Assembly (NCBI GenBank): GCA_017472605.1
Contig: JAFUPV010000042.1
Coordinates: 1 to 53,737 of the forward strand
DNA length: 53,737 bases
DNA from: Lachnospiraceae bacterium
GTDB taxonomy: Bacteria > Bacillota > Clostridia > Lachnospirales > Lachnospiraceae
Direction of reading: 5' to 3'
Shown: positions 1 through 53,737 of the stretch, in pieces
Numbering within the stretch: position 1 is the first letter of the stretch
Layout of the letters: every line of letters begins with the position of its first letter
Notes under the pieces: model-generated
What the model was told of the DNA's origin: nothing
Seen by the model: only the letters and a program-made list of their open reading frames with translations
Databases searched by the model: none
Program-made: the position numbers and the translations under genes

Positions 1-360
1 GAACTGCCGGAGAAGCTGCAGCACATGAATGTGCGCGGGGTGTCCTATGATGCGGAAACGGTTTTTGTTGAACCGCTGTATGTCAATGCTTCCTGGGATG
101 AAGCGGATTCCAGTGTGATCATCAAAGCAGTGAAGCTGACGCCCGCAGCGGAGGAATGGGAAATTCGGATCGAGGGCAGTGATTCCTGGGAAGGAACGCT
201 TTATGAAATCAGCGGGATGGATGCGGGAGCGGAAAACAGTTTTGAAGAACCGGATCTCGTTTCTCCGGTTGAGAAGCCGTTTTCAGTAAAATCAGGTTCC
301 TTTGTTCACCGGTTTGACCGGGAAGGGATCTGGATGTTCCGCCTGAGAAAAAAGGAATAG
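1..360 (+). CDS. C-terminal end of a probable GH51 alpha-L-arabinofuranosidase (5' end outside window)
   Basis: The reading frame is open from the first base and ends at 360, so this is the tail of a gene that starts before the window. The last 120 residues are beta-rich and end in a segment (PDLVSPVEKPFSVKSG, then a short strand with HRFDREGIWMFRL) that resembles the C-terminal beta-sandwich of GH51 alpha-L-arabinofuranosidases, where an 'N-x-V-x-P' turn precedes the final strands. No catalytic residue is inside the window, so the family is inferred from the C-terminal domain alone. It lies 42 bases before a sugar kinase on the same strand, which fits a pentose-release and phosphorylation unit. 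A different glycosidase with a similar C-terminal domain cannot be excluded. Confidence 0.55.
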   Translation, partial: ELPEKLQHMNVRGVSYDAETVFVEPLYVNASWDEADSSVIIKAVKLTPAAEEWEIRIEGSDSWEGTLYEISGMDAGAENSFEEPDLVSPVEKPFSVKSGSFVHRFDREGIWMFRLRKKE

Positions 361-402
361 AGAAATACGCGGGAAGAACCGCGAAACAGAAGGAGAAAAC
401 AA

Positions 403-1326
403 ATGGGTATCGTAGTAATCGGTGCAACTTTTGTAGATATCAAAGGATTTCCAATGGATGCCTACATTCCAAACGGAAGAAATGTGGGTCGGATTGAATA
501 CATTCACGGCGGTGTGGCAAGAAATGTGGCAGAGGATATTGCCAATGTAGAGCTTCGCCCGACCTTCATCAGCATTGTAGATGATACGGCGCTTGGTGAG
601 GATGTAATCAAAAAGCTGAAACGCCACAAAGTAAACTGTGACTATGTCATGACAAAGCCGGATGGAATGGGAACCTGGCTTGCCGTTTTCGACAGCGATG
701 GAGATGTGGCAGGCTCCATTTCCAGGCGGCCCAACATGCTGCCGGTGGCAGATCTGCTGGATTACAAAGGGGATGAGATCTTTGCCCAGGCAGATGCCGT
801 TGTGGTTGAAGTGGACTTGAACAAGGAAGTGGTCAAGCGCGTTTTTGATCTGGCAGAGAAGCATCAGAAAAAGATTTTTGCACTGGTATCCAACATGACG
901 ATTGCCGTGGAACGACGTGATTTTCTGACCAGACTGGACTGCTTCATCTGTAACCGTCAGGAGGCAGGTCTTCTCTTCCAGGATGATTACAGTGAGAAGA
1001 CAAGAGAGGAAATGTGCGAGATTCTCTATGAAAAGGTGAATCGGGCAAAAATCCCGGCCATGGTAGTGACACTTGGCGGCGACGGCGCAGTATATGCGGA
1101 CTGCAATGGAAACAGGGGAATCTGCCCGGCAAGAAACGTGCAGGTGAAGGATACCACTGGTGCCGGAGACGCGTTCTGTGCCGGTGTTTCCATCGGCCTG
1201 ACCTACGGAAAGACACTGGCGGAGTCGATTGACATTGGATCGCAGCTGGCGGCATCCGTGATCACATCATCGGAGAATGTCTGCCCGCGGTTTCAGCCGG
1301 AGGAATTTGGATTGGAAATTCAGTAA
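403..1326 (+). CDS. PfkB-family carbohydrate/nucleoside kinase
   Basis: A 307-residue cytoplasmic kinase of the ribokinase/PfkB family that should phosphorylate a sugar or nucleoside using ATP. The N-terminal Gly-Gly of the substrate-binding region is at residues 36-37 (HGGVARNVAEDIA). The C-terminal PfkB signature DTTGAGDAFCAG begins at residue 250, with D256 as the predicted catalytic base and the GAG as the anion hole. Length is normal for the family. A clear AAGGAG site precedes the ATG. It is co-directional with the upstream arabinofuranosidase-like gene and the downstream esterase. The N-terminal part also resembles pseudouridine kinases, so the substrate (a pentose, pseudouridine or another nucleoside) cannot be settled from sequence alone. 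Confidence 0.85.
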   Translation: MGIVVIGATFVDIKGFPMDAYIPNGRNVGRIEYIHGGVARNVAEDIANVELRPTFISIVDDTALGEDVIKKLKRHKVNCDYVMTKPDGMGTWLAVFDSDGDVAGSISRRPNMLPVADLLDYKGDEIFAQADAVVVEVDLNKEVVKRVFDLAEKHQKKIFALVSNMTIAVERRDFLTRLDCFICNRQEAGLLFQDDYSEKTREEMCEILYEKVNRAKIPAMVVTLGGDGAVYADCNGNRGICPARNVQVKDTTGAGDAFCAGVSIGLTYGKTLAESIDIGSQLAASVITSSENVCPRFQPEEFGLEIQ

Positions 1327-1351
1327 AAAAGGGGACTGGAGGATTATTTAC

Positions 1352-2476
1352 ATGAAATACTTTCAGACATATACATCAAACACCTGCGCAGGCAGCGGAA
1401 ATCAGCTTGTGTTTGGGACAGATGGACAGGAGCATGTCGGCCGAATTTACTATAAAATCAGGACAGGCGGAACGTACCGCTACTCGTTCCTGTTTTCCAA
1501 TCTCATGGACAGCACCTTTGCGGACGGATCGGTCAGCCATAAGAATCTGATCTGCGATCAGTGGACGATTACAGGAGCACGAGTTGGTACCTGCGCGAAG
1601 GAAAGTGAGTCCATGCTTGACGTGAACAGGGATATTTCCTGCCGTGAGCTGAACGTGAATGGATGGAAGCAGCTTCTTTTTGGCGGAGAAACAGAAAAAG
1701 AAGTCATGCCTGGGGCGTTTTTTGCAACGGATCCGGTGATGCTGACCTTTGAAAAAGAGGAATATCTGTGTCTGGAAATCCGGTATCAGGGAGAGATGAT
1801 TCCGTACCATGAAGAGAGCCTGCTTCCTGCATTTGTCTGGAACGGGGAGCAGTGGGAATATTCCAAACAGGTACCGTTTCCCGGAATGATTGGCTGTGAC
1901 CGGCCGGTGAAACGAAGAATTGCCTATCTGGGCGACTCCATTACCCAGGGAATCGGAACCGAAAAAAATTCCTATGACCACTGGAACGCCCTTGTTTCTG
2001 AGTGGCTGGGTGATGAATATGCCTGCTGGAATCTTGGCCTTGGCTTTGGACGTGCCAACGATGCGGCAAGTGACGGTGCCTGGCTGTTTAAGGCGAAGCA
2101 GAATGATGTGATCGTCATCTGCTACGGTGTCAATGATCTGCTGCAGGGGATGTCAGAGCAGCAGATTGCAGATGATCTGACAGTTCTGGCGAAGACACTG
2201 AAAGGCCTGGGCAGGACGGTGCTTCTGCAGACAATTCCGCCGTTTGAGTATCAGGGAGAGACAAGAGAAATCTGGAAACGGCTGAATGAGTACATAAAAA
2301 CAGAGCTGGCGAAGCTTGTGGATTGTGTCTTTGATGTGGTTCCTGTGCTGCAGGTGGATGAGGAACACAGCCATCAGGCGAAATATGGTGCCCATCCCAA
2401 CGCGGAAGGCTGCAGGAAATGGGCAGAGGCACTATATCCGGTGATGAAGCAGATGCTGGAGGAAACAGAGATTTGA
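1352..2476 (+). CDS. SGNH/GDSL-family esterase with N-terminal beta domain (CE2-like)
   Basis: A 374-residue hydrolase predicted to remove acyl (probably acetyl) groups from sugars. The start at 1352 is chosen because GGAGG lies at 1338-1342; a longer open frame from 1277 would overlap the kinase gene. Residues 1-185 look like a beta-sandwich. The SGNH block I is GDSIT at 194-198 (catalytic S196), and GVND gives the block III Asn near residue 263. The block V His is H348 in GAHPNAEG. The Asp normally three residues before this His is replaced by Tyr. An N-terminal jelly-roll and a Ser-His dyad without Asp are both known from CE2 acetyl esterases, which is the closest architecture I recognise. 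There is no signal peptide, so it probably acts on imported oligosaccharides. Confidence 0.75.
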   Translation: MKYFQTYTSNTCAGSGNQLVFGTDGQEHVGRIYYKIRTGGTYRYSFLFSNLMDSTFADGSVSHKNLICDQWTITGARVGTCAKESESMLDVNRDISCRELNVNGWKQLLFGGETEKEVMPGAFFATDPVMLTFEKEEYLCLEIRYQGEMIPYHEESLLPAFVWNGEQWEYSKQVPFPGMIGCDRPVKRRIAYLGDSITQGIGTEKNSYDHWNALVSEWLGDEYACWNLGLGFGRANDAASDGAWLFKAKQNDVIVICYGVNDLLQGMSEQQIADDLTVLAKTLKGLGRTVLLQTIPPFEYQGETREIWKRLNEYIKTELAKLVDCVFDVVPVLQVDEEHSHQAKYGAHPNAEGCRKWAEALYPVMKQMLEETEI

Positions 2477-2545
2477 CGGTAATGGTCTGATTGTGGGGCG
2501 GAGATAAGTGACACGAATTTCTTCGCGGTCAATGGAGGGGGATAA

Positions 2546-3481
2546 ATGAACTTTCAGGAACAGTGCAGAGAACTGCAGGATAAAATCGCTCAGAAAAATA
2601 TGCTGGAAGGACAGCGGGAGACGCTTCGGAAAAAGAGGAAGGAGCTGGAGAAGAAGGTCTTTGAGCTGGAATGTAAAAAAGACGAAGAGCAGAGGGATGT
2701 GGAGCAGGCAGAAGGAATGAGCCTGACGAAGGTTCTCTATACGGTGATTGGAAAACAGAAGGAACGTGTTGAATGGGAAAAGATGGAAGCACAGGCGGCT
2801 CTGGATCGGTATGAAGAGGCGGTGGGGCAGTTGAGAGAGATTGAAAGACAGTTGGATGAGAACGGTTCCAAACTGGGAGAGGTCCGAAGCAGTGACCGGG
2901 AATATCGTCAATTGCTGGATGAAGGAAAACAGAGATTGAAAGAAGAGGGCGGTTCTGTCGGAGAGAAAATCATGCAGCTGGAAGAGATGGCTGCTTTTCT
3001 GAAACAGCAGAAGAAAGAGATCGACGATGCAATCGGAGCAGGAAAAAGCGCTCTCGGGCTGTCAGAATCGATCCTGGGGAGCCTTGACAGTGCCGAGAGC
3101 TGGGGAACATGGGATTTGCTTGGCGGCGGGCTCATTTCGGATTTGGCAAAGCATGACCATTTAAACGATGCGCAGAGAAAGGTGGAACAGCTTCGTGTCA
3201 GACTGCGCCAGTTCAAGACTGAGCTGAAGGATATTCAGGTTTCTGCTCCGCCTCAGGTGCAGATCGATGGATTCCTGCATTTTGCAGATTTTTATTTCGA
3301 CGGTCTGTTTGCAGATCTGTCTGTACTGAATCAGATTCAGGACTCCATCAGCGATATGAACCGGGTGCGGTCACAGCTGAAAGACGGAATCCGGAGCTTA
3401 ACAAAAATGAAGGATCAAACGGAATCTGCTCTGCTGGACTGTTCGTTTGAGCTGGAGGAACTGGTAAAAAGAAGTCTGTAA
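2546..3481 (+). CDS. Coiled-coil protein of unknown function
   Basis: A 311-residue protein I do not recognise. Residues 1-160 are almost entirely charged heptad-like helix (many Glu, Lys, Arg and Gln, with Leu/Met at core positions), which predicts a long coiled coil. A Gly/Ser-rich break follows near 165-200 (SWGTWDLLGGGLISDLAKHDHLNDAQ), then a second helical segment and a short C-terminal coil. No membrane segment, signal peptide or nucleotide-binding motif is visible. GGAGGGGG lies just before the ATG. It sits downstream of the sugar esterase on the same strand with a gap of about 70 bases, so it may be co-transcribed, but nothing in it suggests a metabolic role. The conserved-looking GGGLISDLAKHDHLNDAQ segment could serve as a family marker. 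Confidence 0.6.
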   Translation: MNFQEQCRELQDKIAQKNMLEGQRETLRKKRKELEKKVFELECKKDEEQRDVEQAEGMSLTKVLYTVIGKQKERVEWEKMEAQAALDRYEEAVGQLREIERQLDENGSKLGEVRSSDREYRQLLDEGKQRLKEEGGSVGEKIMQLEEMAAFLKQQKKEIDDAIGAGKSALGLSESILGSLDSAESWGTWDLLGGGLISDLAKHDHLNDAQRKVEQLRVRLRQFKTELKDIQVSAPPQVQIDGFLHFADFYFDGLFADLSVLNQIQDSISDMNRVRSQLKDGIRSLTKMKDQTESALLDCSFELEELVKRSL

Positions 3482-3576
3482 TGGAATTTGTCTGTGACCG
3501 TCTGTGTATGTCACGGTACAAGGACGGATGGAAGCAGGGAAAACGGTGATTTTGATTGTTTTTTTGGTGAAACTGC

Positions 3577-3605
3577 TTGCCTCAGAACAGGAAATGCGAT
3601 ATAAT
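3577..3605 (+). promoter_or_regulatory. Sigma-A type promoter for the GGDEF gene
   Basis: TTGCCT at 3577-3582 and a perfect TATAAT at 3600-3605 are separated by 17 bases. The expected transcription start near 3612 makes an ATG at 3619 an unlikely translation start and favours a start at 3697 or 3709. Confidence 0.7.
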
Positions 3606-3708
3606 ATTTTTACTATAATTGGAAGAAATATGTCAGAAAACGGATCGATGCTGTCTGCCGGCGAACGGCAGCGGATCGGACCGTTTTTGCGCAGGAATGG
3701 AGTTAGAA

Positions 3709-5301
3709 TTGAAAAAAAATATCATGAATCATGTGCTTGGCGTCATGATTTTCATTTCAATCGTGATGGTAATTGTTTTCTGGGTCATGGAAAGTGAGAA
3801 ATTCAGAGAACAGGCAGTTCAGGAAGCAAATCTGATCATCAAGCAGACGATCCGGTATGTGGAAGAACTCGAAGAAGAGCTGGAAGCCGGACAGGAGGAA
3901 CCGTTCGATGCCAGCACAACTGCGTCTCTGGAATTTATCACATCGCTTCAGATCCGTGACGGGAGGACTCTGTTTATTGCCGACGGCAAGTCCGGACAGA
4001 TTCTGGCAAGCACCAATTCCAGTCTGATTGATGAGAATCTTTCTCTGCTGAAGATTTCTCTCAAAGAAGTCGAGCAGTACATGTTCGGAAAAACGGTTGG
4101 TCAGTTTTTCAACAAAAATCTCTATGTGCTCCGCCGGGACGGCGATCTGATTTACGGTGTCAGGGAATTGACAACGAGTGTCTACAGTGAACGGATGGAA
4201 CGTACGGTTCTGTTTGCTGCCAGCGCGGTGATCCTGATTCTGGTCTGCGCAGTTGTGCTGAACCAGTCAATTCAGAACCAGGCCGTATCCGGCATTGATC
4301 AGATTACGGAGAAGGTAAAAGAAATCGCTGACGGGAGTCTGGACACGTCTGTTGAAGTGGAAAACAATCTGGAACTGCAGCAGCTGAGCAAAAGCATCAA
4401 CAAACTGATCCGGAATACCCTGAAATCCACCGTTAAGATTTCACAGGTCATTGACATGGTGGATCTTTCCATCGGTGTATTTGAGATCAGCCATGCACTG
4501 AAACGTGTAACGGCAACCGAACAGCTTCGCCATGTCCTTCTGTGGTCGGAAGAGGAAGCACAGGCTCTTTATTCCAACGAAGAGTACTTCATGGCACGTC
4601 TGGCAAGGATCCGTGAGCTGCCGACCTATGCGGATGTAGACGGTTACCAGATCAGCACAACACCGCAGCGCTGGGTTCGGATTCACATGACCGATGACGG
4701 AGAACACATCGTCGGAGTTGTCATGGACGTCACAGACGAAGTGCTGGAGAGAAAGCGGATTGAGTTTGAACGTGACCACGATGTTCTGACAGGACTGCGC
4801 AACATCCGGACCTTTAAACATGATGTTTCCGAAATTCTTCTTCAGAAAGCAATCGTCAAACAGGGTGCTTTCGTCATGTTTGACGTGGATAAATTTAAAG
4901 AAATCAACGACCATTACGGACATGACTGGGGGGATGATTATCTGAGAATGTTCGCCCGTTTCCTGAAAAGAATGGAGGAAAAGGGCATGATAACAGCAAG
5001 GCGTTCCGGTGATGAATTCTGCATGTTCCTTTATGGCTTTGAATCCGTGCAGGAGATCACAGCTGCAATGGACGAATTCTATCAGATGGTCAAAGCGAAC
5101 GAGATCCGGTTCCCGGACATGACGAGCCGCAGCATTTCCATTTCCGGCGGTGTCGCTCTTCTGGACTGGAACTGTGAAGACATTTACACGGAAAACATGC
5201 GTGTTGCCGACCGTGTTCTCTATGTCATGAAAGAAAACGGACGAGGAAGTTATACGCTGTCCAACCAGGTAAGTCTGGCAAAGGAGCAGCCGTTTGACTG
5301 A
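3709..5301 (+). CDS. Membrane-anchored diguanylate cyclase (sensor-HAMP-PAS-like-GGDEF)
   Basis: A predicted c-di-GMP synthase. From the chosen TTG start (530 residues) it has a membrane segment at about 6-24, an extracytoplasmic region of about 140 residues, a second membrane segment at about 166-187, a HAMP-like linker, a PAS-like region, and a GGDEF domain. The signature is SGDEF at 433-437; its metal-binding partner motif is FDVDKFKEINDHYGHDWGDDYL. No RxxD inhibitory site is visible just before it, so product inhibition may be absent. The TTG at 3709 has GGAG at 3699-3702 with good spacing and gives a typical MKKNI start. ATG 3697 is the alternative, and the frame is open back to 3619. 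It has its own promoter and ends shortly before a tRNA thiolase gene. Confidence 0.85.
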   Translation: MKKNIMNHVLGVMIFISIVMVIVFWVMESEKFREQAVQEANLIIKQTIRYVEELEEELEAGQEEPFDASTTASLEFITSLQIRDGRTLFIADGKSGQILASTNSSLIDENLSLLKISLKEVEQYMFGKTVGQFFNKNLYVLRRDGDLIYGVRELTTSVYSERMERTVLFAASAVILILVCAVVLNQSIQNQAVSGIDQITEKVKEIADGSLDTSVEVENNLELQQLSKSINKLIRNTLKSTVKISQVIDMVDLSIGVFEISHALKRVTATEQLRHVLLWSEEEAQALYSNEEYFMARLARIRELPTYADVDGYQISTTPQRWVRIHMTDDGEHIVGVVMDVTDEVLERKRIEFERDHDVLTGLRNIRTFKHDVSEILLQKAIVKQGAFVMFDVDKFKEINDHYGHDWGDDYLRMFARFLKRMEEKGMITARRSGDEFCMFLYGFESVQEITAAMDEFYQMVKANEIRFPDMTSRSISISGGVALLDWNCEDIYTENMRVADRVLYVMKENGRGSYTLSNQVSLAKEQPFD

Positions 5302-5321
5302 CCAATACAGTGAGGGATTTT

Positions 5322-6215
5322 ATGGGTAAAAAAGTGGAAGACATGACAAAAGCGGAGCTTGTGGAATTTGGAATACAGAAGAAATTCCACAAATCGCTGT
5401 TTACTCCCTTTGCGAAGGCTGTGACGCAGTATCAGCTGATTGAAGAAAATGATAAGATCGCTGTCTGTATTTCCGGTGGGAAAGACTCGATGCTGATGGC
5501 GAAGCTGTTTCAAGAAATCAAACGGCACAACAAATTTCCGTTTGAACTGGTGTTTCTTGTGATGGATCCCGGCTATCAGCCTGAAAACCGCCGGATGATT
5601 GAAAACAACGCAAAGCTGCTGGATATTCCCATTACCATTTTTGAATCTTCCATTTTCGATTCGGTATATGATGTTGAAAAATCGCCATGCTATCTTTGTG
5701 CGAGAATGAGACGGGGCTATCTGTACAGCAAGGCGCAGGAGCTGGGCTGCAACAAGATTGCTCTTGGCCATCACTACGATGATGTCATCGAGACCATTCT
5801 GATGGCGATGCTTTACGGCGGTCAGATCCAGACCATGATGCCGAAGCTGCACAGCAGCAATTTTAAGGGAATGGAACTGATCCGTCCCATGTATCTGATC
5901 CGCGAGGATGATATCAAACACTGGCGTGACTATTATGGGCTTCAGTTCCTTCAGTGTGCATGCCGTTTTACCGGAACGCAGGCGTTTCTAAACGATGACG
6001 GATCCTCGGCTTCCAAGCGGGTTGAGATCAAGCATTTGATCTCAGAACTGAAGAAAACCAATCCGTTTGTGGAAAGCAACATCTTCCGCAGCGTGGAAAA
6101 CATCAGTCTGAACACGGTTATTGCCTACAAAGATAAGAACGGCAGGCATCATTTCCTGGATCATTACCAGTCAATGGAAGAGGAAAAGGAATCGGCCAGT
6201 GAGGAGTCCGAATAA
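5322..6215 (+). CDS. TtcA/TilS-type PP-loop ATPase, probable tRNA thiolation enzyme
   Basis: A 297-residue member of the adenine-nucleotide alpha-hydrolase superfamily that should activate a tRNA base with ATP for sulfur insertion. The PP-loop SGGKDSM is at 51-57. Cysteines C123 and C126 form a CxxC (CYLCARMRRG), and a second pair, C212 and C214 (QCACRF), follows; this cysteine pattern is like TtcA proteins, which bind a [4Fe-4S] cluster. GHHYDDVIETILM is the conserved helix after the second Rossmann strand. The start at ATG 5322 has GAGGG at 5312-5316; an upstream GTG at 5310 is less well placed. The next gene, tcdA, is also a tRNA-modification enzyme. The exact tRNA position is not provable from sequence; many clostridial homologues are only annotated as TtcA-like. 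Confidence 0.8.
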   Translation: MGKKVEDMTKAELVEFGIQKKFHKSLFTPFAKAVTQYQLIEENDKIAVCISGGKDSMLMAKLFQEIKRHNKFPFELVFLVMDPGYQPENRRMIENNAKLLDIPITIFESSIFDSVYDVEKSPCYLCARMRRGYLYSKAQELGCNKIALGHHYDDVIETILMAMLYGGQIQTMMPKLHSSNFKGMELIRPMYLIREDDIKHWRDYYGLQFLQCACRFTGTQAFLNDDGSSASKRVEIKHLISELKKTNPFVESNIFRSVENISLNTVIAYKDKNGRHHFLDHYQSMEEEKESASEESE

Positions 6216-6255
6216 CGGGAACCTGTTTTGTGACCGGTACAGTGAAGGAGATTGC

Positions 6256-7008
6256 ATGAAAGAAGAGTTTTCAAGGACAGCGCGTCTTCTTGGAGAAGAA
6301 GCAGTGACCTGCCTTGCCGGGAAACGGGTGGCAGTGTTTGGCGTCGGCGGCGTCGGCGGTCATGTGGTAGAAGCACTTGTTCGAAGCGGAATTGGTTCCA
6401 TCGATCTGATTGATCACGATACGGTCAGCCTCTCCAACATCAACCGACAGATTTTCGCCGTTCACTCAACGGTTGGGCGGTATAAAGTGGATGTTGCCAG
6501 AGAACGGTGCCTTGACATCAATCCGGATGCAGAAATCCGCGCATGGAAGACATTTTACATGCCGGAGACGGCGCATTTGTTTGACTTTTCAGGCTATGAC
6601 TATGTGGTGGATGCTATTGATACGGTAACAGGAAAACTGGAGATTATCAGTCAGGCGTATCGCTGCAAAACGCCGGTAATCAGTTCCATGGGAACGGGAA
6701 ACAAGCTGGATCCGACCAGGTTTGAGGTTGCGGATATCACAGAAACCTCCGTCTGTCCGCTTGCCAAGGTCATGCGGCGGGAATTGAAACGGCGTGGAAT
6801 TGAACACCTGAAAGTCGTTTATTCCAGAGAACTGCCAAGGACACCCATTGAATATGGGGGAGAGACCGGGGCGGATCAGTCGGAAACCGAAAATCAGCAG
6901 ACAGGAAGAAAAAAGGTCGCGCCGGGCAGTTCGTCCTTCGTACCGTCTGTTGCAGGTCTGATCATCGCTTCTGAGGTTGTTAAAGATCTGCTTGCCGCAG
7001 GTCGCTGA
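6256..7008 (+). CDS. tcdA: tRNA threonylcarbamoyladenosine dehydratase (ThiF/E1-like)
   Basis: A 250-residue E1-like enzyme that cyclises t6A37 of tRNA to ct6A in an ATP-dependent step. The nucleotide-binding loop VFGVGGVGGHVVEAL is at about 27-41, followed by the family-typical DHDTVSLSNINRQ and SMGTGNKLDPTRFEVADI. The region around SVCPLAKVMRRELKRRGI is also typical of TcdA/CsdL. AAGGAG at 6245-6250 precedes the ATG. It follows a PP-loop tRNA enzyme with a 40-base gap and is followed by a strong terminator, so the two probably form one tRNA-modification unit. Length is at the short end for the family but all core motifs are present. Confidence 0.85.
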   Translation: MKEEFSRTARLLGEEAVTCLAGKRVAVFGVGGVGGHVVEALVRSGIGSIDLIDHDTVSLSNINRQIFAVHSTVGRYKVDVARERCLDINPDAEIRAWKTFYMPETAHLFDFSGYDYVVDAIDTVTGKLEIISQAYRCKTPVISSMGTGNKLDPTRFEVADITETSVCPLAKVMRRELKRRGIEHLKVVYSRELPRTPIEYGGETGADQSETENQQTGRKKVAPGSSSFVPSVAGLIIASEVVKDLLAAGR

Positions 7009-7085
7009 CGGCTGAAACAATTGAAAATGGAATTGAAAAAGAGGAATCTGCCGTCTGGAATGCAGACGGATTTGTAAGACGCGGG

Positions 7086-7134
7086 ACAGCGGTCATGTTG
7101 GAATCAGGAAAACATGTACCGCTGTTCTTTTTTG
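7086..7134 (+). terminator. Rho-independent terminator after tcdA
   Basis: The left arm ACAGCGGTCATGTT pairs with AACATGTACCGCTGT (one bulged base) across a loop of about 11 bases, and is followed by TCTTTTTT. A second, shorter hairpin (CCGTCTG at 7051-7057 with CAGACGG at 7063-7069) lies just upstream without a T tract. Confidence 0.85.
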
Positions 7135-7162
7135 TGTACCGTGTCCGGATGCGAAATTGCGC

Positions 7163-7192
7163 TTGACAGGATACCCTGACCGGGTATATAAT
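7163..7192 (+). promoter_or_regulatory. Promoter of the csoR-copA operon
   Basis: TTGACA at 7163-7168 and TATAAT at 7187-7192 are separated by 18 bases. The spacer is almost wholly occupied by a perfect inverted repeat, so a bound repressor would block RNA polymerase directly. Confidence 0.85.
7171..7187. promoter_or_regulatory. CsoR-type operator 1 (in promoter spacer)
   Basis: ATACCC-N5-GGGTAT is a perfect inverted repeat lying between -35 and -10. The TACCC...GGGTA form is that of operators bound by CsoR-family copper sensors, and the CsoR gene is the first gene downstream. Confidence 0.8.
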
Positions 7193-7196
7193 GCAG

Positions 7197-7213
7197 ATAC
7201 CCCGGTGGGGTAT
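7197..7213. promoter_or_regulatory. CsoR-type operator 2 (just after the -10)
   Basis: ATACCCC-GGT-GGGGTAT is a perfect 7-3-7 inverted repeat at about the transcription start. It is closer to the known CsoR consensus than operator 1. The two centres are 26 bases apart, so two CsoR tetramers could sit on nearby faces of the DNA. Confidence 0.8.
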
Positions 7214-7269
7214 AAATAGACGATAAGAAAAGGAAACAAAAGAAAATACTGCGGCAGGGAGGAAGATGG

Positions 7270-7566
7270 ATGGAAGAAGTCTGCTGTCACAAAACAAAGG
7301 AACGGAATGAGGAAGAGTACAGAAAGCTGATTCACCGTCTGAACCGGATTGAGGGACAGATCCGGGGAATCCGGGGAATGGTCGAAAAAAACTGCTACTG
7401 TACAGACATTCTTGTTCAGGTTGCAGCTGTGAATGCTGCGCTGAATGCGTTTAATCGTGAATTGTTGTCTGACCATATCAAAACCTGTGTGGCAAATGAT
7501 ATGCGTGAGGGAAAAGAAGAAACCATCGACGAGCTGGTTGCAATTCTTCAGAAACTGATGAAATGA
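7270..7566 (+). CDS. csoR: CsoR-family copper-sensing transcriptional repressor
   Basis: A 98-residue all-helical repressor of the CsoR/RcnR family that leaves its operator when it binds Cu(I). The RLNRIEGQIRGIRGMVE helix is diagnostic, and the Cu(I) ligands of the family are present: Cys in NCYC (about residue 46), then His and Cys in SDHIKTC (about 73-77). An extra N-terminal CCH (residues 5-7) lies outside the core fold. It is the first gene of the operon, 14 bases before copA, under a promoter with two CsoR palindromes, so autoregulation and copper induction of copA are expected. Zinc or nickel sensing by an RcnR-type ligand set is unlikely given the Cys-His-Cys pattern and the neighbouring copper ATPase. 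Confidence 0.9.
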   Translation: MEEVCCHKTKERNEEEYRKLIHRLNRIEGQIRGIRGMVEKNCYCTDILVQVAAVNAALNAFNRELLSDHIKTCVANDMREGKEETIDELVAILQKLMK

Positions 7567-7580
7567 AAGGAAGGTAGCCT

Positions 7581-10193
7581 ATGGACCAATATACAGTAAC
7601 AGGCATGAGCTGCGCCGCCTGCAGCAGCCGTGTGGAAAAAGCGGTGTCAAAGGTGCCCGGTGTCGAATCCTGTTCCGTCAGTCTGCTGACCAATTCCATG
7701 GGTGTGGAAGGAACGGCAGCGGCGGCAGATGTGATCCGTGCAGTGGAGGAAGCCGGCTATGGCGCTTCGCTGAAACCATCCCGCAAAACAGGAACCGGAG
7801 CAGAAAACGCTTCTGTCAGAGATGGTTCCGGAGGCAATTCCGGAAGCGGGATGACTGCGGCAGCAGAAGAAATGCTGAAAGACAGGGAGACTCCTGTTCT
7901 GAAAAAGAGACTGATCGCGTCACTGGGATTTTTGCTGGTACTCATGTATTTTTCCATGGGACACATGATGTGGGGGTGGCCGGTTCCGGCATTTTTTGCC
8001 CATAATCATGTAGCCCAGGGACTTTTGCAGCTGCTCCTGACCGGAATCGTCATGGGAATCAATCAGAAGTTTTTCGTGAGCGGGTTTAAGAGTCTGCTTC
8101 ACGGTGCTCCCAATATGGATACACTTGTTGCAATGGGTTCCGGCGCGTCCTTTATCTACAGCACCTATGCCCTGTTTTTGATGACGGATGCCCAGGCAAA
8201 AGGTGATATGACGGCAGTCATGTCTTACATGCATGAGTTTTACTTTGAATCGGCTGCAATGATCCTGACGCTGATTACGGTAGGAAAAATGCTGGAAGCA
8301 AGGTCCAGGGGAAAGACAACGGATGCGTTAAAGAGCCTGATGAAGCTTGCGCCGAAGACGGCGGTACTGATCCGTGACGGTCAGGAAGTTACCGTTCCCA
8401 TTGAACAGGTAAAGAAACAGGATATCTTTGTCGTGCGCCCGGGAGAAAACATTCCGGTGGATGGTGTAATTCTGGATGGACACAGTGCAGTCAATGAGGC
8501 CGCACTGACCGGAGAAAGCATACCGGTTGACAAAACGGTGGGAGATCCGGTGTCCGCTGCAACAGTCAATCAGTCCGGATTCATTCGCTGTGAAGCAACA
8601 AGAGTCGGTGAAGATACAACCCTGTCGCAGATCATTCAGATGGTCAGCGACGCGGCGGCGACAAAAGCACCCATTGCAAAGGTTGCAGATAAGGTGTCCG
8701 GCATTTTCGTTCCGGCAGTGATCACAATCGCAGCGCTTACAATTGCTGTTTGGCTTCTGACCGGTCAGACAGTCGGGTTTGCCCTTGCACGCGGAATCTC
8801 AGTTCTTGTGATCAGCTGTCCCTGTGCCCTTGGTCTGGCAACGCCGGTTGCCATCATGGTGGGAAATGGCGTGGGAGCGAAAACCGGAATTCTGTTTAAG
8901 ACAGCGGTTTCCCTGGAGGAAACGGGAAAGGTTCAGATTGTCGCTCTTGATAAAACAGGAACGATTACAAATGGTGAACCGAGAGTGACCGATCTGATTC
9001 CGGCAGAAGGAATCAGCAGGATACAGCTGCTGACAGCGGCCTATGCGCTGGAACAGAAAAGTGAGCATCCGCTGGCGAAGGCTGTGGTAAAGCTGGCAGA
9101 AGAGACCGGTGTCGAGCAAAAGGAAGTGGAATCGTTTGAAGCGCTCCCGGGAAACGGACTGACCGGTGTGCTTGACGGCGTAACGCTTCTTGGAGGAAGC
9201 CAGCGGTTTATCAGCAGCCAGATCATCGTTTCCAGAGAGATGCGGACACAGGCGGATCAGCTTGCCGAGAATGGAAAGACACCGCTGTTCTTTGCCCGCG
9301 GTGACCAGCTGATCGGCATCATTGCTGTCGCGGATGTGATTAAGGAAGACAGCCCACAGGCAATCAGAGAACTTCAGGAAATGGGAATCCGTGTGGTCAT
9401 GCTGACTGGCGACAACGAGCGAACCGCGGCAGCGATCGGCAGGACGGCAGGCGTGGATGAAGTGATTGCAGGAGTTCTGCCGGACGGAAAAGAGCGGGTG
9501 ATCCGTGAACTGAAGGAGAAGGGACGCGTGGCAATGGTCGGTGACGGCATCAATGACGCGCCGGCACTGACAAGAGCGGATATCGGCATTGCAATCGGCG
9601 CGGGAACTGATATTGCCATTGACGCGGCAGATGTCGTTCTGATGAAGAGCCGTTTAAGCGACGTGCCGGCAGCAATCCGACTGAGCAGAGCCACACTTCG
9701 CAACATCCACCAGAATCTGTTCTGGGCGTTTTTCTACAACATCATCGGAATCCCGCTGGCTGCCGGTGTCTGGTATCCGCTGTTCGGCTGGAAACTGAAT
9801 CCGATGTTTGGAGCAGCTGCGATGAGCCTGTCCAGCTTCTGCGTGGTGACCAATGCGCTCCGGCTGAATTTTGTTCCGATCAGGAAGGAAACAGCTGCCG
9901 GAATCGAACAGCAGCTTCAGAATGAAATGACAGAAATGGCTCAGGCCATGACTGCAGAGATAAAGAAAGAGAAGGAGGAATCAAAAACCATGGAAAAAAC
10001 GTTAAAGGTGGAAGGAATGATGTGCCCGCACTGTGAGGCACGGGTAAAGAAGGTTCTGGAGGCGCTGCCGGAGGTTGCGTCTGCGGCAGTAAGTCATGTG
10101 GCAGGTACTGCAGTAGTTACACTGACTGCTGAGGTGGCAGATGAGGTACTGATCAAAACCGTTGAAGATCAGGGCTACACCGCGTCCATCTAA
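7581..10193 (+). CDS. copA: Copper-exporting P1B-type ATPase with N- and C-terminal HMA domains
   Basis: An 870-residue Cu(I) efflux pump. The N-terminal heavy-metal-associated domain has MSCAAC (C11, C14). The membrane ATPase core follows, with TGES actuator motif, the transport site CPC at 413-415, the phosphorylation site DKTGT at 457-461, and [10 protein letters not shown] in the hinge. After the last membrane helices and a charged linker comes a second metal-binding domain with MMCPHC (C815, C818), which has the size and sequence of a free CopZ chaperone. Within the linker AAGGAGG (9972-9978) precedes an in-frame ATG at 9990 (M804), which could give a separate 67-residue CopZ. The RBS before the main start is AAAGGAAGG. 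The gene is 14 bases after csoR and ends at a strong terminator. Confidence 0.95.
9972..10193 (+). other. Possible internal translation start producing a free CopZ-like copper chaperone
   Basis: Inside copA a full AAGGAGG (9972-9978) lies 11 bases before an in-frame ATG at 9990. Translation from it would give a 67-residue protein with one MMCPHC metal site, the usual size of CopZ. The upstream linker is rich in Lys/Glu codons, which can create such purine runs by chance, so the site is suggestive only. If used, one gene would supply both pump and chaperone. Confidence 0.4.
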
Positions 10194-10251
10194 GGGAAGC
10201 GGTCGTGCACATCCATCGGACGTGTCACTGGTGCGTCCGCCGGAATAAGAG

Positions 10252-10308
10252 AAAACTCCTCTCGTACGAACGGCAGAATCCATCCGGTTCGTCATGAGAG
10301 GAGTTTTT
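10252..10308. terminator. Bidirectional terminator between copA and the convergent ABC genes
   Basis: AAAACTCCTCTC (10252-10263) pairs with GAGAGGAGTTTT (10296-10307), with ACGAAC/GTTCGT extending the inner stem. T runs flank it on both strands, and genes converge on it from both sides (copA ends at 10193, the permease gene at 10321). Confidence 0.9.
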
Positions 10309-10320
10309 GCTGATGTATCG

Positions 10321-11091
10321 TTACAGGGAAAGCTTCTTCTTCAGCAGCCAGGTAGTTGCCGTGACAGAAAGAAGAAGAACACCGAGATTCAGCAGGGTAT
10401 AGGGCCATGCCTGGAAAAGAAGATCCAGAAAACGTTCCCCATAGCGAATTACATAGTGGTTTCCGATCAGCTCCTCCAGCTTGGAACGTCCTTCGCTCGC
10501 AAGCAGGAAGAAAACGATGCTTACGATAACCTTGAAGCGGCTGTTCTGGAGCAGAGTAGCGGTCAGGGTGATGCAGAGATAGATGACAGCGATTGTTGAG
10601 TAGAAGGAAAGCAGGAATGTCAGGAGTGTAAACAGGATGCTGGAGAAGATTTCATCTGTTTTAATTCCGAATTCCAGCAGCAGCTCGTTGATCATGTCAA
10701 GCATGCCGGTGTATTCCTCATAGTTCGATGCCAGCAGGTGGATGTCCCAGACACCGAGAACACCAAGAAGTGCCGCCAGAATAATTCCAAGGAAAAGAAC
10801 GGTCAGCATCTTGGAGAGAACGATTCGCAGCGGAGAGACCGGCGTCATGAAGATCAGGTAGCTGGTGCGGGAATTGATTTCCCGGTAATAGTTGGTGACA
10901 GCAAAGATAAAAATCGAAAAATAGCAGATCAGCGCATATAAGAACAGAGTTCCGGCGGCACTGAATATGTAGTCATCATCTTTTGTATTCAAAGCAAGCA
11001 GATACAGAATCTGAAGAAAAATCAGTCCGGCAATCAGCAGCAGAAGCGCATTTCTGTTTTTGCGGAATTCATATTTGGATAGTTTTAACAT
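10321..11091 (-). CDS. ABC-2 type transporter permease
   Basis: A 256-residue membrane protein with about six predicted helices (for example ALLLLIAGLIFLQILYLLAL near 14-33, FLYALICYFSIFIFAV, and YTLLNLGVLLLSVTATTWLL near the C-terminus). The segment NYYREINSRTSYLIFMTPVSPLRIVLSKML is typical of ABC-2 permeases, where it links to the ATPase. It lies 10 bases downstream of an ATPase gene on the same strand, so the pair forms a simple export-type transporter. The substrate is unknown; drug, peptide or lipid export are all possible. No accessory regulator gene is adjacent. Confidence 0.75.
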   Translation of the reverse strand: MLKLSKYEFRKNRNALLLLIAGLIFLQILYLLALNTKDDDYIFSAAGTLFLYALICYFSIFIFAVTNYYREINSRTSYLIFMTPVSPLRIVLSKMLTVLFLGIILAALLGVLGVWDIHLLASNYEEYTGMLDMINELLLEFGIKTDEIFSSILFTLLTFLLSFYSTIAVIYLCITLTATLLQNSRFKVIVSIVFFLLASEGRSKLEELIGNHYVIRYGERFLDLLFQAWPYTLLNLGVLLLSVTATTWLLKKKLSL

Positions 11092-11101
11092 GGCTTCCTC
11101 C

Positions 11102-11800
11102 TTACATCACGCAGTCGCGGTATACATCTTTATAGAGTTCGGTCAGGGACTTTCCGGCCTGATGGGTCAGATGCTCCACGGTTCCCGACAGGACAACCGT
11201 TCCGTTTTTGATAAAGATTGCTTCGTCGACCATGGTTTCCAGTTCGTCGACCAGGTGGCTGGAAATCACAAAGGTACGGTTATTTCCGGCATAACGGCTG
11301 ATTGCGTCAAGAATCTGGTCTCTTGCAATGATATCAATTCCGTTGAGCGGTTCGTCCAGCATGCACAGTCTGGAATCACGGGCAAGAGCCAGAGCGATTT
11401 TTCCTTTTGCAGTCATACCGGAAGACATTTTGGAAATCTTCTGCTTCATGGAAAGACCGAAGGTGTCGATCAGCGTTTCATAACGGTCCATCTGGAAATC
11501 CGGAAAGAAATCACGGTAATAATTTCCGGCATCCTTCCAGGTCATGTAGGAATAGAAATAGGCTTCTGTCGGCATGTAGGTGCAATGCGCCTTGCTGTAG
11601 GAACCGATGGGCTGATTCTCAAAGAGGATGGAACCGCTGGTCGGGTGGATTAGGCCTGCGGCAATTTTCATAAATGTACTTTTTCCGCTGCCGTTGGGAC
11701 CAAGGAGCGCGTAGATTTTACCGGGCTCAAACTGGAGCGTCAGATCGTTGACTGCAGCAAGAGAACGGTATTTTTTTACCAGATGATTGCATTGAAGCAT
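11102..11800 (-). CDS. ABC transporter ATP-binding protein
   Basis: A 232-residue nucleotide-binding subunit that powers the permease encoded directly downstream. Walker A is GPNGSGKST at 34-42. The signature motif is present in the divergent form MSSGMTAKGKIALALA, followed by Walker B CMLDEPLNGID and the H-loop SSHLVDE. The divergent SSGM in place of LSGG is common in YtrB/CcmA-like ATPases. AAGGAAGG lies 7 bases before the ATG. A promoter (TTGCAA, 17 bases, TATACT) and an inverted repeat in the leader precede the gene. Classed as an exporter ATPase of the CcmA/Nod type; substrate unknown. Confidence 0.85.
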   Translation of the reverse strand: MLQCNHLVKKYRSLAAVNDLTLQFEPGKIYALLGPNGSGKSTFMKIAAGLIHPTSGSILFENQPIGSYSKAHCTYMPTEAYFYSYMTWKDAGNYYRDFFPDFQMDRYETLIDTFGLSMKQKISKMSSGMTAKGKIALALARDSRLCMLDEPLNGIDIIARDQILDAISRYAGNNRTFVISSHLVDELETMVDEAIFIKNGTVVLSGTVEHLTHQAGKSLTELYKDVYRDCVM

Positions 11801-11821
11801 GAGAAATCCTTCCTTTCTGAA

Positions 11822-11841
11822 ATCGGATTGTCTGATCCGAT
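11822..11841. promoter_or_regulatory. Inverted repeat in the leader of the ABC operon (possible operator)
   Basis: ATCGGAT-N6-ATCCGAT is a perfect 7-base inverted repeat about 10 bases downstream of the predicted transcription start of the minus-strand ABC operon. It has no T tract, so a repressor site is more likely than a terminator. No regulator gene is adjacent. Confidence 0.4.
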
Positions 11842-11857
11842 CATAAAAATCAGTTTC

Positions 11858-11886
11858 AGTATAATAGAAGTGGAACCAGTTTGCAA
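11858..11886 (-). promoter_or_regulatory. Promoter of the ABC exporter operon
   Basis: On the minus strand TTGCAA (11881-11886) is followed after 17 bases by TATACT (11858-11863), upstream of the ATPase gene. Confidence 0.65.
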
Positions 11887-11923
11887 GGGTGAAGCGGACA
11901 ATTTAAGGAAATCGAAGGAAGTA

Positions 11924-11951
11924 TTCATAAAATGTTAAAAAAAAGTTCAAT
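11924..11951 (+). promoter_or_regulatory. PhoP/OmpR-like direct-repeat box 1, upstream of the flippase-like gene
   Basis: TTCATA, TTAAAA and TTCAAT occur with exactly five bases between them, giving an 11-base period. The arrangement matches the Bacillus PhoP box pattern (TT-C/A/T-ACA repeated every 11 bases). The same ATTCATAAAATGTT core recurs upstream of the PAP2 gene. No clear -35 is seen downstream, as expected for an activated promoter. Confidence 0.45.
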
Positions 11952-12034
11952 GGGAAGTTGGGAATCTGTGAGAGAATAAGACATTAAGTGCTGCCGATTG
12001 GTGTCTGCTGACCGGCGGGAAGGGGGAGCGTGGG

Positions 12035-13123
12035 ATGAACAGGAAAAATCTGATCAATGCAGGTCTTGTGATTCTGGTATTTATCCTGACAATGTACTAT
12101 GTCTTCGCGGGAGAAGATCTTTCACTTCTTCTGGATTCGATGATCCGATGCCGTTGGGGCTGGCTGATTCCGGCCTGCTGCTTTGTTGTGTTTTTTATCT
12201 GGGGAGAGTCCTTCATCATCTGGTACTTACTGAAAGAATATGGATACATCAAGCGCAAGCGCGCCTGCTTTCTTCTGTCTGCGGTCGGTTTCTTTTTCAG
12301 CGCGATCACTCCGTCGGCAGGCGGCGGACAGCCGATGCAGGTTTATTTCATGAATAAGATGAAAATTCCGATTTCCATCTCATCCATCATTCTGATGGTG
12401 GTTACCATTACCTATAAACTGGTGCTTGTGATCGTTCAGATCGGAATTCTGCTCTTTGGAAGCCGTCTGACGCAGCAGTATCTGGGCTCTGTCATTTACA
12501 TCGTGTATCTGGGCCTGTTCCTGAACATCATCGGGATTGGCGGTCTGCTTTTGTTTGTCTTCTGCCCGGGGACGGTTCGTTTCCTTGGAAGAGGGATGAT
12601 CCGTCTGATGAACTGGTTTTTCCAGTCAAAAGCAGGACGATGGATGACCGCGAAAACAGGAAAACGGTATCAGAAGCTGCCGCAGCGTGTTTCCGAAAAA
12701 ATCGAAGCGGGACTGGATAAATATCATGAGGCTTCCTGGTATCTGAAAAGCCGTCTTCATGTGCTGATAAACGTGCAGGCATTCACCTTCGTGCAGCGGT
12801 TTGCCCTGTTCTCTGTCACTGTTTTTGTTTATCTTGCGCTGGCTCTGAAAGGCACCGGCTGGCTTGATATCATCTTTCTGCAGTCAACAATCTCTCTGTC
12901 CGTCGACATGCTTCCTATGCCAGGCGGAATGGGAATCAGCGAATATCTGTTTGAACAGATTTTCTCCCCCATTTTTGGCGCGCAGCTTTTACCGGGACTT
13001 GTTTTAAGTAGAGGAATTTCCTACTATGTTCAGCTGGCGGTCAGCGGAATTGGAACCATGGTCGCCTATGTTTACTTTAAATGCAAAAAGGAGCACGTTG
13101 TTGTTCCAGTGAAAAATTCATAA
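12035..13123 (+). CDS. LPG-synthase-TM/YbhN-type flippase-like membrane protein
   Basis: A 362-residue integral membrane protein with about eight helices, of the family that includes the flippase domain of MprF and YbhN/AglD. Recognisable are SAITPSAGGGQPMQVYFMNK near residues 88-107 and STISLSVDMLPMPGGMGISEYL near 286-307, both typical of the family. No C-terminal lysyl transfer domain is present, so this is the membrane part alone. It is proposed to move a lipid across the membrane. GGGGGAG precedes the ATG. It starts a cluster with a PAP2 phosphatase, PssA and Psd, which supports a role in phospholipid handling; the exact lipid is unknown. A direct-repeat regulatory box lies about 85 bases upstream. 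Confidence 0.8.
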   Translation: MNRKNLINAGLVILVFILTMYYVFAGEDLSLLLDSMIRCRWGWLIPACCFVVFFIWGESFIIWYLLKEYGYIKRKRACFLLSAVGFFFSAITPSAGGGQPMQVYFMNKMKIPISISSIILMVVTITYKLVLVIVQIGILLFGSRLTQQYLGSVIYIVYLGLFLNIIGIGGLLLFVFCPGTVRFLGRGMIRLMNWFFQSKAGRWMTAKTGKRYQKLPQRVSEKIEAGLDKYHEASWYLKSRLHVLINVQAFTFVQRFALFSVTVFVYLALALKGTGWLDIIFLQSTISLSVDMLPMPGGMGISEYLFEQIFSPIFGAQLLPGLVLSRGISYYVQLAVSGIGTMVAYVYFKCKKEHVVVPVKNS

Positions 13124-13170
13124 AATGTTCACATTCTATTCAAGCCCATTCTTCCTGTCTGTGTCATACT
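13117..13170 (+). promoter_or_regulatory. PhoP/OmpR-like direct-repeat box 2 and -10, upstream of the PAP2 gene
   Basis: TTCATA (13117), TTCACA (13128) and TTCAAG (13139) are spaced exactly 11 bases apart. The first repeat overlaps the stop codon of the flippase gene. A CATACT at 13165-13170, 20 bases beyond the last repeat, is a candidate -10. Boxes placed at about -60 to -30 with no -35 are typical of PhoP-activated promoters. Confidence 0.5.
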
Positions 13171-13206
13171 GGAAAATAAAAGAATGGGAAAAAGAAAGGG
13201 TCATCT

Positions 13207-13893
13207 ATGACAGTGAGAAACTGGCTGAAAAAATGGACTTCAAAACATGGTCTGTTTCCAATGATTGCCGCGTTTGGCTATAACTGCCTTGTCTATTTTA
13301 TCTGTGGAAAACTGGCCGGAAGCCGGGCAGTCAGCTGTCCGATGACACCGGTTGACCGGATGATCCCGCTGGTGGAGTGGACGATTCTGATTTATTTCGG
13401 CTGCTATCTGTTCTGGATCGCGAATTATATCATGATATATCGGGAGAGCAGAGAGCACGCGTACCGCTTCTTTATCAGCGACCTGATTTCAAGAACGGTC
13501 TGCATGATCTGTTTTCTGCTGATTCCGTTTCGGATGACGCGGCCGGAGATTGAAGGAAACGGTTTGTTTTCCAATCTGATGCGTTTTCTGTATCAGGTGG
13601 ATGAGCCGGTAAATCTCTTTCCTTCCATACACTGCCTGGTAAGCTGGAACTGCTGGCTTGGAATCCGTGGATCCAGGAAGGTTCCGATCTGGTATCAGCG
13701 GCTGTCGATTCTGATGGCTGTCAGTGTCTTTCTTTCAACTTTAACGACAAAACAACATGTATTACTTGATGTCGCCGGCGGATTTCTTCTGTCAGAAATC
13801 TCGTGGCGGATCGCGATGAAAACGGAGTGGTGGCACTATGTGGAAAAATGCTTTGACAAAATTGCAGACAGCATATTTGGAGAAAGAGGATGA
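13207..13893 (+). CDS. PAP2-superfamily membrane phosphatase
   Basis: A 228-residue protein with about five to six membrane helices. The C-terminal half has the PAP2 catalytic signatures FPSIHCLVSWNCWLG (His acting as acid/base) and TTKQHVLLDVAGG (His nucleophile with Asp), with helices between them. Such enzymes remove phosphate from phosphatidic acid, phosphatidylglycerophosphate or undecaprenyl pyrophosphate; some relatives are inositol-phosphoryl transferases. AAAGAAAGGG lies before the ATG. The gene overlaps the following pssA by 56 bases, which indicates translational coupling. Together with PssA and Psd a phospholipid substrate is likely, but undecaprenyl-pyrophosphate recycling cannot be excluded. 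Confidence 0.8.
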   Translation: MTVRNWLKKWTSKHGLFPMIAAFGYNCLVYFICGKLAGSRAVSCPMTPVDRMIPLVEWTILIYFGCYLFWIANYIMIYRESREHAYRFFISDLISRTVCMICFLLIPFRMTRPEIEGNGLFSNLMRFLYQVDEPVNLFPSIHCLVSWNCWLGIRGSRKVPIWYQRLSILMAVSVFLSTLTTKQHVLLDVAGGFLLSEISWRIAMKTEWWHYVEKCFDKIADSIFGERG

Positions 13894-14539
13894 ATCAAAA
13901 CAGAAGGAATGTCCGCTGATTGGCGTCTATGACTATACGGTAGTACTGACATATATCAGTCTTGCCTCATCCATTATTGGTATGTTTCTGGCAATGAACA
14001 TGAAAATTGGTCTGGCAGTTGGCTGTCTTGCGCTGTCCGGTTTTCTTGACATGTTTGATGGAAAGGTTGCCAGGACAAAGAAAGATCGGACCGAACTGGA
14101 AAAGAATTTCGGGATTCAGATCGATTCCCTTTGTGATGTGATCTGTTTTGGTGTTCTTCCGGTGATCATCTGCTATCAGATGGGAATGCGTTCTCTGATC
14201 GGAATCGCTGTTCTCGTGATGTACTGTCTCTGCGGAATGATTCGTCTTGGCTATTTCAACGTCGTGGAAGAGATGAGGCAGAAAGAGACCAGTGAAAACC
14301 GTAAGTATTATCAGGGATTGCCGATTACCTCGATTTCTGTCCTGTTTCCTGTTATGATGCTTCTGATTTATTTTTTCCCGCGTGCGGCAATGTCGATTGC
14401 TCACATTTTCATGTTCGGGACGGGTCTTCTGTTTGTAACAGATTTTCAGTTCCGGAAGCCAACCAACCGGGAACTGGCAGTGCTGGTTGGAGCAGTAGCA
14501 GCCGTTGTTTACATACTGTTCAGAAAGCATGGTGCATGA
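13838..14539 (+). CDS. pssA: CDP-diacylglycerol-serine O-phosphatidyltransferase
   Basis: A 233-residue CDP-alcohol phosphatidyltransferase that makes phosphatidylserine from CDP-diacylglycerol and serine in the membrane. The family motif DG-xx-AR...G-xxx-D-xxx-D is present as DMFDGKVAR and GIQIDSLCD. The stretch between AR and G is 12 residues instead of the usual 8, an insertion also common in clostridial enzymes as far as I recall. About six membrane helices follow. It begins inside the PAP2 gene and ends one base before the decarboxylase start, so the three genes are tightly coupled. Phosphatidylserine rather than another CDP-alcohol product is supported by the adjacent decarboxylase. Confidence 0.9.
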   Translation: MWKNALTKLQTAYLEKEDESKQKECPLIGVYDYTVVLTYISLASSIIGMFLAMNMKIGLAVGCLALSGFLDMFDGKVARTKKDRTELEKNFGIQIDSLCDVICFGVLPVIICYQMGMRSLIGIAVLVMYCLCGMIRLGYFNVVEEMRQKETSENRKYYQGLPITSISVLFPVMMLLIYFFPRAAMSIAHIFMFGTGLLFVTDFQFRKPTNRELAVLVGAVAAVVYILFRKHGA

Positions 14540-14540
14540 G

Positions 14541-15413
14541 ATGAAATATATAACCCGTGATGGAAAAATCGAAGGGAAAGACAGCCTGCAGGATCGCTTC
14601 CTGCAGGCTGTTTATGGAAGCAGAGCCGGTCGCTGGTTGATCCGGCCTTTTATTTCGCCGGCTGTGTCCAGACTGGGCGGCTGGTTCCTGGATCAGAGTC
14701 TGTCCTGTTTTCTGATCCGCCCGTTTGTCAGAAGCAGCGGAATCGATCTTTCTCTCTGTGAAAAGCAGGAGTTTGATTCCTACAATGATTTCTTTACAAG
14801 AAAACTGAAGGCATGCGCGAGACGGATTGACAGAAATCCGGACCATTTCATCAGTCCCTGTGACAGCAGACTTTCCGTTTACCGGATCGGGGAAGGGCTT
14901 CGTGTTCCGGTGAAACAGACCTGGTATCGGGTTGCTGATCTGCTGCGGGATGAAGCACTGGCGAAGCGGTTTGATGGTGGTTATCTCTTTGTTTACCGCC
15001 TGTGCGTGGACGACTATCACCGTTATGTGTTCCCGGACAGCGGATATCAGACCGGCTTTCGGAAAATCAAAGGTGTGCTTCATACGGTAAACCCGGCCGC
15101 CAATGATGTCTGCCCGATCTATAAGGAAAACAGCAGGGAATATGGAATTCTCCATTCGGATCATTTTGGAACCTTGCTAATGATGGAAGTTGGTGCTATG
15201 ATGGTAGGACGGATTGAAAATCATCCGGGTCACAAAAGAGTAAGGCGGGGAGAAGAAAAGGGCTATTTCGCCTTTGGCGGTTCGACGATTTTGGTCATGA
15301 CGCAGAAGGATCGGGTGAACGTGGCAAAGGAAATTCTGAATCATTCGGCACAGGGACTGGAGACGCGAGTGCTTTTGGGAGAGATGGTCGGAACCGCTGC
15401 AGGTGACCGTTAA
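14541..15413 (+). CDS. psd: Phosphatidylserine decarboxylase proenzyme
   Basis: A 290-residue proenzyme that cleaves itself and decarboxylates phosphatidylserine to phosphatidylethanolamine. The self-processing motif is GGST in FAFGGSTILVM; S248 would become the pyruvoyl group of the small alpha chain. The family segments DDYHRYVFPDSG, KGVLHTVNPAA and NSREYGILHSDHFG...VGAMMVGRI are present. The ATG at 14541 begins one base after the pssA stop; an in-frame ATG at 14529 inside pssA is an alternative. Coupled to pssA, this completes the route to phosphatidylethanolamine. GGST instead of LGST at the cleavage site is an accepted variant in this branch. Confidence 0.92.
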   Translation: MKYITRDGKIEGKDSLQDRFLQAVYGSRAGRWLIRPFISPAVSRLGGWFLDQSLSCFLIRPFVRSSGIDLSLCEKQEFDSYNDFFTRKLKACARRIDRNPDHFISPCDSRLSVYRIGEGLRVPVKQTWYRVADLLRDEALAKRFDGGYLFVYRLCVDDYHRYVFPDSGYQTGFRKIKGVLHTVNPAANDVCPIYKENSREYGILHSDHFGTLLMMEVGAMMVGRIENHPGHKRVRRGEEKGYFAFGGSTILVMTQKDRVNVAKEILNHSAQGLETRVLLGEMVGTAAGDR

Positions 15414-15432
15414 CAGAAAGGAAGGAACTGCG

Positions 15433-15660
15433 ATGAGGCGTGAGCTGTTTCACATGGAACGGGACGTGCTGGAGGTTGGCGATGAGGTTTCTATCATCGA
15501 GGGCCAGCTTCCGTTTTCCTATTACTACACCATTGTACCTGCACTGGCAATGTCCAGAAACTATCAGAATGCGGATCGGATCCGTTCACGAAACGGGAAG
15601 GTGGTCTCAAAAGACCGAAACGGAAGTACCTATGAAATCTACGTGGAATTTGAAGAATAA
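15433..15660 (+). CDS. Small protein of unknown function, last gene of the lipid operon
   Basis: A 75-residue soluble protein, acidic at the C-terminus (YEIYVEFEE). It has no membrane helix, signal peptide or recognised motif; predicted beta strands alternate with polar turns (DVLEVGDEVSIIEG, KVVSKDRNGSTYEIYVEF), suggesting a small beta-barrel-like fold. AAGGAAGG lies 6 bases before the ATG at 15433; the frame is open back to 15403 inside psd. The 19-base gap to psd suggests co-transcription with the lipid genes. I do not recognise the family. Confidence 0.6.
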   Translation: MRRELFHMERDVLEVGDEVSIIEGQLPFSYYYTIVPALAMSRNYQNADRIRSRNGKVVSKDRNGSTYEIYVEFEE

Positions 15661-15688
15661 TCCATGGAATCTGGAGAAAGAACCGGAC

Positions 15689-15700
15689 TTAAACGTTTAA
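15689..15700. promoter_or_regulatory. Perfect 12-base palindrome, possible LacI-family operator
   Basis: TTAAACGTTTAA is self-complementary with the central CG typical of LacI-family operators. It lies 41 bases before the -35 of the GH31 gene. A near-identical TTAAATGTTTAA lies in the leader of the first importer operon at 21128-21139. Confidence 0.4.
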
Positions 15701-15741
15701 AAAGGATAAGTAAGGACAGGAAAACTGGAAAACAAGCACGG

Positions 15742-15769
15742 TTGTCAATTCACTGGATTATGATATACT
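15742..15769 (+). promoter_or_regulatory. Promoter of the GH31 gene
   Basis: TTGTCA (15742-15747) and TATACT (15764-15769) are 16 bases apart, about 55 bases before the start codon. Confidence 0.65.
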
Positions 15770-15824
15770 GAGTATAAAATACTGCAATCGTACCGGCTTT
15801 GACCGGTGCAGAAAGAGGGCTCGC

Positions 15825-18167
15825 ATGAAATTCAGTAATGGATGCTGGCTTCAGAAAGAAGGATGTTCTGTATTTTCGCCGGCAGAAGCTTATTTTACAA
15901 CAATTGAGGAAGGCACGATCCGGATCTGTGCACCGACTCATCATATCGTTACGAGAGGTGCCACGCTGGGCGGAATTAACCTGACCCTTAAAATTTCTTC
16001 ACCGATGCCGGAGGTAATCCGCGTTCAGACCTGGCATTTTGCCGGTGTTTTGGATAAAGGTCCCCATTTCGATGTGGCAGAGACGGAAGGTTATCAGCCG
16101 CAGATCACGGAGACAGACGACCAGATCACCATGCAGAGTGGTTCCCTGGCCCTTGTCATTGACAAGAAAAACTGGAAGATGACCTACACCAGAAACGGCG
16201 AGAAGCTGACGCAGAGCATCGGCAAGGATCTTGCCTATGTAAAGACTGACTGGAAGGGCGATTACTATGACCGGATCACACCGGACAACACCTTCATGCG
16301 TCAGCAGCTTTCCCTTGGCGTGGACGAGAAGGTCTACGGAATGGGTGAGCGTTTTACCGCATTTGTTAAGAATGGTCAGTCCATCGACATCTGGAACGAG
16401 GATGGAGGAACTTCTACCGAGCAGTCCTACAAGAACATTCCGTTCTATATGACCAACCGCGGCTATGGTGTGTATGTGAACCATCCGGAGAAGGTTTCCT
16501 TTGAAGTGGCGACAGAAATGATCACCAGAGTTGCGTTCTCGGTGCCGGGTGAGAATCTGGATTACTACGTGATCAACGGACCGTCCATGAAAGAGGTGCT
16601 GAAGCGCTACACCGATCTGACCGGAAAGCCGTCTCTTCCGGCACCGTGGACCTTCGGTCTCTGGCTGTCCACCTCCTTTACAACGAACTACGACGAAGAG
16701 ACAGTAAACAGCTTTGTGGATGGTATGCTGGATCGCGGAATCAATCTTGGCGTGTTCCACTTTGACTGCTTCTGGATGAAGGAATTCTGCTGGTCTGACT
16801 TTACCTGGGATTCCAGAGTCTTCCCGGATCCGGTTGGCATGCTGAAGCGCCTGAAAGAAAAGGGACTGAAGATCTGTGTCTGGATCAACAGCTACATCGG
16901 TCAGGAATCCATCCTGTTTGAGGAAGGAATGAAGCACGGCTATCTGCTGAAGCGCCCCAACGGCGATGTATGGCAGTGGGATATGTGGCAGCCTGGCATG
17001 GCGCTGGTTGATTTCACCAATCCGGCAGCCTGCGCATGGTTCCAGGAAAAACTGGAAGCGCTCCTTGACATGGGCGTTGACTGCTTCAAGACTGATTTCG
17101 GTGAGAGAATCCCGACTGAGGATGTTGCGTGGTTTGACGGTTCTGATCCGTCTAAAATGCATAATTACTACACCTACCTCTACAACAAGTGTGTCTTTGA
17201 TCTGCTTGAAAGGAAGAGAGGAAAGGGAGAGGCAATCCTCTTTGCCCGTTCTGCGACCGTTGGCGGTCAGAAGGTCCCGGTTCACTGGGGCGGAGACTGC
17301 TGGTCCGATTACGAGTCCATGGAAGAGAGCCTTCGCGGCGGTCTGTCCCTGACCATGTCCGGTTTCGGTTACTGGAGCCACGATATCGGCGGATTTGAAC
17401 ATACCTCCACACCGGATGTGTACAAGAGATGGGCAGCCTTCGGCCTGCTGTCTTCCCATTCCCGTCTCCACGGCTCCACCTCCTACCGTGTTCCGTGGGT
17501 ATATGACGAGGAAGCTGTTGATGTGGTACGCTATTTCACCGGCCTGAAGGGATCTCTGATGCCGTACCTTTACCGCAACGCCATCGAAACAGCAAAGACC
17601 GGTGTTCCGATGATGCGCAGCATGGTTCTCGAATACACAGAGGATCCGACCTGCAGCTATCTGGATAAGCAGTACATGCTTGGCGATTCCCTTCTTGTTG
17701 CGCCGATCTTCAACGATAAGAGCGAAGCGCTGTACTATCTGCCGGAAGGAATCTGGACAAACTATCTGACCGGAGAGAAGAAGCAGGGCGGCAGATGGGT
17801 TCGCGAGAATCACGGTTACCTGAGCATTCCGTTAATGGTGAAGCAGAACTCCATCATCGCCAGCGGTCCAAGCGACAAAGGCGCTGTTTACGACTATGCG
17901 GACAATGTTTGCCTCAAGGTCTATGAGTTGACCTACGGCAAGGCTGCAAGCACCGTTGTTTATGACGGAAACGGAAATCAGGTTGTTTCCGCAACCGTGG
18001 AGAAGAAGGGATCACAGATTCTGGCGACGGTACGCACTGCAAAACCGTTCACCATGGTTCTTGTCAATGTGAAAGCTTCTTCTGCTCAGGGCGCAGAGCT
18101 GACCATTGATGGTGAGAATACCGTTCTGACTGCAGTAGAGGGCGGCGAAATTACGGTTGCTCTGTAA
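15825..18167 (+). CDS. GH31 alpha-xylosidase (YicI-like)
   Basis: A 780-residue cytoplasmic glycosidase expected to release alpha-linked xylose from xyloglucan oligosaccharides or isoprimeverose. Domains follow the YicI plan: N-terminal beta-sandwich (about 1-260), TIM barrel (about 270-600) and C-terminal beta domains. The nucleophile is D424 in KTDFGERIP and the acid/base is D491 in GGDCWSDYESM. The FHFDCFWMKEF and WINSYIGQ segments are characteristic of alpha-xylosidases rather than alpha-glucosidases. There is no signal peptide, so it acts after import. It has its own promoter and a strong terminator and is a single-gene unit. Alpha-glucosidase activity cannot be excluded. Confidence 0.88.
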   Translation: MKFSNGCWLQKEGCSVFSPAEAYFTTIEEGTIRICAPTHHIVTRGATLGGINLTLKISSPMPEVIRVQTWHFAGVLDKGPHFDVAETEGYQPQITETDDQITMQSGSLALVIDKKNWKMTYTRNGEKLTQSIGKDLAYVKTDWKGDYYDRITPDNTFMRQQLSLGVDEKVYGMGERFTAFVKNGQSIDIWNEDGGTSTEQSYKNIPFYMTNRGYGVYVNHPEKVSFEVATEMITRVAFSVPGENLDYYVINGPSMKEVLKRYTDLTGKPSLPAPWTFGLWLSTSFTTNYDEETVNSFVDGMLDRGINLGVFHFDCFWMKEFCWSDFTWDSRVFPDPVGMLKRLKEKGLKICVWINSYIGQESILFEEGMKHGYLLKRPNGDVWQWDMWQPGMALVDFTNPAACAWFQEKLEALLDMGVDCFKTDFGERIPTEDVAWFDGSDPSKMHNYYTYLYNKCVFDLLERKRGKGEAILFARSATVGGQKVPVHWGGDCWSDYESMEESLRGGLSLTMSGFGYWSHDIGGFEHTSTPDVYKRWAAFGLLSSHSRLHGSTSYRVPWVYDEEAVDVVRYFTGLKGSLMPYLYRNAIETAKTGVPMMRSMVLEYTEDPTCSYLDKQYMLGDSLLVAPIFNDKSEALYYLPEGIWTNYLTGEKKQGGRWVRENHGYLSIPLMVKQNSIIASGPSDKGAVYDYADNVCLKVYELTYGKAASTVVYDGNGNQVVSATVEKKGSQILATVRTAKPFTMVLVNVKASSAQGAELTIDGENTVLTAVEGGEITVAL

Positions 18168-18192
18168 GCGACAGATACAAAGTCAAAAAAAT

Positions 18193-18257
18193 AAATCTGG
18201 CAGAGCCGGAAGCACAATTTGGAAACAGATTGTCTTTCGGCTCTGCCAGATTTTTTT
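18193..18257 (+). terminator. Strong terminator after the GH31 gene
   Basis: AAATCTGGCAGAGCCG (18193-18208) pairs perfectly with CGGCTCTGCCAGATTT (18238-18253), followed by a T run. A-rich sequence on the left also allows function for the minus-strand gene that ends at 18326. Confidence 0.92.
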
Positions 18258-18325
18258 ATCCGGGCAAACGCGCCAGTGATGCATTTTGGCTGGAGAAGAA
18301 ATGCAGCAGAAAAAGTAATGTCTGA

Positions 18326-19690
18326 TTACCGGATGTCTGACTGCTCCAGAACTATGGTGCTGGTCTGATACCGGTCGCGTGGAATTTTACAACCGTTTAC
18401 CTCGATTTCACCGGTCTGATTGTCATAGGGGTCGTAGCGGAGCGCCTTTTTCGGCGGGATAAAATCTGCCTGGAACGCGGTATTGGCGATCATGCGGTAT
18501 GGATCCAGATTGCCGAAATAGAAGCGGCGGCGGATTTCATCGCCTTTTCGCCAGGCGCTGCTGCCGTAGGAGATATCTGTGGGGAGCCATCCGTATTGAT
18601 CCGTGTAAAACTCGGCCCAGTCATGACATCCTGCCGTGCCGGTTGCGGGAACATAGAGGGCGGACTGGAAACGGGCAGGCACACCGCTGATCCGGCAAAG
18701 CGTAATGAACAGAAGAGACTGAACGCCGCAGTCACCTTTGCGGCGGACGGCACAGGTTTCTGCAATATCCTTCAGAATCACATAGGGCGGCATGTAGGTG
18801 TAAACCAGCTCGCTGGTACAGAAATCATAGATCAGGCGTGTTTTTTTCAGCGGATCGGTTTCACTGCCGACAATGGAAGCTGCCAGACTGCGCAGGTAAG
18901 GGGTAAAGCGGACATGGGGAAGAATTTCTCCTGTCTCAAAGTCGGGAGCGGTGGTTGCAGGTGTGTCGTTCCAGAGATCATGGTAAGCAATCTCACAGTC
19001 ATATTCATATTCGACAGAAAAAATTTTATTTTTCGTCAGATCGGTTTCGAAACTGATTGTGCGGCTCGGTGCATCTTCCGGAGCAAGAACATAGAAATCG
19101 TGGCTTGCGGACAGAAGACGGATGTTTTTCATGGGGTAGACCGGCTTGGGGAACGGGAGATGGACAAGAACATGGTCTCCGGCTGCAAATGCGGAATCTG
19201 TCAGTCCCAGGCTGGCGCGGATGCGGAAATGGCTGCCGAAGGAACCGGTTTCACGAATGGTACGGATTGCGTTTGTCAGCTTTTGCTCTTCTTCCAGTTC
19301 GGCTGTGGACGGACCGCCGGTCATTGCCTGGATTTCCGGATAGAATTTTTTCAGCAAAGCCCAGAAACGGTTAAAATAGTGTTTCTTTCCTTCATAGAGC
19401 CGGTATTCAATCATACCGGCTTCTTCCCACCGGTCAAAGGTTTCGCCTGTGAATTCGGGAAGCTCGCGGCGGATGAGAGAAAGGGCTTCGTCTTTTGTGT
19501 AAGGGTAAGCCTCCACCATGATGGGAAGCAGGTGTTTTTCCAGCTCAAGCCGTTGATGGATCAGCGGATCTCTGGTACGGGCAAGGACCAGGTCGATCCG
19601 TTCCAGTGCCGCATCAATCTGACCGGCATCGATCAGGCAGGAAACCTCATAGGGAAGGGCGACAGAAAGACATTCGATTGGGCTACTCAT
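18326..19690 (-). CDS. Transglutaminase-like domain protein
   Basis: A 454-residue protein with a transglutaminase/cysteine-protease core in its C-terminal third. The catalytic triad positions are visible: C321 in RRKGDCGVQSLLF, H356 in GCHDWAEF, and the Asp of LPTDISYG about 15 residues later. The N-terminal 150 residues are helical and contain no recognised domain; a beta-rich region lies between. No signal peptide or membrane segment is seen, so the protein appears cytoplasmic. CGGAGG precedes the ATG. It is the only minus-strand gene in the glycan region and has its own promoter. Relatives are often peptidases or deamidases; the substrate is unknown. Confidence 0.75.
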   Translation of the reverse strand: MSSPIECLSVALPYEVSCLIDAGQIDAALERIDLVLARTRDPLIHQRLELEKHLLPIMVEAYPYTKDEALSLIRRELPEFTGETFDRWEEAGMIEYRLYEGKKHYFNRFWALLKKFYPEIQAMTGGPSTAELEEEQKLTNAIRTIRETGSFGSHFRIRASLGLTDSAFAAGDHVLVHLPFPKPVYPMKNIRLLSASHDFYVLAPEDAPSRTISFETDLTKNKIFSVEYEYDCEIAYHDLWNDTPATTAPDFETGEILPHVRFTPYLRSLAASIVGSETDPLKKTRLIYDFCTSELVYTYMPPYVILKDIAETCAVRRKGDCGVQSLLFITLCRISGVPARFQSALYVPATGTAGCHDWAEFYTDQYGWLPTDISYGSSAWRKGDEIRRRFYFGNLDPYRMIANTAFQADFIPPKKALRYDPYDNQTGEIEVNGCKIPRDRYQTSTIVLEQSDIR

Positions 19691-19728
19691 TGATTTATCC
19701 TCCGATTTTCGAAAAATTCGATGGTTTT

Positions 19729-19757
19729 AGTATAGCGTAAGGAAAGATGATTGGCAA
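19729..19757 (-). promoter_or_regulatory. Promoter of the transglutaminase-like gene
   Basis: On the minus strand TTGCCA (19752-19757) is followed after 17 bases by TATACT (19729-19734), about 40 bases before the start codon. Confidence 0.65.
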
Positions 19758-19857
19758 TAGAGAAAGAAGAGGAAATCTGTCTTTCTTTTTGTCGGAAGCT
19801 ATGATAGAATGACAGCAGAAAGGTGCATATGCACAAAAAAGCAACGAGAGGAGAATA

Positions 19858-20934
19858 ATGATGTATCATTCAATCAGACCGGGACAGGTATGGCTGGACA
19901 CAGAAGGAAAACGGATCCAGGCACATGGAGGCTCCGTGATTTTCATTGACGGAACCTACTATTTCTATGGAGAGAACAAGGAGAAGACCGATGGACAGAA
20001 CGGAATCTGGCACTGGGGTGTCCGCTGCTACGCGTCAAAAGATCTGTACAACTGGGAAGACAAAGGACTGATCATTCCGCCGAGACCGGAAGATCCGTCC
20101 TCAACACTTCATCCGTCCGCAAAAATGGACCGCCCGCATATCATCTACAACCGCTTTACCAGGAAATACGTGGCATGGCTGAAAGTGATGTATCCGGACG
20201 GAAGCCAGAAAGAAACCGTTCTGACTGCGGACGAGTTTCTTGGACCGTACACAATCGTGAGAGAGGGATTAAAGCCGCTGAACATGAGCGCCGGCGATTT
20301 TGATCTGGTGGTGGCACCGGACGGAAAGGCTTATTACTATTTTGAACGGGTACACTCAGAAACCATCTGTGCGGATCTGACCGCGGATTACACCGACGTG
20401 ACCGGATATTACAGCACCCATTTCCCGCGTCCCTATCCGCCTTTTGTAAGAGAAGCGACCGCTCATTTTACAAGAAAATGGAAGCAGTACCTGATTACCT
20501 CCGGTACGACTGGCTATAAGCCAAATCCATCGGAAGTAGCGGTGGCAGACAGCTGGCACGGACCGTTTACCGTCCTTGGAAATCCTCATCCGGGTGATTC
20601 GACCAATACCTCGTTCCATTCCCAGATTTCGTCTGTATTCAAGGTGCCCGGCAAGAAGGATCTCTACATTGCATGCGCCGACCGCTGGATGCCGCAGCAC
20701 ATGGATCTGAAATACGAGCAGTACATGAAAGAATACGAGATGCATTTTAACAAAGACATTCACTATGATCCGTCTGAGCTTGGTCCGAAAGCGCCCGGCG
20801 ATGTGACCGTGAATACCTCCCTGGCTGACTATGTATGGCTTCCGCTTCGTTTTGTGGAGCCCTGTGCCGAGTATCCAAACGGAATGGTATTCATTGACTG
20901 GAAGGATGAATGGCGGATTGAAGATTACGAGTAA
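19858..20934 (+). CDS. GH43-family glycosidase
   Basis: A 358-residue five-bladed beta-propeller hydrolase. IQAHGGSVIFIDGTYYFYGENKE near residues 21-43 resembles the first blade of GH43 enzymes, and DRPHIIYNRFTRKYVAWLK and GDFDLVVAPDGKAYYYF are later blades; the family uses an Asp base, a central Asp and a Glu acid. There is no signal peptide. Two adjacent ATG codons (19858 and 19861) follow GAGAGGAG, so the start may be three bases later. The exact activity (beta-xylosidase, arabinofuranosidase or galactosidase) is open; the context with alpha-xylosidase and beta-galactosidase genes points to side-chain trimming of a hemicellulose. It precedes the first importer operon. Confidence 0.8.
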   Translation: MMYHSIRPGQVWLDTEGKRIQAHGGSVIFIDGTYYFYGENKEKTDGQNGIWHWGVRCYASKDLYNWEDKGLIIPPRPEDPSSTLHPSAKMDRPHIIYNRFTRKYVAWLKVMYPDGSQKETVLTADEFLGPYTIVREGLKPLNMSAGDFDLVVAPDGKAYYYFERVHSETICADLTADYTDVTGYYSTHFPRPYPPFVREATAHFTRKWKQYLITSGTTGYKPNPSEVAVADSWHGPFTVLGNPHPGDSTNTSFHSQISSVFKVPGKKDLYIACADRWMPQHMDLKYEQYMKEYEMHFNKDIHYDPSELGPKAPGDVTVNTSLADYVWLPLRFVEPCAEYPNGMVFIDWKDEWRIEDYE

Positions 20935-20994
20935 CTGATTGGATGGGGAGACATTTCGGAAATAAGAGAGGAATTCAGCCAAATTTAATAAATA

Positions 20995-21056
20995 TTCAAA
21001 AAATGTTCGGAATTGATTCACAGGTGCTTGACAAGAAATCTATCATATTGTATAAT
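20995..21056 (+). promoter_or_regulatory. Consensus promoter with PhoP/OmpR-like direct-repeat box 3, first importer operon
   Basis: A perfect TTGACA (21028-21033), a 17-base spacer and TATAAT (21051-21056) form a consensus promoter. Directly upstream TTCAAA (20995), TTCGGA (21006) and TTCACA (21017) continue at an exact 11-base step into the -35 itself (21028), so four related hexamers lie on one DNA face. The core resembles the boxes at 11924 and 13117. Confidence 0.75.
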
Positions 21057-21127
21057 CTTTACAGATGCAAACGAAACATCAATGAGTAATTTAGACAAAA
21101 GATACGAAACCTGAAAATGGATTCGTC

Positions 21128-21139
21128 TTAAATGTTTAA
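21128..21139. promoter_or_regulatory. Near-palindrome TTAAATGTTTAA in the leader of the first importer operon
   Basis: It differs by one base from the perfect TTAAACGTTTAA before the GH31 gene. At about 65 bases after the predicted transcription start it could act as a roadblock operator. Confidence 0.35.
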
Positions 21140-21196
21140 ATAATTCAGAAATGTTGAGAATATGCAAGCTTATTTATTTAAGGAGGACGTGTAAAA

Positions 21197-22600
21197 ATGA
21201 AAAAGAGAATTTTTGGTCTTGGTATGGCAGCGATTATGGCAACAACAATGATGATGCCGGTTATGGCTGAGGAAGCTACCACTGAGGCTGACGTTGAAGT
21301 TGTTGAGTCCTGGAACAATGTCAATGATCCGGACTATGAGTGGCCGGACTACTCCGGTGAGACTCTGAGCTTCATGTGGTGGGGATCTGATACCCGTCAC
21401 CAGAAGACCATCGAAGTAATCGAGCTGTACGAGGAGAAGACAGGAATCGATATCGAGTACGAGTATGCAGACGGAACCAGCTACTGGACAATCTTCCAGG
21501 CGAAGATGGCCGGCGATGAGCTTCCGGACGTATTCCAGATGGGTAACAACTGGGCTACATACTATGACACCATTACTCCTCTGAATGATTACATCGCAGA
21601 CGGAACCATCGATACCAGCGCAATCTCCGATACCATGCTTTCCGTTACCATGAACCAGGCAAACGGCGACATCACCGGTATCTCCAACGGAACAAACGCA
21701 AGATGCTTCGCTTACAACCCGGCAATTTTCGAAGAGTGCGGTCTTGAGTGCCCGGATGAGAACTGGACATGGGAAGAGTTCGCAACCGCATGCCGTACCA
21801 TCTACGAGCAGACCGGAAACCCGGCTATCACCACAATCGAGTACAACAGCCTTGTATTCAGCGCATTTACTCAGTGGGAAGAGGGAATGAACTTCTACAA
21901 CATGGAAGGAACAGATTTTGGATTCGACGGCAATATGGAGCCGATGGCATACCTGATCGACATGCTGACCACTCTGATGAAAGAGGGCGCAATCGGTGAC
22001 TATGGTATCCAGAACGAGATTGGTGCCAACGTTGAGGCTGACTGGATCGCATATGGTGATGCAGCAATGATCATGCTGTCCTCCAACCAGTTCCAGGCTC
22101 TGAGCAACGCAGCAGCTGAGAATGATATCGAGCTTGAACTTTGCCCGATCCCGAGAATGTATGAAGACGGACAGTCCGGTATGTGTGTACGTTCTTCTCA
22201 GCAGGTAAGCATCTACTCCAAGTCCGAGAAGAAGGATATCGCTGCTAACTTCGTTAACTTCTGGGTAAACAGTGTTGAAGCAAACAAGATCCTGAACTGT
22301 GAGCGTGGTGTTTCCATTAACTCTGACGTACTGGCAGCTCTTCAGGAAGACAGCGAGCTGACTGATGCAACAACAGCAAAGGTTTACGCAGCAATCGATC
22401 TGTTCGGTTCCTTCGAGGATGCGAAGAATACCAGCCCGGCTGAGCCGACCGCTAACGAGGAAATCTCTGATGTAATGAAGAAGACTTATATCCAGGGTCT
22501 GTACGAGGGTAACTTCGAGTCTGCACAGGAAGCAGCAGATGCGTTCTGGGCAGAGGCACAGGAAATCTGGGCTAAGTTTGAAGAAGAGGCTGCAGAGTAA
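21197..22600 (+). CDS. Sugar ABC transporter solute-binding protein (family 1)
   Basis: A 467-residue extracellular binding protein for an oligosaccharide importer. Residues 1-24 are a signal peptide (positive start, hydrophobic core, PVMA before the cut). The mature part has the two-lobed fold of carbohydrate-binding proteins, with FQMGNNWATYYDTITPLNDYIADG near 114-137 and a hinge-region segment near 190-220. No Cys is present at the cleavage site, so it cannot be a standard lipoprotein, although most Firmicute binding proteins are. It is the first gene of an operon with two permeases and is followed by a hairpin that could raise its level over the permeases. The sugar is not provable; neighbours suggest hemicellulose oligosaccharides. 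Confidence 0.88.
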   Translation: MKKRIFGLGMAAIMATTMMMPVMAEEATTEADVEVVESWNNVNDPDYEWPDYSGETLSFMWWGSDTRHQKTIEVIELYEEKTGIDIEYEYADGTSYWTIFQAKMAGDELPDVFQMGNNWATYYDTITPLNDYIADGTIDTSAISDTMLSVTMNQANGDITGISNGTNARCFAYNPAIFEECGLECPDENWTWEEFATACRTIYEQTGNPAITTIEYNSLVFSAFTQWEEGMNFYNMEGTDFGFDGNMEPMAYLIDMLTTLMKEGAIGDYGIQNEIGANVEADWIAYGDAAMIMLSSNQFQALSNAAAENDIELELCPIPRMYEDGQSGMCVRSSQQVSIYSKSEKKDIAANFVNFWVNSVEANKILNCERGVSINSDVLAALQEDSELTDATTAKVYAAIDLFGSFEDAKNTSPAEPTANEEISDVMKKTYIQGLYEGNFESAQEAADAFWAEAQEIWAKFEEEAAE

Positions 22601-22672
22601 TTTCTGAAGCGAAATTCTTCATTCCATAACAAAAATACCGGAAGCGGCGTTTGAAATTCCGGAATGATACCA

Positions 22673-22707
22673 GCGCCCTGAGGGGAAAACCTTCAGGGCG
22701 CATTTTT
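22673..22707 (+). terminator. Intercistronic hairpin/partial terminator between binding protein and permeases
   Basis: GCGCCCTGAGG pairs with CCTTCAGGGCGC around a short GGAAAA loop, followed by ATTTTTT. Placed between the binding-protein and permease genes, it probably lets only part of the transcription through and gives excess binding protein. Confidence 0.8.
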
Positions 22708-22752
22708 TCAGAAATATCCGATGTACGTTGGATTGAAAGGAGATAAGATGAT

Positions 22753-23661
22753 ATGACGGAAAAAAAGAAAATGACTTTCCATGATTTCATACATAACGAC
22801 AATACGGTCGGCTATGTGTTTGCAGCACCATTTATCATTGGGTTCTGCTTTCTGACTCTGATTCCAATGGCGCTTTCTCTCTACTATGCGTTTTGTAATT
22901 ATAAGATCGGTCAGGAAGCAAAGTGGGTAGGACTTGAGAATTTCATCAATCTGTTTAAGGATGCAGACTTCGGTAACTCCATCATGGTTACTGTACAGTA
23001 CGTTCTCTGGGGTGTTCCGCTGAAACTGATTTTTGCTCTTTTAATCGCAATGCTTCTGACAAAGCCTACGAAGCTGCAGGGTCTTTACCGCGCAATTTAC
23101 TATATTCCGTCTCTGATCGGAGGATCTGTAGCGGTTGCTCTTGTATGGAAGCAGCTGTTTGGAAGCCGCGGACCAATTGTTACCATGATTAAGAGTCTTG
23201 GTGTCAACGGTTTCAATTTCTTTGGTAGCAAGACATGGGCGTTTGTTCCGCTGATTCTTTGTAATGCGTGGCAGTTTGGTTCTTCTATGCTGATCTTTGC
23301 ATCCGGTCTGAAGCAGATACCGAAGGATTACTATGAGGCGGCAGAGATTGACGGTGCCGGCGCATTTAAGCGATTCTTCAAAATCACGCTGCCGTGTCTG
23401 TCTCCGATTATTTTGTTCAATCTGCTGATGCAGCTGATTTCCGGTTTCATGACCTTTACCCAGGCTCAGATTATTACACAGGGCGGTCCGAACCATGCGA
23501 CAGAATATGTTTCTCTGTTCATTTTCACAGAAGGATTTACCTATGGCCACATGGGCTACGCCTGTGCGGCATCCTGGGTCATTCTGCTGATTATGGCTAC
23601 CATCACCGGTGTTATCTTCAAGACATCCAAAACCTGGGTGTTCTATGAAGCAGATGAGTAA
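22753..23661 (+). CDS. Sugar ABC transporter permease, MalF/UgpA type
   Basis: A 302-residue permease with six predicted membrane helices. The EAA loop that contacts the ATPase is EAAEIDGAGAFKRFFKITLP near residues 195-214. The start at 22753 has AAGGAG 10 bases upstream; the closer ATG at 22748 runs into a stop after one codon. It pairs with the next gene to form the membrane channel for the binding protein encoded upstream. No ATPase gene is present in the locus, so a shared MsmX-like ATPase encoded elsewhere is expected. Confidence 0.88.
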   Translation: MTEKKKMTFHDFIHNDNTVGYVFAAPFIIGFCFLTLIPMALSLYYAFCNYKIGQEAKWVGLENFINLFKDADFGNSIMVTVQYVLWGVPLKLIFALLIAMLLTKPTKLQGLYRAIYYIPSLIGGSVAVALVWKQLFGSRGPIVTMIKSLGVNGFNFFGSKTWAFVPLILCNAWQFGSSMLIFASGLKQIPKDYYEAAEIDGAGAFKRFFKITLPCLSPIILFNLLMQLISGFMTFTQAQIITQGGPNHATEYVSLFIFTEGFTYGHMGYACAASWVILLIMATITGVIFKTSKTWVFYEADE

Positions 23662-23673
23662 GGAGGTTGTTCC

Positions 23674-24513
23674 ATGAAAACGAAAAGAAGAATTAAAACA
23701 ATCTGCTACCATGCATTTGTAATCGGTTTTGGTTTATTGATGATTTATCCGGTTATCTGGATGATTATCAGTTCCTTTAAAATGAAGAGTGAGATTCTTG
23801 GTAACGATGTTCCGTTTTTGCCAACGAAATGGGTATTTGAAAACTATCCCAATGGATGGAAGGGTGTAGGAGAATATAATTTTGGCGATTATTTTAAAAA
23901 CTCCGCCATCGTTTCCGTTCTTGCAACCATCGGTACCGTAATCAGTTCCGCCATGGTTTCCTATGCGCTGGCTCGTGTGAAATTCATCGGAAGAAAATTC
24001 TGGTTCACCTGCATGATCATGACCATGCTCCTTCCGGGCCAGGTTCTGATGATTCCTCAGTACATCATCTGGAACAATCTTGACCTTACCGGCACCTTTG
24101 TTCCGCTGATCCTTCCGAAATTCCTCGGTGTTCCGTTCTTCATCTACATGATGATGCAGTTCATCAAGGGACTTCCCAAGGAACTGGATGAGGCGGCTCA
24201 GATTGACGGCTGCAGCAAATACCAGATCTTTACAAGAATCATCCTTCCTCTTCTTGGACCGTCGATCATCACCACCATCGTAATCCAGTTCTACTGGACA
24301 TGGGATGACTACATGGGTCCGTTGCTCTACCTGACGAAACCGGCTCTTTATACCGTTTCCTATGCGATCAAGAACTTTGCTGACGTTCAGGGTACCAACT
24401 TTGGTCCGATGTTCGCAATGTCAACGCTGTCTCTGATCCCGGTATTCACCCTGTTCCTGTTCTTTAACCGCTATCTGATGGATGGTGTAACAGCAGGAAG
24501 CGTAAAGGGTTGA
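23674..24513 (+). CDS. Sugar ABC transporter permease, MalG/UgpE type
   Basis: A 279-residue permease with six helices and the EAA loop LDEAAQIDGCSKYQIFTRIILP near 170-191, followed by the family C-terminus FFNRYLMDGVTAGSVKG. It begins 12 bases after the first permease with AAGGAGG before the ATG. The two permeases and the upstream binding protein make one importer lacking only its ATPase. Confidence 0.88.
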   Translation: MKTKRRIKTICYHAFVIGFGLLMIYPVIWMIISSFKMKSEILGNDVPFLPTKWVFENYPNGWKGVGEYNFGDYFKNSAIVSVLATIGTVISSAMVSYALARVKFIGRKFWFTCMIMTMLLPGQVLMIPQYIIWNNLDLTGTFVPLILPKFLGVPFFIYMMMQFIKGLPKELDEAAQIDGCSKYQIFTRIILPLLGPSIITTIVIQFYWTWDDYMGPLLYLTKPALYTVSYAIKNFADVQGTNFGPMFAMSTLSLIPVFTLFLFFNRYLMDGVTAGSVKG

Positions 24514-24568
24514 TAAAGAAACAAGCAAATACAAAGGCGTGATGGACACGCAGCAAAGGAGTTGTACC

Positions 24569-26662
24569 GTGAGTATTGACAGACTTCGTCTGGTTCGCCG
24601 TCACAATCCGTTGCTGTTGAAAGCCGATACTACCTCTCCGTTGTCCGTGGGCAACGGAGAGCTTGCTTTTACAGCGGATGTAACAGGAATGCAGACACTC
24701 TATGATTATTATGAAGAAAAGAAAATGCCGTTATGTACCCAGTCTCAGTGGGGCTGGCATACCACTCCGGTGAGCAGTGAGAAATATGCTTACAGCCAGG
24801 AGGAACTGGTGGAAACAGAATATGATTTTAATGGCAGAACAGTCGTTTATCCCATCGAATGTGCAGAAGGAAACGAAGCGGTCTATCGATGGCTTCGCGA
24901 AAATCCCCATCGGCTGAATCTTGCAAGAATCGGTCTTCTGTATCAGGGAAAGCGGATTGAAATGGATCAGATGGATCAGATTCGCCAGGAACTGGATCTG
25001 TATACCGGGATTCTGACCAGTGAATTTACGGTTGACGGAATTCCCTGCTGTGTAAAGACCTCCTGCGATCCGAATCAGGATACACTTGGCTTTCAGATCA
25101 GCTGCAAGGCGCTTGCAGACGGTTCTCTTTCTGTTTTGTTTGCTTTTGCCTACGGCAGCCCGAAGATATCGGCAGCCGATTTTGGCTGCCCGGATGCCCA
25201 TGAAACGATTCTGACTGGAGAGGGCGAATCCTTTGTGTTTGAGCGACATCTGGACCGTGACTGCTATTTCTGCAAAGTGTCCTGTGATTCGGACGCGGAA
25301 ATGTCGTTCTTTGCGGATGAAAATGGGTGGAAGAAGCATTTTTATCAGATGAAGGCAATGGAAGCAGAGCAGCTTTCGCTGACCGTTACCTTCGCTCCGG
25401 ACAGGGACACACTGGATCAGAAAGAGGAGACATGCGCGGACAAAGTGGAAGCAGACAGCAGAAAGAGCTGGGAAGATTATTGGACAAAGACAGGTGTGAT
25501 CGAGCTGATTGACAGCAAAGATCCGAGAGCAAAGGAACTGGAGCGTCGAATTGTTCTTTCTCAGTACCTGCTTGCAATTCAGAGCAGCGGATCGGTTCCG
25601 CCTCAGGAGACAGGGCTGACCTGCAACAGCTGGTATGGAAAGTTCCATCTGGAAATGTATTTCTGGCATGAAGGCTATCTGCCGCTGTGGGGACGGACTG
25701 ACCGTCTGGAGAAGAGTTTGAAATGGTATGTGGATCACCTGCCCCAGGCCCGCGCCAATGCGGCAAAGAACGGCTATGCAGGAGCGCGCTGGCCGAAAAT
25801 GGTCGGTATCGATGGCATCGACTGTCCATCCCCCATTGCGCCGCTTCTGATCTGGCAGCAGCCGCACATCATTTACATGCTTCACCTGGGGTATCTGGAT
25901 AAAAATGATCTGGCTTTTGCTGAAAAATACTATCCGCTGGTGAAGGAATCCGCGGATTTCATGGCGGATTTCGCTGTGAAAAATGAGAGAGGAGAGTATG
26001 AACTGCTGTCTCCGCTGATTCCGGTTCAGGAATGTCATCCGCCCAGAGAAACAAAAAATCCGGTATTTGAAGTGGAATACTGGGTGTTTGGTCTGCGCGT
26101 TGCCATCCGCTGGGCAGAAATGCTTGGAAAGGAAGTCCCTCAGAAATGGATTGAAGTCTGTGAGCACATGATTCCATCACCGATTGACGAAGAAGGATAT
26201 TACCGCGCCCACAGCAATTGTACGGAAACCTACGGAACTTATGCAGTTGACCATCCGTCGTTTTTGATGGCTTACGGCGTGATCGATACCGGACGCATGG
26301 ATGCAAAGGCGATGGAACGTTCGCTGGAACGCAGTCTGAAGGTGTGGGAGGAAGCGTCCCTCTGGGGATGGGATTTTGCTGTCATGGCAATGACGGCCGT
26401 GAAGCTGGGAAGACCGGATTTCGCCATTGAACTGATTCTGAAGGATACACTGAAAAATGTCTATGTGGCAAGCGGAAACAATCGCCAGGAGTCCAGGGAT
26501 GATCTGCCTCTGTATCTGCCGGGCAATGGATCCCTCCTGCTTGCGGCTGCCATGATGACGGCCGGTTATGAGGGCTGTGAGGAAGAATGTCCGGGATTTC
26601 CGAAGGACGGCAGCTGGACTGTGCGCTTTGAGGGAATTCGCCCAATGCCTGCTGTGAAATAG
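24569..26662 (+). CDS. Probable (alpha/alpha)6-barrel glycosidase of uncertain family
   Basis: A 697-residue cytoplasmic protein without signal peptide. The start is GTG 24569, which has AAAGGAG seven bases upstream; earlier in-frame starts lack a spaced site. It opens with RHNPLLLKADTTSPLSVGNGE, resembling the N-terminal region of GH65- and GH95-like enzymes, then a beta-sandwich up to about residue 290, then an alpha-rich C-terminal half with FHLEMYFWHEGYLPLWG, PQARANAAKNGYAGARWPKM and PLIPVQECHPPRETKNPV, which fits a six-hairpin glycosidase. Glu and Asp in those segments are candidate catalytic residues, but I cannot assign a family with confidence. It is the last gene of the first importer operon, so its substrate should be what that importer brings in. 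Confidence 0.65.
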   Translation: MSIDRLRLVRRHNPLLLKADTTSPLSVGNGELAFTADVTGMQTLYDYYEEKKMPLCTQSQWGWHTTPVSSEKYAYSQEELVETEYDFNGRTVVYPIECAEGNEAVYRWLRENPHRLNLARIGLLYQGKRIEMDQMDQIRQELDLYTGILTSEFTVDGIPCCVKTSCDPNQDTLGFQISCKALADGSLSVLFAFAYGSPKISAADFGCPDAHETILTGEGESFVFERHLDRDCYFCKVSCDSDAEMSFFADENGWKKHFYQMKAMEAEQLSLTVTFAPDRDTLDQKEETCADKVEADSRKSWEDYWTKTGVIELIDSKDPRAKELERRIVLSQYLLAIQSSGSVPPQETGLTCNSWYGKFHLEMYFWHEGYLPLWGRTDRLEKSLKWYVDHLPQARANAAKNGYAGARWPKMVGIDGIDCPSPIAPLLIWQQPHIIYMLHLGYLDKNDLAFAEKYYPLVKESADFMADFAVKNERGEYELLSPLIPVQECHPPRETKNPVFEVEYWVFGLRVAIRWAEMLGKEVPQKWIEVCEHMIPSPIDEEGYYRAHSNCTETYGTYAVDHPSFLMAYGVIDTGRMDAKAMERSLERSLKVWEEASLWGWDFAVMAMTAVKLGRPDFAIELILKDTLKNVYVASGNNRQESRDDLPLYLPGNGSLLLAAAMMTAGYEGCEEECPGFPKDGSWTVRFEGIRPMPAVK

Positions 26663-26677
26663 AAAAAACGGGATGTA

Positions 26678-26708
26678 CTGAATTTAGTGAATTAAGTACC
26701 AAATTCAG
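26678..26708. other. Inverted repeat before the second importer promoter
   Basis: CTGAATTT (26678-26685) and AAATTCAG (26701-26708) form an 8-base inverted repeat with a 15-base loop and no T run. It could be a weak terminator stem or a protein-binding site; I cannot tell which. Confidence 0.3.
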
Positions 26709-26751
26709 ATGTGAATATTTAATAAAAACATAAGATTCTAAGAATATTCTG

Positions 26752-26780
26752 TTTACAAATCGGTGAATGAATTGTATAAT
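26752..26780 (+). promoter_or_regulatory. Promoter of the second importer operon
   Basis: TTTACA (26752-26757), a 17-base spacer and a perfect TATAAT (26775-26780) lie 35 bases before the first permease gene. Confidence 0.8.
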
Positions 26781-26814
26781 AAACCCATGAAAAAACTGGC
26801 GGAGGGTATACATA

Positions 26815-27762
26815 ATGACGAAAAAGAAAGCTGCACCTGTCGTTGTGCATAAAAAAGGCTATCTTAGAAAAAAGATCTGGCAGTACCGTTGGATTTATCT
26901 TCTCGGTTTACCTGGATTAACGATTTTAGTCCTTTTTAACTATATTCCCATGAGCGGTCTTCTGATGGCGTTCCAGGATTACAATCCATACAAGGGACTT
27001 CTCGGAAGTGAATGGGTCGGCCTGAAGCATTTCGATAAGCTGTTTAACGACGCCAAATTCTACCGGATGCTCAAGAACACGATCATCATTAACCTTCTGG
27101 AAATGCTGACGTTCCCGGCTCCGATTATTCTGGCACTGCTTCTGAATGAGCTTCGCAGTACAAAACTGAAAAAGGTAATCCAGACAAGTGTTTACCTTCC
27201 TCATTTCCTTTCCTGGGCAATTGTTGTATCACTGACTTTCTTCCTGCTCTCCAGTGAACAGGGTATTGTCAACAAGATTGCCGTGTCCATGGGCGGAACA
27301 CCGACGAAATATCTGCAGTCCAAAGACTGGATTTATCCGATCATCACCATCCAGAGCCTCTGGAAGGGCGTGGGCTGGAGTTCCATCGTTTATCTTGCCG
27401 CAATCGCGGGCGTTGATCAGGAACTGTACGAGGCAGCGAAGATTGACGGTGCAAACAAGCTTCAGCAGATGCTGAAAATCACCATTCCAAGCATCATGCC
27501 GACCGTTGTTGTCATGCTGATCATGAAGATGGGAAGCATCATCTCCGTAGGCTTTGAGCAGATTTTCCTGATGACCAATGCAAATGTCAAGTCGATGCTG
27601 GAGGTATTCGAGGTTTACATCTACCAGAATGGTGTTGCTTCCGGTTTCCCGAACTACTCCTATACAACTGCAATCGGTATGTTCAAGTCGGTTGTCAGCA
27701 CCGGGCTGGTTCTGCTTACCAACTGGCTGACCACCCGTAAGGGCTACAGCGGTGTCATGTAA
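26815..27762 (+). CDS. Polysaccharide ABC transporter permease, LplB/YteP type
   Basis: A 315-residue permease with six membrane helices and EAA loop LYEAAKIDGANKLQQMLKITIP near 203-224. The N-terminal IWQYRWIYLLGLPGLTILVLFNYIPMSGLLMAFQDYNP pattern, read in pieces, is typical of the LplB branch that serves large or complex oligosaccharides (for example YteP in rhamnogalacturonan uptake). GGAGGG lies before the ATG. It is the first gene of the second importer, which differs in gene order (permeases first, binding protein last) from the first importer. Confidence 0.88.
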   Translation: MTKKKAAPVVVHKKGYLRKKIWQYRWIYLLGLPGLTILVLFNYIPMSGLLMAFQDYNPYKGLLGSEWVGLKHFDKLFNDAKFYRMLKNTIIINLLEMLTFPAPIILALLLNELRSTKLKKVIQTSVYLPHFLSWAIVVSLTFFLLSSEQGIVNKIAVSMGGTPTKYLQSKDWIYPIITIQSLWKGVGWSSIVYLAAIAGVDQELYEAAKIDGANKLQQMLKITIPSIMPTVVVMLIMKMGSIISVGFEQIFLMTNANVKSMLEVFEVYIYQNGVASGFPNYSYTTAIGMFKSVVSTGLVLLTNWLTTRKGYSGVM

Positions 27763-27797
27763 CGGACTATTACAGAATTGAGAAGGAGAGCAGCAAG

Positions 27798-28688
27798 ATG
27801 AGTAAAGATAGAAAAAAGATGGGAATGAAAGCAAAACAGAATCTGTACCAGTTTATTCTGGGATTCTTTCTGTTGCTTCTTGCCGGAACGATGGTTCTTC
27901 CTTTCGTATATGTCCTGATGGTATCCTTTACGGATGGCTCTGTGTATGAAAGCGGAAAATTCATTCTCTGGCCGGAAAAGTGGTCTACTGAGGCATATGA
28001 GTTGATTTTATCAGGAAAAGGTTTCTTAAATTCCCTGAAATCCACGCTCCTGATTACCGGTATCGGAACACCGATGAACGTTGTCTTTAACGCCGGTCTT
28101 GGATACATGCTTTCCAAGCCGATTCCGGGAAGAAAGTTCTTTAATAAAATGGTAATGTTCACGATGCTGTTCGGCGCCGGTCTGATTCCGAACTTCATCA
28201 ACATCCGTAACCTGGGGCTGATGGACAGCATCTTCGCAAGCATTCTTCCTGGTGTCTGCGGTGCATGGACCGTTATGGTCATGAGATCCTTCTTTGAAGG
28301 AATTCCGTCCGAGCTGGAAGAGGCAGCAAAGATTGACGGATGCGGTCAGCTTCGAATTTTCGCAACCATCGTGCTTCCGCTGTCAAAGGCAATGCTTGCA
28401 ACCTTTACGCTGTTTGCGGCCGTTTCCTACTGGAACACCTATTTCAGCGCGATCATGTACATGACGACAACGGAAAAAATGCCGCTGCAGGTATACGTTC
28501 AGAAAATCGTTCTTTCAACAAACATCTCGGATGTGGTTGACCTGACAACAGAGCTTGCCAATACCGTACCTCAGGAAGTTATGCGTATGGCAGCCGTTAT
28601 CGTAGTAACATTACCAATCATCATCGTCTATCCGTTCCTGCAGAAGCACTTTGCAACCGGAATGATGGTAGGCGCAGTAAAGGGTTAA
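27798..28688 (+). CDS. Polysaccharide ABC transporter permease, LplC/YtcP type
   Basis: A 296-residue permease with six helices and EAA loop LEEAAKIDGCGQLRIFATIVLP. The N-terminal VLMVSFTDGSVYESGKFILWPEKW and the C-terminal LQKHFATGMMVGAVKG are typical of the YtcP/LplC branch. AAGGAGAG precedes the ATG. It lies 35 bases after the partner permease and 69 bases before the binding protein; the latter gap holds a small hairpin (28711-28735) that may protect or process the mRNA. Confidence 0.88.
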   Translation: MSKDRKKMGMKAKQNLYQFILGFFLLLLAGTMVLPFVYVLMVSFTDGSVYESGKFILWPEKWSTEAYELILSGKGFLNSLKSTLLITGIGTPMNVVFNAGLGYMLSKPIPGRKFFNKMVMFTMLFGAGLIPNFINIRNLGLMDSIFASILPGVCGAWTVMVMRSFFEGIPSELEEAAKIDGCGQLRIFATIVLPLSKAMLATFTLFAAVSYWNTYFSAIMYMTTTEKMPLQVYVQKIVLSTNISDVVDLTTELANTVPQEVMRMAAVIVVTLPIIIVYPFLQKHFATGMMVGAVKG

Positions 28689-28757
28689 GCCCTGTTTCAA
28701 CATGTTAATAAAGCGGACGCCCAAAGGCGCTGCTTAATAATAAGGAGGATACAAACT

Positions 28758-30350
28758 ATGAGTAAGATTAAGAGATTCAGTGCTGCCGCATTAGCAGGTC
28801 TGATGGCAATGAGTGCATTCTCAACGCTGGCAATGGCTGAGGAGTCCAAGGATGATCGCATCACGATTTCTGTTCTGGGTGTTGACTGGGGTTACGGCCC
28901 GAGCGCAAACAGTGACATGGAGATCTGGTGGGAAGATCTTTACGATGTAAACCTGGATATCGAGTGGGTTAACTACAACGATTATCATCAGAAGATCAAC
29001 ACCATGATGGCTGCTGATACTCTTCCGGATGTTGTACAGATCTACAAGATGAACAATAACTACTATTACCCGATCTTTACCCAGGCAATCGACAATGGTC
29101 TGTTCCTGGATATGACCGACTACCTGTTCGCTGACGGCGAGGGCATTGCTGAGACAAACGCAGTTATGAAGAACTGGGAAGACACCATGTGGGAGCAGGC
29201 TACCTACAACGGCGGCATCTACATCCTTCCGAGATCCAAGGCTGAGGTATTCCAGCAGTCCGGTATCACCGTTCGTCGTGACCTGATGAAGAAGTACGGT
29301 TTCGAAGAGGAGCCGGCAACCATGGACGAGCTGAAGACATGGCTGATCGATCTGTCCAACGCTGCAACAGAGGGCGAAGGCGAGAAGATCTATGCGCTTG
29401 ACTTCTATGGCGACAACTTCATGCAGGATCGTGTAAAGGCATTTGCAGTTGCATTTACCGGACAGATGGATTGGGGTCTGGATGAGAATGGCGAGTTCCA
29501 GTACATGCAGTTCAACGAGAAGTACATTGACTTCCTGAACTGGATGAAGGATCTCTATGATGCAGAAGTTCTGGATCCGGAGTTCGTTCTGAACAACTCT
29601 GAGACTTCCAAGTGGAAGGCTGGACGTTCTGTTGCTTACCTGACCGCATGGTACAACTGGAACCAGTCTGCAGACCTTACCTCCAACAAGATCTTCGACA
29701 GCAACACACCGGATACCTACGAAGCATGGTGTCTCATGCCTGTAGAAGGACCGGAAGCAACTGTTATCAGCGTAAACTCCTCCGATATCGACTCCTGCGT
29801 AGCAATCAACGCAAAGTGTGACGAAGAGAAGATCGCTAAGATCATGGAAGTGTTCAACGGAACAGAAGAAGCAATTCCGGGCTATGACATGGTTATGAAC
29901 AATGGTGTAGAAGGCGTTCACTACAAGGTATTAGAGGATGGAACTCTTGATACTTCTGACGAAGAGATGGGCCGTAAGAGAACCGAAGGTTATGTAGGCG
30001 CATGGAACCAGATCTTCTTAAAGACCGATGCTGACCAGATCGTTGGTAAGTTCATGAGAGCAGGCGCTAAGCGTGCATCTGATGAGAACATCCAGAGAGC
30101 AACTGACATTAAGGCTGAGCTGAGTGCATTCGTTGCTGAGTCCGGTCTGAAGCACGAGAACACCAACCTTGTTTCTGAGACCTACAACGCTGAGTGGGCA
30201 AACCTGACTGCTGACGTTAACACCAACTGCGCACTGTACGTTCAGGGCGAGCTGAGTGAGGACGAGTGGAAGGAATTCGTAGCTGGTATCGTTGAGTCTG
30301 ACGAGTACAAGGCTATCCAGGCTGAGCTCAAGGCTGCAAAGGGTGAATAA
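28758..30350 (+). CDS. Polysaccharide ABC transporter solute-binding protein (LplA/YtcQ-like)
   Basis: A 530-residue extracellular binding protein, the usual large size for the LplA/YtcQ branch. Residues 1-27 form a signal peptide ending LAMA before Glu. As in the other binding protein there is no lipobox Cys, so anchoring must be by another route or the protein is released. The mature part begins with a beta strand (DDRITISVLGVDWGYG), then DIEWVNYNDYHQKINTMMAADTLPDVVQ, the usual lobe-1 pattern. AAGGAGG lies before the ATG, and a strong hairpin with T run follows the gene, which would favour binding-protein output over the distal enzyme genes. Confidence 0.88.
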   Translation: MSKIKRFSAAALAGLMAMSAFSTLAMAEESKDDRITISVLGVDWGYGPSANSDMEIWWEDLYDVNLDIEWVNYNDYHQKINTMMAADTLPDVVQIYKMNNNYYYPIFTQAIDNGLFLDMTDYLFADGEGIAETNAVMKNWEDTMWEQATYNGGIYILPRSKAEVFQQSGITVRRDLMKKYGFEEEPATMDELKTWLIDLSNAATEGEGEKIYALDFYGDNFMQDRVKAFAVAFTGQMDWGLDENGEFQYMQFNEKYIDFLNWMKDLYDAEVLDPEFVLNNSETSKWKAGRSVAYLTAWYNWNQSADLTSNKIFDSNTPDTYEAWCLMPVEGPEATVISVNSSDIDSCVAINAKCDEEKIAKIMEVFNGTEEAIPGYDMVMNNGVEGVHYKVLEDGTLDTSDEEMGRKRTEGYVGAWNQIFLKTDADQIVGKFMRAGAKRASDENIQRATDIKAELSAFVAESGLKHENTNLVSETYNAEWANLTADVNTNCALYVQGELSEDEWKEFVAGIVESDEYKAIQAELKAAKGE

Positions 30351-30457
30351 TTAAAAAGTAAAGTATTCGCATATAGATCAACGGATCTTTTATCGCGGAT
30401 CGTACACAGAAACCGTCCGGGACAGGTGATGACCTGACCGTCGGTAAGTGAAGAAAG

Positions 30458-30488
30458 AAAGAGGTGTCCGGTTCGGACACCTCTTTTT
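30458..30488 (+). terminator. Terminator/attenuator after the second binding-protein gene
   Basis: AAAGAGGTGTCCG pairs perfectly with CGGACACCTCTTT around a three-base GTT loop, followed by further T. No new sigma-A promoter is evident before the next gene, so partial read-through into the enzyme genes is likely. Confidence 0.85.
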
Positions 30489-30590
30489 GACGAATGGAAC
30501 ATTTGAAAAATAAAACAACTGCAAAAGCAGGAGAAGCGCAGGAAAGGCTTCTGCCAATAAAGAATTTTGGAAAGGGAACGTGTGAATCAT

Positions 30591-33500
30591 ATGGCCAGAC
30601 AGGATTTTTTCTTAGACATCGCCATGACAAAACATCCCATCAGTGATCAGGTGAAGGAAGTCATGCCGAGAGAACCGGTAACGACACGATTTGAAGCTGC
30701 TGATTGTGAATTCCCATACAGGGAAACTGTATTTTCGGATAAATTGAGCTATGAGGAGCGGCTGGAACAGTTTCAGGCGGAGCTTGTCCGTCTGCGTGAG
30801 TACTATAAGCCGTTTATGAGAAATCTGCTTCCAACGCAGCCGGATACAAAGGTGAGCAGAGAAATTGATACCTTTGAATTCCGCTATCTGGAACCGGGAG
30901 AAATTTTTACACAGAGAAATCGGAAAGATAAGAAGTGGGAGACGGTAACGATTCCCGACTACAGAGGACCGGCCAATGAGGATGGAGTCTGGCGCGGCTA
31001 TTACCGGACAATGGTGGATGCTTCTGATCTGGAAGTCGGAAAGCGGGCAATTCTCAGCTTTCAATGCGTCGATTACATTGCGGAAATCTATGTAAACGGA
31101 TGCTTTGTTGGCCGCCATGAGGGACTCTTTGCGCCATTTTCCTTTGATGTAACTGATATGATCCGAACAGACGTGGAAAATGAACTGGTAATCCTGGTGA
31201 AAAATGACATTCCGACACTGGGAATCGGAGATATTCTGGACGGAGACAAGATCTATGCGGCAACCGGTCCTGGCTGGGATGATCCGGTAACCGGCTGGCA
31301 CCATTGTCCGGCTGGCGCCGGTGTGTTCGGCATAGTACATCTGGAGTATTGCCCTCCGTTCTATGTCGATGATGTGTTTGTCCGTCCTATGATCGATGAG
31401 AAGATGGTTGAGATCCGAATTGGAGTGACCAATTTCGTGGAGACTGTGCCGCTGGACTATGAGATGGAGGTAACGCTGCTGCCCAAGAATTTTGAAGGCG
31501 ATGCGGCTGGTGATCTGCAGGCGAAGGTTTACAGCATCGGAAGAGGAAAGAACGAATATCGTTACTTTATTCCGATGAAGGAAATGAAGCTCTGGGAACC
31601 GGACACGCCATATCTCTATGGTGCGATAGTTTCTCTGAAAAAAGATGGCATTACCGTATCAAACCGTGTGGGCACCTTTGGCTTAAAGAAATTTGTCAGT
31701 GATGAGACGACAAAACCGAAGGGAAAGCTGTTCTTCAACAACCGTCCCATCGTTCTTCGCGGCGCCAATGAAATGGGCCACCTGCAGCAGTGCGTCATGA
31801 ACAAAGACTGGGATCAGCTGATTGACGATATTCTGATTGCCAAGATCGGAAACATGAACTATTATCGTGTCACTCAGCGGCCGGTGCAGGAGGAAATCTA
31901 TGATTATTTTGACATGCTCGGCATGATGCATCAGTGCGATCTGCCGTTGTTTGGCTTCCTTCGCCGACCTCAGTTCTGTGAGGCGGTTCGTCAGTCCGCA
32001 GAAATGGAGCATCTGATTCGCCGCCATGTTTCAACAATCATGGTTACGTTCATCAATGAGCCCATGTGCATCCGCCGGATGGAGGATCCCAATAATAAAT
32101 ATTCCAAACGATATAACTGGAAGGGACACAGAAACCTGCTGCGTGACGAGCTGGAGGCGTTCTTTGCAGCGGCAAGAAAAGCAATTTATGTGGAAAATCC
32201 GGACCGGGTGATCAAGAATGTCGAGGGCGACTACGATCCGCCGACCGGTGAAGGAATGCCTGATTTCCACTGCTATACCATGTGGTACAGCAACCACGGA
32301 GAGCCTATCGGAAGACTTCGCAAGGGCTACCTGCCTCCTGTGATGGACGGCTGGATGATGGGCTGCGGTGAATATGGAGCGGAAGGTCTGGATCCGGCGG
32401 ATTTGATGATGCGCCGTTATCCCAGGGAGTGGCTTGCGAAAAATGAAGACGGCAGCTGGTTCCCGGATAAAATTGTCCGCGCCCAGACCCATTCGGTTCA
32501 GGGTGACTGGTACCAGGAACAGACGACGATGGAGGACTGGGTCAGAGAGAGTCAGAAGCATCAGGCAAATGCAACTGCAATGATGACGGATGCCTTCCGC
32601 CGCCGCGGCGACCGGATCAGCCATACTGCCATCCATCTGCTGATTGATGCGTGGCCGTCCGGCTGGATGAAGACGCTGGTTGACTGTGAGAGAAAACCGA
32701 AGCCTGCCTATTTTGCATATCAGGACAGCCTTCGCCCGCTTCGTGTCAATCTGTACTGTGACAGACGTTATGTTTATGCAGGAGAAACCGTGCCGGTGGA
32801 AGCATGGCTGCTGAATGATCTTCCGGATGCAAAGAAGCTGACAATCCTTGCCTCTGTGTCAAGAGAAACGGGCAGCATTGAATCCGGCAGAGCATCGGGC
32901 AGCGTATGGAAGCTTACCGCCGAGGTGGATGCTGCCTACGCAGTCTGTGCCGGTGTAATCCCGATGACCGTTCCAAATGTGGAAAAGGCAGAGAAATTCA
33001 CACTGGATGCCTGCATTCTGGATGAAAACGGTACGGTGATCCATGCAGAGCGCCTTGGCTTTACCGCATATCCCCGTTTACATGGTTTTGTTTCTGTTCT
33101 CGGTGAGGAAGCGGAAATCTGTGCACAGAAGATGGGACTTACCGTGGAGATGCACAAGAGGAACGATGCAGAGGAAGCAGGTAGCGCGAACAGGAATGGA
33201 GGACTTCTTGTTTCGGATACTTCCGAGGAAGCAAAAGTAGCAATCCGCAGCCAGCTGAATGCAGGAGGAAATGTGGTTCTTCTGCTGAAAAACGAGCCGG
33301 GGCAGTGGGAGCTGGATGGAGTGGAAGTAACGACGAAAAAATGCGCTTCCGTTTTCTTTGCCGCCGCAGTACCGGAGTACCAGTCCTATCAGCTGGAAAT
33401 GATGTATAATGAAACTGTGGATTACATGGATTTCACCGGTGAGACAATGATCGTCTGTGAACAGGGAGAAGAGCTGGTGTACAGTTATGGAAAGTCCGGC

Positions 33501-33665
33501 TTTGACAAGAGCAGCGGCAGGAAACCGCATCTGCCGTTTGTGCAGAAAATCAAAGTGGGAGACGGTACGCTGTATCTGGTGACGCTGCTGATGGACGGAA
33601 AGTCAGGCGTCAATGCAAATCTGGATCATTTTCTTGCAGATCTTCTGCGTGGAGGAAAGGAGTAA
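30591..33665 (+). CDS. GH2-family glycosidase (atypical)
   Basis: A 1024-residue cytoplasmic enzyme with a GH2 sugar-binding domain in the first 250 residues (GVWRGYYRTMVDA, then QCVDYIAEIYVNGCFVGRHEG), an immunoglobulin-like domain, and a TIM barrel. The acid/base is predicted as E490 in VTFINEP and the nucleophile as E594 in GCGEYGAEG. The barrel shows little of the usual beta-galactosidase signatures, and an extra C-terminal region of about 250 residues follows, so the substrate is unclear; exo-beta-mannosidase, beta-glucuronidase or beta-arabinosidase-like activities are all possible. ATG 30591 is chosen; GTG 30582 with AAGGGA four bases upstream, and TTG 30567, are alternative starts. 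It is the first enzyme gene behind the second importer. Confidence 0.75.
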   Translation: MARQDFFLDIAMTKHPISDQVKEVMPREPVTTRFEAADCEFPYRETVFSDKLSYEERLEQFQAELVRLREYYKPFMRNLLPTQPDTKVSREIDTFEFRYLEPGEIFTQRNRKDKKWETVTIPDYRGPANEDGVWRGYYRTMVDASDLEVGKRAILSFQCVDYIAEIYVNGCFVGRHEGLFAPFSFDVTDMIRTDVENELVILVKNDIPTLGIGDILDGDKIYAATGPGWDDPVTGWHHCPAGAGVFGIVHLEYCPPFYVDDVFVRPMIDEKMVEIRIGVTNFVETVPLDYEMEVTLLPKNFEGDAAGDLQAKVYSIGRGKNEYRYFIPMKEMKLWEPDTPYLYGAIVSLKKDGITVSNRVGTFGLKKFVSDETTKPKGKLFFNNRPIVLRGANEMGHLQQCVMNKDWDQLIDDILIAKIGNMNYYRVTQRPVQEEIYDYFDMLGMMHQCDLPLFGFLRRPQFCEAVRQSAEMEHLIRRHVSTIMVTFINEPMCIRRMEDPNNKYSKRYNWKGHRNLLRDELEAFFAAARKAIYVENPDRVIKNVEGDYDPPTGEGMPDFHCYTMWYSNHGEPIGRLRKGYLPPVMDGWMMGCGEYGAEGLDPADLMMRRYPREWLAKNEDGSWFPDKIVRAQTHSVQGDWYQEQTTMEDWVRESQKHQANATAMMTDAFRRRGDRISHTAIHLLIDAWPSGWMKTLVDCERKPKPAYFAYQDSLRPLRVNLYCDRRYVYAGETVPVEAWLLNDLPDAKKLTILASVSRETGSIESGRASGSVWKLTAEVDAAYAVCAGVIPMTVPNVEKAEKFTLDACILDENGTVIHAERLGFTAYPRLHGFVSVLGEEAEICAQKMGLTVEMHKRNDAEEAGSANRNGGLLVSDTSEEAKVAIRSQLNAGGNVVLLLKNEPGQWELDGVEVTTKKCASVFFAAAVPEYQSYQLEMMYNETVDYMDFTGETMIVCEQGEELVYSYGKSGFDKSSGRKPHLPFVQKIKVGDGTLYLVTLLMDGKSGVNANLDHFLADLLRGGKE

Positions 33666-33668
33666 GCG

Positions 33669-34796
33669 ATGGAGAACAGCAAATTTCGGATTGATGAGCC
33701 GGTGACATCGTTTGACGGATTTTTAAAACGGGAACTGGAAGTGAGGAAGCTTCCGTCTCTTCTAACCATGGAAAGCGGTTTTTCGGTGCAGTCAAAGGAG
33801 GACTGGGAGAAGCGGAGAGAAGAAATCAAATCGCTGCTTTGCCGTGAGTTTGCCGGTTTTCCATGCACGTTTCCGCTGGAAACAGAAGGCGCTGTGGTGA
33901 AAACCGATGAAAATGCCTTTGGCGGAAAAGCAGTGACAAAAACGGTTGATGTTCGGGTGAAAAGTCCGTTTTCCTATGTATCGTTTCCCTGTACAGTAAC
34001 GATTCCGAAGGGAATGGAACAGGCGCCTGTCTTCATTTATCTTTCCTTCACCCCTGCCATTGCGGATGGGCTGGGAGAGGAAATTATTGACAATGGGTTT
34101 GCCATTGCCAGCATCTATTATCAGGATGTAACAGCAGACCGTGACGATGATTTTTCCAGTGGTGTGGCAAGGTTCTGTAAGAGGAATTCCTTCGACAGCT
34201 GGGGAAAGCTTCAGATGTGGGGCTGGGCTGCGAGCCGTGTTCTCGATGTGCTGCTGTCCATGTCGGAAATTGACAGCAGCAGAATTGCGGTCATGGGTCA
34301 CTCCAGACTGGGAAAGGCTGCGCTTCTGGCAGGAGCCATGGATACGCGGTTCTCCCTGACTGTTTCGAATAATTCCGGAGGAGGCGGTGCTGCCATCTTC
34401 CGTCAGAAAACAGGCGAGCACATCTGTAACCTGGCAGGAAAGGGGTCGCGGTTCTGGTTCTGCGGAAACTTTTTCCAGTACAGCAATAAGGAAGAGGAAA
34501 TGCCCTTTGACCAGCATTTTCTGCTTGCAATGATGGCAGGCCGCCATCTCTATGTCTGCAGTGCGTCCGAAGATGAATGGGCAGATCCGACCAGCGAGTT
34601 TCTGGCATGCGCAGCCGCTTCGGAAGCCTTCGTTTCAGCAGGACAGAGTGGACTTTGCTGTGAGGATCGCCATCCGGAGCCGGGCGAGTGGTTTTATGCC
34701 GGTGAGATCGGTTACCATCTGCGCAAAGGAACCCACTACCTGGGACGGGAAGACTGGAACCATGTGATGAACTATCGTCGGTACCATCAGGTCTGA
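33669..34796 (+). CDS. CE15-like (glucuronoyl esterase-like) alpha/beta hydrolase
   Basis: A 375-residue cytoplasmic esterase. The nucleophile elbow is VMGHSRLGKAALLAG with S212; the S-R-x-G-K-A-A pattern is the CE15 signature, although His replaces the usual Cys before Ser. SNNSGGGGAAIFRQKTGEHI follows, as in CE15, and the catalytic His is H283 in MPFDQHFLLAMMAGRHLYV, with EDEWADPTSEFLACAAAS after it. CE15 enzymes cut esters between glucuronic acid and lignin alcohols; intracellular relatives of this type are often annotated as acetyl-xylan esterases. It begins 3 bases after the GH2 gene, so the two are translationally close and probably act on the same oligosaccharide. Confidence 0.78.
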   Translation: MENSKFRIDEPVTSFDGFLKRELEVRKLPSLLTMESGFSVQSKEDWEKRREEIKSLLCREFAGFPCTFPLETEGAVVKTDENAFGGKAVTKTVDVRVKSPFSYVSFPCTVTIPKGMEQAPVFIYLSFTPAIADGLGEEIIDNGFAIASIYYQDVTADRDDDFSSGVARFCKRNSFDSWGKLQMWGWAASRVLDVLLSMSEIDSSRIAVMGHSRLGKAALLAGAMDTRFSLTVSNNSGGGGAAIFRQKTGEHICNLAGKGSRFWFCGNFFQYSNKEEEMPFDQHFLLAMMAGRHLYVCSASEDEWADPTSEFLACAAASEAFVSAGQSGLCCEDRHPEPGEWFYAGEIGYHLRKGTHYLGREDWNHVMNYRRYHQV

Positions 34797-34825
34797 CCGG
34801 CTCAGAAACACAAGGAGAATTGGAT

Positions 34826-37108
34826 ATGAGAGAACATGTCATTCGATTTGAGAAAGCAGGAAGGAAGTGGGAAGACGGATTCCCAATGGGAAACGGCAGA
34901 CTCGGTGCGATGATTCCCGGAAAGATTGATGAAGAGACCATCTTTATTAATGAAGAAACGCTCTGGTACGGGAAAGAACATACGAGAACCAATCCCTCAG
35001 CCATTGGACAGATTGAGCGGATCCGTCAGCTGCTTCTGGATGGAAAACTGGATGAAGCGTCCTTTCTTGCCAAAATGGCAATGACAGGAACACCAAAATA
35101 CAACAATCCCTATCAGCCGGCTGGAGATCTGAGACTTTGCTTTCAGGGAATCCACGGAAGGCCGGATACCTATGAGCGAGTCCTGGATCTGGACCATGCG
35201 GTTACTACCGTTTCCTATCGGTTCGGAGATACCAGCTATGAGCGGACGATTCTGGTCAGCCTGGAGTATCAGGTTCTGGCAATCCGGCTGAAATCCGTGG
35301 GAAAACCAATGACCATGTGTGCCAACATGAACCGAAAGCCTATGGAGGAAAATTCCGGAGCGCTGGATGAAAAAACAGTCGGTAACTGGGGAAGAAACGG
35401 CGATCAGGGAATGCGGTATTTCACCGGTGTCCGCATGTGGGCTGACAGCGGCGCGGCTGTCATGGGCGATTTTGTCTATGCAAAGGATGCCCATGAAATC
35501 TGGATTTTTGCGGCGTCTCAGACCGATTTCCAGAACAATGACAGCTACCGGGAAAGCTGCATGGAGCAGCTGGATCGTGCAGAGGCGGCCGGCTTTGACC
35601 GGATTTACGAAAAACACCTGGAAGATTATGGCACGCTTTACAACCGGATGTCTTTGACGCTTGGTGACGATTCCTGTCCGGAAACCGACCGGAGTGGTGA
35701 GGCAAGTGACTCTGTGTCCAGGACAACGCCGCAGATGATGCAGGCGCTGCGTGACGGCAACGAGACACATTTGCTGGAGCTGGAAGAGAACATGTTCTGC
35801 TTTGCCAGATATCTGATGATTTCTTCCTCGTTTCAGTGTAAGATGCCGGCAAATCTTCAGGGAATCTGGAACGGAAGCTATGAGCCGCCGTGGCAGAGTC
35901 AGTATACCATCAACATCAACACAGAAATGAATTACTGGTTTGTGGAAAAGGCAGGCCTGCCGGAATGCCACATGCCTCTGTTCACTCTTCTTGACCGGAT
36001 GGTTGAGACAGGGAAGGAGACGGCAAAAAACATGTACGGATGCCGCGGTTTCGTCGCCCATCACAATACCAATGTGTGGGCAGCAACGGACCCGGAAGGT
36101 ATTTTTGCCGCGTCCCCGTTCTGGAACATGGGCGGCGCCTGGCTCAGTCTCCATCTTTATGAGCACTTCCTCTACACACAGGATCGGGAATTTCTGAAAG
36201 ATCGGGCGCTTCCCGTTATGAGAGAGGCAATCCGGTTCTATGAAGACTATCTTTACCGGTCCGAAGACGGTCTCTGGCTGACCGGTCCGTCCGTGTCTCC
36301 GGAGAACAGCTACCGCCTGCCAAACGGAGAACAGGGCGCGCTCTGCATGGCTCCGACGATGGATACCATGATCCTGCGGCAGCTTTGCAGTCAGTATCTG
36401 GAGGGAATCCGGCTGCTTGGTGATCCGGGAGACGAGCCGGAAGCGGTCCGTGAAGTGCTGGCCCATCTGCCGAAGACTTCTCTGACGAAGGATGGACGGA
36501 TCTGCGAATGGTATCAGGACTATGAGGAGGTGGAACCGGGGCATCGCCACATTTCTCATCTGTTCGGTCTGCATCCTGGTTATGAGATTACAAGAGATAC
36601 ACCGCAGACCCTTGCCGCGGCTGAGAAAACAGTAGCGGCGAGACTTGCGGGCGGAGGCGGTCATACCGGCTGGAGCAAGGCATGGATCTGCTGCTTCTTT
36701 GCAAGGCTCGGCAAGGGAGAAGAAGTTGGAAGGCACATGAAGGAAATGCTTCAGCGCTCCGTTCTGGATAATCTTCTGGATGTTCATCCGCCGTTCCAGA
36801 TCGACGGAAATTTTGGACTGGCGGAGGCAATGCTGGAATGTCTGGTTCAGTCCCATGCAAGCGCCATTGATCTGCTTCCTGCTCTGCCGCCTCAGTGGAA
36901 GGACGGCAGACTGAATCGTGTGCGCCTGCGCGGAAACATTACGGCAGATCTGGTGTGGCGAAACGGCAGACTGACCAGCGCGGTGTTTACGTCAGATGAG
37001 ACGAAAACAGTCCGCGTCCGCTGCAGAGACAGGGAAGCGGAAGTAACGCTGGAAGCGGGAAAAGAGACAGAAGTTGTATGTTTTTTAACGGCAACAAGCG
37101 TCGGATGA
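34826..37108 (+). CDS. GH95-family alpha-L-fucosidase/alpha-L-galactosidase
   Basis: A 760-residue inverting glycosidase. The N-terminal beta-sandwich begins WEDGFPMGNGRLGAMIPG with INEETLWYG, the standard GH95 opening. The (alpha/alpha)6 barrel has ANLQGIWNGSYEPPW and ININTEMNYW, which hold the two Asn that position the catalytic water in GH95; SPENSYRLPNGE with the acid region of TMDTMILRQL; and QIDGNFGLAEAM near the C-terminus with the conserved Asp. There is no signal peptide. AAGGAG lies seven bases before ATG 34826. GH95 enzymes remove alpha-1,2-L-fucose or L-galactose from galactosyl side chains, which fits fucosylated xyloglucan and the GH2 beta-galactosidase encoded next. Confidence 0.88.
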   Translation: MREHVIRFEKAGRKWEDGFPMGNGRLGAMIPGKIDEETIFINEETLWYGKEHTRTNPSAIGQIERIRQLLLDGKLDEASFLAKMAMTGTPKYNNPYQPAGDLRLCFQGIHGRPDTYERVLDLDHAVTTVSYRFGDTSYERTILVSLEYQVLAIRLKSVGKPMTMCANMNRKPMEENSGALDEKTVGNWGRNGDQGMRYFTGVRMWADSGAAVMGDFVYAKDAHEIWIFAASQTDFQNNDSYRESCMEQLDRAEAAGFDRIYEKHLEDYGTLYNRMSLTLGDDSCPETDRSGEASDSVSRTTPQMMQALRDGNETHLLELEENMFCFARYLMISSSFQCKMPANLQGIWNGSYEPPWQSQYTININTEMNYWFVEKAGLPECHMPLFTLLDRMVETGKETAKNMYGCRGFVAHHNTNVWAATDPEGIFAASPFWNMGGAWLSLHLYEHFLYTQDREFLKDRALPVMREAIRFYEDYLYRSEDGLWLTGPSVSPENSYRLPNGEQGALCMAPTMDTMILRQLCSQYLEGIRLLGDPGDEPEAVREVLAHLPKTSLTKDGRICEWYQDYEEVEPGHRHISHLFGLHPGYEITRDTPQTLAAAEKTVAARLAGGGGHTGWSKAWICCFFARLGKGEEVGRHMKEMLQRSVLDNLLDVHPPFQIDGNFGLAEAMLECLVQSHASAIDLLPALPPQWKDGRLNRVRLRGNITADLVWRNGRLTSAVFTSDETKTVRVRCRDREAEVTLEAGKETEVVCFLTATSVG

Positions 37109-37175
37109 AAAATAATAATTGAAAAAACTGCTGAAAGGAAGTAGAATGGTACTGACTGGAAAGCAGTGTCTTTCC

Positions 37176-37212
37176 GGGAGTGTGTCAGAGATAATCGGAC
37201 ATGCTCCCTTTT
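37176..37212 (+). terminator. Intercistronic hairpin with T run before the beta-galactosidase gene
   Basis: GGGAGTGTGTC (37176-37186) pairs, with two G-T pairs, with GACATGCTCCC (37198-37208), then TTTT. A modest terminator that may lower expression of downstream genes. Confidence 0.55.
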
Positions 37213-37252
37213 CCGGAACGGAAACAGTAAAATGACTGAGAGGAGAAACAAT

Positions 37253-40213
37253 ATGTTTATTCAGCCCTACTATAATGAGCTGTCTCATCTTCATGTGGGA
37301 ACAAGACAGACAAGATGTTACTATGTTCCCCTGACACCGGATAAGAAGGAGTCTCAGGTATGCCTGAGCGGAACCTGGAAATTCGGATATTTTCCTTATG
37401 TGGAAGCGATTCCAGGCGAGTTCTACCGCGATGACTATGACCTGTCATCCTTTGGCGAGATCCCGGTACCGTCCTGCTGGCAGAACCACGGCTATGACAG
37501 ACATCAGTATACCAATGTCTGCTATCCTTTCCCCTACGATCCGCCCTGTGTCCCGGATGAAAATCCGTGCGGTGCTTACCGCACTTCTTTTGAACTGAGT
37601 GCCGAGGGTGCGGCAAAACGAAACTTCCTTTATTTCGAAGGTGTGGATTCCTGCTTCTATGTCTGGGTAAATGGCAGTTTTGTCGGATACAGCCAGGTTT
37701 CCCATTCTCCCAGTGAATTCGAGATTACCGACTATGTAAAAGAGGGTGAAAATACCCTGTCCGTTCTTGTGCTGAAATGGTGCAGCGGAAGCTACCTGGA
37801 GGATCAGGATAAGTTCCGCATGTCCGGAATCTTCCGCGATGTGTGGCTCATTGCAAGACCAAAGTCCGGTTTTGTCAATGACTATACAGTAAAGACCGAT
37901 CTGAACGGAGCAGACGGAACGCTGACCGTTGTTCTGGAAACGGAAGGAAATGCAGCGCCGGTTCTTTCTCTGAATGATGCAGACGGAACTGAAATTGGTC
38001 GTCTGAACGAAGAGAACGGCATCTATTCTCTGAATGTCTCTAATGTCATTACATGGAATGCCGAGCATCCGTATCTGTATGAGCTGACGATCCAGACGGA
38101 GGAAGAGATCATTGTTCAGAAGGTAGGTTTCCGCGAGATCAGAATTGTTGACGGTGTAATCTATGTTAACGGTACAAAGGTGAAATTCCGCGGAACAAAC
38201 CGCCACGATTCCGACCCGGTGACCGGCTATACCATTTCCAGAGAGCAGGCGATCCGCGACTTAACCTGGATGAAGCAGCTGAATTTCAATGCGATCCGTA
38301 CCAGTCACTATCCCAACTCACCGTGGTTTGTGCAGCTCTGTGATGAATATGGCTTCTATGTGATTGCGGAGTCTGACATTGAGATTCATGGTGTCTGCAC
38401 CATCTATGGCGGCGGATGGAACATCAATTACGGTCTTCTTGCTCAGGATGAGCGCTTTGAGGAATCCATCATGGACCGTGTTCAGAGAAATGTGCGCCGT
38501 GACAAAAACAGTCCCAGTGTCCTGTTCTGGTCGCTTGGAAATGAAGCAGGCTATGGTCCTGGATTTGAGAAGGCAGGACGCTGGGTGAAGGAATATGATC
38601 CGACCAGACTGACTCACTACGAAAGCTCCATCCATGAAACGCTTGGACATAAGAACGATACCAGCATGCTGGATGTGTTCAGCCGCATGTATGCGTCCTG
38701 GGAAGATATTGACAGATATTTTGCAAAAGAGGGCGAAAAGAAGCCGTTTGTTCAGTGTGAATTTGTCCATGCCATGGGTAACGGCCCGGGAGATGTGGAG
38801 GATTACTACGAGCAGATCTTGAACTACGACGGATTCTGCGGCGGATTTGTCTGGGAGTGGTGTGATCATGCCATTTACAAGGGCAAGGCAGAAAACGGAA
38901 AAGACATGTTCTGGTACGGCGGTGATCACGGAGAATATCCCCATGACGATAATTTCTGCGTGGATGGTCTGATGTACCCGGATCGCCGTCCCCATACCGG
39001 TGTTCTGGAGTGGAAGAATGTTGTTCGCCCGATCCGTGCCGTCTGTGAAGATCCGGCTGCCGGAACGTTCCGTTTCCGCAATCTGCTGGATTTCTCCAAC
39101 ATGGATGAGGAATTCCGAATCTGTTATGTCTGCAAGTGCGACGGAGAGACTCTGTTTGAGGGTGAGATTGAGACACCGGCTGTTAAGCCTCATGAGGATG
39201 CAGAGGTAACGCTGAACTATCGTCTGCCCCGCGTTACCGGTGACATTTACATCCGTTTCAGCTATCTGACAAAGAAGGAAACTGCGCTTGTTCCTGCCGG
39301 ACATGAGGCTGGATTTGACCAGATTCTTCTTCAGGGAGGCGAAACAAGAAAACTGACTGCAGCGGCAAAGGAAGGTCTTGCAGTGAAGGATGAGGGAAGA
39401 TACTATGTGGTGGAAGGAGAAGGCTTTGCTTACACCTTCGACAAGTTTACCGGAATTTTTTCCTCGCTGAAGAAGGGCGAAGTGGACATTCCGATGGCAT
39501 ATAACATCTTCCGTGCGCCCATTGATAATGACCGCAATGTGATCCGCAGCTGGCAGGATGCCAACTATGATCACATGCGCACCAACGTTCATGGCGTTTC
39601 CGTCTCCGAGGAAAACGGAACGGTTGTGATCCGTGCCGATGTGAACATTACCGCTCTGATTGTCCAGTGGATCGTACGCCTTCAGGTGGAATGGACCATT
39701 GACGGCGAAGGAAAGATCCTCTGCAAGATGGATGGTGTGCGCAACACAGAGATGCCGTTCCTGCCGCGTTTCGGTGTGAAGCTTCAGCTGCCGAAGAGCT
39801 GGCAGAACGCAGAATACTATGGCTATGGTCCATATGAGAGCTATATTGATAAGCACAATCTGACCTGGATTGACCGCTTTGAAACAACGGTTCGTGAGCT
39901 CCATGAGGACTATATCCGTCCGCAGGAGAACGGAAGCCATTACAAGTGCCGCTATGTGAATCTGACTGGAGAGCAGGGCGGAATCCATGTAACGGCAGCT
40001 GATTCCCTCAGCTTCAATGCGTCCAACTATACCATTGAAGAACTGTGGAATAAGAAGCACAGCTATGAACTGGAAGAGGCAGAGTATGTAACACTGTGTC
40101 TGGACTATAAGATGAGCGGAGTCGGCTCCAACGCATGCGGACCGGCACTGAGAGAAAAGTACCGCTTAAAGGAAGAAACCATTCACTGGGAATTTGCCAT
40201 TGAACTGAACTGA
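37253..40213 (+). CDS. GH2 beta-galactosidase (LacZ-like)
   Basis: A 986-residue cytoplasmic beta-galactosidase. Domain order is sugar-binding beta domain (NPCGAYRTSFEL, then YFEGVDSCFYVWVNGSFVGYSQ), immunoglobulin-like domain, TIM barrel, and the C-terminal Bgal_small_N domain. The acid/base is E431 in SLGNEAGYGPGF and the nucleophile E503 in QCEFVHAMGNGPGD; NRHDSDPVTGYTI is the conserved active-site loop. The start is ATG 37253, with GAGAGGAG 10 bases upstream; an open frame continues upstream to 37166 but lacks such a site and overlaps the hairpin. It should remove the beta-galactosyl residue left after GH95 takes off fucose. It is the last glycosidase gene of the region. Confidence 0.92.
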   Translation: MFIQPYYNELSHLHVGTRQTRCYYVPLTPDKKESQVCLSGTWKFGYFPYVEAIPGEFYRDDYDLSSFGEIPVPSCWQNHGYDRHQYTNVCYPFPYDPPCVPDENPCGAYRTSFELSAEGAAKRNFLYFEGVDSCFYVWVNGSFVGYSQVSHSPSEFEITDYVKEGENTLSVLVLKWCSGSYLEDQDKFRMSGIFRDVWLIARPKSGFVNDYTVKTDLNGADGTLTVVLETEGNAAPVLSLNDADGTEIGRLNEENGIYSLNVSNVITWNAEHPYLYELTIQTEEEIIVQKVGFREIRIVDGVIYVNGTKVKFRGTNRHDSDPVTGYTISREQAIRDLTWMKQLNFNAIRTSHYPNSPWFVQLCDEYGFYVIAESDIEIHGVCTIYGGGWNINYGLLAQDERFEESIMDRVQRNVRRDKNSPSVLFWSLGNEAGYGPGFEKAGRWVKEYDPTRLTHYESSIHETLGHKNDTSMLDVFSRMYASWEDIDRYFAKEGEKKPFVQCEFVHAMGNGPGDVEDYYEQILNYDGFCGGFVWEWCDHAIYKGKAENGKDMFWYGGDHGEYPHDDNFCVDGLMYPDRRPHTGVLEWKNVVRPIRAVCEDPAAGTFRFRNLLDFSNMDEEFRICYVCKCDGETLFEGEIETPAVKPHEDAEVTLNYRLPRVTGDIYIRFSYLTKKETALVPAGHEAGFDQILLQGGETRKLTAAAKEGLAVKDEGRYYVVEGEGFAYTFDKFTGIFSSLKKGEVDIPMAYNIFRAPIDNDRNVIRSWQDANYDHMRTNVHGVSVSEENGTVVIRADVNITALIVQWIVRLQVEWTIDGEGKILCKMDGVRNTEMPFLPRFGVKLQLPKSWQNAEYYGYGPYESYIDKHNLTWIDRFETTVRELHEDYIRPQENGSHYKCRYVNLTGEQGGIHVTAADSLSFNASNYTIEELWNKKHSYELEEAEYVTLCLDYKMSGVGSNACGPALREKYRLKEETIHWEFAIELN

Positions 40214-40219
40214 TCAAAT

Positions 40220-40251
40220 CCTGCGCCGGGAACCTGGGTTTTCGGCGCAGG
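40220..40251 (+). other. Hairpin after the beta-galactosidase gene
   Basis: CCTGCGCCG pairs perfectly with CGGCGCAGG across a 14-base loop, without a T run. More likely an mRNA 3' stabiliser than a terminator. Confidence 0.5.
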
Positions 40252-40282
40252 AAATTGTATGAGCGGGAAGGAATGAAACATA

Positions 40283-41152
40283 ATGATTGATTTGAGTGAG
40301 ATCAGACTGATCGGACTGGATCTGGACGGAACGGTTCTGACGAATGACAAGCGGTTGTCCCCGCGGACGAAGGCGGCGATTGAACGTGCAATTGACTGCG
40401 GAATTGTTGTCATGCCTGCAACAGGGCGTCCTGTGACCGGAATTCCGGGTGAATTTGCTGACATGCCCGGTGTCCGCTACCTTCTTGGAAGCAACGGAGC
40501 GGCAGTCTATGACAAAAAGGAAAAGCGGTTTGTTGTACAGAACTGCATTGCGCATTCGGCTGTTCGGGAGGCTTTGGAGCTGTATGGACAGCTGGAAGGC
40601 ACGTTTGAACTGTACATTGACGGTGTCCCCTATATTGCAAAAGAGGATTATGCAGATCTGGATCATCTGATTCCGGAGCCTCACATCCGCGAATATGTGA
40701 AGAAGACGAGGACTGTGGTGGAGGACATCCGCACTGTTCTGGAAGCGAACGCGGGAAACGTTGAGAAGATCAACATGTGCTTTCCGACAGTCGAAGCGAC
40801 GGATGAAGCAATGGCGCTTCTTCCTCAGATTCCTTCCGTCACCGGTGTCAGAGGCCTGCCCTTTAATCTGGAGCTGTCGAAGGCAGGGATTGATAAGGGA
40901 GAAGGGCTGCTTCAGCTGGCAGCTGTGCTCGGAATCAAAAAGGAACAGGTGCTTGCCTGCGGTGACAGTGAAAATGATCTGGAGATGATCCGCAAAGTGG
41001 GAGTCGGTGCGGCAATGGCCAATGCGGTTTTGGCAGTAAAAGAAGCGGCAGATCTGGTGCTTGCGTTCACAAACGAAGAGGAAGGCGTTGCGTGGCTTCT
41101 GGAGGCAATCGTCAGACAACAGGAAGAAAGGAAGAAGATGGATGAGATATGA
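40283..41152 (+). CDS. HAD-superfamily (Cof-type) phosphatase
   Basis: A 289-residue cytoplasmic phosphatase of the Cof/YidA group. The nucleophile motif DLDGT gives D13 and D15; MPATGRP supplies motif II Thr, and ACGDSENDLEMIRKVG the acidic motif IV with the conserved Lys (SKAGIDKGEGL) before it. The C2-type cap lies between. Substrates are usually sugar phosphates or FMN-like compounds. It ends overlapping the start of the CPBP protease gene by 11 bases. Its place behind the glycan genes suggests sugar-phosphate stress relief, but this is inference. Confidence 0.88.
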   Translation: MIDLSEIRLIGLDLDGTVLTNDKRLSPRTKAAIERAIDCGIVVMPATGRPVTGIPGEFADMPGVRYLLGSNGAAVYDKKEKRFVVQNCIAHSAVREALELYGQLEGTFELYIDGVPYIAKEDYADLDHLIPEPHIREYVKKTRTVVEDIRTVLEANAGNVEKINMCFPTVEATDEAMALLPQIPSVTGVRGLPFNLELSKAGIDKGEGLLQLAAVLGIKKEQVLACGDSENDLEMIRKVGVGAAMANAVLAVKEAADLVLAFTNEEEGVAWLLEAIVRQQEERKKMDEI

Positions 41153-41891
41153 TCGTTGGTCGATGCGTGTCATTCGCCTGCTGACACCGCTTGCCGTTTA
41201 CCTTCTGATCGGCATGCTGGCGATGGCAGGAAGCGGCGGATACAGTCTGAAGGTCAGTCTGATTGAGAAATTGATGTGTGCTTCTGCGATGACATATCTG
41301 TTTCAGAAAGACAGTCAGGTTATCTTTTGGGAAAAGCAGAAGATAAGTCTGTTGACGTGGCTTCTTCTGATTGCTGCCGGCGCATGTGCCGCAGTCGGTC
41401 TGAATGCTCTGATTTTTACGCTTGGGCTGGACCGGATGCTGGCAAACGATTACGAAACAGTGACAGGAGCGCTTTACGGACAGGAACTGTTTCTGGAATT
41501 TCTTGTCATGGTTCTTGCGGCTCCGCTGGCGGAAGAGCTTTTGTTCCGCGGAATTTTGTACCGGAGAATGCGCACGTATACCAGTTATCTGCCTGCAGCT
41601 TTGATTACATCATTGATTTTTGCGTCGTTTCATGGTAATATACTTCAGGGGGCATATGGTTTCGCCGTTGGAATTCTGCTTACTTATGTTTACGAACTGC
41701 TTCATACGATCTGGGCCCCTGTTTTGTTACATGCTGCTGCCAATGGAATTTCCCTTCTTATGACAGAAATTCCTGTGCTGAATGAATGCCTGGCAAAGAA
41801 TCCTGCGCTTTTTGCTGCAGCAGGTCTTGCAGGAATGGCCGCAGCGGTCTGGTTTCTGCATCAGAATCGGGCAGAACACAGCAGCAAATGA
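41142..41891 (+). CDS. CPBP-family (CAAX/Abi) intramembrane protease
   Basis: A 249-residue membrane protein with about seven helices. The glutamyl-protease motifs are present: EELLFRGILYRR (E-E-xxx-R), FASFHGNILQG (F-xx-H) and LLHAAANG (H-xxx-N). Relatives include Rce1-type CAAX proteases and bacteriocin self-immunity proteins. AAGGAAG precedes ATG 41142, which overlaps the HAD stop. No bacteriocin gene is visible nearby, so immunity is not supported; a housekeeping membrane-protease role is equally possible. Confidence 0.8.
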   Translation: MRYDRWSMRVIRLLTPLAVYLLIGMLAMAGSGGYSLKVSLIEKLMCASAMTYLFQKDSQVIFWEKQKISLLTWLLLIAAGACAAVGLNALIFTLGLDRMLANDYETVTGALYGQELFLEFLVMVLAAPLAEELLFRGILYRRMRTYTSYLPAALITSLIFASFHGNILQGAYGFAVGILLTYVYELLHTIWAPVLLHAAANGISLLMTEIPVLNECLAKNPALFAAAGLAGMAAAVWFLHQNRAEHSSK

Positions 41892-41988
41892 GATGATTGA
41901 AACAATCCGACGAAAGGTGTCGCAGGCACGTTCGTCCGGAGGCATAAGCAATGCGAATGCGCGTGAGAAACACGCGAAGGGAGAGGGA

Positions 41989-43011
41989 ATGAAATTATTA
42001 TCAATTGCAGTTCCGAGCTATAATGCACAGGATTATCTGGATCGATGCATGGAAAGTCTGCTTCCGGGCGGAGATGATGTGGAGATACTGATTGTAGATG
42101 ACGGTTCCAAAGACAGGACGGCAGAAATTGCTGACGCCTATGCCAGGAAGTATCCGAACATTGTAAAAGCAATCCACAAACCAAATGGCGGTCATGGAGA
42201 CGCGGTGACAACCGGACTTTACAATGCCACCGGTCTTTATTTCAAAGTGGTTGACAGCGACGATAAGCTGGCACCGAAGGCATACCAGGAGGTTCTTGCG
42301 TTTCTGAAGAAAACAGTGGATGAAGGAAACGATCTGGATATGTTGATTTCCAATTTCATCTATGATAAGCAGAGCGTACCGGAGGAGAAGCGTAAGGTCA
42401 TTGATTACCATAAGATGCTTCCTGTCGGACGTTTCTTTACCTGGGATGAAATCGGAAAATTCCAGGTAGGTCACTATCTTCTGATGCATGCCGTGATTTA
42501 CCGCACGGAAATGCTCCGTGAGATGAAGCTGGTGCTGCCGAAGCATACCTTCTATGTTGACAATATCTATGTCTACGAGCCGCTTCCTCATGTAAAGACG
42601 CTTTACTATCTGGATGTTAATCTGTATCTGTACTACATCGGAAGAAACGATCAGTCTGTCAATACGGAAGTCATGAAAAAGCGAATCGATCAGCAGGACC
42701 GCGTTAACCGGATCATGTTTGATTACTGTGACCTGGAGAAGGTGGAAAATGAGAAAGTCCGCGGCTACATGTATGATTATCTCCAGATCATGTGCACAGT
42801 CACCAGTGCCTACTATGCGCTGATTAATACAAAAGAAGCGGTGGAGAAGCAGAAAGAGCTCTGGAACTACATGAAAGTGCGCAATCTTCCCATGTGGAAA
42901 AAGCTTCGTTTCAGTCTTCAGGGCGTGGTGCTGAATCTTCCTGGTGCCGTTGGCCGTTTCATCATCCGGAAAGGCTATTTTGCGGCACAGAAGCTGTTTG
43001 GTTTTAATTGA
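41989..43011 (+). CDS. Family 2 glycosyltransferase
   Basis: A 340-residue GT-A glycosyltransferase. The N-terminus MKLLSIAVPSYNAQDYLDRC and VEILIVDDGSKDRTAEIA are the family signature; VVDSDDKLAPKAYQEV gives the DxD-like metal/sugar-nucleotide site. The remaining region has no strong membrane segment. ATG 41989 has GAGAGGG four bases upstream; the frame is open back into the preceding protease gene. It probably adds a sugar to a cell-envelope polymer or lipid carrier, with unknown acceptor. Two tRNA genes with a separate promoter follow. Confidence 0.85.
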   Translation: MKLLSIAVPSYNAQDYLDRCMESLLPGGDDVEILIVDDGSKDRTAEIADAYARKYPNIVKAIHKPNGGHGDAVTTGLYNATGLYFKVVDSDDKLAPKAYQEVLAFLKKTVDEGNDLDMLISNFIYDKQSVPEEKRKVIDYHKMLPVGRFFTWDEIGKFQVGHYLLMHAVIYRTEMLREMKLVLPKHTFYVDNIYVYEPLPHVKTLYYLDVNLYLYYIGRNDQSVNTEVMKKRIDQQDRVNRIMFDYCDLEKVENEKVRGYMYDYLQIMCTVTSAYYALINTKEAVEKQKELWNYMKVRNLPMWKKLRFSLQGVVLNLPGAVGRFIIRKGYFAAQKLFGFN

Positions 43012-43040
43012 TTATTTTTTCAAAAATAATAAAAAAATAC

Positions 43041-43069
43041 TTGACAATTTTATTAACTGCGGTTATAAT
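43041..43069 (+). promoter_or_regulatory. Promoter of the tRNA pair
   Basis: A perfect TTGACA (43041-43046), 17-base spacer and TATAAT (43064-43069) lie 13 bases before the first tRNA. Confidence 0.9.
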
Positions 43070-43082
43070 GTTGTCTTGTAAA

Positions 43083-43155
43083 GGGGTCTTAGCTCAGCTG
43101 GGAGAGCATCTGCCTTACAAGCAGAGGGTCATAGGTTCGAGCCCTATAGGCCCCA
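43083..43155 (+). tRNA. tRNA-Val (anticodon TAC)
   Basis: Acceptor arms GGGGTCT and AGGCCCC pair over seven bases (one G-T). The D arm has GCTCAGCTGGGAGAGC, the anticodon stem TCTGC/GCAGA encloses CTTACAA, and the T arm holds TTCGAGC. The 3' CCA is not encoded beyond the discriminator A. Confidence 0.95.
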
Positions 43156-43160
43156 TTTAT

Positions 43161-43234
43161 GGCGGAATAGCTCAGTTGGCTAGAGCACACGGTTCATACC
43201 CGTGGTGTCATGAGTTCGAATCTCTTTTCCGCTA
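43161..43234 (+). tRNA. tRNA-Met (anticodon CAT), elongator type
   Basis: Acceptor arms GGCGGAA and TTCCGCT pair with one G-T. The anticodon stem CACGG/CCGTG encloses TTCATAC. It lacks the three G-C pairs and the mismatched first pair of initiator tRNA. Ile2 (lysidine-modified CAT) is less likely given the overall match to elongator Met. CCA is not encoded. Only five bases separate it from tRNA-Val. Confidence 0.9.
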
Positions 43235-43238
43235 TTTC

Positions 43239-43266
43239 AGAGACGCTTGTCGGCGTCTCTTTTTTC
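43239..43266 (+). terminator. Terminator of the tRNA pair
   Basis: AGAGACGC and GCGTCTCT pair perfectly around a six-base loop, followed by TTTTTCTTTTT. Confidence 0.92.
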
Positions 43267-43395
43267 TTTTTCAACAGACAATGAACAGCAGCAGAGAGAG
43301 CCACGACGAAATGGTATGGCAAACAAGGCTGCAGGCAGGAATTCCGTCAGCTGCGAAAAAAGGCGAAAAAAAGTGAGATCCTGTCAGGGATTCTA

Positions 43396-43425
43396 TTGTC
43401 AAAAAAGGAAAGTATGTGCTATAAT
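43396..43425 (+). promoter_or_regulatory. Promoter of the C-S lyase gene
   Basis: TTGTCA (43396-43401), 18 bases, then TATAAT (43420-43425), about 45 bases before the start codon. Confidence 0.75.
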
Positions 43426-43470
43426 GTACCATATTCAAAATGGGATAATGTTTCATGGAGGATGAAAGTG

Positions 43471-44655
43471 ATGAAGTACGACTTTTCGTCAATGACACAG
43501 CGCAGGAATACCAATTCTGTCAAGTGGGATCTTGGCGCAGAACATGAGCTGCCGATGTGGGTGGCTGATATGGATTTTGTTACGGCTCCGGCAATTGTGA
43601 AAGCCGTTCAGAAAAAAGCGGAAAGCGGGCTGTGGGGATATACACTGCTGCCGGATGCCTGGAGCGAATCGATTATCAGCTGGTGGAAGAACCGTCATCA
43701 GCTGACGATTGAAAAAGACTGGCTGATGTTTGCGGCAGGCATTGTTCCTGCTGTTTCCAGCGCAGTCCGTGCGCTGACTGCTGTGGGAGAAAAGGTGCTG
43801 CTTCAGTCGCCGGTCTACAACGCGTTCTATCACTGCATCTGTGATAACGGACGTATCGCTCTGGAGAGTCAGCTGGTTTATGAAAACGGCGAATACCGGA
43901 TTGATTTTGATGATCTGGAGAAAAAGCTGGCAGATCCGCTGACAACGGTGATGATCCTTTGCAATCCTCACAATCCGATTGGAAAGATCTGGGACCGTGA
44001 AACGTTGTTACACATCAATGAATTGTGCAGGAAACACCATGTACTTGTGTTTGCTGACGAGATTCACTGTGATCTGACCGATCCGGGATACGACTATGTT
44101 CCGTTTGCGTCTGTATCGGAAGAATGTAAGCAAAACAGTGTTACGTTTCTTGCACCAACCAAGACCTTTAACATTGCCGGACTGAAAACCTCTGCTGTGT
44201 TTGCGGCTGACGAGGTAATTCGTCAGAAGGTCAGCCGTGCGCTGGAGCTGGAAGGCGTGTCCGATGTCAACGCTTTTGCAGTGGATGCGACAATTGCGGC
44301 GTTTACGGAAGGCGGAGAGTGGCTGGACGAGCTGCGGGTCTATCTGGCTGAAAATAAGAAGGTTACTTCAGATTTTCTGCAGAAAGAACTGCCGATGCTT
44401 CATCTGGTACCGTCCCACGCCACCTATCTTCTCTGGATTGACTGCGGCGCAGTAACCGATGACGCGGCGGCACTGTGCGCCTTTCTCCGTGAAAAAACCG
44501 GTCTTTTCCTGAATGAGGGAAATGCCTACGGAACAGGCGGAGAGACCTTCGTCCGGATGAACATCGCCTGCCAGCGGGAACGTCTGCTGGATGGTCTTGG
44601 CCGTCTCAAAGACGGAATTACTGCCTGCCTGGCAGAAAAAACGAATAAAGAGTAA
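43471..44655 (+). CDS. MalY/PatB-type PLP-dependent C-S lyase
   Basis: A 394-residue fold-type I PLP enzyme, expected to cleave cystathionine or cysteine/cystine to pyruvate, ammonia and a thiol. MWVADMDF near the N-terminus is diagnostic of the MalY/PatB group; NPHNPIGKIW and FADEIHCDL hold the PLP-binding Asn and Asp, and the Schiff-base Lys is K231 in PTKTFNIAGLK. GGAGG lies nine bases before ATG 43471; the ATG at 43462 would abut it. The gene after it encodes a sodium:amino-acid symporter, so sulfur amino acid uptake and use is a reasonable guess. The MalY-type repressor role seen in E. coli is not testable here. Confidence 0.88.
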   Translation: MKYDFSSMTQRRNTNSVKWDLGAEHELPMWVADMDFVTAPAIVKAVQKKAESGLWGYTLLPDAWSESIISWWKNRHQLTIEKDWLMFAAGIVPAVSSAVRALTAVGEKVLLQSPVYNAFYHCICDNGRIALESQLVYENGEYRIDFDDLEKKLADPLTTVMILCNPHNPIGKIWDRETLLHINELCRKHHVLVFADEIHCDLTDPGYDYVPFASVSEECKQNSVTFLAPTKTFNIAGLKTSAVFAADEVIRQKVSRALELEGVSDVNAFAVDATIAAFTEGGEWLDELRVYLAENKKVTSDFLQKELPMLHLVPSHATYLLWIDCGAVTDDAAALCAFLREKTGLFLNEGNAYGTGGETFVRMNIACQRERLLDGLGRLKDGITACLAEKTNKE

Positions 44656-44660
44656 CTGGA

Positions 44661-44691
44661 AGGGAGAGGGGGGAGAACCCCCAACAGAAAC
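44661..44691 (+). promoter_or_regulatory. Ribosome-binding site split from the start codon by a G5/C5 hairpin
   Basis: AGGGAGAG is 23 bases from the ATG at 44692, too far to act directly. GGGGG (44669-44673) and CCCCC (44678-44682) form a tight hairpin with an AGAA loop. Folding brings AGGGAGAG to about 9 bases from the ATG. Alternatively the G run is itself the binding site and the hairpin hides it. Confidence 0.4.
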
Positions 44692-46098
44692 ATGCAGCAA
44701 GAGAAAAAAAGAAATTCATTTTCCGGCTCCATCGGCTTTGTAATGGCCGCAGCCGGAAGTGCAGTCGGTCTTGGAAACATCTGGCGTTTTCCATATCTGG
44801 CGGCAAAAGACGGAGGAGGATTGTTCCTCGTCATTTACCTGATCCTGGTGCTTACCTTTGGCTTTACCCTGCTGACAACAGAGATTGCCATCGGAAGAAA
44901 AACGAAGCAGAGTTCCCTGACCGCATACAAGATGCTGAAACCGAAATGGGGCTTTCTCGGTGTGATCGCTTCCCTGGTTCCTGTCATCATCATGCCCTAT
45001 TACTGCGCAATCGGCGGATGGGTGGTAAAATACCTGATCATGTTTGCGACCGGCAGCGGATTTGAGACAGCAGCGGACGGCTATTTTACAGGATACATCA
45101 GTCAGCAGTGGGAACCGATCATCTGGATGGCAGTCTTTTTACTGGTTTCTGCTTTTGTTGTGTTCCGCGGTGTGAATCATGGAATTGAATCGTTTTCAAA
45201 AATTCTGATGCCGATTCTTCTCCTTCTTGTCATTGGCATTGCGGTATTCTCACTGACAATCAGCTATACTGATGCCGATGGTACAGTCAGAACCGGTCTG
45301 GAGGGATTGAAGATCTATCTGATTCCGGATTTTGAAGGACTGACGGTGAAACAGTTTTTCACAACTCTGTTGGACGCCATGGGACAGCTGTTCTTCAGTC
45401 TCAGCGTGGCCATGGGAATTATGATTGCCTATGGCTCCTATGTAAAAGATGACGCGAACATGGTAAAGTCAATCAATCAGATTGAGATTTTCGATACACT
45501 GGTTGCCTTTTTGTCCGGTGTCATGATCATCCCGGCAGTGTTTGCGTTCATGGGACGTGAAGGAATGAGTTCATCCGGTCCGAGCCTGATGTTTGTTTCG
45601 CTGCCGAAGGTTTTCGCGGAAATGGGACCGGTTGGAAACGTGATCGGTTTCCTGTTCTTTGCAATGGTTTTATTTGCAGCATTAACAAGCTCTGTTTCTA
45701 TCATGGAAGCGGTTGTTTCCAGTCTGATGGACAAATTCCATCTGACCAGACTTCGCGCTGCTGCAATCGAAACCGTGGTTGCTCTGATCGCCGGTGTTGT
45801 GGTATGTCTTGGCTATAATGGTCTGTATTTCAACATTACACTGCCAAACGGATCCGCAGCGCAGATTCTTGATGTCATGGACTACATCAGCAATAACATC
45901 ATGATGCCTGTTGTTGCCATCGGAACCTGCATCCTGATCGGATGGGTTCTTGGACCGAAGACGATCATCGATGAAGCAGAGAAGACCGGTCATAAATTCC
46001 ACAGAAGAAGTCTGTATCAGTTTATGATTCGCTTTGCAGCGCCGATTCTTCTGCTCATCCTTCTTCTGAAGTCACTGGGAATTATTACGTTTATTTAA
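44692..46098 (+). CDS. Sodium-dependent amino acid transporter (NSS/SNF family)
   Basis: A 468-residue LeuT-fold symporter with eleven to twelve membrane helices. The first helix has the sodium- and substrate-binding signature AAGSAVGLGNIWRFPYLAAKDGGG. The segment ITRSDxx is not needed for identification; PYYCAIGGWVVKYL and FFSLSVAMGIMIAYGSY are the third and sixth helices of the family. It follows the C-S lyase with a 36-base gap and no new promoter, so the two are probably co-transcribed. Bacterial members carry amino acids such as Leu, Trp or Tyr; the neighbour suggests a sulfur amino acid, but that is inference. The leader has an unusual G5/C5 hairpin. Confidence 0.9.
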   Translation: MQQEKKRNSFSGSIGFVMAAAGSAVGLGNIWRFPYLAAKDGGGLFLVIYLILVLTFGFTLLTTEIAIGRKTKQSSLTAYKMLKPKWGFLGVIASLVPVIIMPYYCAIGGWVVKYLIMFATGSGFETAADGYFTGYISQQWEPIIWMAVFLLVSAFVVFRGVNHGIESFSKILMPILLLLVIGIAVFSLTISYTDADGTVRTGLEGLKIYLIPDFEGLTVKQFFTTLLDAMGQLFFSLSVAMGIMIAYGSYVKDDANMVKSINQIEIFDTLVAFLSGVMIIPAVFAFMGREGMSSSGPSLMFVSLPKVFAEMGPVGNVIGFLFFAMVLFAALTSSVSIMEAVVSSLMDKFHLTRLRAAAIETVVALIAGVVVCLGYNGLYFNITLPNGSAAQILDVMDYISNNIMMPVVAIGTCILIGWVLGPKTIIDEAEKTGHKFHRRSLYQFMIRFAAPILLLILLLKSLGIITFI

Positions 46099-46311
46099 CC
46101 GTGTAATCAGAAATGGCTGCTGTCACCAGTCAAAATGTTTACCGAAAATGACTTCTTGAAACCAGTCAGGATACATGCCGGAGATGGCAGCAGACAGATG
46201 AACTGGATGGCTGTCGGAAACGGCTCCATCATTTTATGCGTGTATGCGTATGCGGCATGGAATTGCCGCAGGCGTTTACATATATACTGAAAAATAAGAG
46301 AGGAAAAACAA
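46099..46311 (+). other. Structured leader/intergenic region before guaA
   Basis: The 213 bases contain CTGCTG (near 46118) complementary to CAGCAG (near 46191), and TGCGGC/GCCGCA (46250-46271) forming a tight hairpin flanked by a weaker outer stem. The purine riboswitch core is not present, and I see no T run. The mRNA leader may be structured, but I cannot assign a known RNA. Confidence 0.35.
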
Positions 46312-47607
46312 ATGAGACAGGATACGATTGTAATCTTGGACCTTGGAAGCACTGAGAATACTGTGCTTGCCAGAGAAATCAGAGCACTCGGAGTGTACAG
46401 TGAGATCTATGCTCACGATATTACAAAAGAGGAGCTTACAGCAATCCCCAATGTAAAGGGTGTGATCCTTTTCGGCGGAGAGAACAGAGTTGTTGATGGT
46501 GTTGCAATTGATGTAAGTCCGGAGCTCTATGAGACTGGTCTGCCGTTCATGGCAATTGACCACGCTCCTGCAAAGTGCAGTGAGACTTATGCAAACTGGG
46601 AAGAGGCACAGCCGCAGTTAAAGGCATTTGTTTTTGATACCTGTAAGGCAGAAGCAAACTGGAACATGGAAAACTTCATTGCCGATCAGGTAGAACTGAT
46701 CCGCAATCAGGTGGGAGATCGCAAGGTTCTTCTTGCTCTTTCCGGCGGTGTAGACAGTTCCGTTGTAGCAGCCCTGCTGATCAAGGCAATCGGCAAGCAG
46801 CTGGTATGTGTCCATGTAAACCATGGTCTGATGCGTAAGGGCGAGTCCGAAAGTGTAATTGAAGTGTTCCGCAACCAGATGGATGCAAATCTGATCTATG
46901 TTGACGCAACCGAGCGCTATCTGACCAAGCTGGAAGGCGTTGCAGATCCGGAGCAGAAGAGAAAGATCATTGGTGCGGAATTCATCCGCATTTTCGAAGA
47001 AGAGGCAAGAAAGCTGGATGGAATCGATTTCCTCGGCCAGGGAACTATTTACCCGGATATCATCGAGAGCGGAACCAAGACTGCAAAGATGGTTAAGTCT
47101 CACCACAACGTTGGCGGACTTCCGGAAGATCTGCAGTTTGAACTGGTTGAGCCTTTGAAGCAGCTGTTCAAGGACGAAGTTCGTGCCTGCGGCGTCGCTC
47201 TTGGCCTGCCGGAGTCTATGGTATATCGTCAGCCGTTCCCGGGACCAGGTCTTGGTGTTCGCTGCCTTGGCGCAATCACCAGAGATCGTCTGGAAGCTGT
47301 CCGCGAATCCGATGCGATTCTTCGCGAGGAGTTTGAGAAGGCCGGTCTGAATCGCAAGGTTTGGCAGTACTTCACCATCGTTCCGGATTTCAAGTCCGTA
47401 GGTGTTCGTGACAACGCCCGCTGCTTCGACTATCCGGTAATCATCCGCGCAGTCAACACCATTGACGCAATGACCGCTTCCATTGAGAGACTGGATTGGG
47501 ATGTTCTGGCGAAGATTACAGACCGGATTCTGAAAGAAGTGAAGAACGTGAACCGCGTTTGTTATGATGTTTCGCCGAAGCCGACGGCTACGATTGAGTG
47601 GGAATAA
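46312..47607 (+). CDS. guaA: GMP synthetase with a deleted glutaminase domain
   Basis: A 431-residue enzyme that should convert XMP to GMP; full GuaA is about 510-520 residues. The ATP pyrophosphatase domain is complete: SGGVDSS at 144-150, VNHGLMRKGES, GQGTIYPDIIESG, SHHNVGGLP, FPGPGLGVRCLG and the terminal SPKPTATIEWE. The N-terminal glutamine amidotransferase domain is cut short: residues 1-80 match the first half (ILDLGSTENTVLAREIRALG, LFGGENRVVDG), but the segment with the nucleophilic Cys (normally GICYG) reads MAIDHAPAK, and the region with catalytic His-Glu is absent, about 80 residues in all. The frame is clean, so this looks like a fixed deletion. It would use free ammonia or a separate glutaminase. 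Confidence 0.9.
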   Translation: MRQDTIVILDLGSTENTVLAREIRALGVYSEIYAHDITKEELTAIPNVKGVILFGGENRVVDGVAIDVSPELYETGLPFMAIDHAPAKCSETYANWEEAQPQLKAFVFDTCKAEANWNMENFIADQVELIRNQVGDRKVLLALSGGVDSSVVAALLIKAIGKQLVCVHVNHGLMRKGESESVIEVFRNQMDANLIYVDATERYLTKLEGVADPEQKRKIIGAEFIRIFEEEARKLDGIDFLGQGTIYPDIIESGTKTAKMVKSHHNVGGLPEDLQFELVEPLKQLFKDEVRACGVALGLPESMVYRQPFPGPGLGVRCLGAITRDRLEAVRESDAILREEFEKAGLNRKVWQYFTIVPDFKSVGVRDNARCFDYPVIIRAVNTIDAMTASIERLDWDVLAKITDRILKEVKNVNRVCYDVSPKPTATIEWE

Positions 47608-47629
47608 AGGTCGAAATTCTCTCAGTCTC

Positions 47630-47654
47630 TGAGGTCTCACAGAGCCTCATTTTT
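47630..47654 (+). terminator. Probable guaA terminator
   Basis: TGAGG (47630-47634) pairs with CCTCA (47645-47649) and is followed by TTTTTCTC. The stem is short. Confidence 0.6.
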
Positions 47655-47765
47655 CTCAAAAAAGCTCGATTTATCTCGTGTTTTCTCCACATTCTCAAGA
47701 ATTGGAGTTTGAACTGAGGTCAATTTGATACCAAAAACAGAATAATTTCAAGTGGCTTTATAGTG

Positions 47766-47801
47766 ATCCGCTCACCCTTATGCGAGTAAAGGTGAGCGGA
47801 T
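47766..47801. repeat. Perfect 11-base inverted repeat near the element boundary
   Basis: ATCCGCTCACC and GGTGAGCGGAT are exact complements around a 14-base loop, followed by TTCTT. It may be a bidirectional terminator for the converging guaA and helicase genes or a recombination-associated site. Confidence 0.6.
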
Positions 47802-47932
47802 TTCTTACATTTTGGGACTTTTCAGAGAAAACTAGGCGTTATTCCGCTGCCGCTACCCATCCCGGAGAATTTATTTGGTACTGCGAAAAGTAGTATCAAC
47901 TGGCTTTGGAGTTATGCCAAGGACAGGATGAT

Positions 47933-49906
47933 TTAAATTGTACTCGATGGATTTTTAACATCAAAGCCTATAGCTGTTAATTTGTCGACAAAGATATCTT
48001 TGAATTTATTGATTTTAGTCTCGTCGACCACCACAACAAGATTTTTTCGCGCTCTCGAACAACCAACATAGAATAATTTATAAGCTGTTAGAATGCCTTC
48101 AATCTTTGAAAGCTTAAATATGTTTTTAGCATTACTTACCGTGCTTTTAGCCAAATAAGCCGTAAAATCATCTTTCAATAGTGCTTCAAAGAGTTTGTTA
48201 GCTCGATATGTGTTCAAGACTTGATTACTATATTCGGCAAGGAGGTTTTTGTTCGTTTCATTCTTATTGTGAGTTTCGGCATTGAGTTCACTTGTTTTCA
48301 TACCCAGCTTTGCTTCGACTTCCATTATTATTTTGCTATATGAATAAAACAAGTCCTCAAATTCTGGCAATGAAAAGTTGTTTTTTGACCACAACTCAAA
48401 GAAGGAATACATACGAACATTGGGCGTAGAATAATTATCTGCTGCTACAAAAATTACTGACTGGTGGCTTTCGCCCTTTACGCCGTGTTGTGTAGATATA
48501 TGTGGTGTACCTAAATAACTAGCAAGATTCTTGATTTCTGCGATTTCAATATTTAATACCTGCTGATACTCTAAGTTTTCCTCATAAATGTTTTTTACGG
48601 CATCGGATACAAGAGATTGTTCAAACAGGCATTCTATAACATCCTTTATTAGAGAATTTTCTCTTTCGTAAACAATTTTGACAGCCTCGAATTTATCTCG
48701 TAGTACCTTTTTATCCGTATGTCTTTTCAATTGGAACAATGCCGAATTAAAAAATCCATTTTCCTTTCTGCATACCGAAATAAGCATTCCATAGTTTTCT
48801 TTCGCATATAACACCATTATGTTATTCAAAAGAAACAAGAACTTCATTAATGCATCAGGATTATCGTTTGACATATCAGATAAAACATCTGTTGGCGAGT
48901 ATTTTCTTCCGAATGAATATGCTTCCATCTTTTCATATGCCGAATATAAATTCTTTGCACCAATTTCCGCATATTTTTCTTTGTTCATCAAATATAACGT
49001 CAGTATTCCTGGAAAGCTTGTTTGAAAATGTTCAACCGCCTCGGTTACATTTGACGTAATGATAGCTCTCGGAGATATATCAGGAGCAATATCCTTATTA
49101 TCTTCAGATGGATCTTGCTTAAAAGAATCATCATTGTAGATCATGTTCAATATTGATATTATTTTTCCTATTGAACGGTGATTGACTGCAAGTCGTTGTG
49201 AGGTATCAAATTCTTGTAATTTTTCTTCGAACGAACCATCATAATTGCGATATATTTGTTGCATTCTATCGCCTAACAAATATAACTGTATGTTTTCTTT
49301 ATTAACTACAGCATCATAGAAAATATCGAGTATATATGCAGAAGTATCTTGATATTCGTCAATAAATATGTAGTTGTACTTATCACTTATTTTCCTCAAC
49401 AATACAGGATATTTTTTGATAAGTTTGTTAGCAAACATTATCAAATCATCGTGGGAAAGTTTGCCTGAGTATAAAGATGTGAATGGCGTTTCTCCATATG
49501 ATAGCTCGCGTAGATTTTCTCGAACAAGATCAACATTTAAATCTCCGTGTTTTTCGATATAATGTTGGTTGCTTTGTTCAATATGTTCATCATTTTCCTC
49601 GTTTTTAATTCTTGCCTTAATCTTTTCTTCGAAGATTTCCCAGTATAAATCCAAGGCTTCTTTGAGTGGATAGAACGGACTGATCAAATCGTTAATATAA
49701 GAATGTATTGTACTTACCGTGACATTAGCGCTATCTAAATCCTTCTTTAACTCATCGGCAGCACGATTTGTATATGTAATACATAAAATCTTGCTTTTCG
49801 GTTCATTAAGACAAATGCTTTTCAAACGAGTACGTATATTCGTGGTTTTTCCACTGCCCGCTGGGGCGTTTATTAAATGCTTATTATTTGTTATTTCGCC
49901 AGCCAT
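47933..49906 (-). CDS. gajB: Gabija-type UvrD-like helicase
   Basis: A 657-residue superfamily 1A helicase. Motifs in order: Walker A APAGSGKTT at 14-22; Ia CITYTNRAADELK; II FIDEYQDTSAYIL; III LLGDRMQQIY; IV LAVNHRS; V STQHGVKGESHQSVIFVA; VI YVGCSRARKNLVVVV. It overlaps the upstream OLD nuclease gene by 16 bases. This gene pair and order is that of the Gabija anti-phage system, in which GajB is the helicase/ATPase that assembles with GajA. The protein is longer than the roughly 500-residue Bacillus GajB, mainly in the region between motifs IV and V. It is AT-rich compared with the core genes, a sign of transfer. Confidence 0.82.
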   Translation of the reverse strand: MAGEITNNKHLINAPAGSGKTTNIRTRLKSICLNEPKSKILCITYTNRAADELKKDLDSANVTVSTIHSYINDLISPFYPLKEALDLYWEIFEEKIKARIKNEENDEHIEQSNQHYIEKHGDLNVDLVRENLRELSYGETPFTSLYSGKLSHDDLIMFANKLIKKYPVLLRKISDKYNYIFIDEYQDTSAYILDIFYDAVVNKENIQLYLLGDRMQQIYRNYDGSFEEKLQEFDTSQRLAVNHRSIGKIISILNMIYNDDSFKQDPSEDNKDIAPDISPRAIITSNVTEAVEHFQTSFPGILTLYLMNKEKYAEIGAKNLYSAYEKMEAYSFGRKYSPTDVLSDMSNDNPDALMKFLFLLNNIMVLYAKENYGMLISVCRKENGFFNSALFQLKRHTDKKVLRDKFEAVKIVYERENSLIKDVIECLFEQSLVSDAVKNIYEENLEYQQVLNIEIAEIKNLASYLGTPHISTQHGVKGESHQSVIFVAADNYSTPNVRMYSFFELWSKNNFSLPEFEDLFYSYSKIIMEVEAKLGMKTSELNAETHNKNETNKNLLAEYSNQVLNTYRANKLFEALLKDDFTAYLAKSTVSNAKNIFKLSKIEGILTAYKLFYVGCSRARKNLVVVVDETKINKFKDIFVDKLTAIGFDVKNPSSTI

Positions 49907-52020
49907 AACAATCCTTTCTTTATGTAATCCGGAAGCATCTTTTCTTCATTACCGCTCAAAACGACGGAATACATAAAATCTGTTTTGTTGTTTGAGGAAG
50001 CGGCTATGATTTCACGAATGGAAAACTCGCTATCTGTTTCGTCTTTTCTATTGTTTGGAATAGTAAAAGTGAGATTATTATTTTTTCTTATTAATTTCCA
50101 TTCACTGCGCTTAGTTTTGTAAAATACATTTTTGCTTAAAAACTTATTCAACATTGCTTCTTCTAATGTACGGGCCGTGCTATTTTCATCTTGATATGAG
50201 AGGTAAATAAGCTCGTTACATATAACTGTGCCTTTTTCAGTTTGCATCTCATATATTTCTTTAATTGAAGGTGAATATGTTGCACCTTTTTCGGGATAAA
50301 TCAACCTATAACAATGATTAATTGTTGCATTTGTGCTTGTTGAATTTTTTGCTGCTTCAAAGGTAGGAGCATCCTTGTCATAATCCAAGTCAGTTACAAT
50401 CAAAGATTTCATTTTGAGCATAGTTAATATTTCGAGATAATTATGAGCATATGCTCCTCCGACTTGAATAAAGGCAATATAGTTGTCACGCAGAGAGGCA
50501 AAATCGGTCATGCCTAATAGCTTTCTTATATATAAGCGTTCTGTATCTCCCTCATAAAGAACCACCTTGTCCGCAAAAATTAACTCCGAATAACCTATTT
50601 CAAAAAACCAATCAAAAAAGTTTTGTAGCAAGAATTCAGACTCTTCATCTGCATTTTTGACCTTCTTGTTTTCAATAGATTTTCTAAACTTACTGAGATT
50701 AAACAATTCACTTTTTGATTTTTCCGTTTGTCTGATGACTCTTAGGCTATTCAGACCGACAGATCGTGCAATTTCATTTGAATGTGTTGTTATAAGACCT
50801 TGTAGTTTCTTTTCCATATAGTATTTCGTCAGAAATCTAATGAAGACATTTTGCATCTGTGGATGCATATGTGACTCAGGTTCTTCTATGAAAAACACAT
50901 TGACCTTGCTTTCATCAACGGATTTGTAGAATTCCTCTAATCTCATATGAAGATAAATTAAATTACTAAATCCCAATCCTTGAGATTGTTCATTCAAAAG
51001 CAAGCCATCGATATCAAATTTTGCATGAGTGATTTTTTGAATAAATTCTTCAACAACATTCTCATTAACATCCATTTCGAGTTGTAATTTTCCGATATGA
51101 CCGCCACTCGTCTTGGATATATCTTGTACCGTTTCGTCCAGTGATTTTATCGATGAATTCTTTATTTCTTTTTTGGCTCCAGAATCTTCAATTTGTGCCA
51201 TCAACAAATCGGGAAGCTTTTTTGTTACTTCTTCCCACTTTTCATTACCTTTTAACAAGGCTATGATCCTTTTACTTATCCCTTTTGAAGTATCGGATTC
51301 ATTGTCGTCCAATTCTCTTATTGCAGGTATATCACGGAAATTAAATAAACTCTTAAATGATGTTATCTCCATGTAATTTGCATTTTCATAGTTTGAATTA
51401 CAGAAATAACATTTTTCAAGTGAAGCGTGACAATACAGTTTTAGTAATTCTTCTTTTATAAAATAAAGCTTAGTCTCTTTTTCTTTGCAATCGGGATTGC
51501 TAATGTCCAAAAAACGTGACGACAGTTTATCGTAACATTCTCCGAGATGTTTTTCAAAAGAAGCAATATTGGGCTCATACGAATAAATAAAGTAAAAGGA
51601 GTGTTTCGACTCATCCAAATCCATCAAGTAATCAGCAAACAATTGAATATCGTCATCTGTTGAATCGTAGTCCACTTGAATTTCCGCGCGAAAGCACTCT
51701 ATGGAGTACTCGGGAAGAAGCTTATCATCGGCAGATATTTGTTTAAGGATTTCACTAATTCCTGTATTTTTATCATGTGCAATCATAATTGATTGAAATA
51801 CAGGCATTATTTTTTCTACCCAAACAGTTGATAAGTTCGTGGGAATATCACTATATGTGAAGCTAAGCTTTTTATCATGAAACATTCCTTTTAGAACAGA
51901 AATAAGTGTTGTTTTTCCACTGTTGTTCGGTCCTGCTAATACTGTCAAGGAATTTTGCAAATCGAATTCAACTACTTGTAACTGTCGGTAATTATATATT
52001 TTGACTTTCTTTAAAATCAT
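49891..52020 (-). CDS. gajA: Gabija-type OLD-family ATPase/TOPRIM nuclease
   Basis: A 709-residue nuclease with an N-terminal ABC-type ATPase and a C-terminal TOPRIM domain. Walker A GPNNSGKTT is at 30-38, and Walker B NVFFIEEPESHMHPQMQ near 370-386. The TOPRIM acidic sites are E490 in LYEGDTERLYI and D544, D546 in TDLDYDKDAP; ARTLEEAM and KTDFMYSVV follow as in OLD nucleases. Next to a UvrD-like helicase this is GajA of Gabija. Residues about 195-212 contain CHASLEKCYFC, a possible metal-binding Cys cluster that I do not associate with the family. GGGAGG lies 8 bases before the ATG. The gene begins 32 bases after the Xre-type gene. Confidence 0.85.
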   Translation of the reverse strand: MILKKVKIYNYRQLQVVEFDLQNSLTVLAGPNNSGKTTLISVLKGMFHDKKLSFTYSDIPTNLSTVWVEKIMPVFQSIMIAHDKNTGISEILKQISADDKLLPEYSIECFRAEIQVDYDSTDDDIQLFADYLMDLDESKHSFYFIYSYEPNIASFEKHLGECYDKLSSRFLDISNPDCKEKETKLYFIKEELLKLYCHASLEKCYFCNSNYENANYMEITSFKSLFNFRDIPAIRELDDNESDTSKGISKRIIALLKGNEKWEEVTKKLPDLLMAQIEDSGAKKEIKNSSIKSLDETVQDISKTSGGHIGKLQLEMDVNENVVEEFIQKITHAKFDIDGLLLNEQSQGLGFSNLIYLHMRLEEFYKSVDESKVNVFFIEEPESHMHPQMQNVFIRFLTKYYMEKKLQGLITTHSNEIARSVGLNSLRVIRQTEKSKSELFNLSKFRKSIENKKVKNADEESEFLLQNFFDWFFEIGYSELIFADKVVLYEGDTERLYIRKLLGMTDFASLRDNYIAFIQVGGAYAHNYLEILTMLKMKSLIVTDLDYDKDAPTFEAAKNSTSTNATINHCYRLIYPEKGATYSPSIKEIYEMQTEKGTVICNELIYLSYQDENSTARTLEEAMLNKFLSKNVFYKTKRSEWKLIRKNNNLTFTIPNNRKDETDSEFSIREIIAASSNNKTDFMYSVVLSGNEEKMLPDYIKKGLLWLAK

Positions 52021-52052
52021 ATTTTACACCTCCCATACCGTAAGCGTGTTCC

Positions 52053-52724
52053 TTATACATCTTCGTTATCTTCAATCTCACTGTTGTCGTACTCTAACAG
52101 ATCTTCCACACGGCAGCCGAGGATCTTTGCTAACGCAAGGAGTGTTGCACCTGCGGCTTTATTGATATCCTTGGCACGAATTTCGTATTGTTGCAGAGTA
52201 CGCAGATTAACACCAACCTTTTCTGCAAGCTCTCTTTGTGAATAACCGCTGATCTTGCGCTGCGCCTGCAAGCGAGTAGGTGGATTTTTCTTGCGTATCA
52301 TACGATTGACAGTATCCACAAATTTCTTCTCGGATGCTTCGTGCAGAGTAGGATAAAGCTTTTCAATCTCTTGCATAGTGATGTGCTTTGCAATCTCCTT
52401 AAAGCTCCGTCCAGTGTACCATTGATAGTAAGCAAGAATCCAGCCACACCAATACTGCGGTGAATAGTCATAGTCAATCTTCGCTTGTGGAAAATCCATG
52501 TCCGTTCCCGATTTTGTGAGTACATCCATCACAAGTTCCGTGCCTGATATGCCGGATACATATTTGGGAACGCCTGCAGCAAATTGCTCTGCATAACCTG
52601 TGCCAATAAACAACTCAAGGAAACTATCCATATTCACCTGACAGCTATTGCCGGCATAGTCCATGGCTTCGCCCAGACATTTCATGGCATCATCAAGATA
52701 TTGACTATCGTAAGCGCGGATCAT
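52053..52724 (-). CDS. Xre-type HTH protein with a novel N-terminal domain
   Basis: A 223-residue protein. The C-terminal part (about 150-205) is an Xre/Cro helix-turn-helix: RKISGYSQRELAEKVGVNLRTLQQYE, read as two helices, then ALAKILGCRVEDLLEY. The N-terminal 140 residues (with LFIGTGYAEQFAAGVPKYVSG and PQYWCGWILAYYQWYTGRSF) are not a domain I can name. ATG 52724 has GAGGAGG at 52734-52740, nine bases upstream; an earlier ATG at 52742 lacks such a site. It overlaps the DUF3990 gene by 20 bases, so the two are translationally coupled. It is the likely repressor of the operon, binding the promoter palindrome, and perhaps the antitoxin of a DUF3990 pair. Confidence 0.8.
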   Translation of the reverse strand: MIRAYDSQYLDDAMKCLGEAMDYAGNSCQVNMDSFLELFIGTGYAEQFAAGVPKYVSGISGTELVMDVLTKSGTDMDFPQAKIDYDYSPQYWCGWILAYYQWYTGRSFKEIAKHITMQEIEKLYPTLHEASEKKFVDTVNRMIRKKNPPTRLQAQRKISGYSQRELAEKVGVNLRTLQQYEIRAKDINKAAGATLLALAKILGCRVEDLLEYDNSEIEDNEDV

Positions 52725-53382
52725 CTGCTTGCACCTCCTCACGGATAATGTCTCTCATGTATAGACCATCTAAATCGTCTTTTTCAAGCTCTGCACGGAA
52801 AGCAGCTCTTGCTTCATCATCACGGGCTTTTCTTTTTGCGTAATACTCGGTATTATCAGCAATCTCATAAGAAACAAATTCAATCTTCTCAAAAGCAGCG
52901 GGGCTTTTCAAAACGAATTGCTCGCCGAGTTTTCCAAGTCGCATAGCATAGGAAAGCTGCGTGAGCGAGATTTCGTTGTTCACGAACGCTCTTGCAAAGG
53001 AGAAGTAGGAGTCGTCCGCACGATAGCCAATAACTGCATCATACGGTGTTAGATCAATAAGAAAATGTTCTTTCAGCCAATCCGCACCACGCTTCATAAC
53101 AGGAGTTGAAACACGGAATTTGCGGTACTTCATCAGTAGGGCCAGCCAATGCAGAATTGTGTATTCGCTTGACGAAAGATTGAGAACAGAGAGATCAGCG
53201 GTATTAATTTCATATTTGTTTGCATAACCGTCTGTATTTTCAGTACAAGCCCATTCCTTTGCAAGTTCTAAGTGCTCTGTGCAATAAAAGCCCTTTCCAT
53301 AGTCGTTATATGATTTGCCTTTTCCAAACACAGGCGTTTGAATAATTTCGGGTGAACCGTGATATAGAATTAGTTTGCTCAT
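52705..53382 (-). CDS. DUF3990 protein (ADP-ribosyltransferase-like fold)
   Basis: A 225-residue protein beginning MSKLILYHGSPEII. The YHGS motif (H8), SYNDYGKGFYCTEHLELAKEWAC near residues 26-48 and GEQFVLKS near 155-162 are characteristic of DUF3990, related in fold to ADP-ribosyltransferases (His, Tyr and a Gln/Glu at the NAD site). No transferase activity can be claimed from sequence. The start is ATG 53382, with GGAGG eight bases upstream; ATG 53397 is the alternative. It is the first gene of a four-gene operon with an Xre protein, gajA and gajB. Adjacent DUF3990-HTH pairs suggest a toxin-antitoxin or sensor module. Confidence 0.78.
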   Translation of the reverse strand: MSKLILYHGSPEIIQTPVFGKGKSYNDYGKGFYCTEHLELAKEWACTENTDGYANKYEINTADLSVLNLSSSEYTILHWLALLMKYRKFRVSTPVMKRGADWLKEHFLIDLTPYDAVIGYRADDSYFSFARAFVNNEISLTQLSYAMRLGKLGEQFVLKSPAAFEKIEFVSYEIADNTEYYAKRKARDDEARAAFRAELEKDDLDGLYMRDIIREEVQADDPRLR

Positions 53383-53422
53383 TTTTGTCGCCTCCATACT
53401 TCTTTAGAGTTATCCTGAATAT

Positions 53423-53451
53423 ATTATACTTCCACAGAAGTATATAGTCAA
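53423..53451 (-). promoter_or_regulatory. Promoter of the DUF3990-Xre-gajA-gajB operon
   Basis: On the minus strand TTGACT (53446-53451), a 17-base spacer and TATAAT (53423-53428) lie about 40 bases before the first start codon. It is the only clear promoter upstream of the four genes. Confidence 0.85.
53425..53444. promoter_or_regulatory. Operator palindrome between -35 and -10
   Basis: TATACTTC-CACA-GAAGTATA is a perfect inverted repeat with 8-base arms filling the promoter spacer and overlapping the -10. A half site, ATACTTC at 53396-53402, lies near the ribosome-binding site. The Xre protein encoded second in the operon is the obvious candidate ligand. Confidence 0.75.
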
Positions 53452-53564
53452 TATGCTTGCTAAAAAGTTTACAATTAATTTGGATGAAATAATAGCAAAT
53501 CATTTTGAAATCTCCTTGTTTGATAAAATATTGGTACCATTTTAATAATCAAGAAGGGCATTTT

Positions 53565-53737
53565 ATGGGCGCTTACAAAGACAAAGGCGGACGTTGGTAC
53601 GTATCCGTTCGCTACAAAAACTGGCTGGGAGAACCATCCCGCAAAACCAAAAGAGGATTCACGACAAAGCGAGATGCGCTGGCATGGGAAAGGGAGTTTC
53701 TACAAAAGTATTCCGGCAGTCTGGACATGACCTTTAA
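53565..53737 (+). CDS. Tyrosine-recombinase-type integrase, N-terminal fragment (cut by window end)
   Basis: The first 57 residues of a gene that runs off the right edge. The start MGAYKDKGGRWYVSVRYKNW followed by a short turn, then RGFTTKRDALAWEREF, is the small arm-DNA-binding domain typical of integrases from Firmicute phages and conjugative elements. AAGGGC lies five to ten bases before the ATG. No catalytic residue is in the window. It points away from the defence genes and suggests that the element's end is just past the window. Confidence 0.75.
   Translation, partial: MGAYKDKGGRWYVSVRYKNWLGEPSRKTKRGFTTKRDALAWEREFLQKYSGSLDMTF

Follow-up and report, generated by a model that had tools for sequence, protein, structure and literature searches.

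A DUF3990-Xre pair with its own predicted operator upstream of a Gabija nuclease-helicase pair in a Lachnospiraceae bacterium

We analysed a window consisting of an entire contig (53737 nt) of a gut bacterium, in which a four-gene run probably represents two self-sufficient modules, a DUF3990-Xre pair and a gajAB (Gabija) pair, that were joined by recombination, with gajAB read through from an Xre-controlled promoter. Comparison with relatives points to two independent modules spliced together, so Gabija probably only borrows the on-off switch of the DUF3990-Xre pair.

Gene content and protein families

On the minus strand, the genes run in the order DUF3990 (52705-53382), xre (52053-52724), gajA (49891-52020) and gajB (47933-49906), and rechecking of the open reading frames reproduced the layout first described by the sequence-only reading, with overlaps of 20 and 16 nt and a single gap of 32 nt, the last containing a ribosome-site-like GGGAGG. 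The 20-nt overlap is counted from the ATG start of xre, for which a GTG is also present at 52742. While the DUF3990 reading frame extends to 53397, the start at 53382 is more likely, since GGAGG lies 8 nt ahead of that ATG and relatives such as L118 start there; this start gives a protein of 225 aa and leaves the overlap with xre unaffected.

The Gabija make-up ascribed to the last two genes was borne out by PADLOC matches to GajA (7.5e-238) and GajB (1.4e-242). GajA is an OLD-family ATPase/TOPRIM nuclease (Pfam AAA_15 and OLD-like_TOPRIM) whose residues E490, G521/G522, D544 and D546 are invariant among 20 aligned GajA sequences and align opposite the Bacillus cereus TOPRIM motif, with the residues as listed in PMC10781630. 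GajB, encoded 3′ of gajA, is a UvrD-like SF1 helicase (Pfam UvrD-helicase, 9.6e-23). The gene order, the overlap, the ATPase-TOPRIM build of GajA with its E, G and DxD residues and the SF1 helicase are those of Gabija, whereas the position of gajAB after a DUF3990-Xre pair having its own predicted operator is different, as is the membership of the window's GajA in a distant subfamily: phmmer with the single sequence fails at 1e-3 to recover the PDB entry for GajA of B. cereus, and a profile reaches it. Elsewhere, GajA was matched in plasmids by 4 records of roughly 26-40% identity and in viral contigs by 3 loci of 40-41%.

The DUF3990 protein matches Pfam DUF3990 (PF13151, 1.5e-43) and PADLOC PDC-M42A (4.2e-44), with ART-PolyVal as a weak additional Pfam match. 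The ADP-ribosyltransferase-type character proposed for it agrees with its predicted structure, an ART-like fold modelled from a 9-sequence alignment (the single-sequence model was unusable, pLDDT 37.5), and H13, Y38 and Q160 are invariant (numbered from the 53397 start). A fold search matched the model to ART-fold toxins of toxin-antitoxin (TA) systems, and PDB sequence searches with the protein and its profile returned chance-level matches only. The fold-match lists also include bacterial toxins of people, a resemblance of fold only. A RES-family toxin was ruled out by the lack of a RES match in Pfam at E up to 0.1, and DarTG by the lack of a DarT or macro domain in Pfam and NCBIfam at the same limit.

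For the Xre protein, the Xre-type helix-turn-helix (HTH) assignment stood, and the N-terminal domain previously called unassigned matches PADLOC PDC-M42B over residues 8-138, counted on the 229-aa reading (1.2e-9), as it does in the two relatives tested (4.8e-8 and 1.7e-10). DUF3990 and Xre match the PDC-M42 A and B subunits of PADLOC, adjacent and in the order A then B. PDC-M42 is a PADLOC phage-defence candidate whose B profile (138 positions) spans the N-terminal domain only; here and in the aligned relatives, the Xre HTH follows it. In the literature searched, papers naming DUF3990 yielded no study of a DUF3990-Xre pair, and the name PDC-M42 was absent.

RES-Xre, ParT-ParS and MbcTA systems share with this pair an ART-fold toxin (putative here), with matching fold, and an Xre or related antitoxin, whereas the putative toxin here is DUF3990 (PF13151) and not RES. 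Their usual gene order differs from the toxin-first order here. Like the present pair, they carry a palindrome in the promoter, according to PMC12204516.

Promoter and predicted operators

The claim of one visible strong promoter ahead of the operon held in a promoter scan of 47600-53737, where the sigma-70-type TTGACT-17-TATAAT at 53423..53451 on the minus strand (11/12 consensus bases) ranks best of 18 promoter-like matches; shuffled sequences average 21.6 such matches, and the weaker ones in this range are thus meaningless. The stretch originally singled out ends at position 53451, with which the -35 hexamer begins on its 5′ side.

Over this promoter lies a clear palindrome, the predicted operator O1 (TATACTTC-TGTG-GAAGTATA, 53425..53444, minus strand), which overlies the spacer along with part of the -10 and is the sole match in the window allowing up to 3 mismatches. 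The exact operator pattern, derived from some of the same pair loci, was found once in this genome. A possible second operator, O2 (53395..53414, minus strand), is a degenerate palindrome located after the -10, 16/20 identical to the perfect site of a relative and the second-best match to the operator consensus across the whole window. Related sites occur upstream of DUF3990 in 34/37 pair loci, a count that excludes L038, L055 and L063 (<100 nt upstream), L002/L003 (a broken DUF3990 copy) and Xre match places without a locus; two sites were scored in 9 of the 37, and at that threshold the window scores O1 alone. The variable triplet of the operator tracks the Xre recognition helix in 29/29 rows, in four main classes, with near-identical rows kept separate (L046/L047, L059/L060, L118/L119, L157/L158, L160/L161). 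The pair has a predicted operator of its own, a new result of this analysis.

Set against a type II TA system, which is an overlapping pair with a self-regulating promoter, the pair shows a 20-nt overlap and, at the sequence level, covariation of predicted operator and Xre helix, and its promoter may be self-regulating. Xre is likely an autorepressor and antitoxin. The pair might instead serve maintenance or exclusion in mobile elements or prophages, as DUF3990 adjoins xre in all 11 of the best 11 of 40 viral Xre loci and a putative phage portal gene (judged by eye) comes next in L118, L120, L121, L122 and L124. We consider this unlikely, given that the ART fold is common with TA toxins, that the promoter appears self-regulated in TA fashion, and that the family is a phage-defence candidate in PADLOC. 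Xre relatives were also present in 3 plasmid and 2 phage records, and two further viral scans with DUF3990 relatives added no contigs to those already found. Many chromosomal copies seem, from reading of ORF starts, to be set among ordinary genes.

Since the conserved operator of the pair sits at the one strong promoter of the run, transcription of gajAB may be under Xre control in this locus. Were the modules plain neighbours instead, gajAB would be driven by a weak promoter of its own and the adjacency would have no consequence. Some gajAB copies (L013, L017) have no close upstream gene on the same strand, with a transposase on the other strand, so gajAB can presumably be expressed alone; yet the minus strand from 53423 to 51878 contains no promoter-like match, hence none just upstream of gajA, all 6 terminator-like matches are on the plus strand, and the gap before gajA is just 32 nt with its GGGAGG, leaving this explanation highly doubtful.

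Linkage to gajAB and mosaic history

The proposal that the DUF3990-Xre module belongs to Gabija was not supported: under the refuting condition set by the sequence-only reading itself, the pair was rarely found beside gajAB elsewhere, and the two halves diverged differently in the only two joint loci found. Of 28 gajA loci, 25 of them distinct, that carry 700 nt or more of upstream sequence, one, L009, has the pair upstream, and its GajA is 94% identical. These 28 include copies (L021/L023, L035/L036, L014/L156), one locus with only part of gajA (L033) and five with only 1.1-1.6 kb upstream (L006, L007, L030, L032, L156). Conversely, gajAB was present in 0/47 regions around other Xre relatives, several of which end shortly after xre, with some viral ones being near-copies. 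The neighbour searches used the window's own proteins (tblastn, 1e-3), at which very divergent relatives could escape. Across 392 genomes, 40 with Xre and 4 with GajA, chance would bring the two together in one or more genomes with a probability of 0.35; the sole genome that has both is the window's own. Functional coupling as a general rule was accordingly rejected by this enrichment test from both GajA and Xre neighbourhoods.

The two joint loci, the window and L009, have the same gene order, a near-identical spacer and a related operator in different surroundings. Between them, third-position divergence is 41% for the pair and 17% for gajAB, stepping within the final 50 nt of xre, which indicates separate histories for the two halves. 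The junction (52021..52104, minus strand) comprises the end of xre and the spacer, with the divergence change point at 52062-52104. All four genes are under purifying selection, and the DNA match of the window to L009/L010 ends about 70 nt before the end of gajB.

A single coupled four-gene defence system, with Xre as shared sensor and DUF3990 as a second-line or guard effector for when Gabija is blocked, would fit the arrangement shared with L009 despite different surroundings, the selection on all four genes, the lone strong promoter and the missing minus-strand terminator call, and PMC12255303 offers a precedent in DarTG2 within a type I restriction-modification (R-M) island under one repressor. 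The counts of 1/28 and 0/47, the 0.35 chance of co-occurrence and the different histories of the halves make such a system improbable.

On the other side of the run, the 5′ part of an integrase gene is present (53505..53735, plus strand; N-terminus matching Arm-DNA-bind_4, 2.8e-13), the gene being cut by the contig end, and 325 nt separate the end of gajB from the 3′ end of the GMP synthase gene, guaA. This proximity, with the integrase opposite, suggests insertion of the island at guaA, an insertion hot-spot. Neither the guaA flank nor the integrase start was seen to recur elsewhere in the genome, 47480-53737 holds no convincing direct repeat, and the 20 relatives compared were too distant to reveal an empty site.

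A borrowed switch

In the reading that we prefer, recombination with its junction in the last xre codons would have set gajAB 32 nt behind xre, which makes read-through from the Xre-controlled promoter most likely. The sequence itself shows the gene identities, the operator and its agreement with the Xre helix across the family, the lack of a minus-strand terminator call and the mosaic history, and we infer repression, read-through, toxicity and anti-phage activity: titration or loss of Xre would raise both modules together, DUF3990 would modify a cell target or consume NAD+, and the second module, a complete Gabija nuclease-helicase, would attack unprotected DNA ends. A more ambitious version makes the antitoxin Xre the sensor of infection, so that once released it would set the DUF3990 ART toxin free and at the same time lift repression of gajAB at their common promoter; this version seems to us rather unlikely.

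The RptR-controlled RRDM island, with DarTG2 inside type I R-M and repressor sites overlapping the -10 (PMC12255303), similarly combines an ART toxin-antitoxin with DNA-cleaving defence under one repressor with sites over the -10 (predicted here), and differs in repressor, toxin and nuclease and in having RptR as a separate first gene. The RptR island itself was ruled out, as the first gene here is DUF3990 and the regulator an Xre HTH protein.

The activation of defence systems is less well known than their mode of action, a point also made in PMC12255303. Here, a Gabija pair seems to have been captured by a self-regulated TA-like promoter, which would make a defence inducible in a simple way, and the locus cautions that tight gene spacing is not proof of functional coupling. 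For the DUF3990-Xre family, predictions are now in place for the operator, the recognition rule and the enzyme fold. If Gabija were indeed inducible in this way, one switch would fire a DNA-end nuclease together with a backup growth-stopping enzyme, and such switches could be predicted across genomes from the operator code of the family, in which the recognition helix of Xre would read a triplet.

Layout and identities of the four genes

The four minus-strand genes lie where the sequence-only reading had placed them: gajB at 47933-49906, gajA at 49891-52020, xre at 52053-52724 and the DUF3990 gene at 52705-53397 (alternative start 53382), with overlaps of 16 nt (gajB/gajA) and 20 nt (xre/DUF3990) and a 32-nt gap between gajA and xre. 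Ribosome-site-like GGAGG motifs precede xre and gajA, and also DUF3990 given the start at 53382, which agrees with relatives such as that of viral contig L118. The minus-strand promoter TTGACT-17-TATAAT at 53451-53423 scores 11 of 12, and the scan found no further promoter-like match on this strand from there to 51878; only this first match counts, because the background is high (18 matches found versus 21.6 expected by chance). No terminator-like match lies on the minus strand, all six being on the opposite one. The window is an entire contig, whose end cuts off an integrase N-terminus past DUF3990. On the plus strand at 46312-47607, we noted a 431-aa GMP synthase gene with a complete synthase half and a shortened glutaminase half, since NCBIfam guaA_Nterm is matched at only 1-76 of 188; the same genome has another guaA-like stretch, 65% identical in DNA, at G000:C6:100141-100840.

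Pfam and PADLOC matches bore out most of the proposed gene identities. GajA combines AAA_15 with an OLD-like TOPRIM domain (PADLOC GajA, 7.5e-238), and GajB is a UvrD helicase (PADLOC GajB, 1.4e-242). E490, G521, G522, D544 and D546, invariant in the GajA alignment (20 aligned, of 32 loci), face the TOPRIM motif of Bacillus cereus GajA in the PDB, which the GajA profile matches at 1.8e-18 and whose catalytic residues are taken from PMC10781630. DUF3990 matches Pfam at 1.5e-43 and PADLOC PDC-M42A at 4.2e-44, while Xre, in its 229-aa reading, matches PDC-M42B at 8-138 and HTH_3 at 158-215; the pair was thus already on record as a phage-defence candidate, and the name PDC-M42 was not found in the literature searched. 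DUF3990 is listed under the Pfam ART clan (PMC7955679) and is reported within the C-terminal part of a Serratia Rhs protein (PMC4524185).

The DUF3990-Xre pair and gajAB as separate units

Probable co-transcription apart, the proposal that the pair and Gabija form one joint system finds no support. We gathered GajA relatives from 25 genome loci, three viral loci, three order genomes and one family genome (32 loci, the last identical to L014 across 5.1 kb); among the 28 with at least 700 nt upstream (25 without copies), DUF3990 and Xre precede gajA only in L009, whose GajA is 94% identical. A second locus with 94% identical gajAB, L010, is uninformative, because its contig breaks off at gajA codon three (L010:1-2); such a break would be unsurprising if the gene upstream differed between members of the community. 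The pair is absent upstream of the next GajA relatives, L011, L013 and L014 (about 75%) and L012 (66%).

Across 392 genomes of the order, Xre was matched in 40 (E ≤1e-10; in some the match covers the HTH only) and GajA in four (E ≤1e-20), with both in just one, the window's own (chance of at least one such genome, P = 0.35); leaving that genome out, the count is zero of three. Around Xre relatives, DUF3990 adjoins in 34 of 36 genome regions (two from the window's genome) and in all of the best 11 of 40 viral loci, and GajA or GajB appears in none of these 47 regions, some of whose contigs end soon past xre. With its members nearly always adjacent and so seldom beside gajAB, the pair is one unit and gajAB another, and their union is rare. 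Titles and abstract openings among the literature matches listed held no report of DUF3990-Xre with Gabija.

The window's genome carries a second pair (L002; G000:C39:40897-42192), its DUF3990 match split over two frames and no gajAB in the surrounding 12 kb, and further partial Xre and DUF3990 relatives at G000:C66:27595-27981 and 94301-94450. On viral contigs L118, L120, L121, L122 and L124 the pair is followed by a putative phage portal gene (by ORF reading), like a moron, and a second DUF3990 relative (24% identical) lies just downstream of the pair at L065:2595-3212.

Mosaic history

Six related loci, the window and L009 among them, were compared: homologous DNA extends upstream past the gajA ATG only between the window and L009 and between L011 and L014. 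At the named loci, out of 32, the same-strand gene directly upstream encodes a C5-methyltransferase (L011, gap 37; L014 by likeness), a type I specificity subunit (L007, L029), an Eco57I-type methylase (L006), a Fic protein (L030:463-1509) or Fic plus a ResIII helicase (L012, Fic at 7736-9983); elsewhere we found transposases on the other strand (L013, L017), a recombinase (L019), ordinary genes (L026, L031) or a gene without family match (L022, L028, L035). With neighbours so mixed, gajAB behaves as a passenger, often but not always behind other defence genes. Fic, another class of protein-modifying enzyme, occupies in L030 and L012 the place of DUF3990 in the window.

The window and L009 share a single aligned block (48003-53458, 89.8%), from just 5′ of the -35 element to near the gajB end, and no other blastn match (1e-3) over 22 kb of L009; the four-gene block thus stands in two settings. 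Within it, dS falls from 2.04 (DUF3990) and 1.15 (xre) to 0.33 (gajA) and 0.38 (gajB residues 1-630), and third-position differences number 185 of 448 in the pair versus 226 of 1336 in gajAB. When tested for a change point, the block shows this step at 52080/52077, with a support interval of 52062-52104 (LLR 54.7 versus at most 8.6 across 300 shuffles). G+C is 42.6 and 44.8% in the pair, 33.2 and 33.5% in gajAB and 49.1% over 1-47600 of the window. All four genes appear to have been kept functional, as window-L009 dN/dS is 0.03-0.08 throughout. The simplest reading of the step is a recombination exchange at the xre-gajA border, in which either gajAB and the xre tail moved between two resident pairs or one half of an old four-gene locus was replaced; the halves are separable under both.

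A predicted operator that varies with the Xre helix

The predicted operator O1, TATACTTC-TGTG-GAAGTATA, lies between -35 and -10, with a degenerate second copy, O2 (16/20), 30 nt downstream; these are the sole places found within four mismatches of the consensus in the 53.7-kb window. The exact palindrome TATACTTCN4GAAGTATA occurs 11 times in the 392 genomes (reversed control, three), and 10 of these sites, in nine genomes, immediately precede DUF3990-Xre pairs; that in the window's genome is its only one, at the DUF3990 promoter, and the eleventh, near an ammonium-transporter-like gene in G196 (by our reading), looks like chance. The general form TATA-nnn-C-TnnA-G-n'n'n'-TATA, allowing up to three mismatches, lies in the 120 nt ahead of DUF3990 at 34 of 37 pair loci, nine of which have two sites, versus 3.2% of base-shuffled upstreams.

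The half-site triplet follows the Xre recognition helix in four classes, whose counts overstate independence as the loci are related: RTLQQYE with CTT (14/14, L039 with a CCT half), RQIQLFE with TCG (8/8, a TCT half in L056, L057 and L058), RSIQMYE with TCA (4/4), and VRTIQQYE or VKTIQQYE with CTC (3/3, L066 also with a mixed site). Of eight loci outside these classes, five have an other-triplet site (L040, L064, L065, L157, L158) and three none (L050, L061, L163, the last with its helix unread). The rule is not simple, because L157 and L158 carry RTVQQYE, close to the first class, yet have CGC/CTC halves. That helix and half-site change together is as specific binding would predict, and this makes Xre a probable autorepressor of the pair, one that would also repress whatever is transcribed by read-through past it.

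In the most probable mechanism Xre would bind O1 and perhaps O2, either by itself or together with DUF3990, and so limit transcription, including that of gajAB, which begins 32 nt behind xre with no visible promoter just ahead and would be read through. Gabija, proposed to attack linear DNA devoid of RecBCD (preprint PMC12407980), would then act as in other hosts, with DUF3990 a putative toxin and Xre its antitoxin. A known island is alike: DarTG2 lies inside a type I R-M system controlled by the repressor RptR, and hsdM is upregulated on infection (PMC12255303). The finding matters mainly for the operator code and for the testable idea that gajAB may have come under a captured switch.
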